Below, piece by piece: positions 1 to 64,000 of a stretch of DNA of 64,000 nucleotides. Each line of letters starts with the position of its first letter. The stretch's first letter is position 1. Source of the DNA: Dechloromonas aromatica (nom. nud.). Lineage in GTDB: Bacteria; Pseudomonadota; Gammaproteobacteria; Burkholderiales; Rhodocyclaceae. Both the position numbers and the translations under genes were made by a program. Location of the stretch: assembly GCA_017848965.1 (NCBI GenBank), contig JAFIHA010000048.1, positions 62,001-126,000 of the forward strand, read 5' to 3'. The notes below the pieces were generated by a model that was not told the origin of the DNA, made no database searches, and was given only the letters and a program-made list of their open reading frames with translations.

Positions 1-450
1 GTCGATCTGTTCCGGGTGCATGTGGCTGCACATCGAACGGTTGTTCACGATGAACACCGGCGCGTCGCCGCAGGCCCCCATGCACTCGCCTTCCTTGAGC
101 GTGAATTTGCCGTCGGCGGTCGTTTCGTTGTAGCCGATGCCAAGCTTCTGCTGCAGGTATTCGCCGGCGTGATAGCCGCCGGACAGGGCGCACGGCAGGT
201 TGGTACAGACCGTGATCTTGTACTTGCCGACCGGCTTGAGGTCGTACATGTTGTAGAAGGAAGCCACCTCGTAGGCCGCGATCGGCGGCATGCCGAGGTA
301 GTCGGCAACGGCCTCGATCGCTTCCGGCGGCAGCCAGCCCTTCTCTTCCTGGGCATGGGCCAGACAGGCCATGACCGCCGACTGTTTCTGATCGGCGGGG
401 TACTTGGCGACCTCGCGGGCGAATTTCTGTAGGGTGTCAGCGGAAAACAT
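1..450 (-). CDS. nuoE: NADH-quinone oxidoreductase subunit E (partial, 3' end beyond window)
   Basis: Peripheral-arm subunit of respiratory complex I that carries the N1a [2Fe-2S] cluster. The reading frame starts with ATG at 450 and stays open to base 1, giving 150 residues. The last few residues lie outside the window, since the family is usually about 160 long. The four cluster ligands are visible as C82-x4-C87 and C123-x3-C127, in CTNLPC and CMGAC. The N-terminal helical part (about residues 1-60) matches the thioredoxin-like NuoE fold. The start overlaps the nuoD stop by one base (TGATG), so translation is probably coupled. Identification is firm; only the C-terminus is unseen. Confidence 0.96.
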   Translation of the reverse strand, partial: MFSADTLQKFAREVAKYPADQKQSAVMACLAHAQEEKGWLPPEAIEAVADYLGMPPIAAYEVASFYNMYDLKPVGKYKITVCTNLPCALSGGYHAGEYLQQKLGIGYNETTADGKFTLKEGECMGACGDAPVFIVNNRSMCSHMHPEQID

Positions 451-1703
451 CAGCGGTCAATCTCGCCAAAAACGATATCCTGGGAACCGATGATCGTCAC
501 GACGTCAGCCAGCATGTGGCCGGTTGCCATTTCGTCCATCGCCGCCAGATGGGCAAAGCCGGGCGCACGAATCTTCATGCGGTAAGGCTTGTTGGCGCCA
601 TCGGAAATGAAATAGATGCCGAACTCGCCCTTCGGATGCTCGATCGCCGCATAGGCTTCGCCGGGCGTGACATGGATGCCTTCGGTGAACAGCTTGAAGT
701 GGTGGATCAGTTCTTCCATGTTCGACTTCATCGCTTCGCGCTTCGGCGGCGCCACCTTGTGGTTATCGACGATCACCGGGCCGGGGTTCTTTCGCAGCCA
801 GTCGACGCACTGCTTGATGATGCGGTTCGACTGCAGCATCTCTTCCATGCGGACGAGGTAGCGGTCGTAGCTGTCGCCGTTGACGCCGACCGGAATGTCG
901 AAATCGACCTTGTCGTAGGCAGCGTAAGGCTGCTTTTTGCGCAAATCCCAAGCGACGCCGGAACCGCGCAGCATGGCGCCAGTGAAGCCGAGCTGCATGG
1001 CGCGCTCCGGACTGACGACACCGACGTTGACCAGACGCTGCTTCCAGATCCGGTTGTCGGTCAGCAGGGTGTGGTATTCCGAATGGTATTTCGGGAAGCG
1101 CTCGGTGAAGTCCTCGATGAAATCGAGCAGCGAGCCGCTGCGGTTGTCGTTGAGTTCCTTCGCCTTCTTGGCACTGGTCCAGGTCGACTCGCGATATTGC
1201 GGCATGCGATCCGGCAGATCGCGATAGACACCGCCCGGCCGGTAGTAGGCCGCGTGCAGACGGGCGCCGCAGACCGCCTCGTAGGCGTCCATCAGGTCTT
1301 CGCGCTCGCGGAAGGTATAGAGCGCCATGGTCATCGCGCCGACGTCGAGCGCGTGACAGCCGATCCACAACAGGTGATTGAGGAGACGGGTGATCTCGTC
1401 GAACATCGTCCGGATGTACTTGCCGCGCTCCGGTACCTCGATCTGCAACAGCTTTTCGACGCCGAGGCAGTAGGCGTGCTCGTTACACATCGTCGACACG
1501 TAGTCGAGACGATCCATGTACGGCACCGACTGCACCCAGGTGCGGGTTTCGGCCAGCTTCTCGGTTGCCCGGTGGAGCAGGCCGATGTGAGGATCGGCGC
1601 GCTGGACGACTTCGCCGTCCAGTTCCAGCACCAGACGCAATACGCCGTGCGCTGCCGGGTGTTGCGGACCGAAGTTCAGGGTGAAATTGCGGATATCAGC
1701 CAT
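450..1703 (-). CDS. nuoD: NADH-quinone oxidoreductase subunit D (49 kDa)
   Basis: Complex I subunit that, with NuoB, forms the quinone-binding pocket and is related to the large subunit of [NiFe] hydrogenases. The product is 417 residues, normal for stand-alone NuoD (not fused to NuoC). The N-terminus [20 protein letters not shown] and the C-terminus DIVFGEIDR are diagnostic. The frame is open further upstream, but the ATG at 1703 is chosen because family similarity begins exactly there. It overlaps the end of nuoC by 8 bases and the start of nuoE by 1 base, a tightly packed nuo operon. Confidence 0.98.
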
Positions 1704-2301
1704 GTGCCGGATCTCCGTAGGTGTCTTCGCGGACGATGCGCGGCGTGTTTTCACGCGGTTCGATGGTGACGGGCTGATAGACGACGCGCCCCTGATCGGG
1801 GTCGTAGCGCATCTCGACATACCCGGAAATTGGGAAGTCCTTGCGGAAGGGGTGGCCGATGAAACCGTAATCGGTCAGGATGCGACGCAGATCCTCGTGA
1901 CCGACGAAGGCGATGCCGTACAAATCGAAGGCCTCGCGCTCGAACCAGTTGGCGCTCTTCCACAGCGAAGTCACCGAATCGACCGCCGGGAAAGCATCGT
2001 CCTCGGCGAAAACGCGTACCCGCAGACGGAAATTGTGCGCGATGGACAGCAGATGGGTGACGGCGGCAAAGCGACGCCCCGTCCAGGCGCCATCGCCGTA
2101 GGTGGAGTAATCGACGCCGCAGAGGTCGATCAATTCCTCGAAGGAAAAATCGGCCTCGTCGCGCAACGACTTCATGAACTCGAAATAGTCGACCGCGGCA
2201 ACTTCCACGGTCAACTCGCCCAGGGCAAGCTTCGTCGACTGCAGCTTTTCCCCGAAACGTTCCTGCAGTTTTTGGCTAAGCGCTTCCAGCTTGGCAGACA
2301 T
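1696..2301 (-). CDS. nuoC: NADH-quinone oxidoreductase subunit C (30 kDa)
   Basis: Complex I peripheral-arm subunit without cofactors that packs against NuoD. The product is 201 residues. The conserved segment [27 protein letters not shown] is seen around residues 121-147, followed by the HPFRKDFP motif. It starts with ATG at 2301, about 20 bases after nuoB, and its end overlaps nuoD. Separate nuoC and nuoD genes are usual in betaproteobacteria, unlike the fused nuoCD of enterobacteria. Confidence 0.97.
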
Positions 2302-2320
2302 AAGGAATCAGCCTCGAAAA

Positions 2321-2797
2321 TTAGCGGGCAATGGTGTTGGTGCGGCGGATCTTGTTCTGCAACTGGATCAGACCGTAGAGCAGCGCCTCGGCGGTCGGCG
2401 GACAGCCCGGCACGTAGATATCGACCGGAACAATCCGGTCACAGCCACGCACCACCGAGTAGGAATAATGGTAGTAGCCGCCACCGTTGGCGCAGGACCC
2501 CATGGAAACCACCCAACGCGGCTCCGCCATCTGGTCGTAGACCTTGCGCAGCGCCGGCGCCATCTTGTTGGTCAGCGTCCCGGCGACGATCATCACGTCC
2601 GACTGACGCGGACTGGGACGGAATACGATACCGAAACGATCAAGGTCGTAGCGCGAACAACCGGCGTGAATCATTTCGACGGCGCAGCAGGCCAGGCCGA
2701 AAGTCATCGGCCAGATCGACCCAGTGCGCATGTAGTTGATCAGCTTGTCAGCCGTGGTGGTGACAAAACCTTCCTGCAGGATTCCTTCAATCGCCAT
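2321..2797 (-). CDS. nuoB: NADH-quinone oxidoreductase subunit B
   Basis: Complex I subunit holding the N2 [4Fe-4S] cluster, the final electron donor to quinone. In the 158-residue product the expected cysteines are present: the tandem C37-C38 in LACCAVEM, C102 in [11 protein letters not shown] and C132 in [11 protein letters not shown]. Start ATG is at 2797, 9 bases after the nuoA stop. It is a normal-length, intact member of the nuo operon. Confidence 0.98.
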
Positions 2798-2806
2798 CTC
2801 TCGACC

Positions 2807-3181
2807 TTATTCCCATTCCAGCGCGCCCTTGGCCCAGGCATAGACATAGCCCACGGTCAGGATGGCGACGAAAATCAGCATCTCGACGAAACCGAACACC
2901 TTAATGGCGTCGGTCGCCACGATATCCTTGAAGATCGTCGCCCACGGCACAAGGAAGGCGACTTCCAGATCGAAGAGAATGAACAGGATGGCGATCAGGT
3001 AGTAGCGCACATCGAACTTCATGCGCGCATCTTCGAAGGCCTCAAAACCGCACTCATACGGGGACAATTTTTCCGCATCGGGCTTGCGCGGCCCAAGCAA
3101 AAAACCCATCGCCACCGGCAATACGCCGACAGCAACCCCCACGAGAACGAACATCAGAATTGGGAAGTACGCTTCCATCAT
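2807..3181 (-). CDS. nuoA: NADH-quinone oxidoreductase subunit A
   Basis: Small membrane-arm subunit of complex I, 124 residues with three predicted transmembrane helices (near residues 5-30, 62-82 and 88-110). The conserved loop [20 protein letters not shown] lies between helices 1 and 2. Two ATG codons stand in tandem at 3181 and 3178, and either could be used. It is the first nuo gene and follows the tRNA-Leu gene by about 65 bases, so it may be transcribed with the upstream secG-tRNA unit or from a promoter in that gap. Confidence 0.97.
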
Positions 3182-3245
3182 CCGCCGCCAAATTGTCGTT
3201 GTTCCGATAGGAAACTCCCGGCCCGCCGGAAATTCCCAACGCTTT

Positions 3246-3330
3246 TGGTGCCGACGGCGAGACTCGAACTCGCACAGCTTGCGCCACTACCCCCTCAAGA
3301 TAGCGTGTCTACCAATTTCACCACGTCGGC
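3246..3330 (-). tRNA. tRNA-Leu (anticodon GAG)
   Basis: An 85-base tRNA gene on the minus strand with encoded CCA at 3246-3248. The acceptor stem pairs GCCGACG with CGTCGGC. The D-arm has the GGTAGAC sequence typical of leucine tRNAs, and the anticodon loop TTGAGGG on the stem CTATC/GGTAG gives anticodon GAG. There is a class II variable arm and a T-loop GTTCGAGTC. It lies between secG and nuoA, as in many betaproteobacteria, so it is probably processed from a longer transcript. Confidence 0.97.
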
Positions 3331-3378
3331 ACATCTGCACAACCCGCCCACGCCTACGCCGAGCGAACTGCAAATTTA

Positions 3379-3750
3379 TTATTTCGGAATATCCTGCGCC
3401 CGAGACCCCCCAGCCACAGGGGATTCCGGCGCATCGCCAGCAGCCGGAGCCACCGACGGAACAGACTGCGATTGTACAGATTCTTGCATCAGACTACCAG
3501 TCGTTTTCGGCTTCTCGGAAGCCACATAGGCCAGCGATAGACTGGTCAGAAAAAACACCGTGGCGAGAATTCCAGTGGTCCGACTGAGAAAATTGGCCGA
3601 ACCGGAAGCACCGAAAAGACTGCCGGATGAACCACTGCCAAACGCAGCCCCCATATCCGCCCCCTTGCCATGCTGCATCAGCACCAGAGCAATGATCGCC
3701 AGAGCCACCAGAATATGGACCGTCAACAATACCGAAAACAACCAGTTCAT
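3379..3750 (-). CDS. secG: Preprotein translocase subunit SecG
   Basis: Auxiliary subunit of the SecYEG channel in the inner membrane. The product is 123 residues with two membrane helices (about 3-22 and 55-75). The family loop [17 protein letters not shown] lies between them, followed by the conserved [14 protein letters not shown] stretch. The tail is polar and rich in Pro, Ser and Ala, which is common in proteobacterial SecG. It sits 12 bases after tpiA and before tRNA-Leu, the usual tpiA-secG-tRNA order. Confidence 0.96.
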
Positions 3751-3762
3751 CTTTTATGCCTA

Positions 3763-4518
3763 TCAGTTCGCGACGCGACAAATCGCCAAGAAATCACCTG
3801 CCACCAAAGCAGCTCCACCAACCAGACCGCCATCGATATCGGGCTGCCTGAACAATTCTTCCGCACCTTGCGGTTTCACACTTCCGCCGTAAAGGATCCG
3901 CACCCCGGCTGCCACTTCAGGATCGCGCGCGGCCAACACAGCCCGAATCCCCGCATGCACCGCCTGCGCCTGGGCTGGCGAAGCGGTACGCCCGGTACCG
4001 ATAGCCCACACCGGCTCGTAGGCGACGACTGCTTGACGCATCGCGGAAACCCCCGCCACTTGCAGCACCGCATCTAGCTGCCGATCAACCACCCCCTGCG
4101 TCAGGCCAGCCTCGCGCTCGGCAAGCGTCTCGCCCACACAGAGCACAGGAACCAGACCAGCCGCCTGCGCCGCAACAAATTTGGCAGCAACGATCGCATC
4201 CGATTCGCCATACAGGCTACGCCTTTCGGAATGCCCGACCAGAACATGCGTACAACCGACATCCCGCAGCATTGACGGGGCCACTTCGCCCGTAAACGCT
4301 CCTTCGACATGCTCGCTGAGGTTCTGCGCCCCCAGCACCACCTCGGTTCCCTGCAACACGGTGTGCGCCTGCGCCAGATAAGGATATGGCGGACAGACCA
4401 ATACGTCGCAACTCAAACCATCGAGCCCAGCCACAAGCAGAGCCAGCAGATCGTCGGTACTTGACCGACTACCATGCATTTTCCAGTTACCGGCAACGAG
4501 CTTGCGACGTGCAGACAT
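3763..4518 (-). CDS. tpiA: Triose-phosphate isomerase
   Basis: Interconverts dihydroxyacetone phosphate and glyceraldehyde 3-phosphate in glycolysis and gluconeogenesis. The product is 251 residues with a TIM-barrel fold. Catalytic residues are present: N11 and K13 in AGNWKMHG, H96 in VGHSERR and E168 in AYEPVWAIGTG. The phosphate loop YGGSVKP is near the C-terminus. The ATG at 4518 is preceded by an AGGGGGTG ribosome-binding site two bases upstream of the start. It lies between glmM and secG on the same strand. Confidence 0.98.
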   Translation of the reverse strand: MSARRKLVAGNWKMHGSRSSTDDLLALLVAGLDGLSCDVLVCPPYPYLAQAHTVLQGTEVVLGAQNLSEHVEGAFTGEVAPSMLRDVGCTHVLVGHSERRSLYGESDAIVAAKFVAAQAAGLVPVLCVGETLAEREAGLTQGVVDRQLDAVLQVAGVSAMRQAVVAYEPVWAIGTGRTASPAQAQAVHAGIRAVLAARDPEVAAGVRILYGGSVKPQGAEELFRQPDIDGGLVGGAALVAGDFLAICRVAN

Positions 4519-4594
4519 GCCACCCCCTGAGGAGAAAAACCGAAGGATTATAGCGAGCGCTCACGGCGCCGGTCAATGTTGGACCACACGAAAC

Positions 4595-5950
4595 TCAAGC
4601 GGCGGCTGCGGCGCGCACCACTGCAGCGATTTCTTCGGCAACCCGTGTCACCTCGGCCGCATCCTCGCCCTCGACCATCACACGGAGCAAGGGCTCGGTC
4701 CCCGAGGGACGCAACAAGACTCGCCCCCGCCCGGTCAGTTTCCGCTCGACCGCATCATGTGCCGCAATGATCGATGGGCAACTCCGCCACACGAAGCCCT
4801 TGCTGACCGGAACGTTGATCAATTTCTGCGGATAAAGCTTCAACGCACCAAGCAGCGCCTCGAGACTGCCGCCTTTTTCGCGCAGCGCGGCGAGAACCTG
4901 CAATCCCGCAACGATACCATCGCCGGTTGTATGGCGATCAAGCACCAGGATATGCCCTGAGTTTTCGCCACCAAAGAGCCACTTGTTCCGCTTCAGGCCT
5001 TCCACGACATAACGATCGCCGACTGCGGCACGCTCGAAGGCGATACCCATCGCCTGCAGGGCATGTTCCAGCGCCAGATTGCTCATCAACGTGCCGACCA
5101 CACCCCGTACCTCACCCTTTTGCGCGCGATGACAAACGATTGCGTGCAACAACTGGTCCCCATCGTAGAGATTGCCTCGAGCATCAACCATCTGGATCCG
5201 ATCGGCGTCGCCATCCAGCGCGATACCCAGATCAGCATTGTGGGCTAGCACCGCGTCGCGCAAGGCCTGCGGCGCGGTGGCCCCGACCTTGTCGTTGATG
5301 TTCAGGCCATTGGGGTCGATACCAATCGTGACGACCTCCGCCCCCAGTTCATGAAACACATCGGGCGCAATATGGTAGGCCGCGCCATGCGCGCAATCGA
5401 CGACAATCTTCAGGCCACGCAGATCGTACTCGTTCGGAAAAGTACTCTTGCAGAATTCGATATAGCGTCCACGCGCATCTTCCATACGCCTGACCCTGCC
5501 CAACTCCGCAGATTGAGCGCAAAGCATCGGCTGGTCGATGGCCGCCTCGATCGCCTGCTCCACCTCGTCGGGCAACTTGGTACCTTGCGCCGAAAAGAAC
5601 TTGATCCCGTTGTCGTAGTACGGGTTGTGTGATGCCGAGATGACGATCCCGGCCTGCAAGCGCAATGCGCGCGTCAGGTAGGCGACAGCCGGCGTCGGCA
5701 TTGGCCCGACCAGGCAGACATCGACGCCAGCCGCCGAAAGACCGGCCTCCAGGGCCGACTCGAGCATGTAACCGGAAATCCGGGTGTCTTTGCCAATCAA
5801 GACCGTCGGCCGCTCGTCGGCCGGCATTTCGACGGTTTCCAGCAGAACCTTGCCGGCTGCGTAACCCAATCGCATCACAAAATCCGGTGTGATCGGCGCT
5901 TGGCCGACCCGCCCACGCACACCATCGGTACCAAAATATTTTCTGCTCAT
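4595..5950 (-). CDS. glmM: Phosphoglucosamine mutase
   Basis: Converts glucosamine 6-phosphate to glucosamine 1-phosphate for UDP-GlcNAc, hence peptidoglycan and lipopolysaccharide. The product is 451 residues, starting at the ATG at 5950 ([13 protein letters not shown]). The frame is open further upstream, but homology begins here. The phosphoserine loop [12 protein letters not shown] (S107 as the probable phosphorylated serine), the Mg-binding DGDADR, the sugar-binding GGENSGH and the phosphate-binding RPSGTEP near the C-terminus are all present. It follows folP by 7 bases, the classic ftsH-folP-glmM order. Confidence 0.98.
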
Positions 5951-5957
5951 TTTTTCC

Positions 5958-6782
5958 TCATCTTTCAACTGCCGACCAGACGGCCAACGCATCCCTCGTC
6001 GCCGCAACATCATGAACCCGGATGATGGCTGCGCCGCGCTGGGCGGCCAGCAGCGCAGCCGCCACGCTTGCCGCCTGGCGCTCCCCCACCGGCCGACCGG
6101 TAATCTCTCCCAACATCGACTTCCGCGACACACCTACCAACAACGGGAAATCATTCCAGAAGTTGCCATTCAGTGCGCGAAACAGTGCCAGATTGTGCTC
6201 CAGGGTCTTGCCGAAACCGAAGCCCGGGTCGAGCACGATACGCTGACGATCGATACCGGCGGCCACGCAACGCCCCGCCGCCGCAGCCAAGCAGCCCGAG
6301 ACCTCGGCGACGACATCGCCATAAATCGGCGCCCGCTGCATGCTGCCCGGGTCGCCCCGCATGTGCATCACGCACACCGCACATTCACTATCAGCCACGG
6401 CCGCCAGGGCTTCCCCGGAGGCAAGGCCGGCGATATCGTTGATCATGTCGGCACCGGCATCCAGCGCTGCCCGCATGACCGCCGGCTTGTAGGTATCGAC
6501 TGAAATGGGCACCCCCCAAGCAACGACCTCCCGCAATACCGGCAGCAGGCGGCGCAACTCCTCGTCTTCCGGCGTAGGCTGCGCGCCGGGGCGCGACGAT
6601 TCGGCGCCGAGGTCGAGAATATCCGCCCCTGCTTCGAACTGCTGGCGGGCATGATCGACCGCCCGCGCCACATCGTTGAGCAGGCCGTCGCCGGAAAACG
6701 AGTCCGGCGTCAGATTGACAATCCCCATGAGCAAGGGGCGCTCACGCCTGAGGCGATATTTACCGCAGCGAATCGTAGTCAT
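5958..6782 (-). CDS. folP: Dihydropteroate synthase
   Basis: Condenses p-aminobenzoate with the pterin diphosphate in folate synthesis. The 274-residue product shows the TIM-barrel motifs [38 protein letters not shown] and GVSRKSMLG in order. The ATG at 6782 has no recognisable Shine-Dalgarno site: the bases just upstream are the U-tract and stem of a terminator-like hairpin behind ftsH. It may depend on read-through and translational reinitiation. It precedes glmM. Confidence 0.97.
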
Positions 6783-6790
6783 GACAGAAA

Positions 6791-6812
6791 ACCGGGGGCA
6801 ACCGCCCCCGGT
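6791..6812 (-). terminator. Terminator-like hairpin between ftsH and folP
   Basis: On the minus strand ACCGGGGGC pairs perfectly with GCCCCCGGT (9 bp) around a GGTT loop, followed by TTTCTGTC and then the folP ATG. It lies just after the ftsH stop. It has the form of an intrinsic terminator with a short U-tract and would let only part of the transcription from ftsH reach folP. Confidence 0.65.
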
Positions 6813-6829
6813 AACAAAATCAACAAAAG

Positions 6830-8710
6830 TCAGGCGGTCGCCGGTGCGCTCGGCTCGGCGCCGGGTTTCTCGTCCGGCGGAGTGGAGCGGGAAAGGCTTT
6901 GCGTCGGCTTCGGCGGTCGCGGCGGTTTGCCGGCCATGATGTCGTCGATCTGCTCGGCATCAATGGTCTCCCACTCGAGCAGCGCCTTGGTCATCGCCTC
7001 GACCTTGTCACGATGGTCTTCCAGCAACTGGCGGGCGAGTTCGTACTGCTGGTCGATGATGCGGCGGATTTCGGCATCAACCTTCTGCATCGTCGCCTCG
7101 GAAACATTCTTGTGCTGCGTCACCGAACGGCCGAGGAAAACCTCGCCGTCGTTCTCGCCATACACCATGACGCCAAGGTCGGACATGCCGTAGCGCGTCA
7201 CCATGTCACGCGCCATCGCCGTTGCCCGCTCGAAGTCATTCGAGGCACCGGTCGTCATCTGGTCCATGAACAGCTCTTCGGCAATGCGGCCGCCGAAGAG
7301 AACGGCAATGCGCGACAGCAGATACTGTTTGTCGTAGGCGTAGCGATCCTGCTCAGGCAATTGCATGGTCAGGCCAAGCGCGCGACCACGCGGAATGATC
7401 GTGACCTTGTGCACCGGGTCCGACTTCGGCACCAGCTTGGCGACAACGGCGTGGCCAGACTCGTGGTAGGCCGTGTTCATCTTCTCATCCTCGGTCATCA
7501 CCATGCTGCGCCGCTCGGCGCCCATCATGATCTTGTCCTTGGCCTTCTCGAAATCTTCCATGTCCACCAAGCGCTTGTTGGCGCGAGCGGCGAACAAGGC
7601 CGCCTCGTTGACCAGGTTGGCGAGGTCAGCACCGGAGAAACCGGGCGTACCGCGGGCGATGATGTCGGCCTTGATATCACCGGCGATCGGCACCTTGCGC
7701 ATGTGCACCTTGAGGATTTCCTCGCGGCCGCGGATGTCCGGCAACGGCACCACCACCTGACGGTCGAAACGTCCCGGGCGCAGCAGCGCCGGGTCAAGGA
7801 TGTCCGGGCGGTTGGTGGCAGCGATGACGATGATACCGGAATGCCCCTCGAAGCCGTCCATCTCGACCAGCAACTGGTTCAGCGTCTGCTCGCGCTCGTC
7901 GTTGCCGCCGCCGAGACCGGCACCGCGATGACGACCGACCGCGTCGATTTCATCGATGAAGATGATGCACGGCGCATGCTTCTTGGCGTTCTCGAACATG
8001 TCGCGGACGCGCGCGGCGCCGACGCCGACGAACATCTCGACGAAATCGGAACCGGAAATCGAGAAGAAAGGCACCTTGGCTTCACCGGCAATCGCCTTGG
8101 CGAGCAGGGTCTTGCCGGTCCCCGGGTTGCCGACCATCAGCACGCCCTTCGGGATACGGCCGCCGAGCTTCTGGAACTTTGACGGATCGCGCAGGAAATC
8201 GACGATTTCCTGCACTTCTTCTTTGGCCTCGTCGCAACCGGCCACATCGACGAAGGTGATGGTGTTTTGCGCTTCATCCATCATGCGCGCCTTCGATTTT
8301 CCGAAGGAGAAAGCGCCCCCCTTGCCGCCGCCCTGCATCTGGCGCATGAAGAAGACCCAGACACCGATCAGCAGCAGCATCGGGAACCAGCTGACGAAGA
8401 TACTCATCAGGAAGGAAGGCTCCTCCTCCGGCTTGGCCTCGATCTTGACGTCATATTTCAGCAAGTCGGAGACCAGCCACAGGTCTTGCGGCGAATAGAC
8501 TGTCAAACGTTTGCCTTCCTTGGTCGTCGCCTTCAGCGTCCGACCTTCCATGACCACCTTGTCGATCCGTCCCTGCTTCACTTCCTCCAGAAACTGTGAG
8601 TACTCGACACCGCCGGCCGCGACCTGACGCGTATTGAACTGGTTGAAGATGGTCATCAGCACGAGGCCGATCACCATCCAGATCGCGAGATTTTTGAACA
8701 TGTTGTTCAA
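6830..8710 (-). CDS. ftsH: ATP-dependent zinc metalloprotease FtsH
   Basis: Membrane-anchored AAA protease that degrades unstable membrane proteins and regulators such as sigma-32 and LpxC in E. coli. The 626-residue product has two N-terminal membrane helices (about 8-25 and 100-120), an AAA module with Walker A GNPGTGKT and Walker [12 protein letters not shown], the SRH region ending in RPGRFDRQ, and the zinc motif HESGH. The tail is Pro/Ser-rich. The first codon appears to be TTG at 8710, because AAGGAG sits 7 bases before it; the next ATG (8701) is 16 bases away. It follows rlmE on the same strand. Confidence 0.97.
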
Positions 8711-8766
8711 GTGGGCACTCCTTCAATTACGTCGAACGACAAAAATGTCATTCTAAACAAAATCCG

Positions 8767-9384
8767 TCAGCGCAAGTTGCGGCCGAGCAGGTAAATCTCT
8801 GGGCTACGATCACGCGAGGCATCGGGTTTGCGCACCGAAACGGTATGAAAAGCCGCCCGCATCGCCTTGACGAAAGCCTCATAATCGCTTCCCTGAAAAA
8901 CTTTGACCAGAAAAGCGCCATCCGGTTTCAAATGCGCCTGCGAAAACTCCAAACCGAGTTCTGCCAGATGCATGACCCGTGCCTGATCAACCAGGGGCAC
9001 CCCTGACATATTGGGCGCCATGTCCGACATGACAAGCCCCACCCGCCGTTCGCCGAGCAATTCTTCCAGTTGCCGCAGCACCTCGTCTTCGCGAAAATCG
9101 CCCTGAATGAAGTGCACGCCGGGGATTGGCGCCATTTCCAGCAGGTCAAGTGCAAACACCAGGCCAGCGCTGCCAACGCGCTCCACGGCAACCTGCGACC
9201 AGCCGCCGGGCGTCGCCCCCAGGTCGACGACGACCTCGCCGCGCTTGAGCAACTTGTCCTTGTCGTCAATCTCCATCAGCTTGAAGGCGGCGCGCGAACG
9301 CCAGCCTTCCTTCTTGGCAAGCTGGACATAAGGATCGTTGACGTGCTCGCGCATCCACGCCTTGCTGGTTCTGGTTCGTTTCAT
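8767..9384 (-). CDS. rlmE: 23S rRNA (uridine-2'-O-)-methyltransferase RlmE
   Basis: SAM-dependent enzyme (FtsJ/RrmJ) that methylates U2552 of 23S rRNA on the 50S subunit. With ATG at 9384 the product is 205 residues, starting [20 protein letters not shown]. The SAM motif [14 protein letters not shown], the catalytic Asp in [10 protein letters not shown] and the catalytic Lys in FLVKVFQG are visible. An earlier in-frame start at 9417 would add 11 residues, but the family begins with the Lys/Arg-rich segment. It is divergent from yhbY with only 32 bases between the start codons, and lies upstream of ftsH as in E. coli. Confidence 0.96.
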
Positions 9385-9416
9385 TCGGTAAAATGCCGTT
9401 TTTGAAAGGTTTTCCA

Positions 9417-9764
9417 ATGCAACAACTGACTTCTGCCCAGGTCCGCGAACTGCGTGCCCAGGCCCACGGCCTCAATCCGGTCGTCTCGATTTCCGAAAAC
9501 GGGCTCAGCGACGCGGTGCTCAAGGAAATCGACGCCTGCCTGAAGGCGCACGAATTAATCAAGATCCGCGTCTACGGCGACAGCCGCGAGGATCGACTGG
9601 CTTACCTGGAGCGGATTTGTGCCGAACTGTCCGCCGCGGCGGTCCAGCACATCGGCAAGCTGCTCGTCGTCTATCGCGAAAACCCCGAGAAGCTCACTGC
9701 CAAGGATACGGCAAAACCGCGTCCGGCGGCACCGCGCCGGACCAAGCGCAGCTTTCAGGGCTGA
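9417..9764 (+). CDS. yhbY: Ribosome assembly RNA-binding protein YhbY (CRM domain)
   Basis: A 115-residue protein made of one CRM domain, a fold that binds pre-50S particles in bacteria. The family features [20 protein letters not shown] and [17 protein letters not shown] are clear, with a short basic tail (about residues 90-115) rich in Lys, Arg and Pro. ATG at 9417 is chosen because homology starts at MQQLTSAQ and an AAAGG site lies upstream. It is divergent from rlmE, as in many proteobacteria. Its TGA stop abuts the stop of the convergent DUF4149 gene; together they read TGATCA. Confidence 0.93.
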
Positions 9765-10226
9765 TCAACGCAAGCCGCGACCGCTCCAGAGGACCAGAAC
9801 GAGCCCGGACAGGCTCTGGAGCAGATAGACGATACTGGAAATGCCGTGCCAGGTCGCGAAACGGTCGCGGAAGACGCTTTCCATGACTTCGCGCGGCAGG
9901 GCATCGAGCTTGAGCTGCGCCATCAGCGGCTGGATGCCGAACAACTGCACTGCCGCCATTGCCGCCATCAGCACGACCAGCCAGAACCCGGCCTGGCGGA
10001 GCGCACGCGCGCCAGAGCGAGCAAACAGGAAAACCAGCAGGTAGAGCGCCGCCCCAAGACCGAACCAGGCAATCAGCGCGAACAGCTTGCCGGCGAGCAT
10101 CCCGGCCAGTTGGCGATCGCCGAGTTCGGCGAACAACACCGGGGCAGCCAGATAGCCGATCGCCCACAAGCCACCGACCCATAGCGTGATCGCAAACTGG
10201 TAGAAGGCTTCGGACAGGCGACGCAT
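9765..10226 (-). CDS. DUF4149 family integral membrane protein
   Basis: A 153-residue protein with about four predicted membrane helices and the family start FYQFAITLWVGGLWAIGYLAAPVLF. I assign it to the DUF4149 group found next to greA in betaproteobacteria; its function is unknown. It starts 2 bases after the greA stop, so it probably belongs to the greA transcript. It converges on yhbY with no intergenic space. No cofactor or catalytic motif is visible. Confidence 0.8.
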   Translation of the reverse strand: MRRLSEAFYQFAITLWVGGLWAIGYLAAPVLFAELGDRQLAGMLAGKLFALIAWFGLGAALYLLVFLFARSGARALRQAGFWLVVLMAAMAAVQLFGIQPLMAQLKLDALPREVMESVFRDRFATWHGISSIVYLLQSLSGLVLVLWSGRGLR

Positions 10227-10228
10227 GC

Positions 10229-10705
10229 TTATTCGTAACGGATGTCGATGATTTCGTACTCGCGGATACCGCCGGGTGCCTGCACCTGCGCGATATCGCC
10301 AGCGTACTTGCCGATCAACGCGCGAGCCACCGGCGAATTCACCGAAATCTTGCCGGTCTTGATGTCCGCCTCGTCCTCGCCAACGATCTGGTAAGTCACC
10401 GTATCGCCGGAATCCTGGTCTTCCATTTCGACGGTGGCGCCGAAAACGCAGCGACCGTCGGCATCGAGCAGCTTGGGATCGATGATCTGGGCGTTCGACA
10501 GCTTGCCTTCGATCTCCTGGATACGCCCTTCGATGAAGCCCTGGCGCTCCTTGGCCGCGTCGTACTCGGCGTTTTCGGAGAGGTCGCCATGCGCACGCGC
10601 TTCGGCAATCGCCCCGATCACCCAGGGTCGATCAACGGTTTTCAGGCGATGCAGTTCTTCGCGCAGTCGCTCCGCGCCATTGACGGTCAGTGGAACCTTG
10701 TTCAT
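10229..10705 (-). CDS. greA: Transcription elongation factor GreA
   Basis: Rescues backtracked RNA polymerase by stimulating cleavage of the nascent transcript. With ATG at 10705 the product is 158 residues ([20 protein letters not shown]). The N-terminal antiparallel coiled coil (about 1-75) carries the acidic tip [20 protein letters not shown]. The C-terminal FKBP-like domain ends in [10 protein letters not shown]. It follows carB after a strong terminator hairpin, so it may have its own promoter. Confidence 0.97.
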
Positions 10706-10726
10706 GTAAGCCTCGCTAAAAAGCAA

Positions 10727-10760
10727 ACCGCCGGCGCCCTAAAGTGGGCGACCCGGCGGT
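10727..10760 (-). terminator. Intrinsic terminator behind carB
   Basis: On the minus strand ACCGCCG and CGCCC pair with GGGCG and CGGCGGT, with a small internal loop and a six-base terminal loop. The hairpin is followed by TTGCTTTTTAG. It lies between the carB stop and the greA start and should end most carAB transcripts. Confidence 0.8.
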
Positions 10761-10772
10761 GGTACGAGTGAA

Positions 10773-13979
<3,207 letters not shown>

Positions 13980-14000
13980 CGTTATCTCTCTCTGTGCCGC

Positions 14001-15158
14001 TTATTGCGCGTTGTTGAGCGCAGCCACGCCGCGCGTCATGGTGTCGAGGAAGCGATCGAACAGGTAGGCCACGTCGTGCGGGCCGGGGCTGGCTTCCGGG
14101 TGCCCCTGGAAGGAGAAGGCCGGCACGTCGGTGCGGGCAATCCCCTGGTTGGAACCGTCGAACAGCGAGACATGGGTGACCCGCAGGTTGGCCGGCATCG
14201 ATGCCGGATCGACCGCGAAACCGTGGTTCTGGCTGGTGATCAGCACCTGGCCGGTATCCATGTCCTTGACCGGATGGTTGGCGCCGTGGTGACCGAACTT
14301 CATCTTCAACGTCCTGGCGCCGGAGGCCAGCGCCAGCAACTGGTGGCCAAGGCAGATGCCGAAGGTCGGCACGCCTGCGGCAAGAATCTCGCGGATGGCG
14401 GCGATCGCGTAATCGCAGGGTTCCGGATCGCCCGGGCCGTTGGACAGGAAGACGCCATCCGGCTGCAGCGCCAGGACGTCGGCAGCCGGCGTCTGGGCGG
14501 GAACAACGGTCAGCTTGCAGCCACGCTCGGCGAGCATGCGCAGGATGTTGCTCTTGACGCCGAAGTCGTAGGCGACAACGTGGAAGCGCTCTTCGCCACG
14601 TTGCTGGTAGCCGTCGAGCGTCCACTCGGCTTCACTCCAGGTGTAGCGCTCGGTCGCCGAGACGACCTTGGCCAGGTCCATGCCGGCCAGGCCCGGGAAG
14701 GCACGAGCGGCGGCCAGCGCCTTGGCTTCGTCGACTTCACCGGCGAGAATGCAGCCGGCCTGGGCACCCTTCTCGCGCAGGATGCGGGTCAGCTTGCGCG
14801 TATCGATGCCGGCGATGGCGACGATGCCGTGCTTCTTCAGGTAGACACCGAGGTCGTCCTGGCAACGCCAGTTCGAGGCCAGACGCGGCAAATCCTTGAC
14901 CACCAGACCGGCGGCAAAGTTGGCGCGCGACTCGAAATCCTCGGCATTACAGCCGGTGTTGCCGATATGCGGATAGGTCAGGGTGACAATCTGACGACAG
15001 TAGGACGGATCGGTCAGAATTTCCTGGTAGCCGGTGATCGCGGTGTTGAAAACGACTTCACCGCTGGTTACGCCGTCGGCGCCGATGGATTGGCCCTTGA
15101 AAACCGTCCCGTCGGCGAGGGCGAGGATGGCGGGTGTGAATGAGGGCAGCAGCGACAC
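14001..15158 (-). CDS. carA: Carbamoyl-phosphate synthase small subunit (glutaminase)
   Basis: Class I glutamine amidotransferase subunit that feeds ammonia to CarB. I choose the GTG at 15158 (385 residues) because a clear AGGAG lies 8 bases upstream. The in-frame ATG at 15191 lacks a ribosome-binding site, and the residues between do not look conserved. The N-terminal small-subunit domain contains [20 protein letters not shown]. The C-terminal amidotransferase domain has the nucleophile in [15 protein letters not shown] and the His/Glu pair in [12 protein letters not shown] hairpin lies just upstream in the leader. Confidence 0.97.
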
Positions 15159-15196
15159 GTCAGCTCTCCTGTAATTTTTCTGCTCGTTCATGTGCC

Positions 15197-15224
15197 AAGC
15201 GGGAAGGCTCGCGCCTCCCCGCTT
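15197..15224 (-). promoter_or_regulatory. GNRA-capped hairpin in the carA leader
   Basis: On the minus-strand RNA AAGCGGGGAGGC pairs with GCCUUCCCGCUU over 12 bp (one G-U) around a GCGA tetraloop. On the plus strand the same position is an A-C mismatch, so the fold is complete only in the carA transcript. It ends about 38 bases upstream of the GTG start. No U-tract follows in the carA direction, so it is not a simple terminator for that strand. Confidence 0.5.
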
Positions 15225-15274
15225 GTGCTTTTTAACCTTGCCATTTTAGCCGCAAAGGCCCTTTTCAGGCAAAT

Positions 15275-17833
15275 TCAAGGCATTACGCGATTGTCCACGA
15301 AGGCCTGCAGACGCGGCCGGATGCTTTCCATCTCGGCCGCCAGCGCATGGAAAATATCCTGACAGCGCGTCCAATCGACCGACTCGCGCATCACCTCATG
15401 CTCAACCTCCAGCGCATGCTGGCGCGCCTGCTCGGCATGGAACATGGCCAGCAGCCCCTTCAGGGTATGCGCATGCAGACGGCTCGCCACTGCTTCACGG
15501 CCGGCCAGCGCACCGGCGAGATTGTCGAGATGGCCCTTCCATTCACTGAGGAACATTTCAGCCATAGTCGCCAGCAGGTCGACATCACCGAGGTTCTCGA
15601 GGGCTGATTTCAGATCCAGCGCGTGCAATACCGTCGACATTTCCGGCATCGCTACCGCTGACCCAGCAACCGACTCAACCTCGCCACCAACCCTGCGCAA
15701 GGCCGCAAACAAGGCTTCCGGCCGTAGCGGCTTGGAAAGGTAGTCGTTCATGCCGGCAGCCAGGCAACGCTCGCGGTCGCTCTCCATGGCATTGGCGGTC
15801 ATTGCGATGATGTGAATCGGCTTCAGTTCGTGCGAGATCACCCAACTGCGCCGCATTTCGTGCGAGCGAATGGTTTCGGTGGCTTCAATACCCCCCATGA
15901 CCGGCATCTGCAGGTCCATCAGGATGACATCGAACGCCCCCTCATCGAACATATCGACCGCCTCGGCGCCATTGTTCGCCACCCGGACTCGATAGCCGCG
16001 CCGTTCGAGCAGCCGCAGCGCCAACTCCTGATTCACCGGATTATCTTCCGCCAGCAACACGCGCAAGCCGCTCGCCTTAGCTGGCGCCTCGCCCAAACCG
16101 GGATCGAAGTCGGCCAGCGTCAACACCTCTTCCTCGCCCCGCCCGGACGCTTCCGCCAGCCCCAGAGCGACCTCCAGATCGCCAACCCCGACCGGTTTCA
16201 GCAGATGTACCGCTACCCCCAGTTCGCGCAGGCGCCCCAGATCGTGGCGTTGATTCTCCGTCGTCAGCATGACCATCATCCGCTCCAGCCGCCCGGAGTT
16301 GCGCCAGGTCTCGACCAGCGCCATGCCTGCCGGCGCCGGCATCGCCGCATCGACGAACAGGTAATCGAAGGGATAATCCATGCCGCGGCGCTTGTTCATC
16401 ACCGCCACCGCCTGCACCGGATCGCCAACCAGGGAAGCCTGCAAACCCAGCCGCAGCAGCAAGTCGCGCAGACACTGACCGGCCACCGGATTGTCGTCAA
16501 CGATCAAGGCATGACGCCCGGCAAAGGACTGGGTGCAGGCCGGCGGCGCCCCCATCGCCTCATCGCCGCCCAGCCCGACGGTGAAGTGAAAAGCCGAGCC
16601 CTGCCCCGGTTCGCTCTCCAGCCAGATGCGCCCGCTCATCAACTGCACCAGCTTGGCGCAGATCGCCAGGCCAAGGCCGGTACCGCCAAAACGCCGGGTG
16701 GTTGAGACGTCGGCCTGGGAAAAGGCGTCGAAGATGGCTCTCTGTTTTTCCTTCGGCACCCCGATCCCGGTATCGCGCACGGCAACGTGCAACTCGGCAC
16801 CGCCTGCCGCCTGCCTCGCGAGTTCGACGGCAATCACCACCTCGCCGGTCTCGGTAAACTTGATGGCGTTACCAAGCAGGTTGATGATCACCTGGCGCAA
16901 GCGCGTCGGATCGCCGACCAGCCGCTCGGGCACGTCTGGACGAATATCGACGACCAGTTCCAGTCCCTTGCGATGGGCATTGACGGCGAGAACGCGGACC
17001 GCTTCCATGACCACGTCGGACAGAATGAAGGAGACCGCTTCGACTTCCATGCGCCCGGCCTCGATCTTGGAAAAATCGAGGATGTCGTTGACGATGGTCA
17101 GCAACGATTCCGCCGACGACTTGACGGTTTTCAGGTAGTGGCGCTGCTCGGCATCCAGCTCGGTATCGAGCGCCAGTTCGGTCATGCCGATGATGCCGTT
17201 CATCGGCGTGCGGATTTCATGACTCATGTTGGCCAGGAAGGCGCCGCGCGCCTTGTTGGCCGATTCCGCCGTTTCCTTGGCGGCGATCAGGTCGGCCTGC
17301 GCCGCCTTGATCTGCGTGATGTCACGCTGCAGGACCAACATCCGCGCCGGCTCACCATCGCCGTCGCGGGCCGCCACCGCGCCACGCACCATGAACCATT
17401 GCCAGCCACCACTCTTGGCTCGCAAGCGGCATTCCAGTTCGAACCAGCGATCGCGGTTGCGAACGTGTGCCGCCATCCGCGACTGCAGCAGGCGCTGATC
17501 TTCCGGATGCAGCAGGCGCTGCCACTGGATGATCGAATCGTCGAGATCGGCCTGGGCGTAGCCCAGCATTTCCTTCCACTGCCGTCCGGAATCGATGGTG
17601 CCGCTACGCAGGTTCCAGTCGGCCAGCGCATCGCCCGAAAGCACGCTGTTCCATTTGGCAAAACCAGTCAGCGCACCGAAGGAAGCATCGACGCGCTGCA
17701 GCAGACGCTCGACATCATCGGCAAAAGCCTGCGCCCCGTGCTGCCGCGCCGCCGCCAGCCATTGCCGGTAACCGGCATCCCCTTCGCCGCCGAACAACTC
17801 TTCGAGCTGACGCTGCAGCAAACGGGATTTCAT
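15275..17833 (-). CDS. Soluble hybrid sensor histidine kinase (PAS-HisKA-HATPase-REC-REC-Hpt)
   Basis: An 852-residue cytoplasmic hybrid kinase with no membrane segment. In order: a helical N-terminus, a PAS domain (about 65-178), HisKA with phospho-acceptor H205 in [13 protein letters not shown], a HATPase with [11 protein letters not shown] and [12 protein letters not shown], a first receiver (LIVDDNPV ... FVDAAMP), a second receiver ([11 protein letters not shown] ... [12 protein letters not shown]) and a C-terminal Hpt domain with HTLKG. Start is ATG at 17833, 5 bases after the dapB stop. The signal it senses and its output partner are not evident. It interrupts the usual dapB-carA neighbourhood. 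Confidence 0.93.
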
Positions 17834-17838
17834 GACCG

Positions 17839-19132
<1,294 letters not shown>

Positions 19133-19167
19133 GCGGGCTTCCGGAAATTTCGTAACGGCGTTGAAGC

Positions 19168-19180
19168 GGTATATCATACC
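19168..19180. promoter_or_regulatory. Small palindrome in the bamE-fur divergent region
   Basis: GGTAT-ATC-ATACC is an interrupted 5-3-5 inverted repeat. On the minus strand it contains TATGAT, a good -10 match for bamE, although no convincing -35 is seen at the right distance. It may be a promoter core with an overlapping operator. It is too short to assign to a regulator and does not match the 19-bp Fur box. Confidence 0.3.
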
Positions 19181-19227
19181 CGAAATCCTCCTTGCCCAGC
19201 CCCGCGTAACATCAGGAACCCAACACG

Positions 19228-19680
19228 ATGAGTGACCCGCAGAGCCTCAAAAGCATCGGCCTGAAAGCCACTTTCCCGCGCCTCAAGATTCTTGAGTTGT
19301 TCGAAAAGGGTACGATGCGGCACATGACGGCGGAAGATGTCTATCGCATGCTCATCGCGGAAAACATGGACATCGGTCTGGCGACGGTTTACCGGGTGCT
19401 GACCCAGTTCGAACAGGCCGGCCTGCTTGAGCGCCATTTTTTCGAAGCCGGCAAGGCGGTCTTCGAAATCAACCACGGCAAGCACCACGACCACCTGGTC
19501 TGTGTCGAATGCGGCCGGGTCGAAGAGTTCTACGATCCTGAAATCGAACGCCGGCAGAAACTGATTGCCGAAGAGCGCGGCTTCAAGATCCAGGACCACG
19601 CACTCTACATCTACGGCGTCTGCAGCCACCACCAGGCCAATCCCGGGCAGGAAGCGGACGAATCCGACGCCAGCGAATAG
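19228..19680 (+). CDS. fur: Ferric uptake regulator Fur
   Basis: Metal-dependent repressor of iron acquisition. The product is 150 residues: an N-terminal winged helix (about 1-85, with [14 protein letters not shown] and [17 protein letters not shown]) and a C-terminal dimerisation and metal domain. The latter has [16 protein letters not shown] and a second Cys near the end (YGVCSHHQ). Start ATG is at 19228, 95 bases from the divergent bamE start. It converges on recN with 5 bases between the stops. Confidence 0.97.
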
Positions 19681-19685
19681 CTGCG

Positions 19686-21356
19686 TCAGCGCGCCTGCTC
19701 GGCGCCGGCACGCAGCATTTCGCGGGCGTGCTCCAGCGTGATTCCGGTCACTTCGACGCCGCCCAGCATGCGAGCGATTTCGCCGACGCGGCCGGCGTCG
19801 TCGAGCGGCTGAATCGCCGAGCGCGTGACGCCGTCGCGCGTCGTCTTGCTGACCTGCCATTGCCAGTCGGCCTGCGCGGCGACCTGGGCGAGGTGGGTGA
19901 CGCATAGTACCTGGCGCTCGCCCCCCAGTTCGCGCAGCAAACGGCCGACGATCTCGGCGACACCACCGCCGATGCCGACATCGACCTCGTCGAAAATCAG
20001 CGTCGGCACGCTGGCCGAGCGCGAGGTCAGTACCTGGATGGCCAGGCTGATGCGCGACAGTTCACCACCGGAAGCCACCTTGGCCAACGGCCTGGCGTCG
20101 TTGCCGGCGAGACCGCCGATGCGGAACTCGACCTGTTCGAGACCGTAGACCGCGGGATTGTCGAGCGCCGGCAAGGCAATTTCGAAACGCCCCGAGGACA
20201 GCGCCAGGCGGCGCATGATCTCGCTCACCCGTTCGCCCATGTCGGCGGCAACCTGCTGTCGCCCGGCCGACAGACGCTGTGCCAGCGTCCGGTAGGCGGC
20301 CTGCGCCGCATCGCTCGCCGCGCGTAGCGCGTCGACGTCGGCAGCGGCGGCCAGTTCGGCCAGCCGCTGCTGCCAACCGGCGAGCAGGGCCGGCAATTCC
20401 GACGGCGAAACGCGGTGGCGACGGACCTGGGCGAGAATCGCCTCGATCCGCTTCTCGACATCCGCCAGGCGCCCGGGATCGAGATCGACGCGGTCGGCGT
20501 AGCGGCGCAGCGTTGACACCGCATCGGCGAGTTCGGCCTGCATCGAGGCCAGCACGCCAGCGACGTCGGCCAGCGCCGGGTCGTAGGCGGCCAGGTCGGC
20601 GAGCCGCGTCGCCACCTGGTCGATCTGCCGTTCGCAGGCGGCATCGTCGTCGGCCAGCACGGCGAGCGCGAACTGCGCGCCTTCGATCAGGCTGGCGGCA
20701 TGGGCCAGGCGGCGATGCTCGCCTTCGAGCGTCTCCCACTCGTCGGCGGTAAACGCCAGCGCCGCCAGTTCGCCAACCTGCCATTCGAGCTGTTCGCGTT
20801 CGCGCTGCAGCGCCTGTACGCCATCATTCGCCGCCTGCCAGGCCTGTTCGGCATCGCGCCAGGTTTTCCAGGCGGCAGCGACTTCGCGCCCCAGGTCGAG
20901 CAGGCCGCCGTGACTGTCGAGCAACTGACGCTGGGCATCGGCCCGCAACAAGGACTGATGGGCGTGCTGGCCGTGGATGTCGACCAGCCATTCGCCGACT
21001 TCGCGCAACTGCTGGACGGTGGCCGGCGAGCCGTTGATCCAGGCGCGCGAACGGCCGTTGGCGTCGACCACGCGGCGCAGCAACAGGTCTTCGCTGGCGT
21101 CCAGGCCGTTCTCGTCGAGCCAGGCAGTCACCACAGGCAGGCCGGCGATGTCGAAAGTGGCGGCGATCTCCGCCTTGTCGCAACCGGCGCGTACGACGCC
21201 GGCGTCGCCGCGCTCGCCGAGCGCCAGCGCCAGGGCGTCGATCAGGATCGACTTGCCAGCACCGGTTTCGCCGGTCAGCGCGCCAAAACCGGCGGCGAAC
21301 TCCAGCTCCAGCCGGTCGACGATGACGAAATCGCGCAGGGTCAGGTGGCGCAGCAT
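19686..21356 (-). CDS. recN: DNA repair protein RecN
   Basis: SMC-like ATPase of double-strand break repair. The product is 556 residues: N-terminal Walker A GALTGETGAGKSILIDAL (about 25-42), a long alpha-helical coiled-coil middle (about 150-370), the ABC signature KVASGGELSRISLA and the Walker B LIFDEVDVGIGG, followed by a CVTHLAQVAA switch region. Its ATG overlaps the nadK stop by one base (TGATG), so the two are coupled. Intact and of normal length. Confidence 0.97.
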   Translation of the reverse strand: MLRHLTLRDFVIVDRLELEFAAGFGALTGETGAGKSILIDALALALGERGDAGVVRAGCDKAEIAATFDIAGLPVVTAWLDENGLDASEDLLLRRVVDANGRSRAWINGSPATVQQLREVGEWLVDIHGQHAHQSLLRADAQRQLLDSHGGLLDLGREVAAAWKTWRDAEQAWQAANDGVQALQREREQLEWQVGELAALAFTADEWETLEGEHRRLAHAASLIEGAQFALAVLADDDAACERQIDQVATRLADLAAYDPALADVAGVLASMQAELADAVSTLRRYADRVDLDPGRLADVEKRIEAILAQVRRHRVSPSELPALLAGWQQRLAELAAAADVDALRAASDAAQAAYRTLAQRLSAGRQQVAADMGERVSEIMRRLALSSGRFEIALPALDNPAVYGLEQVEFRIGGLAGNDARPLAKVASGGELSRISLAIQVLTSRSASVPTLIFDEVDVGIGGGVAEIVGRLLRELGGERQVLCVTHLAQVAAQADWQWQVSKTTRDGVTRSAIQPLDDAGRVGEIARMLGGVEVTGITLEHAREMLRAGAEQAR

Positions 21357-22255
21357 CAGCTTCCCTTAGGCCTTTCGCTCCACTGCAGCTTCTGGCGCAA
21401 CATCGCGAAATAGCTGTAGCCGGGCGGGTGCAAGAAGCAGATGGTGTGCTCGGAACGGTACAGGCGGACGCTGTCGCCCGGTTGCAGGTCGAGGGTTAGC
21501 TGGCCATCGAAGTGCACGCGCGGCTCGTCGGCGCGGACGACACGCAGCTCGATGTCGGCGTTGTCGTTGACGATCACCGGCCGGTTGGTCAGCGCATGCG
21601 GACACAGCGGCACCAGCGCAATGCCGGTCAGCGTCGGATGCAGGATCGGCCCGCCGGCAGACAGCGAATAGGCGGTCGAGCCGGTCGGCGTGGACACGAT
21701 CAGGCCGTCGGAGCGCAGGTTGTAGATGAACTCGCCGTCGATGAACAGCTCGAACTCGATCATCCGGCCGATCGCCCCCTTGTCGACGACAACGTCGTTG
21801 AGCGCCACGTTGCTTGCCAGTTCCTTGCCGTCGCGCACCACTTCGGCGGCCAGCAGCATCCGGTTCTCGCGCTGGAATCGGCCATCGAGCAGGTCGTCCA
21901 TGCAACTGAGCATGTCGTCGCGGGCGATGTCGGTCATGAAGCCGAGCCGCCCCTGGTTGACGCCGACCAGTGGGACGCAGTAGCGGGCCAGCCGGCGCGC
22001 CGCGTTGAGCATGGTGCCGTCGCCGCCGAGGACGATGGCGGCGTCGGCATGGGCGCCGATGTCGTTGAAGCCACAGGTGACCCAGCGCGCCAGGTCGACC
22101 CGCTTGCCGATGTGTTCGGCGGTCTCGCGTTCGACGAAGACCGAGACGCCGCGCTCGTGCAGATACTCCGCCAGACGGCGCAAGGACTCGGCGATTTCCG
22201 GGCTATGGTATTTGCCGACCAGGGCGATCGTGCGGGGATGACGGAGGCGGTTCAT
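21356..22255 (-). CDS. nadK: NAD kinase
   Basis: Phosphorylates NAD to NADP. The product is 299 residues from ATG at 22255 ([16 protein letters not shown]). The diagnostic [11 protein letters not shown] motif is near residue 75, and [20 protein letters not shown] lies in the middle. An in-frame ATG at 22273 would add 6 residues and has a better-placed AAGG site, so the true start is uncertain. It is divergent from hrcA with a 66-base gap and overlaps recN by one base. Confidence 0.96.
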
Positions 22256-22308
22256 GGGTGCGAATTCTTGCATAAAAAACGCCTTGCCGTGCCGCCGCCG
22301 CTTTTCGG

Positions 22309-22314
22309 TAGAAT
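22309..22314 (+). promoter_or_regulatory. Possible -10 element very close to the hrcA start
   Basis: TAGAAT matches the sigma-70 -10 box and ends 7 bases before the hrcA ATG. A TTGCCG -35 candidate lies at 22284-22289, but with a long 19-base spacer. If used, transcription would begin at or next to the start codon. No Shine-Dalgarno site precedes hrcA, which fits a leaderless message. Confidence 0.35.
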
Positions 22315-22321
22315 CGGCGGC

Positions 22322-23350
22322 ATGCTTGATGATCGCTCGCGCACCCTGCTCAAGACTCTGGTCGAACACTACATTGCCGACGGGCAACCGGTCGGCTCGC
22401 GCGCCCTGTCCAAATTCTCCGGGCTCGAACTGTCGCCGGCGACGATCCGCAACGTCATGGCCGACCTCGAAGAAGCCGGTTTCGTCGCCAGCCCGCACAC
22501 CTCGGCCGGACGCATCCCGACCGCCCGCGGCTACCGCCTGTTCGTCGACAACCTGCTCACCGTGCAGCCGCTCGAAGCGCACCAGCGCGGCGCCATCGAA
22601 GATGCGCTGCACGGGCTGCCGTCGAAGCAGATCATCGCCAACGCCTCGCAACTGCTGTCCAGCCTGACCCATTTCGCCGGCGTCGTCATCGCTCCCCGGC
22701 GCAGCGCCAACCGCATCCGGCAGATCGAATTCCTCAGCCTGTCGGACAAACGCATCCTGCTCATCATCGTCACCGCCGACGGCGACGTGCAGAACCGCAT
22801 CCTCAATTGCGAGCGCGCCTACTCGCCGAGCGAGCTGACCAGCGCCGCCAACTACCTGAACCAGAATTTCACCGGCCTCGACTTCGAGCAGATCCGCCAG
22901 CGTCTGGCCGGCGAGATCCAGCAACTGCGCGACGACATCAAGCCGCTCATGAACCTGGCCCTCGAGGCCGGCGATGCGGCGCTCAGCGAAAGCGCCCAGC
23001 CCTACGTGATCAGCGGCGAGAAAAATCTCCTCGATGTCGAAGAGCTTTCGTCCAACATGAAACGCCTGCGCGAACTGTTCGACCTCTTCGAGCAGCGCTC
23101 CAGCCTGATGCGTCTGCTCGACGTTTCGAGCCGCGCCGAAGGCGTCAAGATCTTCATCGGCGGCGAATCCGGCATCGCCACCCTCGACGAGTGCAGCGTC
23201 ATCACCGCGCCTTACACGGTCGACGGCCAGGTCGTCGGCTCGCTCGGCGTCATCGGACCGACCCGGATGGCCTACGAGCGCGTCATCCCCATCGTCGACA
23301 TCACCGCCCGCCTGCTCTCCTCGGCGCTCTCCCACAAGAACGAAAACTGA
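22322..23350 (+). CDS. hrcA: Heat-inducible transcription repressor HrcA
   Basis: Repressor that binds CIRCE operators, classically in front of groESL and dnaK operons. The product is 342 residues with an N-terminal winged helix ([38 protein letters not shown]) and the GAF-like C-terminal domain (IFIGGESG near the end). The ATG at 22322 is chosen because the family starts [17 protein letters not shown]. No CIRCE inverted repeat is visible in this window, even before grpE or dnaK. It overlaps hemH by one base. Confidence 0.97.
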
Positions 23351-24453
23351 TGCCCAGATTCCAGCCCGAACCGCCGTACCGCCACGGCAGCCCGCGCGGC
23401 ACCGCCGTCGTCCTGGTCAATCTCGGCACCCCCGACGCCGCGACGGCACCAGCGCTGCGCCGCTACCTCGGGCAGTTCCTCGCCGACCCGCGCGTCGTCG
23501 AAATCCCGCGCCTCGTCTGGTGGCCGATCCTGAACGGCATCATCCTCAACACGCGGCCGAAAAAATCCGCCGCCAAGTACGCCAGCGTGTGGACCCGCGA
23601 CGGTTCGCCGCTGCGGGTATACACCGAACGCCAGGCCAAGCTGCTCCAGGGCCTGCTCGGCGAGCGCGGCCACCGCGTCAGCGTCGCCTGGGCGATGCGC
23701 TACAGCCAGCCCTCCGTCGGCAGCGTGCTCGACCGCCTCAAGGCCGCCGGCCACGAACGCATCCTGATCGTCCCGATGTACCCGCAATACGCCGCCAGCA
23801 CCACCGCCACCGTCGTCGACGAGGCCGCCCGCTGGCTGCTGCAGACCCGCAACCAGCCGGAAATGCGCTTCCTGCGCCACTACCACGACGACACCGGCTA
23901 CCTGGCGGCGCTTGAAACCTCGGTGCGCAAACATTGGCAGCAGGTTGGCCGGCCCGCTACCGGCGATCGCCTGCTGATCAGCTTCCACGGTCTGCCCAAA
24001 CGCTCGCTGGATCTCGGCGACCCCTACTTCTGCGAATGCCACAAGACCGGCCGCCTGCTCGCCGAACGCCTCGGCCTCGCTGCCGAGCAATACCTGATCA
24101 CCTTCCAGTCGCGTTTCGGCAAAGCCGAATGGCTGCAGCCGTACACCGCGCCGACCCTGGAAGCCTGGGGCAAGGCCGGCGTGCGCCGGGTCGACGTGAT
24201 CTGCCCTGGCTTCTCCGCCGACTGCCTGGAAACGCTGGAAGAAATCGCCCAGGAAGGCCGCGACGACTTCCTCAAGGCTGGCGGCAAGGAATATCACTAC
24301 ATCCCGGCGCTCAACGACGCCCCGGACTGGATCGCCGCGCTCGCCGACATCACCGAGCGCCACCTGGCCGGCTGGGACACGCGCGGCGAACCCGATGCCG
24401 CCAGCCTCGCCACCGAAGCCAGCGAAGCCCGACGCTTCGGCGCGCCCTCTTGA
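23350..24453 (+). CDS. hemH: Ferrochelatase
   Basis: Inserts ferrous iron into protoporphyrin IX, the last step of haem synthesis. The product is 367 residues. [20 protein letters not shown] opens the domain. The catalytic histidine is H213 in [16 protein letters not shown], followed by the family CxCH segment [25 protein letters not shown] lies in the last third. The ATG shares its A with the hrcA TGA stop, so translation is coupled. Downstream is a probable heat-shock promoter for trxC. Confidence 0.98.
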
Positions 24454-24476
24454 AATCCCGGGCGGCGCCCACATAT
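24449..24476 (+). promoter_or_regulatory. Sigma-32-type promoter candidate for trxC
   Basis: CTTGAAA (24449-24455) and CCACATAT (24469-24476) are separated by 13 bases. The -10 differs by one base from the heat-shock pattern CCCCATNT. The spacing is identical to that before grpE and dnaK in this window. The -35 box overlaps the hemH stop codon; the trxC ATG is about 31 bases downstream. Confidence 0.55.
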
Positions 24477-24507
24477 CAGGATTTACTGATACAACGGAGC
24501 CCCCCCC

Positions 24508-24951
24508 ATGAGCGATACCCTGCATCTCGTCTGCCCGCATTGCGCGGCGGTAAACCGCCTGCCTGCCGCCCGTCTTGCCGCCGCCCCGAACTGTGGCCAG
24601 TGCAAGCAGCCGCTGTTCACCGGCGAGCCGGTGGAAGTCGACGGTGCCAGTTTCGAGCGCCAGCTGCAGCGCAGCGAGCTGCCGCTGGTCGTCGATTTCT
24701 GGGCGCCCTGGTGCGGCCCCTGCCGGATGATGGCGCCAACCTTCCACCAGGCGGCGATCGACCTCGAACCGGCGGCCCGCTTCCTCAAGGTGAACACAGA
24801 GGAAGAGCAGGCGCTCGCCGGCCGTTTCAACATCCGCAGCATCCCGACCCTGGCCGTCTTCCGCAACGGCCGCGAGATCGCCCGGCAAAGTGGCGCGCTC
24901 GACCTCGCCTCGCTCAAACGCTGGCTGCAACCCCATTTGATGGCGCTTTAG
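24508..24951 (+). CDS. trxC: Thioredoxin 2 (zinc-finger thioredoxin TrxC)
   Basis: Cytoplasmic disulfide reductase. The 147-residue product has an N-terminal zinc-binding module with C9-x2-C12 and C29-x2-C32, then a thioredoxin fold with the active site W68-C69-G70-P71-C72 and the cis-proline segment IRSIPTLAVF. This two-part structure is specific to TrxC. Start is ATG at 24508. It opens an accessory block between hemH and grpE and has its own probable heat-shock promoter. Confidence 0.96.
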   Translation: MSDTLHLVCPHCAAVNRLPAARLAAAPNCGQCKQPLFTGEPVEVDGASFERQLQRSELPLVVDFWAPWCGPCRMMAPTFHQAAIDLEPAARFLKVNTEEEQALAGRFNIRSIPTLAVFRNGREIARQSGALDLASLKRWLQPHLMAL

Positions 24952-25004
24952 TTTTCCCCGGCGGTCGCCGTTAACAATGTAGTGAACAATGACTGGAGGC
25001 CGCC

Positions 25005-26054
25005 ATGAAAATCGCCAGCAGCGAACTGCAATTCACCGCCTCGCATAGCAGCGCGCAATCGCGCGAAGTCGAGGAGTCGCTGAAGATGTGGAGCGGCCCG
25101 CAAAGACCGGATTTCGAAAACCGTGGCCGCGGCAATGTCGGCGGGGAACGCGTCGTCCTCTCCGATGCCGGCAAGGCGGCAGCGGCAGCCGATAGCGCCG
25201 CACCGGTCGACGAAACCCTGGACGAAGACCCGAAGACCCTGCTGATTCGCCTGATGCTGGAAATGATGACCGGCAAGTCGGTACGCACCATCAGCGCCAG
25301 CGAGTTGTCCGGCAAATCCGCTCCGGCTGCGCCGCAAACCCCGCCGGCAGCCGCGGCGAACAACGGCCGGCCAGCCACTGCCGGCTTCGGCATCGAGTAC
25401 GACTACCGCGCATCCTACAGCGAGAGCGAAAGCACAAGCTTCGCCGCCAACGGCGTGGTGAAGACCGCCGACGGCCAGGAAATCCGCTTCAACCTGCAGT
25501 TGCAGATGTCGCGCAGCTACCAGGAAGAGACTTCAGTCAGCCTGCGCCTTGGCGATGCGGCAAAGCCGGTCGATCCGCTGGTCCTCAACTTCGCCGGCAA
25601 CGCCGCCGATCTGCTCGACCAGCGTTTCAGCTTCGACCTCGATGCCGACGGCAGCAAGGAACAGATTGCCCAACTCGCCAGCGGCAGCGCCTACCTCAGC
25701 TTCGACCGCAATCAGGACGGCCGGATCAACGACGGCAGCGAACTGTTCGGCCCCGCAAGCGGCGACGGCTTCGCCGAACTGGCGGCGCTCGACGACGACG
25801 GCAACGGCTGGATCGACGAGAACGACGCGGCATTCAGCCAACTCAGCCTTTGGCAACCCGGCGCAGGAGGCGAAGGGAATCTGCAATCGCTGAGCGAAGC
25901 GGGCGTCGGCGCCATCGCGCTGGCCCAGGTTGCCACCCCGTTCGAACTGAATGACAGCAGCAACCAATCGCTCGGCAGAATTCGCAATTCAGGAATATTT
26001 TTGCAAGAGAATGGCAGCGCTGGCACAATTCAGCAAATAGACCTCAGCGTCTGA
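25005..26054 (+). CDS. EF-hand-like calcium-binding protein of unknown function
   Basis: A 349-residue protein without signal peptide or membrane helix. The N-terminal third is low in order and rich in Ala, Ser and Pro. The middle (about 128-200) looks like beta structure. The C-terminal part carries three Asp/Gly-rich loops: DLDADGSKE at 211-219, DRNQDGRINDGSEL at 234-247 and DDDGNGWIDENDAAF at 263-277. The last two follow the DxNxDGxI and DxDGNGxID patterns of EF-hand or dockerin-like calcium sites. Start ATG is at 25005 with GGAGG upstream. The pattern recalls RTX and VCBS-type secreted proteins, but no export signal is seen. Function unknown. Confidence 0.75.
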   Translation: MKIASSELQFTASHSSAQSREVEESLKMWSGPQRPDFENRGRGNVGGERVVLSDAGKAAAAADSAAPVDETLDEDPKTLLIRLMLEMMTGKSVRTISASELSGKSAPAAPQTPPAAAANNGRPATAGFGIEYDYRASYSESESTSFAANGVVKTADGQEIRFNLQLQMSRSYQEETSVSLRLGDAAKPVDPLVLNFAGNAADLLDQRFSFDLDADGSKEQIAQLASGSAYLSFDRNQDGRINDGSELFGPASGDGFAELAALDDDGNGWIDENDAAFSQLSLWQPGAGGEGNLQSLSEAGVGAIALAQVATPFELNDSSNQSLGRIRNSGIFLQENGSAGTIQQIDLSV

Positions 26055-26087
26055 AAAGCTTTTCATAGCACCACCAAAGGCCCGCAC

Positions 26088-27707
26088 ATGCTCCGTTTTG
26101 CCGACTTGAAGATCTGGGTCCGACTGACTGCCGCCATCTGGCTTGTCCTTGCCGTGATCTGGGCTGGCGCGATCGTCTGGACGACCAACGTCAATCGCGA
26201 TACCGCGATCAAGCAAGCCAAGGAATTCTCGCAAAGCATTCACGAAATGACGATGGCCGGGCTGACCGGCATGATGATCACCGGCACGGTCGGCCAGCGC
26301 GAGGTCTTCCTCGACCAGATCAAGCAGCTGTCGGTGATCCGCGACCTGCATGTCGCCCGCAGCGACGCGGTGGTCAAGCTCTACGGCCCGGACACCAAGA
26401 GCACGCGCGACCTTGACGCGCTCGAACAGCAGGTGATGAAGGAAGGCAAACCGTTTGTCTCGGTCGAAAACGAGAATGGCAGTTCCTTCCTGCGCGTGAT
26501 CAACCCGACCAATGCCTCGAAGAACTACCTTGGCAAGGATTGCATTCTCTGCCACCAGGTTCCCGAAGGCACGGTGCTCGGCCTGGTCAGCATGAAGGTA
26601 TCGCTCGACTCGGTCGAATCCGAGGTCGAAAGCTTCCGCCTGAAAATCGCCGGCGCCGCGATCGGCGCCCTGGGCGCCCTGTTGCTGATCATCTACTTCC
26701 TGACCAACCACTTCGTCACCAAGCCGCTCGAACGGCTGCGCCACGGCCTGAGCGACATCGCCCGCGGCGAAGGCGATCTGACCCGTCGCCTGCCGGTCAA
26801 CGGCTTGGATGAGGTTGGTCAGTCGTCGCATGTTTTCAACCAGATGATGGACAACTTCCAGCAACTGGTCAGCCAGGTCCGCGATTCCGCCAGCCAGGTT
26901 TCCCGCCGCGTCGCCGCATTGACTGAAAACGCCGACCGCGTGGCGCAAAGCTCGCGCCAGCAGAACGAAAAATCGAACGACGCCGCCTCCGCGGTCGAGC
27001 AACTGGTGTCGAGCATCTCCGAAATCGCCCGCAGCGCCGAACACGTCCAGCAGCAGTCGCAGGAAAGCCTGGCCCGCGCCAACGAAGGCAACCGCAACCT
27101 GCAGACCTTGCTCGGCGAGATGGATGTCGTCGAACGGGCGGTCAAGGAAATGGCCGACTCGGTCAACAACTTCGTGCGCAACACAGAATCGATCACGATG
27201 ATGACGCGCGAGGTTAAGGACATTGCCGAACAGACCAACCTGCTCGCCCTCAACGCCGCCATCGAGGCCGCCCGCGCTGGCGAACAGGGCCGCGGTTTCG
27301 CCGTCGTCGCCGACGAGGTGCGCAAGCTGGCCGAAAAATCCTCGCACTCGGCGAGCGAGATCGACCGCATCACCGCCAGCCTGAGCGCCCAGTCGGTCGC
27401 CGTCCGGCGCAGCATCGAGGAAGGCATGCACCACCTCGAAACCAGCCAGGCTGCCGTCGACTCCGTTTCCAGCGTGCTGCAGGCCGCCAACGGCTCGGTC
27501 GCCGAAGTCGGCCACGGGCTCGATACCATTGCTCAGGCCACCGACCAGCAGCGACGCGTGTCCGGCGATGTCGAATCGAGCATCGAAGCGATCGCCGGCA
27601 TGGCCCGCGACAACACCGGTACCGTCGAACAGACCGCCGGCGCCGCCCATGACCTGCGCCGCCTGGCCGAGGGATTGGCCAATCTGGTGGGCCGCTTCAA
27701 GGTCTGA
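26088..27707 (+). CDS. Methyl-accepting chemotaxis protein with a periplasmic CxxCH motif
   Basis: A 539-residue chemoreceptor. Membrane helix 1 spans about 11-33, the periplasmic sensor domain about 34-186, helix 2 about 187-208 and HAMP about 209-260. The cytoplasmic signalling helices include the kinase-contact tip [20 protein letters not shown] at 381-400. The sensor domain contains C152-I-L-C155-H156, a c-type haem attachment motif on the periplasmic side, so it may sense redox state, oxygen or NO. Haem-binding chemoreceptors are known (DcrA in Desulfovibrio; GSU0582 and GSU0935 in Geobacter). That this one binds haem is inferred from the motif alone. No che genes are nearby. Confidence 0.9.
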
Positions 27708-27728
27708 GCGCACCACCGCGCCAACCAC

Positions 27729-27750
27729 AACGCCGCCCGCGGGCGGCGTT
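27729..27750. terminator. Perfect palindrome between convergent genes
   Basis: A 22-bp perfect palindrome (AACGCCGCCC-GC-GGGCGGCGTT) fills the 45-base gap between the chemoreceptor and the convergent Ser/Thr kinase. It is symmetrical and could end transcription from both sides. The T-tract is poor, so the efficiency is uncertain. Confidence 0.6.
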
Positions 27751-27752
27751 AT

Positions 27753-29111
27753 TCATTCCGGCGCCAGCTCCAGCGTCACCCCGCCGCATGACTTGCCGCC
27801 GTAATGCCCGCTGGCGTTATTGACGGCGGGCTGGCCGATGCTGGCGGCGATCTTGTTGACCTCACGCAGGCGATAAATCATGCGAGCGAGCAGCGCATCG
27901 CGCATGCGGCCCATCAGCTCTTCCGACGACAAAGCCAGCGCCGATGCATTGACCTCAAGGAACAGGGTCGGCTCCAGCGTCACCACCGTCGCGTGACGCA
28001 GGTCGCTCGACGGATGCAGGAAGGCCACCTCGCCGACCGGCTCGCCAACGCCAAGACGGCATAGTGCCTTGCCGCCCAACGAAACCTCGACGCTACCGGC
28101 AAGGATGATGCCGAACAGGCGGCTGTTGCTGCCCTCGGTGATCAAGCGGACATTGGCCGTCACCTGCCGCCACAGCGAGACGCGCAGAACTTCCCAGAGT
28201 TCGATGTTCTCGAATTCGGTGAAGAACTCGACGCGACGTAACTGCTCGAAGTGCCGCATGTCGTGCTCGGTCTCGTCCTCTTCCAGGATCTTGTAGCGCA
28301 CCGCCGAAAGATCCTTGGCCATTTCCGCGCCGTTGCGGTAACGGCTGTACAGGTCCTTTTCCAGCGCCTTGCGCAGGATCGCGTCGAGCCCTTCGGGAAG
28401 CGCCGGATTGAGCGCGCTGACCGCCGGCGGATCGGTATTGACGATCTTGTACACCAGCGTCGCCTGGTTGTTGGCGCGGAAAGGCAGACGCCCGGTCAGC
28501 AGCTGGAACATGACGACGCCGAGCGAATAGAGGTCGGTCTTCTGGTTGAGCGGGTAGCCCTTGATCTGTTCCGGCGACATGTAGGCCGGCGAACCGACCC
28601 CCATGATGAAGGTCGAGTCGCGGTCGAGATCCTTGTTCAGGTTCAGCGCCAGGCCGAAATCGGCGATCTTCGGTTCGTCGCCGGCGGCGATCATGATGTT
28701 GGCCGGCTTGATGTCGCGATGGATGATGCCCTGCCGGTACGCCGCGTCGAGGGCCATGCAGCACTTGAAGATGATGCTGACCACCCGATGCAGCGGCAGC
28801 AGCTTGTCGATCCGGCAGTGCTGCTCGAGGCTGAAGCCGTCGACATATTCCATCGCCAGGTAGGCGAATTCGTCCTCGACCACGGCGTCGTAGACCCGCA
28901 CGATGTTCGGGTGGTCTAAGCGACGGGAGACCATCCCCTCGTTCTGGAAAAGCTTGCGCATGCGCCGCGACATGGCGGCGCAATCCTGGCCGAAACGAAT
29001 GACCTTGACCGCAATCTGCCGCGCATTTTCCGGGTCGTCACAAAGATAGACCGTAGCGGTCGCTCCCTTGCCGAGCTCTCGGATGACGCGGTATTTGCCT
29101 ATCGTTTCCAT
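27753..29111 (-). CDS. Serine/threonine protein kinase with C-terminal cyclic-nucleotide-binding-type domain
   Basis: The product is 452 residues from ATG at 29111. The Hanks-type kinase domain spans about 7-270: glycine loop ELGKGATATVY, catalytic Lys K36, HRDIKPANIM at 131-140 and DFG at 151-153, then SPAYMSPEQIKG. A linker is followed by a cyclic-nucleotide-binding-type beta-roll (about 296-395) with GEPVGEVAFL and LRHATVV, where the phosphate-binding Arg would be R372. There is no membrane segment. AGGAGG occurs 21 bases before this ATG, an unusually long distance, so an earlier non-ATG start is possible. Substrate unknown. It faces the chemoreceptor gene. Confidence 0.9.
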   Translation of the reverse strand: METIGKYRVIRELGKGATATVYLCDDPENARQIAVKVIRFGQDCAAMSRRMRKLFQNEGMVSRRLDHPNIVRVYDAVVEDEFAYLAMEYVDGFSLEQHCRIDKLLPLHRVVSIIFKCCMALDAAYRQGIIHRDIKPANIMIAAGDEPKIADFGLALNLNKDLDRDSTFIMGVGSPAYMSPEQIKGYPLNQKTDLYSLGVVMFQLLTGRLPFRANNQATLVYKIVNTDPPAVSALNPALPEGLDAILRKALEKDLYSRYRNGAEMAKDLSAVRYKILEEDETEHDMRHFEQLRRVEFFTEFENIELWEVLRVSLWRQVTANVRLITEGSNSRLFGIILAGSVEVSLGGKALCRLGVGEPVGEVAFLHPSSDLRHATVVTLEPTLFLEVNASALALSSEELMGRMRDALLARMIYRLREVNKIAASIGQPAVNNASGHYGGKSCGGVTLELAPE

Positions 29112-29207
29112 GACATTGACGTTGAATGAATACCTCCTTGGCGATGCTAGCACGCCGACGCGCGCAACAAAGCAAACAAATGTGTAGTAAAAAATTTTCG
29201 AGCGGCT

Positions 29208-29235
29208 CTTGAAATGTTTTTTTCCATCCCCATCT
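29208..29235 (+). promoter_or_regulatory. Sigma-32-type heat-shock promoter of grpE
   Basis: CTTGAAA (29208-29214) and CCCCATCT (29228-29235) are separated by 13 bases, a full match to the heat-shock consensus CTTGAA-N13-15-CCCCATNT. It lies about 30 bases before the grpE ATG. No CIRCE element overlaps it. Confidence 0.85.
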
Positions 29236-29264
29236 CCCCGTTCGGTTTATTGGAGAAAATGCGC

Positions 29265-29819
29265 ATGTCTAACGAGGAAACCCCGCAGGACCACCTGCTC
29301 GATGCCGCCCAGGCGGAAACGCCGGCCAGCGAACCGGAAAAGGAACGCCACATCGACGTTCTGCCGAGCCTGGAAGAACAGATCAAGGCGCTGGAACTGA
29401 AGGTCGCCGAAACCCATGACGCCTGGCTGCGCGCCAAGGCCGAAGGCGAAAACATCCGCCGCCGCGCTCAAGAAGACATCAGCAAGGCGCACAAGTTCGC
29501 GGTCGAGAAATTCGCCGGCGAACTGCTCGCCGTCAAGGACAGCCTGGAAGCGGCGCTGGCGGTGCCGGAGCAGACGGTCGAGAGTTTCAAGTCCGGCGTC
29601 GAGCTGACCTTGAAGCAACTGGTTGCGGCTTTTGAGAAGAACGCGCTGAACGAGGTCAACCCGGTCGGCGAAAAATTCGACCCGCACAAGCACCAGGCGA
29701 TCGGCATGGTTGATTCCGAGCAGGAAGCGAACACCGTCGTCACCGTACTGCAGAAGGGCTACCTGATCGCCGACCGCGTATTGAGGCCGGCCCTGGTCAT
29801 GGTCGCCAAGGGCAAATAA
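29265..29819 (+). CDS. grpE: Nucleotide exchange factor GrpE
   Basis: Releases ADP from DnaK and acts as its co-chaperone. The product is 184 residues. A long N-terminal helix (about 35-100) precedes the C-terminal beta domain with [20 protein letters not shown] and [20 protein letters not shown] chose the ATG at 29265 because TGGAG sits 9 bases upstream; the ATG at 29259 is too close to that site. It opens the grpE-dnaK-dnaJ chaperone cluster. Confidence 0.97.
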
Positions 29820-29823
29820 TCCA

Positions 29824-29851
29824 CTTGAAATCCGGGGCGACGCCCCCACTT
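29824..29851 (+). promoter_or_regulatory. Second sigma-32-type promoter candidate, for dnaK
   Basis: CTTGAAA (29824-29830), a 13-base spacer and CCCCACTT (29844-29851) match the heat-shock pattern at all but one -10 position. The spacer holds a small GC hairpin (GGGGC-GAC-GCCCC). The dnaK ATG is 38 bases downstream. Confidence 0.6.
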
Positions 29852-29888
29852 CACGAACATCGCTAATTCACTTTCAGGAAAGAACATC

Positions 29889-31829
<1,941 letters not shown>

Positions 31830-31857
31830 AACGGGCGCCCGGGCGTCGCTTTAAGTG

Positions 31858-31897
31858 GCCGGATCGAAGCGGACGCCCCGGCGCCGCTTGATCCGGC
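31858..31897 (+). terminator. Intercistronic hairpin between dnaK and dnaJ
   Basis: GCCGGATC and AAGCGG pair with CCGCTT and GATCCGGC (14 bp with one bulged G). The stem is followed only by CTTTGTG, so termination would be partial. It probably lowers dnaJ expression relative to dnaK or protects the dnaK message 3' end. Confidence 0.6.
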
Positions 31898-31925
31898 CTT
31901 TGTGCAGTAACTGACGGGAACCATC

Positions 31926-33062
31926 ATGTCTAAACGCGATTTTTACGAAATCCTCGGCGTCAACCGCGACGCTTCGGACGACGAAATCAAGAAGGCCTAC
32001 CGCAAGCTGGCCATGAAGCACCACCCGGACCGCAACCCGGACAATCCGGGCGCCGAGGAAAAGTTCAAGGAAGCCAAGGAAGCCTACGAAATCCTCTCCG
32101 ATAGCCAGAAGCGCGCCGCTTACGACCAATATGGTCACGCCGGCATCGACCCGCAGTCCGGCATGGGAGGGTTCGGCGGTGGCGGTGGTGGCGGCTTTGC
32201 CGACGCCTTCGGCGGCATCTTCGACGAGATCTTCGGTGGCCGGGCCGGCGGCGGCGGTGGCGGCGGTCGTTCCAACATCTACCGCGGCGCCGACCTGCGT
32301 TACAACCTGGAAATCACGCTCGAACAGGCCGCGCACGGCACCGAAACCAAGATCCGCATCCCGACCATGGAGGAATGCGAGGTCTGCCACGGTTCCGGCG
32401 CCAAGGCCGGCACCCAGCCGAAGACCTGCCCGACCTGCGGCGGCTCCGGCCAGGTGCGCCTGCAACAAGGCTTCTTCTCGATCCAGCAGACCTGCCACAA
32501 GTGCCACGGCACCGGCCGCTTCATCGCCGACCCGTGCACCAACTGCGGCGGTGCCGGTCGTATCAAGCAGCACAAGACCCTGGCGGTAAAGATTCCGGCC
32601 GGCGTGGACGAAGGCGATCGCATCCGGCTCGCCGGCGAGGGCGAACACGGCGTCAACGGCGGCCCGCCGGGCGACCTCTACGTGCAGATCCACCTCAAGC
32701 AGCACGCGGTGTTCCAGCGCGACCACAACGACCTCCACTGCGAAATGCCGATTTCCTTCACCACGGCAGCGCTCGGTGGCGAGATCGAAATTCCGACCCT
32801 GGATGGCGCCGCGGCCATCAAGATTCCGCCGGAAACCCAGTCCGGCCGCGTCTTCCGCCTGCGCGGCAAGGGCATCAAGGGAGTGCGCAGCCACACCCAC
32901 GGCGACCTGCTCTGCCATGTCGTCGTCGAAACCCCGATCAACCTGACCGAACGCCAGAAGGATCTGCTGCGCGAACTGGAGGAATCAAGCAAGGGTTCCG
33001 ACAAGCACAACCCCCGCGCCAAGTCGTGGATGGACAAAGTCCGGGAATTCTTCGGAGAATGA
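31926..33062 (+). CDS. dnaJ: Chaperone protein DnaJ (Hsp40)
   Basis: Co-chaperone that loads substrates on DnaK and triggers its ATPase. The product is 378 residues: J domain (about 1-70) with the HPD motif in [13 protein letters not shown], a Gly/Phe-rich region (about 78-125), and four zinc-binding CxxCxGxG repeats ([32 protein letters not shown]). The substrate-binding C-terminal domains end in KVREFFGE. The last codons are the beginning of a 96-bp tandem repeat that continues past the stop. Start ATG is at 31926. Confidence 0.98.
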
Positions 33063-33130
33063 TTTCCTGACCTTGCGGTGCAGGCTAACTTGCTCAAGCA
33101 AGTTAAGGGGCGTAGCCCCGGCCGGAACCA
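33035..33130 (+). repeat. 96-bp tandem repeat, copy A (includes the dnaJ 3' end)
   Basis: The first unit of a direct tandem repeat with an exact 96-base period. It begins in the last nine sense codons of dnaJ and contains the stop codon at 33060-33062. Copy B differs at 24 of 96 positions (my count) without insertions or deletions. The part after the stop holds two hairpins enclosed by a longer stem. Confidence 0.9.
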
Positions 33131-33135
33131 CAAGG
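33071..33135 (+). other. Three-helix structured element, copy A
   Basis: An outer stem pairs CCTTGCGGT (33071-33079) with ACCACAAGG (33127-33135), with one C-A mismatch, extended by GGC/GCC (33083-33085/33121-33123). Inside are hairpin 2, TAACTTGC/GCAAGTTA with loop TCAA (33086-33105), and hairpin 3, GGGGC/GCCCC with loop GTA (33107-33119). The fold is a three-way junction. I do not recognise the family. Confidence 0.7.
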
Positions 33136-33226
33136 CTCAGGAATTTTTCGGGGAATGATTCCCGTACCTTGCAGCGCAGGCTAACCCGCGTTGGCGGGTT
33201 AAGGCGCGTAGCGCCGGCCGCAGCTA
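33131..33226 (+). repeat. 96-bp tandem repeat, copy B
   Basis: The second full unit, directly adjoining copy A. Its first codons, read in the dnaJ frame, are H-K-A-Q-E-F-F-G-E-stop against [13 protein letters not shown] in dnaJ itself. The differences inside EFFGE are all synonymous. The frame between the two stops is open. Confidence 0.9.
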
Positions 33227-33231
33227 CAAGG
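33167..33231 (+). other. Three-helix structured element, copy B
   Basis: Same fold as copy A with different bases. The outer stem is CCTTGCAGC/GCTACAAGG (33167-33175/33223-33231), with GGC/GCC at 33179-33181/33217-33219. Hairpin 2 is TAACCCGC/GCGGGTTA with loop GTTG (33182-33201). Hairpin 3 is GGCGC/GCGCC with loop GTA (33203-33215). Five base pairs differ from copy A on both sides and stay Watson-Crick. Confidence 0.7.
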
Positions 33232-33251
33232 TCTGTGAATTCTTCGGCGAG
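33227..33251 (+). repeat. Partial third copy of the 96-bp repeat
   Basis: Only the start of the unit is present: the EFFGE-encoding segment (YKVCEFFGE in the dnaJ frame), after which similarity stops and the TGA position reads CAA. It lies exactly 96 bases after copy B begins. Confidence 0.8.
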
Positions 33252-33277
33252 CAAACCCGCGCCACCAGAAATGCAAA

Positions 33278-33300
33278 CGACCCGTTATCGAACGGGCCGT
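33278..33300 (+). terminator. Terminator between dnaJ and cysS
   Basis: CCCGTT-ATCG-AACGGG forms a stem extended outward by ACG/CGT with one mismatch, followed by TTTTC on the plus strand. It sits in the convergent gap and ends the chaperone transcripts. On the minus strand the T-tract is weak. Together with the repeats it accounts for the whole 263-base gap 33063-33325. Confidence 0.7.
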
Positions 33301-33325
33301 TTTCATTGATTGCCAGCGACGCTGT

Positions 33326-34696
33326 TCAGGCACGCCGCCAGGTGGTTCCCTGCGGACCGTCGTCGAGGACGATGCCAGCGGCCTTCAGCTCGTCGCGGAT
33401 GCGGTCGGCTTCAGCGAAGTCGCGCGCCTTCTTGGCCGCCGCACGGCTGGCGATCAATGCTTCGACCGCCGCTTCATCGATCCCGTCGGCCGCCCCACCG
33501 GCCCGCAGATAAGCCTGCGGCGCGCGTTCGAGCAATCCGATCACTCCGGCCAGAGCCTTGAGCAGACCCGACAGTTCCCCGGACTTCTGACGGTTGGCTT
33601 CGGCGGCCAGCTCGAAGAGGACGGCGATCGCACCGTGCGAATCGAAATCCTCGTTCAAGGCAGCGGCAAAACGGGCGGCAAAATCCTGCTTCCAGTCGAT
33701 GGCCACCGGCACCGGCGGCACGTCGCGCAACGTGAAGTAAAGACCGTCGAGCGAGCGCTTGGCGTCGTCGAGGTGGGCATCGGAATAGTTCAGCGGGCTA
33801 CGGTAATGGGCGCGCAGGATGAAGAAGCGAACGACTTCGGCATCGAATTTCTTCAGCACCTCGCGGATGGTGAAGAAATTGCCCAGCGACTTCGACATCT
33901 TTTCGTTGTCGACCCGGACAAAACCGTTGTGCATCCAGTAATTGACGTAGCCGCAGCAATTCGCGCCCTCGGACTGGGCGATCTCGTTCTCGTGATGCGG
34001 GAACTGCAGATCCTGACCGCCGCCGTGGATGTCGAAATGTTTGCCGAGCAGCGACGAACTCATCGCCGAGCATTCGATATGCCAGCCCGGCCGTCCTTCG
34101 CCCCAGGGCGACGCCCAGGCCGGCTCGCCCGGCTTGGCATGCTTCCAGAGAACGAAATCGAGCGGGTCCTGCTTGGCGGTATCGACTTCGACGCGCTCAC
34201 CGGCGCGCAGGTCGTCGAGCGATTTGCCGGACAGCTTGCCGTAGCCCGGAAACTTGCGCACCGCATAATTGACGTCGCCGTCGGCCGCCAGATAAGCCAG
34301 GCCATTGGCTTCGAGCTTACCGATCAGCTCCAGCATCTGCGGCACATACTCGGTCGCCCGCGGCTCGTGATCGGGGCGCAGCACGCCCAGCGCGTCGGCG
34401 TCCTCGTGCATGAAACCGATGAAACGATCGGTCAATTGCTGGATGCTTTCACCGTTCTCCGCCGCACGACGAATGATCTTGTCATCGATATCGGTAATAT
34501 TGCGAACGTAGGTCACCTCGTAGCCACGCGTTCTCAGCCAGCGATAAACCATGTCGAAGACGACCATCACCCGGGCATGGCCCAGGTGACAATAGTCGTA
34601 GACCGTCATCCCGCAGACATACATGCGAACCTTGTTGGCTTCGATCGGTTCGAAAACCTGCTTTTCGCGCTTGAGGGAGTTGAATATCTTTAGCAT
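33326..34696 (-). CDS. cysS: Cysteinyl-tRNA synthetase
   Basis: Class I aminoacyl-tRNA synthetase. The product is 456 residues. The zinc ligand and HIGH-type motif are [17 protein letters not shown] near the N-terminus. [10 protein letters not shown] is in the middle, and the KMSKS loop is [10 protein letters not shown]. The C-terminal anticodon region is helical and ends in [10 protein letters not shown]. Start ATG is at 34696. It converges on dnaJ and is divergent from the TPR protein gene. Confidence 0.98.
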
Positions 34697-34798
34697 GACG
34701 GAATGAAAAGATGCAGAATTGGCCCTGCAAACCTATGGCTTTATCCGCTTCTTTGGTAGAATCGAGTGATTGAAAAACTCAGAAATTATAGCACGGCG

Positions 34799-35869
34799 AT
34801 GACCACCCTATCCTTGTTCCAGCCTCGCTTCCGGACGCTACGCGCGTTCGCCTTCTGCCTGTCAATCGGCTTTGCCGGCCCGGTACTGGCTGACAACCTG
34901 CCTGACATCCAGCGCTTGATCAAACAGGGACAGCACGCACAGGCCCTGGAAAAGGTCGACCAATATCTGAGCAGCCGGCCCAAAGATGCCCAGGGGCGTT
35001 TCCTCAAGGGGCTGATCCTCACCGAACTGAACCGCCCCGCCGATGCCATCGGCGTCTTCACCAAGCTCTCCGAGGACTATCCGGAGCTGCCCGAACCCTA
35101 CAACAACCTGGCCGTGCTCTACGCCCAGCAGAAGCAGTATGACAAGGCGCGCACCGCCCTGGAAATGGCGATCCGCACTCACCCCTCCTACGCCATCGCC
35201 TACGAGAACCTCGGCGACGTCTATGCCAAGCTGGCCAGCCAGGCCTACGACAAGGCGCTGCAACTCGACGGCGCGAATGCGACCACGCAGAACAAGCTGG
35301 CGCTGATCCGCGACCTGGTCAGCACCTCCGGCAAGGGCAACGTCCGGCCGCCAGTGGTCGCCGCCGCTCCGGCACCGGCGCCCGTTCCGGCCCCGGCGCC
35401 CGCCCCGGTCGCCGCTGCCAAACCGACGCCGACTGCCACCGTCGTTGCCACCACGCCGGGCGCCGCCGCCGCGGCCCCCACCCCGGTCGCAGCCGCCGAA
35501 ACCAAGCGACCGGCCCCGGCCAAGGCAGCCGGCAACGACGACGTGGCGCAGGCCATCGCCTCCTGGGCCCAAGCCTGGTCGCAAAAGGACATGAAGGCCT
35601 ACTTTGCCGCCTACGCCAACAGCTTCGAACCCGGGAAGGGCGCCAGCCGCAAGGCCTGGGAAGCTGAACGCTCGCAGCGGATCGGCGAACGCCCCGGCAA
35701 GATTTCGGTAACTTACGAGGAACCGACGATCAGCGTGGACGGCAACACTGCCACGGCCCGTTTCCGCCAGCACTACAAGGCACCGGGCCTCAACAGTTCG
35801 AGCTGGAAGACGCTGGTGTTCGTTCGCTCCGGTAGCAAGTGGCTGATCCAGGAAGAAAAAGCTCGTTGA
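34799..35869 (+). CDS. Exported TPR protein with C-terminal NTF2-like domain
   Basis: A 356-residue protein with an N-terminal signal sequence (cleavage probably after VLA31). Tetratricopeptide helices run about 33-165 (FLKGLILTELNRPADAIGVF, PYNNLAVLYAQQKQYDKAR). A long Pro/Ala linker (about 180-240) and an NTF2-like domain (about 255-356, SWAQAWSQKDMKAYFAAYA at its start) follow. Start is ATG at 34799; the open frame begins upstream with GTG. The stop overlaps the next start (TGATG), so it is coupled to the L,D-transpeptidase, whose C-terminal domain is of the same type. Probably a periplasmic scaffold partner (inference). Confidence 0.85.
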   Translation: MTTLSLFQPRFRTLRAFAFCLSIGFAGPVLADNLPDIQRLIKQGQHAQALEKVDQYLSSRPKDAQGRFLKGLILTELNRPADAIGVFTKLSEDYPELPEPYNNLAVLYAQQKQYDKARTALEMAIRTHPSYAIAYENLGDVYAKLASQAYDKALQLDGANATTQNKLALIRDLVSTSGKGNVRPPVVAAAPAPAPVPAPAPAPVAAAKPTPTATVVATTPGAAAAAPTPVAAAETKRPAPAKAAGNDDVAQAIASWAQAWSQKDMKAYFAAYANSFEPGKGASRKAWEAERSQRIGERPGKISVTYEEPTISVDGNTATARFRQHYKAPGLNSSSWKTLVFVRSGSKWLIQEEKAR

Positions 35870-37170
35870 TGCGCATACGGAAGTTGTTACTGCCAGGCCT
35901 GACCGGCCTGGCAGTTGTCGTTTCTGCACTGTATTTTTTCCCTCGGGAAAAGCACGCTGACCCGGTCAGTCAAGCAGCAGCACAGAATCCTCCAATATCG
36001 CAGATCTGGCCGGACCACGGCCCTTCTGCGTCATCGCCGCCGCCAGCGCCCGAACTCGTCGATGGCAGCCCGGAGGCTCGTCTCGTCGGCATCTTCCACG
36101 AGATTGAGCAGCGCAACCTGAATCGCGCGCTGGAACTTACCGAAGCCCTGCTGCAGCAACATCCAAACTACCGCTTGGCACATCTGATCAAGGGCGACCT
36201 GCTGCTGGCGCGCACCCGACCGATCGAGAATTTCGGCGCCGCCCAAGGGGCTCCAGCCGAGCGCGTCGCCGACCTGCGCGCCGAGGCGCTCAAACGCCTG
36301 CAAGGCTACCGCGAGAAGCCGGCGGCGAATTCTGTACCCCGCTATCTGGTGCAAATGCGCCCGGACCAACGCTACGCCGTGGTCATCGACACGCAGCGTT
36401 CACGCCTCTACCTCTACGAAAACGACCTGCAAAATGGTGGCCGGCCGCGCTTCGTCGCCGACTACTACGTCACCCAAGGCAAGCTCGGCGCCGACAAGCT
36501 GGCAGAAGGCGACAAGAAGACACCGATCGGCGTCTATCACGTGACCGCCGATCTGTCGCGCCAGAAGTTGCCGGACCTTTACGGCAACGGCGCCTTCCCG
36601 ATCAATTACCCGAACGAATGGGACCGCCGCCAGGGCCGTGGCGGCAGCGGTATCTGGCTGCACGGCACGCAATCCGACACCTTCTCGCGGCCGCCGCTCG
36701 CTTCAGATGGCTGCGTCGTGCTGACCAACCAGGATCTCGACGCCATCCGCAGCAACCTGCAGGTCGGACTGACGCCGGTGATCATCAGCGACAGCATCGA
36801 GTGGCTGTCGCTCGACGACTGGGCCAAGGAGCGTGAAGCCCTCAACCAGACCATCGAGACCTGGCGCGCCGACTGGGAGAGTCGCGACACCGCCCGCTAC
36901 CTGAACCACTATTCGCGCCAGTTCAGCGCCGGCGGCCAGAATTTCGCGCAGTTCGCCGAACAGAAGCGCTCGGTCAACGCTGGCAAGGAATGGATCAAGG
37001 TCCGCCTCGACAATCTTTCGGTGTTCCGCAATCCGGGCAAGGAAGAACTGATCGTCGTCACCTTCGACCAGGATTACCGCAGCAACAACCTCAACAACCG
37101 GATGAAGAAACGCCAGTACTGGGTACGCGAAGGCGGCCGCTGGAAGATCATCTACGAAGGAGCCGCCTGA
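35869..37170 (+). CDS. L,D-transpeptidase (YkuD/ErfK family) with NTF2-like C-terminus
   Basis: A 433-residue periplasmic enzyme with an N-terminal membrane anchor or signal (about 6-24) and a helical region (about 66-150). The YkuD catalytic domain (about 165-305) has H265 in [11 protein letters not shown] and the nucleophile C282 in S279-D-G-C. A C-terminal NTF2-like domain (about 325-433) follows. Family members form 3-3 peptidoglycan cross-links or attach proteins to peptidoglycan. Which reaction this one performs cannot be told. It overlaps the TPR gene by one base and is followed at once by two cyclophilins. Confidence 0.9.
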
Positions 37171-37171
37171 C

Positions 37172-37732
37172 ATGAAGAAACTGACTGGCATTCTCGCCGC
37201 CCTGACGCTGTGCTCGACGCTCGCCCAGGCCGCCCCAACCCTGGAACTGCAGACCAGCCTCGGCCGCATCGTCGTCGAACTAGACGCCCAGAAGGCACCG
37301 AAGAGCAGCGCCAACTTCCTGCAATATGCGAAGGACGGTTTCTACAACGGCACCGTCTTCCACCGCGTGATCCCCGGCTTCATGATTCAGGGCGGCGGCT
37401 TCGACGCTGGCATGTCGCAGAAAGCTACCCGCGCGCCGATCGAGAACGAGGCGAAGAACGGTCTCAGGAACCGCCGCGGCACGCTGGCCATGGCCCGTAC
37501 CATGGACCCACACTCGGCGACCGCGCAGTTCTTCATCAACCACGCCGACAATGCCCCGCTCGACTACCCGGGCAACGATGGCTGGGGCTATGCCGTCTTC
37601 GGCAAGGTCACCGAGGGCATGGACGTGGTCGACAAGATCGCCAGCCAGCCCACCACCAGCAAGGGCTTCCACCAGGACGTGCCGCGCACGCCGGTGGTCA
37701 TCCAGAACGTCAAGATTCTCTCCGAAAAATAA
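37172..37732 (+). CDS. Peptidyl-prolyl cis-trans isomerase, cyclophilin type, exported
   Basis: A 186-residue cyclophilin with a cleavable signal peptide ([20 protein letters not shown]), hence periplasmic (PpiA-like). The core has [35 protein letters not shown] and a C-terminal [15 protein letters not shown]. It starts 1 base after the transpeptidase stop and is followed 11 bases later by a cytoplasmic paralogue. The two probably arose by duplication. Confidence 0.94.
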
Positions 37733-37743
37733 GGAACTCCCCC

Positions 37744-38235
37744 ATGATCAAGCTCACCACCAACTTCGGCGTTATCAGCCTCGAACTCGACGCCGAGAAG
37801 GCGCCGAAAACCGTCGAGAACTTCATTGCCTACGTCGAAGCCGGGCATTACGACAACACCGTCTTCCACCGCGTGATCAAGAACTTCATGATCCAGGGCG
37901 GCGGCATGGAACCGGGCATGAAGCAGAAGGACACTCGCGCGCCGATCGAGAACGAGGCCGCCAACGGCCTGAAGAACGTCCGCGGCAGCATCGCCATGGC
38001 GCGCACCAGCGACCCGCACTCGGCCACTGCCCAGTTCTTCATCAACACCGTCGACAACGACTTCCTCGACTTCAAGGCACCGTCCGGCCAGGGCTGGGGC
38101 TACTGTGTCTTCGGCCAGGTCGTCGAAGGCATGGACGTGGTCGACAAGATCCGCGCCGTGCGCACCGGCAACAAGGGCTTCCACCAGGACGTGCCGGTCG
38201 AGGACGTGATCATCGAAAAAGCGGAAGTGGTTTGA
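37744..38235 (+). CDS. ppiB: Peptidyl-prolyl cis-trans isomerase B (cytoplasmic cyclophilin)
   Basis: A 163-residue cyclophilin without signal peptide. The catalytic region is [19 protein letters not shown] and [20 protein letters not shown]. It is closely similar to the exported cyclophilin just upstream. The stop codon overlaps the TTG start of lpxH, so those two are coupled. The ppiB-lpxH pairing is common in proteobacteria. Confidence 0.96.
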
Positions 38236-38966
38236 TCCTCTTCGTCGCCGACCTCCACCTGTCGCCCCGCACGCCCGGGGCGACAGCGCTGTTTCTCGAT
38301 TTCCTCGCCGGGCGCGCCCGCCAGGCCTCAGCCTTGTACATTCTTGGCGACCTGTTCGAGACCTGGATCGGTGACGACGACATCGCCTCGCCCGATCATG
38401 CCGCGATCGTCGCCGCCTTGCGTGCCGCCAGCGATGCTGGCCTCGCCATCAGCATCATGCACGGCAACCGCGACTTCCTGCTCGGCGACGCCTTCGCCGC
38501 CGCTGCTGGCGTCCGCCTGATCAGCGAACCGTATATCCTGTCCACCGCCGAATGGCAGTTCGTGCTCGCCCACGGCGATGCGCTCTGCCTCGACGACGCC
38601 GAGTACATGCGCTTCCGCGCCGAGGTCCGGACGCCGGCCTGGCACAGCGCCTTCCTCGCCCGGCCGCTGGCCGAACGGCGGGCCATCGCCGACGGCATGC
38701 GCGCCGCCAGCGAAGCCAGCCAGCGCCAGCGCGACACGCCCTACAGCGACCTCCAGCCGGCAGCCACCGAGGACTTCCTGCGCCAGCACGGCTACGCCAC
38801 CTTCATCCACGGCCACACGCACCAGCCGGCTACCCACGAGCACATCGTCGACGGCATCCACGTCGAGCGCTGGGTACTCGCCGACTGGCACGAGGACCGC
38901 GGCGAATGCCTGGTCTGGGACGGCGAGGCGCTACACCGCGAAGTCCTGCTCCCGGCCGCCCGATGA
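38232..38966 (+). CDS. lpxH: UDP-2,3-diacylglucosamine diphosphatase
   Basis: Hydrolyses UDP-2,3-diacylglucosamine to lipid X in lipid A synthesis. The product is 244 residues as read from TTG at 38232, which shares TTGA with the ppiB stop. No ATG or GTG fits in frame, and the catalytic motif follows directly: D7-L-H9. The metallophosphatase ligands continue with [30 protein letters not shown] and HGHTHQPA. It overlaps recQ by 4 bases (ATGA). Confidence 0.95.
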
Positions 38967-40792
38967 AGCAGAACGGCAACGCCCTCGACATCCTGCGCGA
39001 TGTCTTCGGCTACCCCGCCTTCCGCGGCGAACAGGCGGAGATCATCGCCCACGTCGCCGGCGGCGGCGACGCCCTGGTGCTGATGCCGACCGGCGGCGGC
39101 AAGAGCCTCTGCTACCAGATTCCGGCGCTGCTGCGCCCGGGGTGCGCGATCGTCGTCTCGCCGCTGATCGCGCTGATGCAGGACCAGGTCGACGCGCTGA
39201 CCCAGCTCGGCGTGCGTGCCGCCGTACTCAACTCGACGCTCGACCGGCGTGAAGCGCAGGCGGTCGAACAAGCGATCTTCGCCGGCCAGCTCGACCTCGT
39301 CTACAGCGCCCCCGAACGGCTGATGCTCGACCGCACGCTGGCCATGTTCGACGCCCTCTACGAAGCCGGCAAGCTCGCCCTGTTCGCCATCGACGAGGCG
39401 CACTGCGTGTCGCAATGGGGGCACGATTTCCGCCCGGAATACCTGCAGTTGTCGGCGCTGCACGAACGCTACCCACGGGTGCCGCGCATCGCGCTGACCG
39501 CCACCGCCGACCGGGCGACGCAGAACGAGATGCTGCAGCGCCTGGGCCTGGGCGAAGCGCGCGTCTTCCTGTCCAGCTTCGACCGCCCGAACATCCGCTA
39601 CACCGTCGTCGAAAAGGACAACGCCCGCCAGCAGCTGCTCGGCTTCCTTGGCGGGCGCCAAGGCCAGGCCGGCATCGTCTACTGCCTGTCGCGCAAGAAG
39701 GTCGAGGAAACCGCCGCCTGGCTGTCGACTCAAGGCTACCCGGCGCTGCCCTACCACGCCGGCCTGCCGGCCGACGAGCGCGCTGCCAACCAGCGCCGCT
39801 TCCTGCGCGAGGACGGCCTGGTCATGTGCGCGACGATCGCCTTCGGCATGGGTATCGACAAGCCCGACGTGCGCTTTGTTGCCCACCTGGATCTGCCCAA
39901 GAGCATCGAGGCCTACTACCAGGAAACCGGCCGCGCCGGCCGCGACGGCGAGCCGTCGGAAGCCTGGATGGCCTACGGCATGCAGGACGTCGCCCTGCAG
40001 CACGCGCGCATCGCCGAATCGGGCGCCGGCGAAGGCCAGAAAATCCTCGAATCGCAACGCCTGACCGCCCTGCTCGCCTACTGCGAGGCGCCGCGCTGCC
40101 GGCGCCAGGTGCTGCTCAATTATTTCGGCGAAGAGCGTCAGCCCTGCGGCAACTGCGACGTCTGCGCCGAACCGCCGGAACTGTGGGACGGTACGCAGGC
40201 GGCGCAGAAGGCGCTGTCGGCGATCTACCGCACCGGCATGCGCTTCGGCGTCAGCCACCTGATCGACGTGCTGCGCGGCAAGACCAGCGACAAGATGCGC
40301 CAGTGGGGCCACGACCGCCTGCCTACCTTCGGCGTCGGCGGCGAACTCGACGAACGCGAATGGAAGAGCGTCTTTCGCCAGCTCGCCGCCGCCGGCCTGG
40401 TCCATGTCGACATGACCGAGCACGGCGCCCTGCAACTGACCGAAGCGGCGCGCGAAGTGCTCAAGGGGCAGCGCAGCGTGCAACTGCGCCGGCCAACCAG
40501 GAAACGCAGCGCGCCGAGCAAGACCAGCCGCGCCCCAGTGGTCGACCTGGCGCCGGCCGACGCCGCGCTGTTCCAGCGCCTGCGCCAGTGGCGCGCCGAC
40601 ACCGCGCGCGAACAGGGCGTGCCGGCCTACGTCATCCTGCACGACAAGACCCTGCGCGAACTCGCCGAATGCCGCCCGGTCAGCCATGGCCTGCTCGCCG
40701 GCATCACCGGCATGGGCAGCGCCAAGATCGAGCACTACGGCGAGGAACTCCTGCAACTGATCCGCGACGAGGCCCGCCATGAAGCATCCTGA
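38963..40792 (+). CDS. recQ: ATP-dependent DNA helicase RecQ
   Basis: 3'-5' superfamily 2 helicase for recombination and fork repair. The product is 609 residues: Walker [13 protein letters not shown] near residue 45, the DEAH box, ETGRAGRDG in motif VI, and a zinc-binding region ([17 protein letters not shown] ... CGNCDVC). A winged-helix RQC domain and a C-terminal HRDC domain (about 530-605) follow. Start ATG is at 38963. The stop lies 14 bases inside the next gene. Confidence 0.98.
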
Positions 40793-41396
40793 CCGTCTGA
40801 CCGCGATCCTCGGCGGCATCGTCATCGCCGCCCTGGTCGTTTCCGGCATCGCCCCCTACGACCGCGCCACCTGGCTGATGGAAGTGGCGCCGGTGCTGCT
40901 CGCCCTGCCGTTGCTCTGGCTGACCCGGCGCAGCTTTCCGCTCACCGCGCTGCTCTACGTGCTGATCACCATCCACGCCCTGGTGCTGATCGGCGGCGGC
41001 GCCTACACCTACGCCCGGGTACCGTTCGGCTTCTGGCTGCAGGACCTGCTCGGCACGACGCGCAATCCCTACGACAAGGTCGGCCATTTCCTGCAGGGTT
41101 TCGTGCCGGCACTGGTCGCCCGCGAAATCCTGCTGCGCGGCGACTGGGTGCGCGGCGCGAAAATGACCGGCTTCCTCTGCGTCTGCATCGCGCTGGCAAT
41201 CAGTGCCTGCTACGAGCTGATCGAATGGGCGGCGGCGCTGGCCATGGGCCAGGGCGCCGACGAATTCCTCGGCACCCAGGGCGACCCCTGGGACACCCAG
41301 TCCGACATGTTCCTCGCGCTGCTCGGCGCGATCGCCGCGCTGCTCCTGCTCTCCGGCTGGCACAACCGCCAGTTGCACCGGCTGCGGCGCGGCTGA
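40779..41396 (+). CDS. DUF2238 (YjdF-type) inner membrane protein
   Basis: A 205-residue protein with about six predicted membrane helices. The family core [60 protein letters not shown] is present in pieces; conserved acidic and His residues lie in these loops. Function is unknown. Its start overlaps the end of recQ by 14 bases. It converges on the acyl-CoA ligase gene with a 9-base gap and no visible terminator. Confidence 0.85.
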
Positions 41397-41405
41397 GCGG
41401 CTGCC

Positions 41406-43064
41406 TCAGAGGCAGAGCGCGTCGGGGTCGGCGCGCATCAGGCGCTTGTTCATCTTGCCGACGCTGGTCTTGACCAGCGTCTTGACGAAGCGTACCTGCA
41501 GCAGCACGCCGTAACGCGAAACGCCGGCCGCCTCGATGGCATGCGCGGCATAGTTGCGCAAGGCGTGCTCGCTGACCTGGCCGACGAACTCCGGCTTCAA
41601 CAGCACCAGCGCCAGCGGCCGCTCGCCCCACTTGTCGTCGGCCACGCCGATCACTGCCACCTCCTGCACCGCCTCGTGCTTGGCGACGATGTCCTCGAGT
41701 TGCAGCGACGAGGTCCACTCGCCGCCGGTCTTGATCACGTCCTTGATCCGGTCGGTGACCTTGAGATAGCCGGCGGCGTCGATGTTGCCGATGTCGGCGG
41801 TATGCAGATAGCCGCCCGCCCACAGTTCCTCGGACGCCTCGGGCGCATGCAGGTAGCCCTGGGTCAGCCAGGGCGAGCGGACGACCACCTCGCCGGTGGC
41901 CTTGCCGTCGTGGGCGACGTCGCGCATCTGCGCATCGACGATGCGCAGGTCGACCAGCGGCAAGGGGCGGCCGGTCTTGGCACGGATCACCGCCTGCTCG
42001 GCTGGCGACTTTTCCAGGTCGGCGGTGGTCAGGTGAGCCAGCGTCAGCACCGGGCAGGTTTCCGACATTCCGTAACCGGTGAACAGGTCGATGCCGCGAG
42101 CCAGCGCGGCGCCGGCCATGGCTTCCGGCATCGCCGCACCGCCGATGACCAGCTTCCAGCCGGAGAAATCGGTTTTCGCCGCCACCGGATGGCCGAACAC
42201 CATGTGCAGGATGGTTGGCACGCAATGTGAAAAGCTGACCCCCTCCTCCTCGACCAGGCGGCAGATCACATCCGGCTGGTAGCGGCCGGGATAGACCTGC
42301 TTGAGCCCGAGCATCGTCGCCAGATAGGGGAAGCCCCAGGCGTGGACGTGGAACATCGGCGTCAGCGGCATGTACACGTCTTCGCGGTGCAGGCGCCCCT
42401 GGCCGGCCGCGTTGCCGGTGCCGCTGGCGATGCCGAGCGTGTGCAGGACCAGTTGCCGGTGGCTGAAATAGACGCCCTTCGGGTTGCCGGTCGTGCCGGT
42501 GGTGTAGAAGGTCGTCGCCTGCGCGTTCTCGTCGAAATCCGGAAAGTCGTAATTGGCTTCCGCGGCGGCCAGCATCGCCTCGTACTCGCCGGCGGCGACC
42601 ACCGGCGACGCCGGCAGCACCGCCTCGTCGCTGATCAGGATGAAGGCACGCACGCTTTCCAGGCGGCCGGCGATCTCGGCGAGGATGGGGAAGAACTCGC
42701 TATTGACCATGACCACGTCAGCCCGCGCGTGGTTCAGCGTGTACAGAATCTGTTCCGGACTGAGGCGGACATTGACCGTCTGCAGCACGGCGCCCATCAT
42801 CGGCACCGCGAAGAAGCTCTCCAGGTAACGATGACTGTCCCAGTCCATCATCGCCACCGTATGGCCGGCCTCGACGCCGAGCGAGGAGAGCACGTTGGCC
42901 AGGCGGCCGATACGCTGGCGCAGCTCGCGGTAGGTGTAGCGCAGCCGGCCCTGGTAGGTGATTTCCTGGTCTGGCACCGTGGCCAGCGGCGTCAGCAGCA
43001 ACTGCTTGATCAGCAGCGGATATTGATAGGCCGACGGCGTCGCCCCGACGATTTTTACCGGCAT
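41406..43064 (-). CDS. AMP-dependent acyl-CoA ligase (fatty-acid or methylthiopropionate type)
   Basis: Activates a carboxylic acid to its CoA thioester through an acyl-adenylate. The product is 552 residues: the phosphate loop YTTGTTGNPKGVYFSH, FHVHAWGFPY, the adenylate motif YGMSETCP, DIGNIDAAGYLKVTDRIKD, and the C-terminal catalytic Lys in SVGKMNKR. It resembles medium/long-chain and DmdB-type ligases; substrate cannot be fixed. ATG at 43064 is preceded by GGGAGAG. An inverted repeat sits just upstream. Confidence 0.92.
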   Translation of the reverse strand: MPVKIVGATPSAYQYPLLIKQLLLTPLATVPDQEITYQGRLRYTYRELRQRIGRLANVLSSLGVEAGHTVAMMDWDSHRYLESFFAVPMMGAVLQTVNVRLSPEQILYTLNHARADVVMVNSEFFPILAEIAGRLESVRAFILISDEAVLPASPVVAAGEYEAMLAAAEANYDFPDFDENAQATTFYTTGTTGNPKGVYFSHRQLVLHTLGIASGTGNAAGQGRLHREDVYMPLTPMFHVHAWGFPYLATMLGLKQVYPGRYQPDVICRLVEEEGVSFSHCVPTILHMVFGHPVAAKTDFSGWKLVIGGAAMPEAMAGAALARGIDLFTGYGMSETCPVLTLAHLTTADLEKSPAEQAVIRAKTGRPLPLVDLRIVDAQMRDVAHDGKATGEVVVRSPWLTQGYLHAPEASEELWAGGYLHTADIGNIDAAGYLKVTDRIKDVIKTGGEWTSSLQLEDIVAKHEAVQEVAVIGVADDKWGERPLALVLLKPEFVGQVSEHALRNYAAHAIEAAGVSRYGVLLQVRFVKTLVKTSVGKMNKRLMRADPDALCL

Positions 43065-43074
43065 CTGGTTCTCT

Positions 43075-43110
43075 CCCTGAAACACTGTTCTTTACCGCTG
43101 TATTTCAGGG
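43075..43110 (-). promoter_or_regulatory. Inverted repeat upstream of the acyl-CoA ligase
   Basis: CCCTGAAA (43075-43082) and TTTCAGGG (43103-43110) form a perfect 8-bp inverted repeat with a 20-base centre, beginning 11 bases before the ligase ATG. One arm adjoins the ribosome-binding site GGGAG. It could be a repressor operator or a leader hairpin that masks the site. Confidence 0.4.
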
Positions 43111-43137
43111 ATTTTACGCCTGCCGGCGGCGCCCCGC

Positions 43138-44412
43138 TCAGCGGTGGCGGCTACCGCTGCGATGTTGTTGCGGCCCGCCGGGTTTTTTCGCGGCTTTCGC
43201 CGGTGCCCGCGCCGGCTGCGCCGAACGTCCGCCGCGCGGCGGTTGCGGCGGCCGCGGTGCGGCATGCGCCGCCGGCTCGAAACCTTCGATGACGACGCGC
43301 TCGAGATTACGCTTGATCAGCTTCTCGATGTCCTTCAGTTGCGGCCGCTCGTCGTGGCAGACCAGCGAGATCGCCTCGCCTTCCATGCCGGCGCGGCCGG
43401 TGCGGCCGATGCGGTGCACATAGTCCTCGGGCACGTTGGGCAGTTCGTAGTTGATCACGTAGGGCAAGGCGTCGATGTCGATGCCGCGTGCCGCGATGTC
43501 GGTGGCGACCAGCGCCGCCAGCTTGCCTTCCTTGAATTCGCCGAGGACGCGGGTGCGCGCGCCCTGCGACTTGTCGCCATGGATCGCCGCCGCCTTGATG
43601 CCGGCCTTGTCCAGTGCCCGCGCCAGAGCATCGGCGCCATGCTTGGTGCGGGCGAAGACCAGTACCTGATGCAGGCTGCGCGTCTCGAACAGGTGCTTGA
43701 GCAAGTCCTTCTTCTGCTCGCGGTTGCATTCGATGACCCGCTGCGCCACCGTTTCCGCCGCCGTGTTGCGCGGCGCCACATCGACCGACACCGGCTGGTG
43801 CAGCAGGCCGCCCGCCAGTTCGCGGATTTCCGGCGAGAAGGTGGCGGAGAAGAGCAGGTTCTGCCGCTGCTTGGGGAGCAGCGCGATGATCTTGCGGATG
43901 TCGCGGATGAAGCCCATGTCGAGCATGCGGTCGGCTTCGTCGAGGACGAAGATCTCGATGTGGCCGAGGTCGACGGTCTTCTGCTGGACGTGGTCGAGGA
44001 GCCGGCCCGGCGTCGCCACCAGGATGTCGACACCGCGGCGCAAGCCGGCGATCTGCGGGTTGATGCCGACACCGCCGAAAACGGCCAGCGAGTTGATCGG
44101 CAGGTGCTTGCCGTAAGTGCGTACGCTTTCCTCGACCTGGATCGCCAGTTCGCGGGTCGGCGTCAGCACCAGCACGCGCGGCGTGCGGGCGACGCGGCTG
44201 AGACGGTCGTTGGCGCCGGACGACAGACGCTGCAGGATGGGCAGGGTGAAGCCGGCGGTCTTGCCGGTGCCGGTCTGCGCCGTGGCCATCAGGTCGTGGC
44301 CGGCGAGCACGGCGGGAATCGCCTGCTGCTGGATCGGCGTCGGGGTGTCGTAGCCCTGTTCGGCAACGGCGCGTTGAATGTCGGCGCAAAGGCCGAGTTC
44401 GGAAAACTGCAT
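43138..44412 (-). CDS. DEAD-box RNA helicase (RhlE type)
   Basis: The product is 424 residues from ATG at 44412 ([16 protein letters not shown]). The Q motif, Walker [17 protein letters not shown], the DEAD box in [36 protein letters not shown] and [10 protein letters not shown] are in order. The C-terminal tail (about 380-424) is basic and disordered, rich in Pro, Ala, Gly and Arg, as in RhlE. RhlE-type helicases act in ribosome assembly and RNA turnover. It lies between the HD-GYP gene and the ligase. Confidence 0.94.
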
Positions 44413-44438
44413 GGGGAAAACTCCGGAAAATTGCCTTC

Positions 44439-44455
44439 GGGCACCGGCGGCGCCC
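44439..44455 (-). terminator. Weak terminator-like hairpin behind the HD-GYP gene
   Basis: On the minus strand GGGCGCC pairs with GGTGCCC (one G-U) around a GCC loop. The U-tract (AATTTTCC) begins 7 bases further on. Plausible only as a weak terminator before the helicase gene. Confidence 0.35.
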
Positions 44456-44465
44456 AGGCTGAAGG

Positions 44466-45707
44466 TCAGTGCAGACCTTCGATGTAATAGTCGACGCGAC
44501 CGCGCGGCGCCAGGTATTCGACGACCTCGACCGGCAGTTTGGCCGGATTGAGGACGCTGTCGATCTTCACGTCGGCCTCGCGCAGGTCGACCAGCAGGGC
44601 CTCGCTGCGCGGCACGCCGGGGTCGTGCAGCATGACCAGGGGGTGCAGCAGGTCGCTGCTGTTGGTCTCGACGACCAGACCGACGCTGCCGTCGTTGAGG
44701 GCGACGAAGCAGCCGGGCGGATAGACGCCGACCGACTTGACGAAGAGTTGCAGCAGTTCGGGATCGTAATGCGAGCCTTCGCGCTTGAACATGTGCGCCA
44801 CCGCCTCGCCGGGAGTACGCGCGGTGCTCAGGTCGAACGGGTTGCACAGGTTGTCGTAGCGGTTGGCGATGGCGACGATCCGCGCCAACCGCGGAATGCG
44901 GCCAGCCTGCAGGCGATTGGGGAAGCCGCTGCCGTCCCAGCGCTCATGGTGGCAGGCGATGGCGTTGCGCACGCCGACCGGCAGTTCGGGAATCACCGAG
45001 ACATGCTTGATGCCGTAGCCGACATGCGCCTGGTAGAACTGTTCCTCAGCGTGCGTGCGCTGGCTGTTGCGCAACACGCGGGCCGGCACCTCGAGCTTGC
45101 CGATGTCGTGGAACATCGCGCCCAGGCCGAGCCAGCGCATTTCCTCTTCCTCCAGCCCGAGCGCCCGGCCGAGCAGGAGCGACAATACGGCAACGTTCAT
45201 CGCGTGCTGGGCCATGCCCGGTTCCTTGACCTTCATGTTGACCAGGTGGATGGCGACGCTCTGGCTGCCGATCAGGCTGCCGACCATGCGGCCGACGGTG
45301 TTCTTGGCCTTGCCGTAGGATTCGGCGGGACGGCTGCCGAGGTCGCGCAGGATGTCGTGAACGCCGTTGGCCTCCTGCTCGTACAGCCGCTCGCAACGGG
45401 CCAGCCCCTCGCGCTGGGCGCGCACGCGCTCGGTGCGTTCGCGCTTGTCGTGGATCATCGACGCCATCACCGCCGCCGAGAAATCCTCTTCCGGCGGCAA
45501 GGCCTTCTGTTCCGGTAGCGGCTGCGCCGTACTGCGCGCCGGATCCCATTCGATTTCCTTGAGTCCCAGGCTGCGCAGGACCTTGATCTGGTCGTGGCTG
45601 GTCAGGCGAAAGCGGTTGAGCAGGAACGGGTGGTCAAGCCAGCCCACCCCGGTGATCGAGATGAAGACGCCAGGCTGCAGCCGATCGACCGGGACCGTGT
45701 GTTTCAT
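44466..45707 (-). CDS. HD-GYP domain cyclic-di-GMP phosphodiesterase (putative)
   Basis: A 413-residue soluble protein. The N-terminal region (about 1-110) resembles DUF3391, often fused to HD-GYP. The HD-GYP domain (about 150-330) shows [11 protein letters not shown] and [14 protein letters not shown], with GFP in place of GYP. The catalytic HD pair and the HHE-DG signature are intact, so cyclic-di-GMP hydrolysis is likely. The last 80 residues are a small beta-rich domain. The ATG overlaps the metZ frame by 4 bases on its upstream side. Confidence 0.9.
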
Positions 45708-46891
45708 GCGCCGATCAGGGAGAGGCCGCGGTCGAGGTCGGCCTGCAGGTCGGCCTGCGCTTCCAGACCGACAGCAATGCGCAGCAGGCCCTCGCCGATC
45801 CCGGCCGCCGCCCGCGCTTCCGGGGAAATCCGGCCGTGCGTGGTGGACGCCGGGTGAGTGATGGTGGTCTTGACGTCGCCGAGGTTGGCGGTGATCGACA
45901 ACAGGCGGCAGTGGTCGACGACGCCCCAGGCTTCCGGACGACCGCCGCGCACTTCGAAGGAGACGATGGCGCCGCCCGATTTCTGCTGCGTCTTGGCCAG
46001 CGCGTGCTGCGGATGCGAAGCGAGGCCCGGGTAATAAACGCGCGCCACCTTGGGATGCGCTTCCAGCCAGGCGGCCAGCCTGGCGGCGTTGGCGGATTGC
46101 GCCTCGACGCGCAACTGCAGCGTCTCCAGCCCCTTGAGCAGGACCCAGGCATTGAATGCCGACAGGGTCGGCCCGGCGGTGCGTAGGTACTTGAAGACTT
46201 CCTCAGTCAGCTTTTTCGGACCGCAGACGGCGCCGCCGAGCACCCGGCCCTGGCCGTCGATGTACTTGGTCGCCGAATGGACGACCAGATCGGCGCCCAG
46301 TGCCAGCGGTTTTTGCAGGATCGGCGTGCAGAAGCAGTTATCGACCGCGACCAGGATGCCGCGTTCGTGGGCGATCGCCGCCAGCGCCCGGATGTCGGCG
46401 ATTTCGGTGAGCGGGTTGGACGGCGTTTCGAGGAAGAACAACCTGGTTTCCGGCCGGATCGCCGCCGCCCAGGCCGCCGGGTCGGTGGCCGGCACGAAGC
46501 TGGTGGTGATGCCGGTGCGCGCCAGGATGTTGGAGAACAACTGGACGGTGGCGCCGAACAGGCTGTTCGAGGCGACGATGTGGTCGCCCTGCTTGAGGTG
46601 GGCAAGCACCAGTGCCATGATCGCCGACATGCCGCTGGCGGTGGCGACGCAATCCTCGGCGCCTTCCAGGGCGGCGAGGCGTTCCTCGAACATGCTCACC
46701 GTCGGGTTGGAGAAACGGGCGTAGACGTTGCCCTCTTCCTCGCCGGAAAAGCGCCGGGCAGCCTGCGCTGCGCTCTCGAAGACGAAGCTGGAGGTCAGGT
46801 AGAGCGCCTCGGCGTGCTCACCGAACTGGCTGCGCTGCTGCCCAGCCCGGACGGCCAGGGTTTCCGGCTGGTAATTCGTCGCTTCGCTCAT
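45704..46891 (-). CDS. metZ: O-succinylhomoserine sulfhydrylase
   Basis: PLP enzyme that makes homocysteine from O-succinylhomoserine and sulfide. The product is 395 residues. The PLP lysine lies in VHSATKYIDGQGRVLGG. ATASGMSAIMALVLAHLKQGDH and ETPSNPLTEIADI are typical of the Cys/Met metabolism PLP family. Close relatives (MetB, MetC) cannot be excluded by motif alone, but the position behind purF is the usual one for metZ. It starts 2 bases after the purF stop. Confidence 0.92.
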   Translation of the reverse strand: MSEATNYQPETLAVRAGQQRSQFGEHAEALYLTSSFVFESAAQAARRFSGEEEGNVYARFSNPTVSMFEERLAALEGAEDCVATASGMSAIMALVLAHLKQGDHIVASNSLFGATVQLFSNILARTGITTSFVPATDPAAWAAAIRPETRLFFLETPSNPLTEIADIRALAAIAHERGILVAVDNCFCTPILQKPLALGADLVVHSATKYIDGQGRVLGGAVCGPKKLTEEVFKYLRTAGPTLSAFNAWVLLKGLETLQLRVEAQSANAARLAAWLEAHPKVARVYYPGLASHPQHALAKTQQKSGGAIVSFEVRGGRPEAWGVVDHCRLLSITANLGDVKTTITHPASTTHGRISPEARAAAGIGEGLLRIAVGLEAQADLQADLDRGLSLIGA

Positions 46892-46893
46892 GC

Positions 46894-48429
46894 TCAGTCC
46901 TGTCCCTCGGCGAGACCCAGCACCAGTTGCTGCGAGGCCTTGCCGTCGCCGTCCTCGTCGTTCTTGCCAGCCTTGCCGCCGCGCTTGCCTTCGACCGCGT
47001 CGAGGTAATACTCGTCGATGTCACCGGTCACGTAGCAACCATCGAAACAGGAAGCGTCGAACACCGTCAGGTCCGGACGCAACTTGGTCACCGATTGCTT
47101 GAGCGCTTCGATGTCCTGGTAAACCAGCGCGTCGGCGCCGATTTCGGCGGCGATCTGAGCGTCGGTGCGGCCAGTGGCGATCAGTTCGGCACGGGTCGGC
47201 ATGTCGATGCCGTACACGTTCGGATAGCGCACCGGCGGCGCCGCCGACGCGAAGTAGACCTTGACCGCGCCAGCGGCGCGGGCCATCTCGACGATCTCGC
47301 GACTGGTCGTGCCGCGGACGATGGAGTCGTCGACCAAGAGCACCCGCTTGCCCTTGAATTCCTGGCCACAGGTATTGAGCTTCTGGCGCACCGATTTCCG
47401 CCGCATCGCCTGGCCGGGCATGATGAAGGTGCGGCCGACATAGCGGTTCTTGACGAAGCCTTCGCGGAACGGGATGCCCAGCGCCTGCGCCAGTTGCATC
47501 GCCGACGGGCGGCTGGAGTCGGGAATCGGGATGACGACGTCGATCTCGTCCACCGGAATCACTTTTTTAACCTTCTCGGCCAGCAGTTCGCCCATCGCCA
47601 GCCGCGCCTCATAGACCGAAACGCCGTCGATCACGGTATCCGGCCGGGCGAGATAGACGTATTCGAAGATGCACGGCGCGTACATCGGCTGCTGCGCGCA
47701 CTGGCGGCTGTGCAAGTTGCGTTCGAGGTCGATGAAGACTGCCTCGCCCGGCTCGATGTCGCGCACCATCTGGAAGCCGAGGGTGTCGAGGGCAACCGAT
47801 TCCGAGGAAATCAGGTACTCCATGCCGTCGGCGGTCTCGTTCTGGCCGTAGATCAGCGGCCGGATGCCGTGCGGGTCGCGGAAGGCGAGCAGGCCGTAGC
47901 CGGCGATCAGGGCGACCACCGCGTAGGCGCCACGGCAACGGCGATGGACGCCGGCCACCGCCTGGAAGATGCTGTCCACATCGAGCTCGTAACCATGCGC
48001 AGCCGACTGCAGTTCGTGGGCGAGCACGTTGAGCAGGACTTCAGAATCGGAATTGGTGTTGATGTGCCGGCGGTCGAGACGGAACATCTCGTCCTTCAGT
48101 TGCTCGGCGTTGGTCAGGTTGCCGTTGTGGCCGAGGACGATGCCGAACGGCGAATTGACGTAGAAGGGCTGCGCTTCAGCGAAGTTGTAGGCCGAGCCGG
48201 CGGTCGGGTAGCGGACGTGGCCGATGCCCCAGTTGCCCGGCAGTGCACGCATGTTGCGGGTGCGGAAGACGTCGCGCACCAGCCCCGGGCCCTTGTGCAG
48301 ATGGAAGGTGTTGCCCTCGGCCGTGGCGATGCCGGCAGCGTCCTGACCACGATGCTGAAGCACCATCAGGCCATCGTAAAGCAACTGGTTGACCGGCGTG
48401 GTTGCCATGACACCGAGAATCCCGCACAT
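46894..48429 (-). CDS. purF: Amidophosphoribosyltransferase
   Basis: First step of de novo purine synthesis. With ATG at 48429 the product is 511 residues and the N-terminal nucleophile is C2 in MCGILGV, which fixes the start although the frame is open upstream. The glutaminase half has LQHRGQDAAGIAT and GHNGNLTN. The PRPP-binding loop VLLVDDSIVRGTTSREIV is in the C-terminal half. The C-terminus is Gly/Lys-rich. It follows cvpA closely, as in E. coli. Confidence 0.98.
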   Translation of the reverse strand: MCGILGVMATTPVNQLLYDGLMVLQHRGQDAAGIATAEGNTFHLHKGPGLVRDVFRTRNMRALPGNWGIGHVRYPTAGSAYNFAEAQPFYVNSPFGIVLGHNGNLTNAEQLKDEMFRLDRRHINTNSDSEVLLNVLAHELQSAAHGYELDVDSIFQAVAGVHRRCRGAYAVVALIAGYGLLAFRDPHGIRPLIYGQNETADGMEYLISSESVALDTLGFQMVRDIEPGEAVFIDLERNLHSRQCAQQPMYAPCIFEYVYLARPDTVIDGVSVYEARLAMGELLAEKVKKVIPVDEIDVVIPIPDSSRPSAMQLAQALGIPFREGFVKNRYVGRTFIMPGQAMRRKSVRQKLNTCGQEFKGKRVLLVDDSIVRGTTSREIVEMARAAGAVKVYFASAAPPVRYPNVYGIDMPTRAELIATGRTDAQIAAEIGADALVYQDIEALKQSVTKLRPDLTVFDASCFDGCYVTGDIDEYYLDAVEGKRGGKAGKNDEDGDGKASQQLVLGLAEGQD

Positions 48430-48443
48430 AGTTTGTTTCCTGA

Positions 48444-48935
48444 TTAACTGAATCGAATACGTTTTGCCAGATCGAGCGGCAGCATCGGCTTGACCGCAAG
48501 AACGGCAGTTTCCAGCGGCGGCGCCAGCGTCGCCTCGCGCCACCAGGGTTGGCTGGGCGCTGCGGTCATGCCGCCAAGCGCCACCAGAAGCATGATGATC
48601 AACAGCCCGCGCGCCAGCCCGAAGAACATGCCGAGCAGGCGGTCGGAGACGGTCAGGCCGAGCGCCTTGATCGCCTTCTGCAGCAGCAGGCGGACGATGG
48701 CCATGACGACCAGGACGCCGACGAAGATCAGCACGCAACCGATCAGGGTACGGACCGTCGCATCGGCAAGGTCGAGCGGCAGCAGCGCGCCGAGTTGGGC
48801 GCCGAAGCTGAAGGCAGCGAAGATGCCGAGCCCCCAGGCGAGCAGCGCGATCACTTCGCTGATCATGCCGCGCCACAGGCCGAAAACGAGCGACAGGCCG
48901 ACGACGGTCAGCGCGATGTAGTCGAACATCGTCAT
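48444..48935 (-). CDS. cvpA: CvpA family membrane protein
   Basis: Inner membrane protein with about four helices, named for colicin V production. The product is 163 residues starting MTMFDYIALTVVGLSLVFGLWRG, with GARGL-type SDRLLGMFFGLARGLLIIM in the middle. The start at 48935 overlaps the SPOR gene by 4 bases; a second ATG is at 48929. It lies immediately upstream of purF, the conserved arrangement. Its molecular role is still poorly defined. Confidence 0.93.
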   Translation of the reverse strand: MTMFDYIALTVVGLSLVFGLWRGMISEVIALLAWGLGIFAAFSFGAQLGALLPLDLADATVRTLIGCVLIFVGVLVVMAIVRLLLQKAIKALGLTVSDRLLGMFFGLARGLLIIMLLVALGGMTAAPSQPWWREATLAPPLETAVLAVKPMLPLDLAKRIRFS

Positions 48936-49822
48936 GGCTTGGGCGCCACCACTCCGGAAACGCCAATCTTCTGCATCCTGGCCAGCGCCTTGTCGGCCGC
49001 CTCGCGGTTGGCGAAGGGACCGGCGCGCACGCGAATCTTCTTGCCCTGCGGCGAATCGAGCGGCTCGGTGTAGGTCTTGATGCCGAGTTCGCCGAGCTTC
49101 TTGCGCAGATTGACGACGTTGGCCTCGTTGGAGAAAGCGCCGATCAGAATCAGGTGCGCCCCGCCGGCGGCCGGCGTGCTGGCGGTCACCGGCTTGCCGG
49201 CGAGAATCGCCGCCGCCCGCTTGGCTTCGTCGTCGGCGGCCGCCTTGGCGGCCTCGGCTTTCTTCTCGGCCGGCGCTTTGGTGGCAGGCTCGGGCTTCTT
49301 CTCGGGGGTCGGCTTGACCGGTTTTTCCGGCGCTTTCTCGGCGCCCTTCGCGAGCTTGCTCTCGGCCGGCTTGACGGCGACCGGTTTTTCGACCACCGGC
49401 TTTTCCGTAGCCGGAACGTCCGCCGGCTTCTTCGGCTTGCCATCGGCACCGAGCACGGGCTGCGTGCGCACCGTCTCGACGACGCGCGCTGCCGGCGCCA
49501 CATCGAGCGGACGAGCTTCGACGGAGGATTGCACCGGCGCCTCGGCCATCCGTGGCGCCGCTTCCACGGCCAGGGGCGCGGCGGCTTCGCCAGCGCTGCG
49601 CGCCGGCTCGCTTTCCTGCGGCACCGCCACCATCGCCGGATTGAACGGTTTCTCGTCCTGCCCCGGAATGCGGATTTCGACATCCTGCAACGGTGGGCGC
49701 GGATCGTGGTCCATCAGCATCGGCAACACCAGGGCAACCACGGAGACGAAAAAGACCGCGCCGACCAGGCGGCGACGGGCGCGTTTCTTGAGTTGCAACT
49801 GAGCGTCGTTGTCTTCCATCAA
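48932..49822 (-). CDS. SPOR domain cell-division-type protein (DedD/FtsN-like)
   Basis: A 296-residue bitopic membrane protein: a short basic cytoplasmic start, one membrane helix (about 19-37), a long low-complexity periplasmic linker rich in Pro, Ala, Lys and Glu (about 55-215), and a C-terminal SPOR domain (about 220-294, HLILIGAFSNEANVVNLRKK). SPOR domains bind denuded glycan at the septum. The position between folC and cvpA matches dedD. Two ATG codons stand at the start. Confidence 0.9.
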   Translation of the reverse strand: MMEDNDAQLQLKKRARRRLVGAVFFVSVVALVLPMLMDHDPRPPLQDVEIRIPGQDEKPFNPAMVAVPQESEPARSAGEAAAPLAVEAAPRMAEAPVQSSVEARPLDVAPAARVVETVRTQPVLGADGKPKKPADVPATEKPVVEKPVAVKPAESKLAKGAEKAPEKPVKPTPEKKPEPATKAPAEKKAEAAKAAADDEAKRAAAILAGKPVTASTPAAGGAHLILIGAFSNEANVVNLRKKLGELGIKTYTEPLDSPQGKKIRVRAGPFANREAADKALARMQKIGVSGVVAPKP

Positions 49823-51126
49823 TCAGGCCTTCCTGTTTAGCGCTGCGAGCGCGCCGGCCACGGTATAGAACGATCCGAAGGCGAGGATTCTATCACTTTC
49901 GCCGGCCGCCTCCCGGGCCGCCTGCAGCGCGGCTGCCGGCGTTTCGTGACAGACGATGGCGCCGCCGAGTTCCCCGCCGCGGACGATTTCCGCCAGAGTC
50001 GCGGCGCTGGTGCCGCGCGGTCCGCCCAGCGTCGTCAGGTGCCAGACGTCGACCCGCCCCTTGAGCGGCGCCAGCGCGCCGGCGATGTCCTTGTCGGCGA
50101 GCATGCCGACAACGGCGTAGGTGCGGTCAAAAAAACCCATGCTGGAAATGTTGTCGGCCAACACGCGAATCGCCTGCGGATTGTGGCCGACGTCGAGGAC
50201 GATCGCCGGTTTTCCCGGGATGACCTGGAAACGGCCGGCCAGTTCGGTTTCGATCAGCCCCGGACGGATCGCCTGCATGGTCACCGGCAGCCGGTCGGCG
50301 AGCGCGTCCAGCGCCGCCAGCGCGACGCTTGCGTTGAGCAGCTGGGTCGGCCCGCGCAGGCCGGGATGGGCCAGCGTGCGCTTGACCAGACCGCCCGCGC
50401 CACGACACCACCAGCGCCACTGTAGGCGATTCTCGCTGGCCTCGGCTGGAGGCCGCTCGAAACCGAAGTCGCGGCCGAGCAGGCGCAGGTCGGCGCCGAT
50501 CGCCGCCGCGTGGTCGAGCAGCGACTGCGGCGGCTGCGGATCGGCGCACAGCGCCGGTTTGCCGGGACGGAAGATGCCGGCCTTCTCGAAACCGATCGAT
50601 TCCCGGTCCGGCCCCAGCCAGTCGGTGTGGTCGAGGGCAATGCCGGTGACGATGGCGACGTCCGGCTCGTAGATGTTCACGGCGTCGAGCCGGCCGCCCA
50701 GGCCGACTTCGAGGATCGCCGCTTCGACGCCGGCAGCGGCGAAGACTTCCCAGGCGGCGAGGGTGCCGAATTCGAAATAGGTCAGCGCGACGCCACTCGC
50801 CAGGCGCGCCGCTTCGACCCGGGCGAAGGCGGCGCAGAGCGCGGCATCGTCGACCGGCTGGCCGTTGAGGCGGACACGCTCGTTGTAGGCGAGCAGGTGC
50901 GGCGAGGTGTAGCAGCCGACGCGGTAGCCGGCGCGGTCGATGATGTTGGCCAGGTAGGCGCAGGTCGATCCCTTGCCGTTGGTACCGCCGACGATGATCA
51001 CCGGGCAGTGCTGGGCCTGCGCCAGGGCTTCCTTGACCCGGCGCACGCGGTCGAGACCGAGCTCGATGCCGGCCTGGCCTTTCGGATGCAGCCCTTCGAG
51101 GTGAGCCAGCCAGTCGGCGAGCGTCT

Positions 51127-51130
<4 letters not shown>
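49823..51130 (-). CDS. folC: Bifunctional folylpolyglutamate synthase/dihydrofolate synthase
   Basis: Adds glutamate to folates and forms dihydrofolate from dihydropteroate. Read from TTG at 51130, which shares TTGA with the accD stop, the product is 435 residues and begins [12 protein letters not shown], exactly where the family starts. The frame continues upstream through accD, but that part is antisense-free noise in another frame. Motifs are [38 protein letters not shown] and LDVGHNPQA. It leads into the SPOR gene without a gap. Confidence 0.95.
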
Positions 51131-51989
<859 letters not shown>

Positions 51990-51993
<4 letters not shown>

Positions 51994-52796
51994 GTTTTCA
52001 CCTCATCAACACCGCGGCGGATGTCCGCCACCAGCGCCTTGACCCTGTTGCAGGCGGTTTCCGCGGTCGATTGCTCGATTTCTTCGATAATCCGGCTGCC
52101 GACGACGACGGCGTCGGCGAAAGCGGCGATGCGCGCGGCGGTCGCCGCATCGCGGATGCCGAAGCCGACACCGACCGGCAGACCGGTCTGTTCGCGGATC
52201 AGCGGCAGCTTCTGCGCCACCGCGTCCACATTGAGCGCGCCGGAACCGGTCACCCCGGCCAGCGACACGTAATAGACATAACCGCTGGCGATCTTCGCCG
52301 TGTGGGCGATGCGCTCGGCGCTGGAGGTCGGCGCGATGAGGAAGATCGGATCCATGCCGTTGGCCTTCATCGCGGCGCCGAAGCGCTCGGCTTCCTCGGG
52401 CGGGTAATCGACCACCAGCACGCCATCGACACCGGCGGCGGCGGCCGCCTGCGCGCACTTGTCCAGGCCCATGGCCTCGATCGGATTGGCGTAGCCCATC
52501 AGCACCACCGGCGTCTTATCGTCCTCGGTGCGGAAGCGGGTCACCAGTTGCAGCACCTTGCGCAGGCTCATGCCCTTGGCCAGCGCCCGCTCGGAGGCGC
52601 GCTGGATGGTCGGGCCGTCGGCCATCGGATCGGAGAAGGGGACGCCCAGCTCGATGATGTCGGCGCCGGCCTCGACCAGCGCGTGCATCAGCGGCACGGT
52701 CAGCGCCGCGTCGGGGTCGCCGGCGGTGATGAAGGGAATCAGCGCCTTGCGGCCCTCGCCTTGCAGGCGTGCGAAAGTTTGTTGGATGCGCGACAT
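51990..52796 (-). CDS. trpA: Tryptophan synthase alpha chain
   Basis: Cleaves indole-3-glycerol phosphate to indole. The product is 268 residues with a TIM barrel. Catalytic Glu is in [16 protein letters not shown], and the catalytic Asp region is [22 protein letters not shown] and VGVGFGIRD bind phosphate. It shares one base with the trpB stop and overlaps accD by 4 bases. Confidence 0.98.
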
Positions 52797-54001
52797 CAGA
52801 ATACGATCCCCGACTTCTCGGCCACGGTGTGCATGTCCTTGTCACCCCGGCCGGAGAGGTTGACCAGCAGAATCTTGTCTTTCGCCAGTGTCGGCGCCAG
52901 CTTCATCGCATAGGCGATGGCGTGGCTCGACTCCAGCGCCGGGATGATGCCTTCCAGACGACACAGGTCGTGGAAGGCCTTGAGCGCTTCGTCGTCCTTG
53001 ATCGGCTGGTATTCGGCGCGGCCGATGTCCTTCAGCCAAGCATGTTCCGGGCCGACGCCGGGATAGTCGAGGCCGGCGGAGACGGAGTGCGTCTCGATGA
53101 TCTGGCCGTCCTCGTCCTGCAGCAGGTAGGTGCGGTTGCCGTGCAGCACGCCCGGCACGCCAGCGGTCAGCGAAGCCGCGTGCAGGCCGGTCTCGATGCC
53201 GGAACCGGCCGCCTCGACACCGATCAGGCGGACATCCGGCAGGTCGATGTAGGGATAGAAAATGCCCATCGCGTTGGAGCCGCCGCCAACCGCGGCGATC
53301 ACCGCATCCGGCTGGCGCCCGGCCATTTCCGGCATCTGTTCGAGGCATTCCTCGCCGATGATCTTCTGGAAGTCGCGCACCAGCATCGGATAAGGGTGCG
53401 GGCCGGCAACCGTGCCGATGATGTAGAAGGTGTTGTGGATGTTGGTGACCCAGTCGCGCATCGCTTCGTTGAGCGCGTCCTTCAGCGTCTTCGAGCCGGA
53501 TTCGACCGGCACCACGGTGGCGCCGAGCAGCTTCATGCGATAAACGTTCGCCGCCTGGCGACGCACGTCCTCGCTGCCCATGTAGACGACGCACTCGAAG
53601 CCGTAGCGGGCGGCGACCGTGGCGGTAGCGACACCGTGCTGACCGGCGCCGGTCTCGGCGATGACGCGCGGTTTGCCCATGCGCTTGGCGAGCAGGGCCT
53701 GGCCGATGCAGTTGTTCACCTTGTGCGCGCCGGTGTGGTTAAGGTCCTCGCGCTTGAGGTAGATCTGGGCGCCGCCGCAGATCTCGGAGAGACGCTTGGC
53801 GTGGTAGATCGGCGACGGACGGCCGACGAAATGCTTGAGTTCGTAGTCGTACTCGGCGCGGAAGGCCGGGTCGGCCTGGGCGGCGGCGTAGGCGGCCTTC
53901 AGCTCGTCAAGGGCGCCAAACAACGTTTCGGCGACGAAGACGCCACCATAGGGACCGAAATGGCCGCTGGCGTCGGGAAAACTGTAATGCGATTGGGACA
54001 T
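52796..54001 (-). CDS. trpB: Tryptophan synthase beta chain
   Basis: PLP enzyme that joins indole and serine. The product is 401 residues from ATG at 54001 ([20 protein letters not shown]), with AGGAG 7 bases upstream. The PLP lysine is in [30 protein letters not shown] and [10 protein letters not shown] follow. It is separated from trpF by a 123-base spacer that holds no gene, an exception in a run of overlapping genes. Confidence 0.98.
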
Positions 54002-54124
54002 GGCGAAACTCCTGGAAAATGGGTGAACGGAAACAGGCAAACCGCCCGTTTCAGGGATGGTTCGCCTGATGACGCCGCCAACAGTTCCGGGTGATCCCAC
54101 CCGCCGATTTCCGCATCTTCTTTC

Positions 54125-54760
54125 CTAAATTGAGCCCACCGCCGCCTCGGCCGCCCGCACGGCGGCCACGAACGCGGCGATCTTGTCGTGATCCTTGATG
54201 CCCTTGCCCGCTTCGACGCCCGACGAAACATCGACCGCCACCGGCCGCACCCGGCGGATGGCGTCGCCGACGTTGCCGGCATGCAGCCCGCCCGACAACA
54301 CCAGATACCCCGGCAAGTCCGGCGGAATCAGCATCCAGTCGAAGACGTGACCGCCGCCGCCGTAGCCTTCGACGAAAGCGTCGAGCAACAAACCGCGCGC
54401 ATTGGAATACGAGCGCGCGAATTCTACCAGATCGAGCCCCGGCCTCACGCGCGCCGCTCGCAGCCAGGGTCTGGCGAAGCTGCGACAGAATTCCGGCGTC
54501 TCGTCGCCGTGAAATTGCAGCAGATTGAGCGGTACCGTCGCGCTGGTCGTCGCGACATCGTCCGCCGTGGCGTTGACGAAAAGGCCGACGACGTCGACGA
54601 AGGGCGGCACCCGGCATGCCAGTTCGGCGGCGCGTTCCGGCGTCACATAACGCGGGCTGGGCGGGTAGAAAACGAAGCCGATGGCGTCGGCACCGGCGGC
54701 GACGGCGGCATCGACATCAGCTTCGCGGGTCAGGCCGCAGATCTTGATGCGGGTTTTCAT
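54125..54760 (-). CDS. trpF: Phosphoribosylanthranilate isomerase
   Basis: Amadori rearrangement step of tryptophan synthesis. The product is 211 residues with a TIM barrel. The catalytic Cys is in IKICGLTREADVDAA, followed by GFVFYPPSPRYV; the catalytic Asp is in LLLDAFVEGYGG, and LSGGLHAGNV and DVSSGVEAGKGIKD bind phosphate. It overlaps truA by 4 bases. Confidence 0.98.
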   Translation of the reverse strand: MKTRIKICGLTREADVDAAVAAGADAIGFVFYPPSPRYVTPERAAELACRVPPFVDVVGLFVNATADDVATTSATVPLNLLQFHGDETPEFCRSFARPWLRAARVRPGLDLVEFARSYSNARGLLLDAFVEGYGGGGHVFDWMLIPPDLPGYLVLSGGLHAGNVGDAIRRVRPVAVDVSSGVEAGKGIKDHDKIAAFVAAVRAAEAAVGSI

Positions 54761-55545
54761 GTCAGCATTCCATCGAGAAAATCATCGGCCGGCTCGGGCA
54801 GGCCCCAGTGCGGCTCGTAAACCGGCCCGCGAAAGTAAAGCCCATCGGGCGAAAAGGTCGGCGCCGCCAGCTTGCGGTCGCGCATCTGCAGCAGTTCGTC
54901 GACCCAGCCGGGCGACTGGGCGCCCTTGCCGATATGGACCAGACTGCCGACCAGGTTGCGCACCATGTGATGCAGGAAGGCGCTGGCCGCGAAATCGAAG
55001 ACGAACATCGCCCCGCACTGACGCACCGAGGCTGCCGTCATCAGTTTGACCGGCGACTTGGCCTGGCACTGCGCCGCCCGGAAGGCCGAAAAATCGTGTT
55101 CGCCGGGCAGGCGGGCGCAGGCGTCCTGCATTGCCGCCAGGTCGAGCGGCAGGTGGAACCAGCCGACCCGTCCCTGCCACAGGCCAGGCCGCTGTGGCCG
55201 ATTGAGCAGCAGGTAGCGGTAGCGGCGGCCGTGGGCACTGAAACGGGCGTGAAATTCATCGCTCACCGGCTGCGCCCAGCGCACCGCGACACCCTCCGGC
55301 AGATGCGTATTGACGCCGCGCACCCAGGCGCTGAGCGGCCGCTCGACCGGCGCGTCGAAATGCACCACCTGCTGGATGGCATGGACGCCGGCGTCGGTGC
55401 GGCCGGCGCACAAGGTCGCCACCGGCCACCCGGCGATTTTCGCCAGTGCCGCCTCCAGCGCGTCCTGCACGGTGCCGCCGCCGGCCTGGCTCTGCCAGCC
55501 GCGGAACGGCGCGCCGAAATACTCGATACCAAGCGCCAGCCTCAT
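54757..55545 (-). CDS. truA: tRNA pseudouridine(38-40) synthase
   Basis: Modifies uridines 38-40 in the anticodon stem-loop. With ATG at 55545 the product is 262 residues (MRLALGIEYFGAPFRGWQSQ). The catalytic Asp is in CAGRTDAGVHAIQQVVHFD, and RYRYLLLNR and FLHHMVRNLVGSLVHIG are conserved. It overlaps both neighbours by 4 bases, upstream with the EcfT-like gene and downstream with trpF. Confidence 0.98.
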   Translation of the reverse strand: MRLALGIEYFGAPFRGWQSQAGGGTVQDALEAALAKIAGWPVATLCAGRTDAGVHAIQQVVHFDAPVERPLSAWVRGVNTHLPEGVAVRWAQPVSDEFHARFSAHGRRYRYLLLNRPQRPGLWQGRVGWFHLPLDLAAMQDACARLPGEHDFSAFRAAQCQAKSPVKLMTAASVRQCGAMFVFDFAASAFLHHMVRNLVGSLVHIGKGAQSPGWVDELLQMRDRKLAAPTFSPDGLYFRGPVYEPHWGLPEPADDFLDGMLT

Positions 55546-56132
55546 GTCAGCGCCACACCCAGCAGCAGGAGCAAGGCCAGCAACACGGGCAGGGCATCGA
55601 CCGCACGCCAGGCCGGGTATTCCAGGCGGACGACGGCGCTGCCCGAAGCGAAATCCGGCGTCGAGTGCAGCAAGCGGCGCCAGGCGCCTTTTTCCGGCGG
55701 CTCCTGCAGGCGCTCGAGCACCAGCGCCAAGCGTACCAGCAGACGCTCGCTGTCCAGCCCGCAAGCCCGCGCCGGCGCCAGGGCACCCCACAAACCGGCG
55801 AGCATGCCGTCGCGCCCGAGGCGGACGAGCAGCCAGGACAGGCAGCCGAGGACGACGAGCAGGCGTGCCGCGTGCAGGCTCGCTTCGGCGATGCCTTCGT
55901 AGGTCGGCGCCCAGACCAGGTCGGCGTAGGCTTCCCCAGGCGTGTTGTAGGCCAGGATCAGCCACAGCGTCAGCAACAGCCAGCGCGCCCGATAGACGAA
56001 GCCGAGCCAGACGCGCAGCACGCCCGGCAGCACGCCGAGCAGGACGGCGAATGCCGCCAGCGGCGGATAAGCCAGGTATTGCACGGCGATCACGGCGGAC
56101 GACCAGAGGATCAGGGCGGCAGTGGGATGCAA
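55542..56132 (-). CDS. EcfT/CbiQ-like membrane protein (putative)
   Basis: A 196-residue protein with about four to five hydrophobic helices and a cytoplasmic helical region ending RLALVLERLQEPPEKGAWRRLL. The layout resembles the transmembrane T subunit of energy-coupling factor transporters, but no A (ATPase) or S subunit gene is nearby, and the family motifs are not clear enough to be certain. It sits between fimV (after a terminator) and truA, overlapping truA by 4 bases. Function unknown. Confidence 0.55.
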   Translation of the reverse strand: MHPTAALILWSSAVIAVQYLAYPPLAAFAVLLGVLPGVLRVWLGFVYRARWLLLTLWLILAYNTPGEAYADLVWAPTYEGIAEASLHAARLLVVLGCLSWLLVRLGRDGMLAGLWGALAPARACGLDSERLLVRLALVLERLQEPPEKGAWRRLLHSTPDFASGSAVVRLEYPAWRAVDALPVLLALLLLLGVALT

Positions 56133-56149
56133 AACAGCTCCATCAAAAA

Positions 56150-56174
56150 CAGACGGCCCCAGCGGGGCCGTCTG
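56150..56174 (-). terminator. Intrinsic terminator behind fimV
   Basis: An 11-bp stem (CAGACGGCCCC/GGGGCCGTCTG) with a 3-base loop is followed on the minus strand by GTTTTTGATGG. It ends the fimV transcript before the EcfT-like gene. This is the clearest intrinsic terminator in the window. Confidence 0.85.
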
Positions 56175-56194
56175 CCAAGTGCGGGAGAGTAATT

Positions 56195-59188
56195 TTACCC
56201 GCCAATGCGGCCGAGGATTTCCTGCGCCTGAGCCACCAGGTCGGCAGAGCCTTCGCCGAGAACTTCCTGAAGCAATTCGCGGGCCCCCTCGAGGTCGCCC
56301 ATTTCCTCGTAGGCTTTGGCCAGATCAAGCTTGGTGTTGACCTCTTCCCAGCGGGCGTCCCTTTCCGGCTCGGCCGCGGCGTCCGGAGCAGGCGCTGGAG
56401 GCGGCACGGAAAGATCAAGATTGATCGCGTCCATGTCGAATTCCGAATTCATCATCGGCTGACCGAGGAAGACGGAATCGCTGAGCTTGACGTCGAAATC
56501 CATGTCGCCGGCGGTGCCGTTCGGATTGACCACGGTGCTGGTCAGACCCGGATGGTCGATCTCTCCCAGCCCGGTGTCAGCCAACGCGTCGCTGACCGGT
56601 TCAAGTTTGTCGGCAACGCTCGGCGCCGCGGCCGGTTCCGAAGCCCGCAGCGCGTCAAAGGAGAAATCACTGGCCGACATCTGACCCAGGCCGGTACCGG
56701 AAACAACCAGCGTACCTTCGGGCGAAAAGTCGGGGGCAGCGGCTTCTTCCATCGGAGCAGCGATATCGAAATCGGCACTGTCCGGCAGATCGATGCTATC
56801 GAAATCGACAACCAAGTCTTCCGTGTCAGCGGCTTCTCCGGCGTGGGCTGGGGTTTCCGCAGCCGCGGCCTCATCGGCAACCAGACCGCTGAGGTCGAAA
56901 TCGAGCGCATCGGCAACGTTCTCGCCAGTCACCACGGTATCGACATAAGGCTCAACGGCCGGAGCCGGAACATCCTCCTCCGGCGGCGTCACGGTTTCCG
57001 TCGAAGTATCGCCCAGATCGAAATCCAGACTCATCCCGCCATCATCTTCCGGCATCGCCGGCTCAGCGACCAAGGACTCGACCATCGGCACCACGGCGGG
57101 TTCGGAAACCGGCACGGCGCTGACTGCCGGCGCCGCTTCCTCGACCTCGATGGCCGGCACCACGACCTCGGCGACAGCAGGCTGCGCGGCTGCGGCCGCA
57201 GCCGCGGCAACAGCCGCCGAAGAGGCTACCAGCGTCGCATCCGGATCAAACCCCTTTTCCTTCGCCGCACCGCCGTACAAGGGGTTGCCCGGGTCGATAC
57301 CGGCGCCGAGCGCGGCAACCTTTTCCCATTCCGGCCCCTGTCCACTGGTCAGTGCGTAAAGCTCGCTGGCCAGCGTCTCGAATTGCTTGAGGCTGCGCCG
57401 ACCGGCATAAATCTCGAGTAGCTTGACGTGAATCGCCAGACGATTGGGATCCTTCTGCATCGCTTCGAGCAGGATTTCCTCAGCCTGCGCATCGCGACCA
57501 TAGGCCATGTAGACATCGGCTTCGGCAACCGGATCGACCTCGTCGGTATCAATGGTCCCCGGTCCCGCCTGGCTGAAATCACCGGTATGCGGCGGCGTGC
57601 TGCCGGTATCGATGCTCTGTCCGCCAGTCACCCCGAATACCGAATTGGGACCGAGACTGGATGGAGCCGGCACGGCGGTCACCTGAGTGACCGGCCCGGC
57701 GGCGCTCTTGCGCCGACGGCTGTACAACCAGCCGGCACCGAGCAAGGCGAGAACGGCGGCGCCACCGAGCAGGGGCATCGCGCCTTCCAGTTCGCTGGGC
57801 TCCTCGGGCGGTTCCGGCGGAGGAGCAACCGGCTTCGGCGGCGCCGGCGGTGGCGTCACCTGCGCCGGCGGCTCGGCTGGCTTCTCCTCGACGGGCGCCG
57901 GAGCGTTGGCGTCGATGACTCGCGCACCACCTTCGCTGGCAAGCGGCGGGGTCGGCGCAGCGGCGGGTTCAGCAACCGGCGGTGTCGGTTCGGGTTTGGT
58001 CGCCGCCGCTTCCGGTTTGGCGGCCGGCGCCGGAGCCGGCGCCGCAACCGCGGCAGGTTTTTCCAGTTCGGCCAGACGCTGGTTCTTCAGTTCGAGGAGC
58101 TTCTGCAGTTCGCCGATATTGCGCTCCAGTTGCGCCAAGCGTGTCTGAGACTCCTGCATCGCCTTTTCCGAGGCGACGCGATCAATCACCGAGGCCGAGG
58201 GCACGTCTGCCCGGGAGACTTTGACCTGATCCCGCGTCGCATCGACAACCGGCGCCTTTTCCTCGATCTTGGGCGTGATCTTGCCGCCGCTGCTTTGCCC
58301 GGCAGGCGCTTCCGCTTTGGTGGCCGGCGCTGCGACGGCTGCCGCAGCCAACTTGCGCCGATAGGCAGCAAAATCGCCGGCGGAGACGTACACCGCCCGC
58401 GCTTCCTTCTGCGAGACCGCAGCAACCACGCTCTCCTCGGGCACATTGAGGATGACGCCCGACTTCAGGCGATTGATGTCCTTGCCAATGAAGGCGTCGC
58501 TGTTGCCGCGATAGAGGCCGACCAGCATCTGCTCGAGCGATACCGATGCGTAACGGCGTTCACGGGCGATCTTGACCAGCGTATCGCCCTTGGCGACGAG
58601 ATGGGTCTTGTCATCGCCAGTCTTGGTCGCACTGCCTTCTGCGGGTTTCTCTTCGACCTTGGGCTTGGCTGGCGCCGCCGGCTTCGGCGCGGCTGCCGCT
58701 CCACCACGGACGGTCTCCACCACCTTGGCATCAACCGTGTTGCGCTGCCCCTGCTGCGCCGCGAATTCCGGCGGGTCGAGCAGGAAAGTATATTCACGGA
58801 CCAGACGTCCAGCCGGCCAGTTCAGCTCGACCAGAAAGTCGAGGAAGGGTTCGTTGACCGGGTGGACCGAAGTCAGGCGCAACACGGTCTTGCCGTTACG
58901 CCGTTTTTCCACTTTGAACTGCAGGTCGCTCAGGGCTGAAGCAAAGTCGACGCCGGCCTGCTTGAACACTTCGGGAGGCGCCAGGCGCGCCGTCATCCCA
59001 GACAGTTCTTCGCTGCTCGCGGCGATTTCCACCTCGGCCTTCAGCGGTTGCCCCAGACTGGAAAAGACCGTCAGCTTCCCGAGTCCGGCGGCTTCGGCAA
59101 GCGAGGTCGCGAGCGACAATGACGAAGCGACGGCCAAAGCCAGCGCACATTTCTTGAATTTGACAGAATTATTCTCGATCACGACCAT
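56195..59188 (-). CDS. fimV: FimV/HubP-like polar and pilus-assembly protein
   Basis: A 997-residue protein of the inner membrane and periplasm that binds peptidoglycan and organises cell-pole and type IV pilus functions in relatives. In order: signal peptide (to about 33), FimV N-terminal domain (GLGKLTVFSSLGQPLKAEVE onward), a LysM-type domain (about 195-258), a coiled coil (about 340-378), Pro/Ala/Glu-rich linkers, a membrane helix (about 463-482, followed by SRRRKS), an acidic cytoplasmic region with TPR, and the conserved C-terminal FimV domain (WEEVNTKLDLAKAYEEMGD). The start at 59188 is the first ATG; later starts are possible. Confidence 0.95.
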   Translation of the reverse strand: MVVIENNSVKFKKCALALAVASSLSLATSLAEAAGLGKLTVFSSLGQPLKAEVEIAASSEELSGMTARLAPPEVFKQAGVDFASALSDLQFKVEKRRNGKTVLRLTSVHPVNEPFLDFLVELNWPAGRLVREYTFLLDPPEFAAQQGQRNTVDAKVVETVRGGAAAAPKPAAPAKPKVEEKPAEGSATKTGDDKTHLVAKGDTLVKIARERRYASVSLEQMLVGLYRGNSDAFIGKDINRLKSGVILNVPEESVVAAVSQKEARAVYVSAGDFAAYRRKLAAAAVAAPATKAEAPAGQSSGGKITPKIEEKAPVVDATRDQVKVSRADVPSASVIDRVASEKAMQESQTRLAQLERNIGELQKLLELKNQRLAELEKPAAVAAPAPAPAAKPEAAATKPEPTPPVAEPAAAPTPPLASEGGARVIDANAPAPVEEKPAEPPAQVTPPPAPPKPVAPPPEPPEEPSELEGAMPLLGGAAVLALLGAGWLYSRRRKSAAGPVTQVTAVPAPSSLGPNSVFGVTGGQSIDTGSTPPHTGDFSQAGPGTIDTDEVDPVAEADVYMAYGRDAQAEEILLEAMQKDPNRLAIHVKLLEIYAGRRSLKQFETLASELYALTSGQGPEWEKVAALGAGIDPGNPLYGGAAKEKGFDPDATLVASSAAVAAAAAAAAQPAVAEVVVPAIEVEEAAPAVSAVPVSEPAVVPMVESLVAEPAMPEDDGGMSLDFDLGDTSTETVTPPEEDVPAPAVEPYVDTVVTGENVADALDFDLSGLVADEAAAAETPAHAGEAADTEDLVVDFDSIDLPDSADFDIAAPMEEAAAPDFSPEGTLVVSGTGLGQMSASDFSFDALRASEPAAAPSVADKLEPVSDALADTGLGEIDHPGLTSTVVNPNGTAGDMDFDVKLSDSVFLGQPMMNSEFDMDAINLDLSVPPPAPAPDAAAEPERDARWEEVNTKLDLAKAYEEMGDLEGARELLQEVLGEGSADLVAQAQEILGRIGG

Positions 59189-59232
59189 GCCCTGAGCGTA
59201 TGACTTGGGAGAATCAAATTAACATCATGGAC

Positions 59233-59249
59233 TTAGCATTGCAAGCTAA
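59233..59249. promoter_or_regulatory. Inverted repeat upstream of fimV
   Basis: TTAGC-ATTGCAA-GCTAA is a 17-base inverted repeat about 45 bases before the fimV start. On the minus strand it includes TTGCAA, which could be a -35 box, with a weak TTAATT 16 bases on. The rest of the 149-base gap is AT-rich and holds the asd terminator. Confidence 0.3.
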
Positions 59250-59293
59250 ACCCGCTTCTGAGTTACGGACTTTTTGCGTATAGCCAACAAATA

Positions 59294-59321
59294 AAAAAAC
59301 GGGGCAAAAGCCCCGTTTTTT
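59294..59321. terminator. Bidirectional terminator between asd and fimV
   Basis: ACGGGGC-AAAA-GCCCCGT is flanked by an A-run on the left and a T-run on the right, so both strands show a stem followed by U's. It lies 17 bases after the asd stop and would end the leu-asd transcript. Confidence 0.85.
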
Positions 59322-59337
59322 GGCAATTCATGCCATA

Positions 59338-60471
59338 TCAGGCGTCGAGCAGGATGCGCAGCATGCGGCGCAGCGGCTCGGCGGCACCCCACAGCAACTG
59401 GTCGCCGCAGGTGAAGGCGGCCAGGTATTCCGGGCCCATCGCCATCTTGTGCAGACGGCCGACCGGCACCGTCAGCGTGCCAGTCACGGCAGCCGGCGTC
59501 AGTTCGCGCTCGGAAATCTCGCGATCATTCGGCACGACCTTGGCCCACGGATTGGCCTTGGCCAGCATGTCGCTGATTTCGTCGAGCGGCACGTCCTTCT
59601 TCAGCTTGATGGTCAGCGCCTGACTATGGCAGCGCATCGCGCCGATGCGCACGCACAGGCCGTCGATGGGAATCGAACCGGCCGTACGGAAAGCCGGCTT
59701 GCCGAGAATCTTGTTGCACTCGGCGCCACCCTTCCACTCTTCCTTCGACTGGCCGTTCTCGTAGGGTACGTCGATCCACGGGATCAACGAACCGGCGAGC
59801 GGCGTGTTGCGGAAGTTCTTCTTCGGGAAGCTGTCGGAACGAATGGTCTCGGCAACCTTGCGGTCGATGTCGAGAATGGCGGAAGCCGGATCGGCCAGCA
59901 GATCCTTGACCGAGTCATGGATGGTGCCCATCTGCGCGATCAGCTCGCGCATGTTCTGCGCGCCAGCGCCGGAAGCAGCCTGATAGGTCATCGAGGTCGC
60001 CCATTCGATCAGGTCGTTCTGGAACAGCCCGCCAAGGCCCATCAGCATCAGCGACACCGTGCAGTTGCCACCGATCCAGTTCTTGCCACCCTTGGCCAGC
60101 GCGTCCTTGATCACGTTCATATTGACCGGATCGAGCACGATCACCGCATCGTCGGCCATGCGCAGCGACGAGGCAGCATCGATCCAGTGACCGTTCCAGC
60201 CGGCAGCGCGCAGCTTGGGGAAGATTTCCTTGGTGTAGTCGCCGCCCTGGCAGGTGATGATGATCTCGCAGGCCTTCAGCGCATCGATGTTCGAAGCGTC
60301 CTGCAGCGGCAGCGAGGCTTCCTTGCCGCCGAACATCGGTGCCTTGCCGCCAGCGGCGGAGGTCGAGAAATAAACCGGATCGATGAAGGCGAAATCGCCC
60401 TCCTCGACCATGCGCTGCATCAGCACGGAACCAACCATGCCACGCCAACCGACCAGACCAAGCTTCTTCAT
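59338..60471 (-). CDS. asd: Aspartate-semialdehyde dehydrogenase
   Basis: Makes aspartate semialdehyde for lysine, methionine and threonine. The product is 377 residues. The NADP-binding start is [18 protein letters not shown]; the catalytic Cys is in [19 protein letters not shown], and the active-site His is in [18 protein letters not shown]. The long variant is typical of gamma- and betaproteobacteria. It follows leuB by 53 bases. Confidence 0.98.
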
Positions 60472-60524
60472 TTCATCAATCTCCGAATCAAACCCTTGTA
60501 CAACGCGCCAGCGCGCGTTTGGTA

Positions 60525-61580
60525 TTACGCCAGCGCGGCAAGAACCGCGTCACCCATTTCCCGGGTGCCGACCTTGGTCGTTCCACGCTCGTAGATGTCA
60601 CCGGTACGGAAGCCCTGAGCGAGCACCGTCTTCACCGCGTTCTCGACGCGCAGCGCCTGCTCTTCGAGGCCGAAGGTGTAGCGCAGCAGCATCGCCGCCG
60701 ACAGGATGGTAGCCAGCGGATTGGCCACGCCCTTGCCGGCGATGTCCGGTGCCGAGCCGTGCGACGGCTCGTACAGCCCCTTGTTCCTGTCGTCGAGCGA
60801 GGCCGACGGCAGCATGCCGATCGAGCCGGTGAGCATCGAAGCTTCATCGGACAGGATGTCGCCGAACATGTTGCCGGTGACCATCACGTCGAACTGCTTG
60901 GGCGCCTTCACCAGTTGCATCGCGGCGTTATCGACCAGCATGTGGCTGAGTTCGACGTCCGGGTAGTCCTTGCTCACTTCGATCATCACGTCGCGCCAGA
61001 GTTGCGTGCATTCGAGGACGTTCATCTTGTCCACCGAGCACAGGCGCTTGTTGCGCTTCTGCGCCGCCTGGAAGGCAACGTGGCCGATGCGGCGAATTTC
61101 CGACTCGCTATAGACCATGGTGTTGAAGCCGACGCGCTCGCCGTTCTCCTCGCGCACGCCGCGCGGCTGACCGAAGTAGATGTCGCCGGTCAGTTCGCGG
61201 ACGATCAGGATGTCGAGCCCGGCGACGACTTCCGCTTTCAGCGTCGAAGCGTTGGCCAGTTCCGGGTAGAGGATCGCCGGACGCAGGTTGGCGAACAGGT
61301 TGAGATCCTTGCGGATGCCGAGCAGGCCGCGCTCCGGGCGCTTTTCGCGGGGCAGGCTGTCCCACTGCGGGCCGCCGACGGCGCCGAGCATGATGGCGTC
61401 GGCTTCGCGCGCCAGTTTCTGCGTCGCCTCCGGATAGGGATTGCCCGTGGCGTCGACGGCACAGCCGCCGAGCAGCGCTTCTTCCATCTCGAACTTGAGG
61501 TCGAGCGCCTTGAGCACGCGCACCGCTTCGGCGGTGATTTCCGGACCGATGCCGTCACCCGGCAGCACACAAATCTTCAT
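60525..61580 (-). CDS. leuB: 3-isopropylmalate dehydrogenase
   Basis: Oxidative decarboxylation step of leucine synthesis. The product is 351 residues. The start is [20 protein letters not shown]; the substrate loop has [10 protein letters not shown], and the Mg/NAD region is [20 protein letters not shown] with [14 protein letters not shown]. It starts 9 bases after leuD and is intact. Confidence 0.98.
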
Positions 61581-61589
61581 GTTGTCTCC

Positions 61590-62231
61590 TTATTGGGCGA
61601 ACAGCCAGGGCTGCTCGACGCGGCGCTTCTCTTCGAAGGCCTTGATCTTGTCGGCGTGACGCAGGGTCAGGCCGATGTCGTCCCAGCCGTTGAGCAGGCA
61701 TTCCTTGCGGAAGGCGTCGACCTGGAAGGGAATGGCGTGACCGTCGGGGCGTACCACCGCCTGCGCCGGCAGGTCTACGGTCAGCTTGTAGCCCGGCGTT
61801 GCCTCGACCTGCTGGAACAGCGCCTCGACTTCGAAAGCCGGCAGGACGATCGGCAGGATGCCGTTCTTGAAGCAGTTGTTGAAGAAGATGTCGGCAAACG
61901 ACTCGGCGATGATCGCCTTGAAACCGTAGTCGAGCAGTGCCCAGGGCGCGTGCTCGCGCGAACTGCCGCAGCCGAAGTTGGCGCGCGTCAGCAACACTTC
62001 GGCACCCTGGTAGCGCGGCTGGTTGAGCACGAAGTTGGGGTTCTTCGGGCGCTGCGAATTATCCTGGCCGGGCTGGCCGACATCCATGTAGCGCCACTCG
62101 TCGAAGGCGTTCGGGCCGAAGCCGGAACGCTTGATCGACTTCAGGAACTGCTTCGGGATGATCGCGTCGGTATCGACGTTGCTGCGGTCGAGCGGCGCCA
62201 CCAGCCCGTCGAGGCGTACGAACTTGTCCAT
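61590..62231 (-). CDS. leuD: 3-isopropylmalate dehydratase small subunit
   Basis: Swivelling domain of the aconitase-type isomerase that works with LeuC. The product is 213 residues with [20 protein letters not shown] at the start and [19 protein letters not shown] in the middle, which bind substrate. It follows the small lipoprotein gene by 9 bases and precedes leuB by 9. Confidence 0.98.
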
Positions 62232-62240
62232 GAACCTGCC

Positions 62241-62369
62241 TTACTTGGTCGAACGCTGGATGGCTTCGCCACCCTTTTCGATGTCCTTGCCGATTCCCTG
62301 GACGGTGTTGCAGCCCATTGCGGAAACCAGACCAGCCACGGCCAACAGCAGAACAAACGCTTTCTTCAT
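62241..62369 (-). CDS. Small entericidin-type lipoprotein
   Basis: A 42-residue product (MKKAFVLLLAVAGLVSAMGC at its start) with a signal peptide and lipobox SAMGC, so C20 would be lipidated. The mature part NTVQGIGKDIEKGGEAIQRS matches the short amphipathic pattern of the entericidin A/B family. A tandem ATG at 62372 would add one Met; AAAGGA lies upstream of both. It lies between leuC and leuD and is probably co-transcribed with them. In E. coli entericidins form a toxin-antidote pair, but only one gene is present here. Confidence 0.85.
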   Translation of the reverse strand: MKKAFVLLLAVAGLVSAMGCNTVQGIGKDIEKGGEAIQRSTK

Positions 62370-62381
62370 CATCGGTTCCTT

Positions 62382-63788
62382 TCAGAGAATATCGCGGACG
62401 TCAGCGAAACGGCCGGCCACCGCGGCAGCGGCAGCCATCGCCGGGCTGACCAGATGGGTACGACCGCCAGGACCCTGGCGGCCTTCGAAATTGCGGTTCG
62501 AGGTCGAGGCGCAACGCTCGCCCGGCTCCAGGCGGTCGGCGTTCATCGCCAGACACATCGAGCAGCCCGGCTCGCGCCATTCGAAACCGGCGGCAATGAA
62601 GACCTTGTCCAGCCCCTCCGCCTCGGCCTGGCGCTTGACCAGACCGGAACCCGGCACGGCCAGCGCCAGCTTGATGTTGGCCGCGACGTGACGCCCCTTC
62701 AGCACGGCAGCCGCCTGGCGCAGATCCTCGATGCGGGAGTTGGTACAGGAACCAATGAACACTTTATCGACGGGAATGGATTTGAGCGGAACGTTGGGAT
62801 TGAGACCCATGTATTGCAGCGCGCGTTCCATTCCCTCGCGCTTGACCGGATCGGCTTCCTTCGCCGGATCGGGCACGACAGCGTCGATGCCGACCACCAT
62901 TTCGGGCGACGTGCCCCAGGTCACCTGCGGCCGGATTTCTTCCGCCTTGAGCGTGAGCACGCGATCGAACTGCGCGCCCGGGTCGGAATGCAGCGTGCGC
63001 CAGTAGGCCACCGCCTTGTCCCAGGTCTCGCCACGCGGCGAGAACGGACGGCCCTTCAGATAATTGATCGTGGTGTCATCGACGGCAACGAAGCCCATCC
63101 GGGCACCGCCCTCGATCGCCATGTTGCACAGCGTCATGCGCCCTTCCATCGACAGGCTGCGGATCGCGCTGCCGCCAAATTCGACGGCATAGCCGGTACC
63201 GCCAGCGGTACCGATGGCGCCGATGATGGCCAACGCCACATCCTTGGCGGTGACGCCCTTGCCCAGGCGCCCCTCGACGGCGATCAGCATGGTCTTCGAC
63301 TTCTTTTGCACCAGGCACTGCGTCGCCAGCACATGCTCGACCTCGGAGGTACCGATGCCGTGCGCCAGACAGGCGAAGGCGCCATGCGTCGAGGTGTGCG
63401 AATCGCCGCAGACGACGGTCATGCCCGGCAGCGTGGCGCCGTTTTCCGGGCCGACGACGTGCAGGATGCCCATCCGCGGATCCTTGAACGGGAAATAGGC
63501 GAGCGCGCCGACTTCGCGGATGTTGGCGTCGAGCGTCTCGACCTGCAGGCGGGAGATCGGATCCTTGATCCCCTCTTCCCAGTGGTCGGTCGGCGTGTTG
63601 TGATCCGGCGTCGACACGATGGAAGAAACGCGCCACGGCTTGCGTCCGGCCAGCTTCAGGCCCTCGAAGGCCTGCGGACTGGTGACTTCGTGGACCAGGT
63701 GACGATCGATATAGAGGAGGGCCGTTCCATCCGCTTCCTGATGGACGACGTGATTCTCCCAGAGCTTGTCGTAAAGGGTCTTCGACAT
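62382..63788 (-). CDS. leuC: 3-isopropylmalate dehydratase large subunit
   Basis: [4Fe-4S] aconitase-type enzyme of leucine synthesis. With ATG at 63788 the product is 468 residues ([20 protein letters not shown]). The cluster ligands are in [16 protein letters not shown] and [31 protein letters not shown] is conserved. The frame is open upstream, but homology begins at this Met. It precedes the entericidin-type gene and leuD. Confidence 0.98.
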
Positions 63789-63819
63789 GGAACCTGAAGT
63801 TGTGCGGTAAAGCCTTGGA

Positions 63820-64000
63820 TTATTGCACAGGATCGGCGGTTTTTTCCCGCCCGCCCCCGACGGCGGCTGCATCGGCGGCGACCCAGCGATAAATCAATAG
63901 CCAGCCAGCCAGCGCGAAAGCCGCGCCAAGCGAAAAACTCCAGCCGGCGCCCCAGTCGTCCCAGGTACGTCCGCTGATCAACGCACCGACCAAACCGCCA
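63820..64000 (-). CDS. C-terminus of an MFS-type transporter (partial, start beyond window)
   Basis: About 60 C-terminal residues are in the window, ending DPVQ at the TAA at 63820-63822. They show the end of one hydrophobic helix ([17 protein letters not shown]) and one full helix ([20 protein letters not shown]), followed by a polar tail. This pattern of the last two helices is typical of major facilitator transporters. The family cannot be refined from so little. It lies 31 bases upstream of leuC on the same strand. Confidence 0.6.

Follow-up and report, generated by a model that had tools for sequence, protein, structure and literature searches.

Two tandem copies of a three-helix element stand immediately behind a dnaJ gene in a 64,000-nucleotide stretch of the Dechloromonas aromatica genome (contig JAFIHA010000048.1, hereafter the window), and they raise the question of what such a fold is and whether it belongs to the chaperone gene, to its transcript or to neither. 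The initial annotation placed the element at 33071..33231 and offered three identities for it: a 3'-UTR stability element for the chaperone mRNA, a REP-like mobile palindrome, or a protein-binding platform.

The two copies share a fold kept by compensatory changes

Copies A and B align without gaps (mean column identity 86%), and the five compensatory changes that had been proposed between them are all present when the sequence is read base by base: in the outer stem G33077-C33129 becomes A33173-T33225 and T33079-A33127 becomes C33175-G33223, in hairpin 2 T33090-A33101 becomes C33186-G33197 and T33091-A33100 becomes C33187-G33196, and in hairpin 3 G33109-C33117 becomes C33205-G33213. The outer stem with two inner hairpins is likewise common to both, the predicted RNA fold of A and B being the same (-33.9 and -39.2 kcal/mol, z-scores of -3.1 and -3.4) and equalled by 2 and 1 of 200 shuffled sequences; folded as DNA, the copies gave z-scores of -4.0 and -4.7, and 0 of 200 shuffles did as well. 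The core of copy A runs through a stem, a GCA/GGA internal loop, a GGC/GCC stem, hairpin 2, a bulged A and hairpin 3, the last of which closes on a C(GTA)G loop. Since the reverse strands fold equally well or better by RNA energies, a single fold is silent on which strand matters.

In an alignment of 25 copies from the window genome and its relatives, the 24-pair structure was formed in 89.6% of the cells, and the covariation score of 0.400 compares with 0.137 for shuffled alignments (0 of 500 reached 0.400) and with at most 0.101 when the pairing partners were slid. Larger alignments of 78 and 99 distinct rows, which were fitted to the model and hence lean towards it, scored 0.476 against 0.142 and 0.300 against 0.111, respectively. 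The proposal that selection acts on the folded form is thus borne out by covariation in three alignments. Homologues are neither absent nor broken in their helices as often as expected by chance; a family was found, and its covariation is strong.

The extent given to the element did not survive as well. The copies do lie within 33071..33231, but this span is too narrow, as the dnaJ-end segment X (from 33035 on), its inverted counterpart X' and the gene-end repeats that follow each core also belong to the unit (Table 1). Nor is the outer stem wholly the element's own helix: its lower part is not private, because X' complements the gene end X and, less exactly, the second gene-end version X''. 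In copy A, which is worn, X matches the complement of X' at only 9 of 12 positions, and in copy B at 10 of 12. Both copies lie downstream of the dnaJ stop and upstream of a terminator-like hairpin.

Table 1. Parts of the dnaJ locus in window coordinates; the bar in GA|CAA marks the join.
Feature	Position	Strand	Remarks
dnaJ	31926..33062	+	ORF of 378 aa; 3' end holds the target motif GA|CAA and X
X, dnaJ-end segment starting after GA (GA|CAAAGTCCGGGAAT)	33035..33048	+	complementary to X'
X' of copy A	33062..33075	+	roughly the reverse complement of X; forms the 5' side of the lower outer stem
Core of copy A, C...A, 55 nt	33076..33130	+	covariance model 81.3 bits, E 2.1e-20
X'' after copy A, second dnaJ-end version	33131..33158	+	translates as HKAQEFFGE and stop; direct repeat 24/30
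X' of copy B	33158..33171	+	read from the sequence; complement of X
Core of copy B, C...A, 55 nt	33172..33226	+	covariance model 83.6 bits, E 4.2e-21
X'' after copy B, third dnaJ-end version	33227..33251	+	direct repeat of the dnaJ end, 21/30
Hairpin then T-rich stretch, probable dnaJ terminator	33276..33308	+	read directly; stem predicted

At the Rfam gathering score no match to the element was obtained in the window or in seven related loci, and below that score the window gave weak matches on the opposite strand only. One such likeness, to sX6, covers 33254-33350 on the minus strand (21.1 bits against a gathering score of 40, E 0.0015) and may simply reflect the terminator region. An ordinary tRNA gene lies at 3249-3330, also on the minus strand.

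The family is widespread in the order

With a 181-base stretch of the window as query, two more relatives turned up in the same genome, and 20 of 60 related genomes gave a match. A regular expression recovered one copy in 16 loci, and a covariance model built from the 25 aligned copies was used instead; in the window genome a strict sequence pattern returned the two window copies only, whereas the model returned nine. Searched against genomes, as had been suggested, the model produced homologues in the genus, order and phylum samples alike, with the element present in 58 of 76 genomes of the genus, in 122 of 399 genomes of the order (58 of 158 genera) and in 9 of 398 genomes sampled from the phylum, one of the nine lying outside the order. 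Copy counts in these scans are lower bounds, because 67 or 12 candidates per genome were scored. With 150 candidates scored in each of ten carriers, the counts ranged from 7 to 53 copies per genome (window genome, G000, 9; G063, 12; G062, 7; G100, 35; G224, 11; G321, 11; G118, 53; G435, 19; G222, 7; G334, 41). Strict pattern matches, in at least 115 stretches, include Azonexus, Dechloromonas, Propionivibrio, Gallionella and Sideroxydans, as well as Ferriphaselus, Methylobacillus, Methylophilus and Zeimonas. Plasmids queried by blastn with the window copies, and viral contigs queried with one hairpin variant, gave no match. The element is real, widespread and structurally selected, and arrays of two to six tandem units exist. 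A strong copy (E 7e-15) was also seen at locus L278 in a genome from another order of the class (G655), a possible case of long-distance transfer.

The same core stands at unrelated gene ends

Among the matches listed, the core lies downstream of dnaJ, ftsW (before murG), nrdA, cysH, argF, serS and metK, and upstream, in antisense, at the starts of ruvC and galU; in G118 it also occurs at the 3' end of 5S rRNA. The gene names and the 5S assignment are our own reading of the translated ends and of the 5S sequence. Across 45 clean cases, 35 cores are in sense orientation and 10 in antisense at gene starts. A 3'-UTR stability element specific to the chaperone is unsupported by this distribution, because the same core stands at unrelated gene ends.

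Ends that lack the element were sought at dnaJ loci from 30 genomes of the genus, which were picked as having no listed dnaJ copy and all of which (30/30) matched the dnaJ translation. Element-free ends do exist: 0 of these 30 loci matched the model even at an E-value of 1, and in the 26 in which the gene end could be read it was mostly single. The exceptions are L259 and L271, which hold worn remnants, and L270, with perhaps a trace of X'. A core flagged at the L275 locus proved to be a chance match 186 bases downstream.

Anatomy of the unit and of its join site

The complete unit consists of a gene end with GA|MAA, from which X starts, followed by a spacer, X', the core (about 55 nt, with C as its first base and A as its last) and X'', a second version of the same gene end. 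The outer stem of the initial annotation is X' paired with X'', so that one piece of a larger and stranger unit had been caught. Among 184 distinct units with enough flanking sequence, 174 have a core with the C and A ends and were kept, ten being dropped; their 165 distinct cores measure 34 to 76 nt (median 54), and the bulged A is conserved in all 145 that could be parsed.

Comparison with 870 controls, in which the flanks of different loci were paired, supports each arm of this arrangement. The 12 bases that lead up to the core match the reverse complement of an upstream stretch at 10 or more positions in 114 of 174 units but in only 24 of the 870 cross-paired controls; for the 30 bases that come after it, a direct repeat of an upstream stretch (20 positions or more) was found in 108 of 174 units and in 17 of 870 controls. 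The two matches agree on the upstream place to within two bases in 104 of 174 units and in 78 of 870 controls. By their X:X' and X:X'' scores 104 units were accepted, X, X' or X'' being too poor in the other 70 of the 174; in those accepted, X' is 8-22 nt long and X lies 26-205 nt from the core. The units are not independent, as many stand at the same genes in related species.

The join itself is constant. In the 91 distinct contexts from the accepted units, the base before the join is always A (91/91) and is preceded by G in 75, the commonest contexts being GA|AAA and GA|CAA; the method itself imposes some of the A's that follow the join, but not the GA that precedes it. In 12 of the 91 the join is preceded by GCCA or GCTA, like the end of a preceding core. 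Since the core itself ends in A and is then followed by MAA, target and element offer the same join. We regard the anatomy and the family of the element as firm, and this part of the best explanation as very probably correct.

The second gene end looks like that of a diverged ortholog

The nature of X'' was addressed by comparing it with X codon by codon. Of 105 units, 45 could be read cleanly in frame, 26 being dropped as too short, 22 as ambiguous and 12 for want of an open reading frame. Differences between X and X'' number 78, 18 and 256 at codon positions 1, 2 and 3 (over 612, 610 and 636 sites), and the differing codons comprise 234 synonymous and 47 other changes; past the first 14 bases the pattern persists, with 49, 16 and 173 differences at the three positions. 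Drift as duplicated non-coding DNA would have spread the changes in X'' evenly over the codon positions, and at the silent-site rate it predicts about half as many differences at position 2 as at position 3, where 18 and 256 are seen. X and X'' have therefore diverged largely while coding, and a simple target-site duplication followed by drift is rejected as the origin of X''. To judge from its codons, X'' looks like the end of a diverged ortholog.

Which of the two ends came with the core was approached at dnaJ. At the two most variable silent sites of 13 units, X' agrees with X in 11 and 10 and with X'' in 6 and 3. At the first of these sites, where the numbers are small, G is found in X'' in 10 of 13 units and in 21 of 26 readable element-free relatives, but in X in 5 of 13. 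Over the 104 accepted units X is closer to X' than to X'' in 71, equally close in 13 and less close in 20, a count that favours X' because the units had been chosen partly by their X:X' score. In many of 29 alignments, moreover, the spacer between the duplicated gene end and X' has no counterpart after X'', which likewise agrees with the upstream part being foreign. The simplest account of these patterns would be that X, X' and the core arrived jointly by recombination and that X'' is the resident end. Alternatively, allelic exchange may have renewed X, and hairpin correction may then have rewritten X' to match it, with no transfer of the whole unit.

The core strand is probably folded as DNA

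Several features of the core bear on the strand and the nucleic acid that folds. A C(GNA)G loop closes hairpin 2 in 65 and hairpin 3 in 87 of the 145 cores (of 165) that could be parsed, part of the sample having been fetched with a fixed hairpin-2 stem and the loop left free, and GNA faces GNA in the internal loop, whose two sides carry this motif in 159 and 162 of the 165 cores. GNA triloops make up 154 of 290 parsed loops, against 79 of 290 that are longer than three. Hairpin loops of the form C(GNA)G are unusually stable in DNA, and four-base loops of the GNRA or UUCG type are commoner in RNA motifs; GNA triloops can be stable in RNA too. The point about UUCG loops is raised for the STAXI motif in PMC2864571.

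Wobble pairs provide a second indication. In the core helices, read on the core strand, G.T pairs outnumber A.C pairs by 59 to 24, and in stems 1 and 2 counted without the model by 30 to 24; the larger excess comes partly from alignments fitted to the pairing model and is supportive at most, and the count without the model was biased in the hairpins. In the target-derived stem there is hardly an excess (77 to 67). The G.T excess favours the core strand as the one that folds and, less firmly, DNA as its material. Overall, action of the element at the DNA level is likely, and we lean towards folded DNA rather than RNA. The copies at dnaJ and at ftsW/murG are probably transcribed, and at some sites the core may act as RNA.

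Mobility and candidate mechanism

Comparison of 49 cores from genomes of the genus, with their genes labelled by simple expressions, gave a mean identity of 0.824 for the same gene in other genomes (186 pairs), 0.728 for other genes in the same genome (32 pairs) and 0.750 for different genes in different genomes; for 34 of the 49 the nearest neighbour stands at the same gene. Cores are thus more alike at the same gene across genomes, a pattern that gives no sign of recent jumping within a genome, and many sites may be inherited. That new sites have been founded is inferred because unrelated genes carry the same core, and every such site has an X' that matches it. As regards replication, copies lie against the fork in 10 of 11 (G435), 9 of 10 (G063) and 18 of 45 cases (G118), an inconsistent bias among three complete genomes counted by hand, with dnaA near base 400 and tandem copies taken as single; the counts cover 11 of 19, 10 of 12 and 45 of 53 copies, respectively.

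On balance, copies A and B appear to belong to a family of non-coding insertion elements of Betaproteobacteria that act as a folded single strand, most likely of DNA. In such a scheme a candidate enzyme would recognise the folded core strand, cut the target at GA|MAA and join the terminal A of the core to MAA; the gene-presence tests for reverse transcriptases and Y1 transposases pointed to no such enzyme. A repair polymerase would then use X'' (or X) as its template until it met the foot of the folded core, and sealing of the product to the 5' C of the core would create X'. Once placed, the unit could spread between species by ordinary homologous recombination, with the gene-end repeats serving as arms: a foreign gene end X would come in together with X' and the core, and the resident end would stay behind as X''. 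We hold the spread by recombination to be slightly better than an even bet, and the jump by cutting and filling in to be a tentative suggestion. Equally speculative is the broader idea that these units represent a new minimal class of mobile DNA, in which a folded strand of about 55 nt joins at GA|MAA, acquires a fill-in arm and becomes a gene-end-swapping recombination cassette, served by an unrecognised enzyme or by host repair.

Other explanations account for parts of these data. A structured RNA of mRNA 3' or intergenic regions, protecting or regulating transcripts and kept by host selection, would fit the strong covariation, the conservation of the fold at a single gene site in different species (in the dnaJ and ftsW cores), the position of the window copies between the dnaJ stop and the terminator-like hairpin, and the co-orientation with the gene in 35 of 45 clean cases. 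Against it stand the 10 of 45 in antisense at gene starts, the unrelated host genes, the prevalence of GNA triloops over longer loops and the lack of Rfam matches at the gathering score, with weaker ones confined to the opposite strand; X', GA|MAA and the diverged gene end are left unexplained, and we think this reading unlikely. The arm and the repeat would be explained were the element RNA-borne and put into target DNA by a reverse transcriptase, since a folded cDNA that snaps back at a nick and copies X would give both, and a C.A mismatch at the base of the core would be G.T in the cDNA strand. RVT_1, however, was found in 17 of 40 carriers and in 14 of 40 non-carriers (taken from a scan that scored 12 candidates per genome, so that a few may hold weak copies), no reverse transcriptase was found in G100 and G334, which hold 35 and 41 copies, and the synonymous divergence of X and X'' would remain unaccounted for; this route we consider quite improbable.

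The REP-like palindrome comes closest of the three identities originally suggested, as the element is small, dispersed, folded and near gene ends, with a constant GA|MAA join, and as 83 of 165 cores contain a GTAG and 16 of them start with CGTC. The REP features that were tested nevertheless do not hold: GTAG is located within a loop or internal loop, and CGTC has its GTC base-paired to GAC, which leaves neither as an unpaired tag, the fold is a three-way junction and not a single palindrome, and Y1_Tnp was found in 5 of 10 carriers, with none in the window genome, G100, G224, G334 and G435. Movement by a RAYT or an IS200/IS605 Y1 transposase accordingly has a slim chance of being the explanation. 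Old palindromes whose pairing is maintained by template-switch (quasipalindrome) correction alone, with neither function nor mobility, are the least credible of all; X is closer to X' than to X'', as correction within a hairpin would yield, but unpaired positions are conserved too (the bulged A, the GNA loops and the C and A ends), the same core stands at unrelated genes and GA|MAA is specific.

Relation to known systems

The REP/REPIN/RAYT papers describe another architecture (PMC3733652, PMC2817692). The element shares with the REPs and REPINs described there that it is small, non-coding, folded, dispersed and often adjoins coding regions, and departs from them in its core of about 55 nt, three-way junction, target-derived X' and gene-end repeat. 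REP/RAYT systems in particular have a single palindrome of 20-40 bp with an unpaired GTAG/CGTC end, whereas our element has no such tag and no Y1 transposase was found in half of the ten carriers (5/10). The likeness to the SDRs of cyanobacteria lies in very small size, mobile-like behaviour, a shared fold and compensatory changes; these are 21-27 nt long, and neither a target-complementary arm nor gene-end exchange is known for them. A MITE would have its own terminal inverted repeats and short target duplications; this identity was rejected, because the inverted arms X' and X'' are host gene sequence that varies from site to site and the repeat is not a neutral target duplication.

Some integrative elements enter the 3' ends of genes and make the gene whole again with an end that they bring with them. 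The present units resemble them in carrying a new end on one side and the displaced resident end on the other, but have no integrase or cargo that we could see, a total length of about 100-250 nt and the inverted arm X'. Replacement of the resident gene end by an element-borne one may have occurred here: the synonymous divergence of X and X'' would fit it, as would, at one dnaJ site, the likeness of X'' to element-free ends, with X as the putative incomer. Recombination at integron attC sites, too, involves a single strand in its folded form, although their architecture, with R and L boxes recombined by IntI, appears to be another one. The Burkholderiales-1 motif is a conserved structure that comes from the same broad group, is marked as uncertain as an RNA and has no Rfam number (PMC2864571); as the main text of that paper gives no details, it may or may not be identical with our element.

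No description of such an element was found in the open-licence literature, and one may exist elsewhere; in size, fold, join site, host-copied arm and diverged gene end it fits no described class that we found there. If the proposed reading is true, it would imply an unrecognised recombination activity on single-stranded DNA and a route for the exchange of gene ends between species. The family would also make a sharp test system, since each copy preserves a record of its target, of its arm and of the gene end that was displaced.

Composite and variant copies

Some copies in the ten carriers scanned in depth sit within a longer repeat. One such repeat, of about 210 bp and with ends like GGCCGTTGAAAAAC, contains a copy of the core (L228-L233 and L236-L238; for example, L236:891-1099) and is partly common to G118, G100 and G224; the element seems to travel inside a MITE-like repeat. 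Two further loci of G118, L234 and L235, are identical over 1603 bases and hold a shortened core between 22-base repeats that we take to be the 3' end of 5S rRNA. Finally, inspection by eye of L062 (second copy, minus strand) and L096 revealed variant cores with an extra small hairpin after GGCT, which might form a four-way junction.
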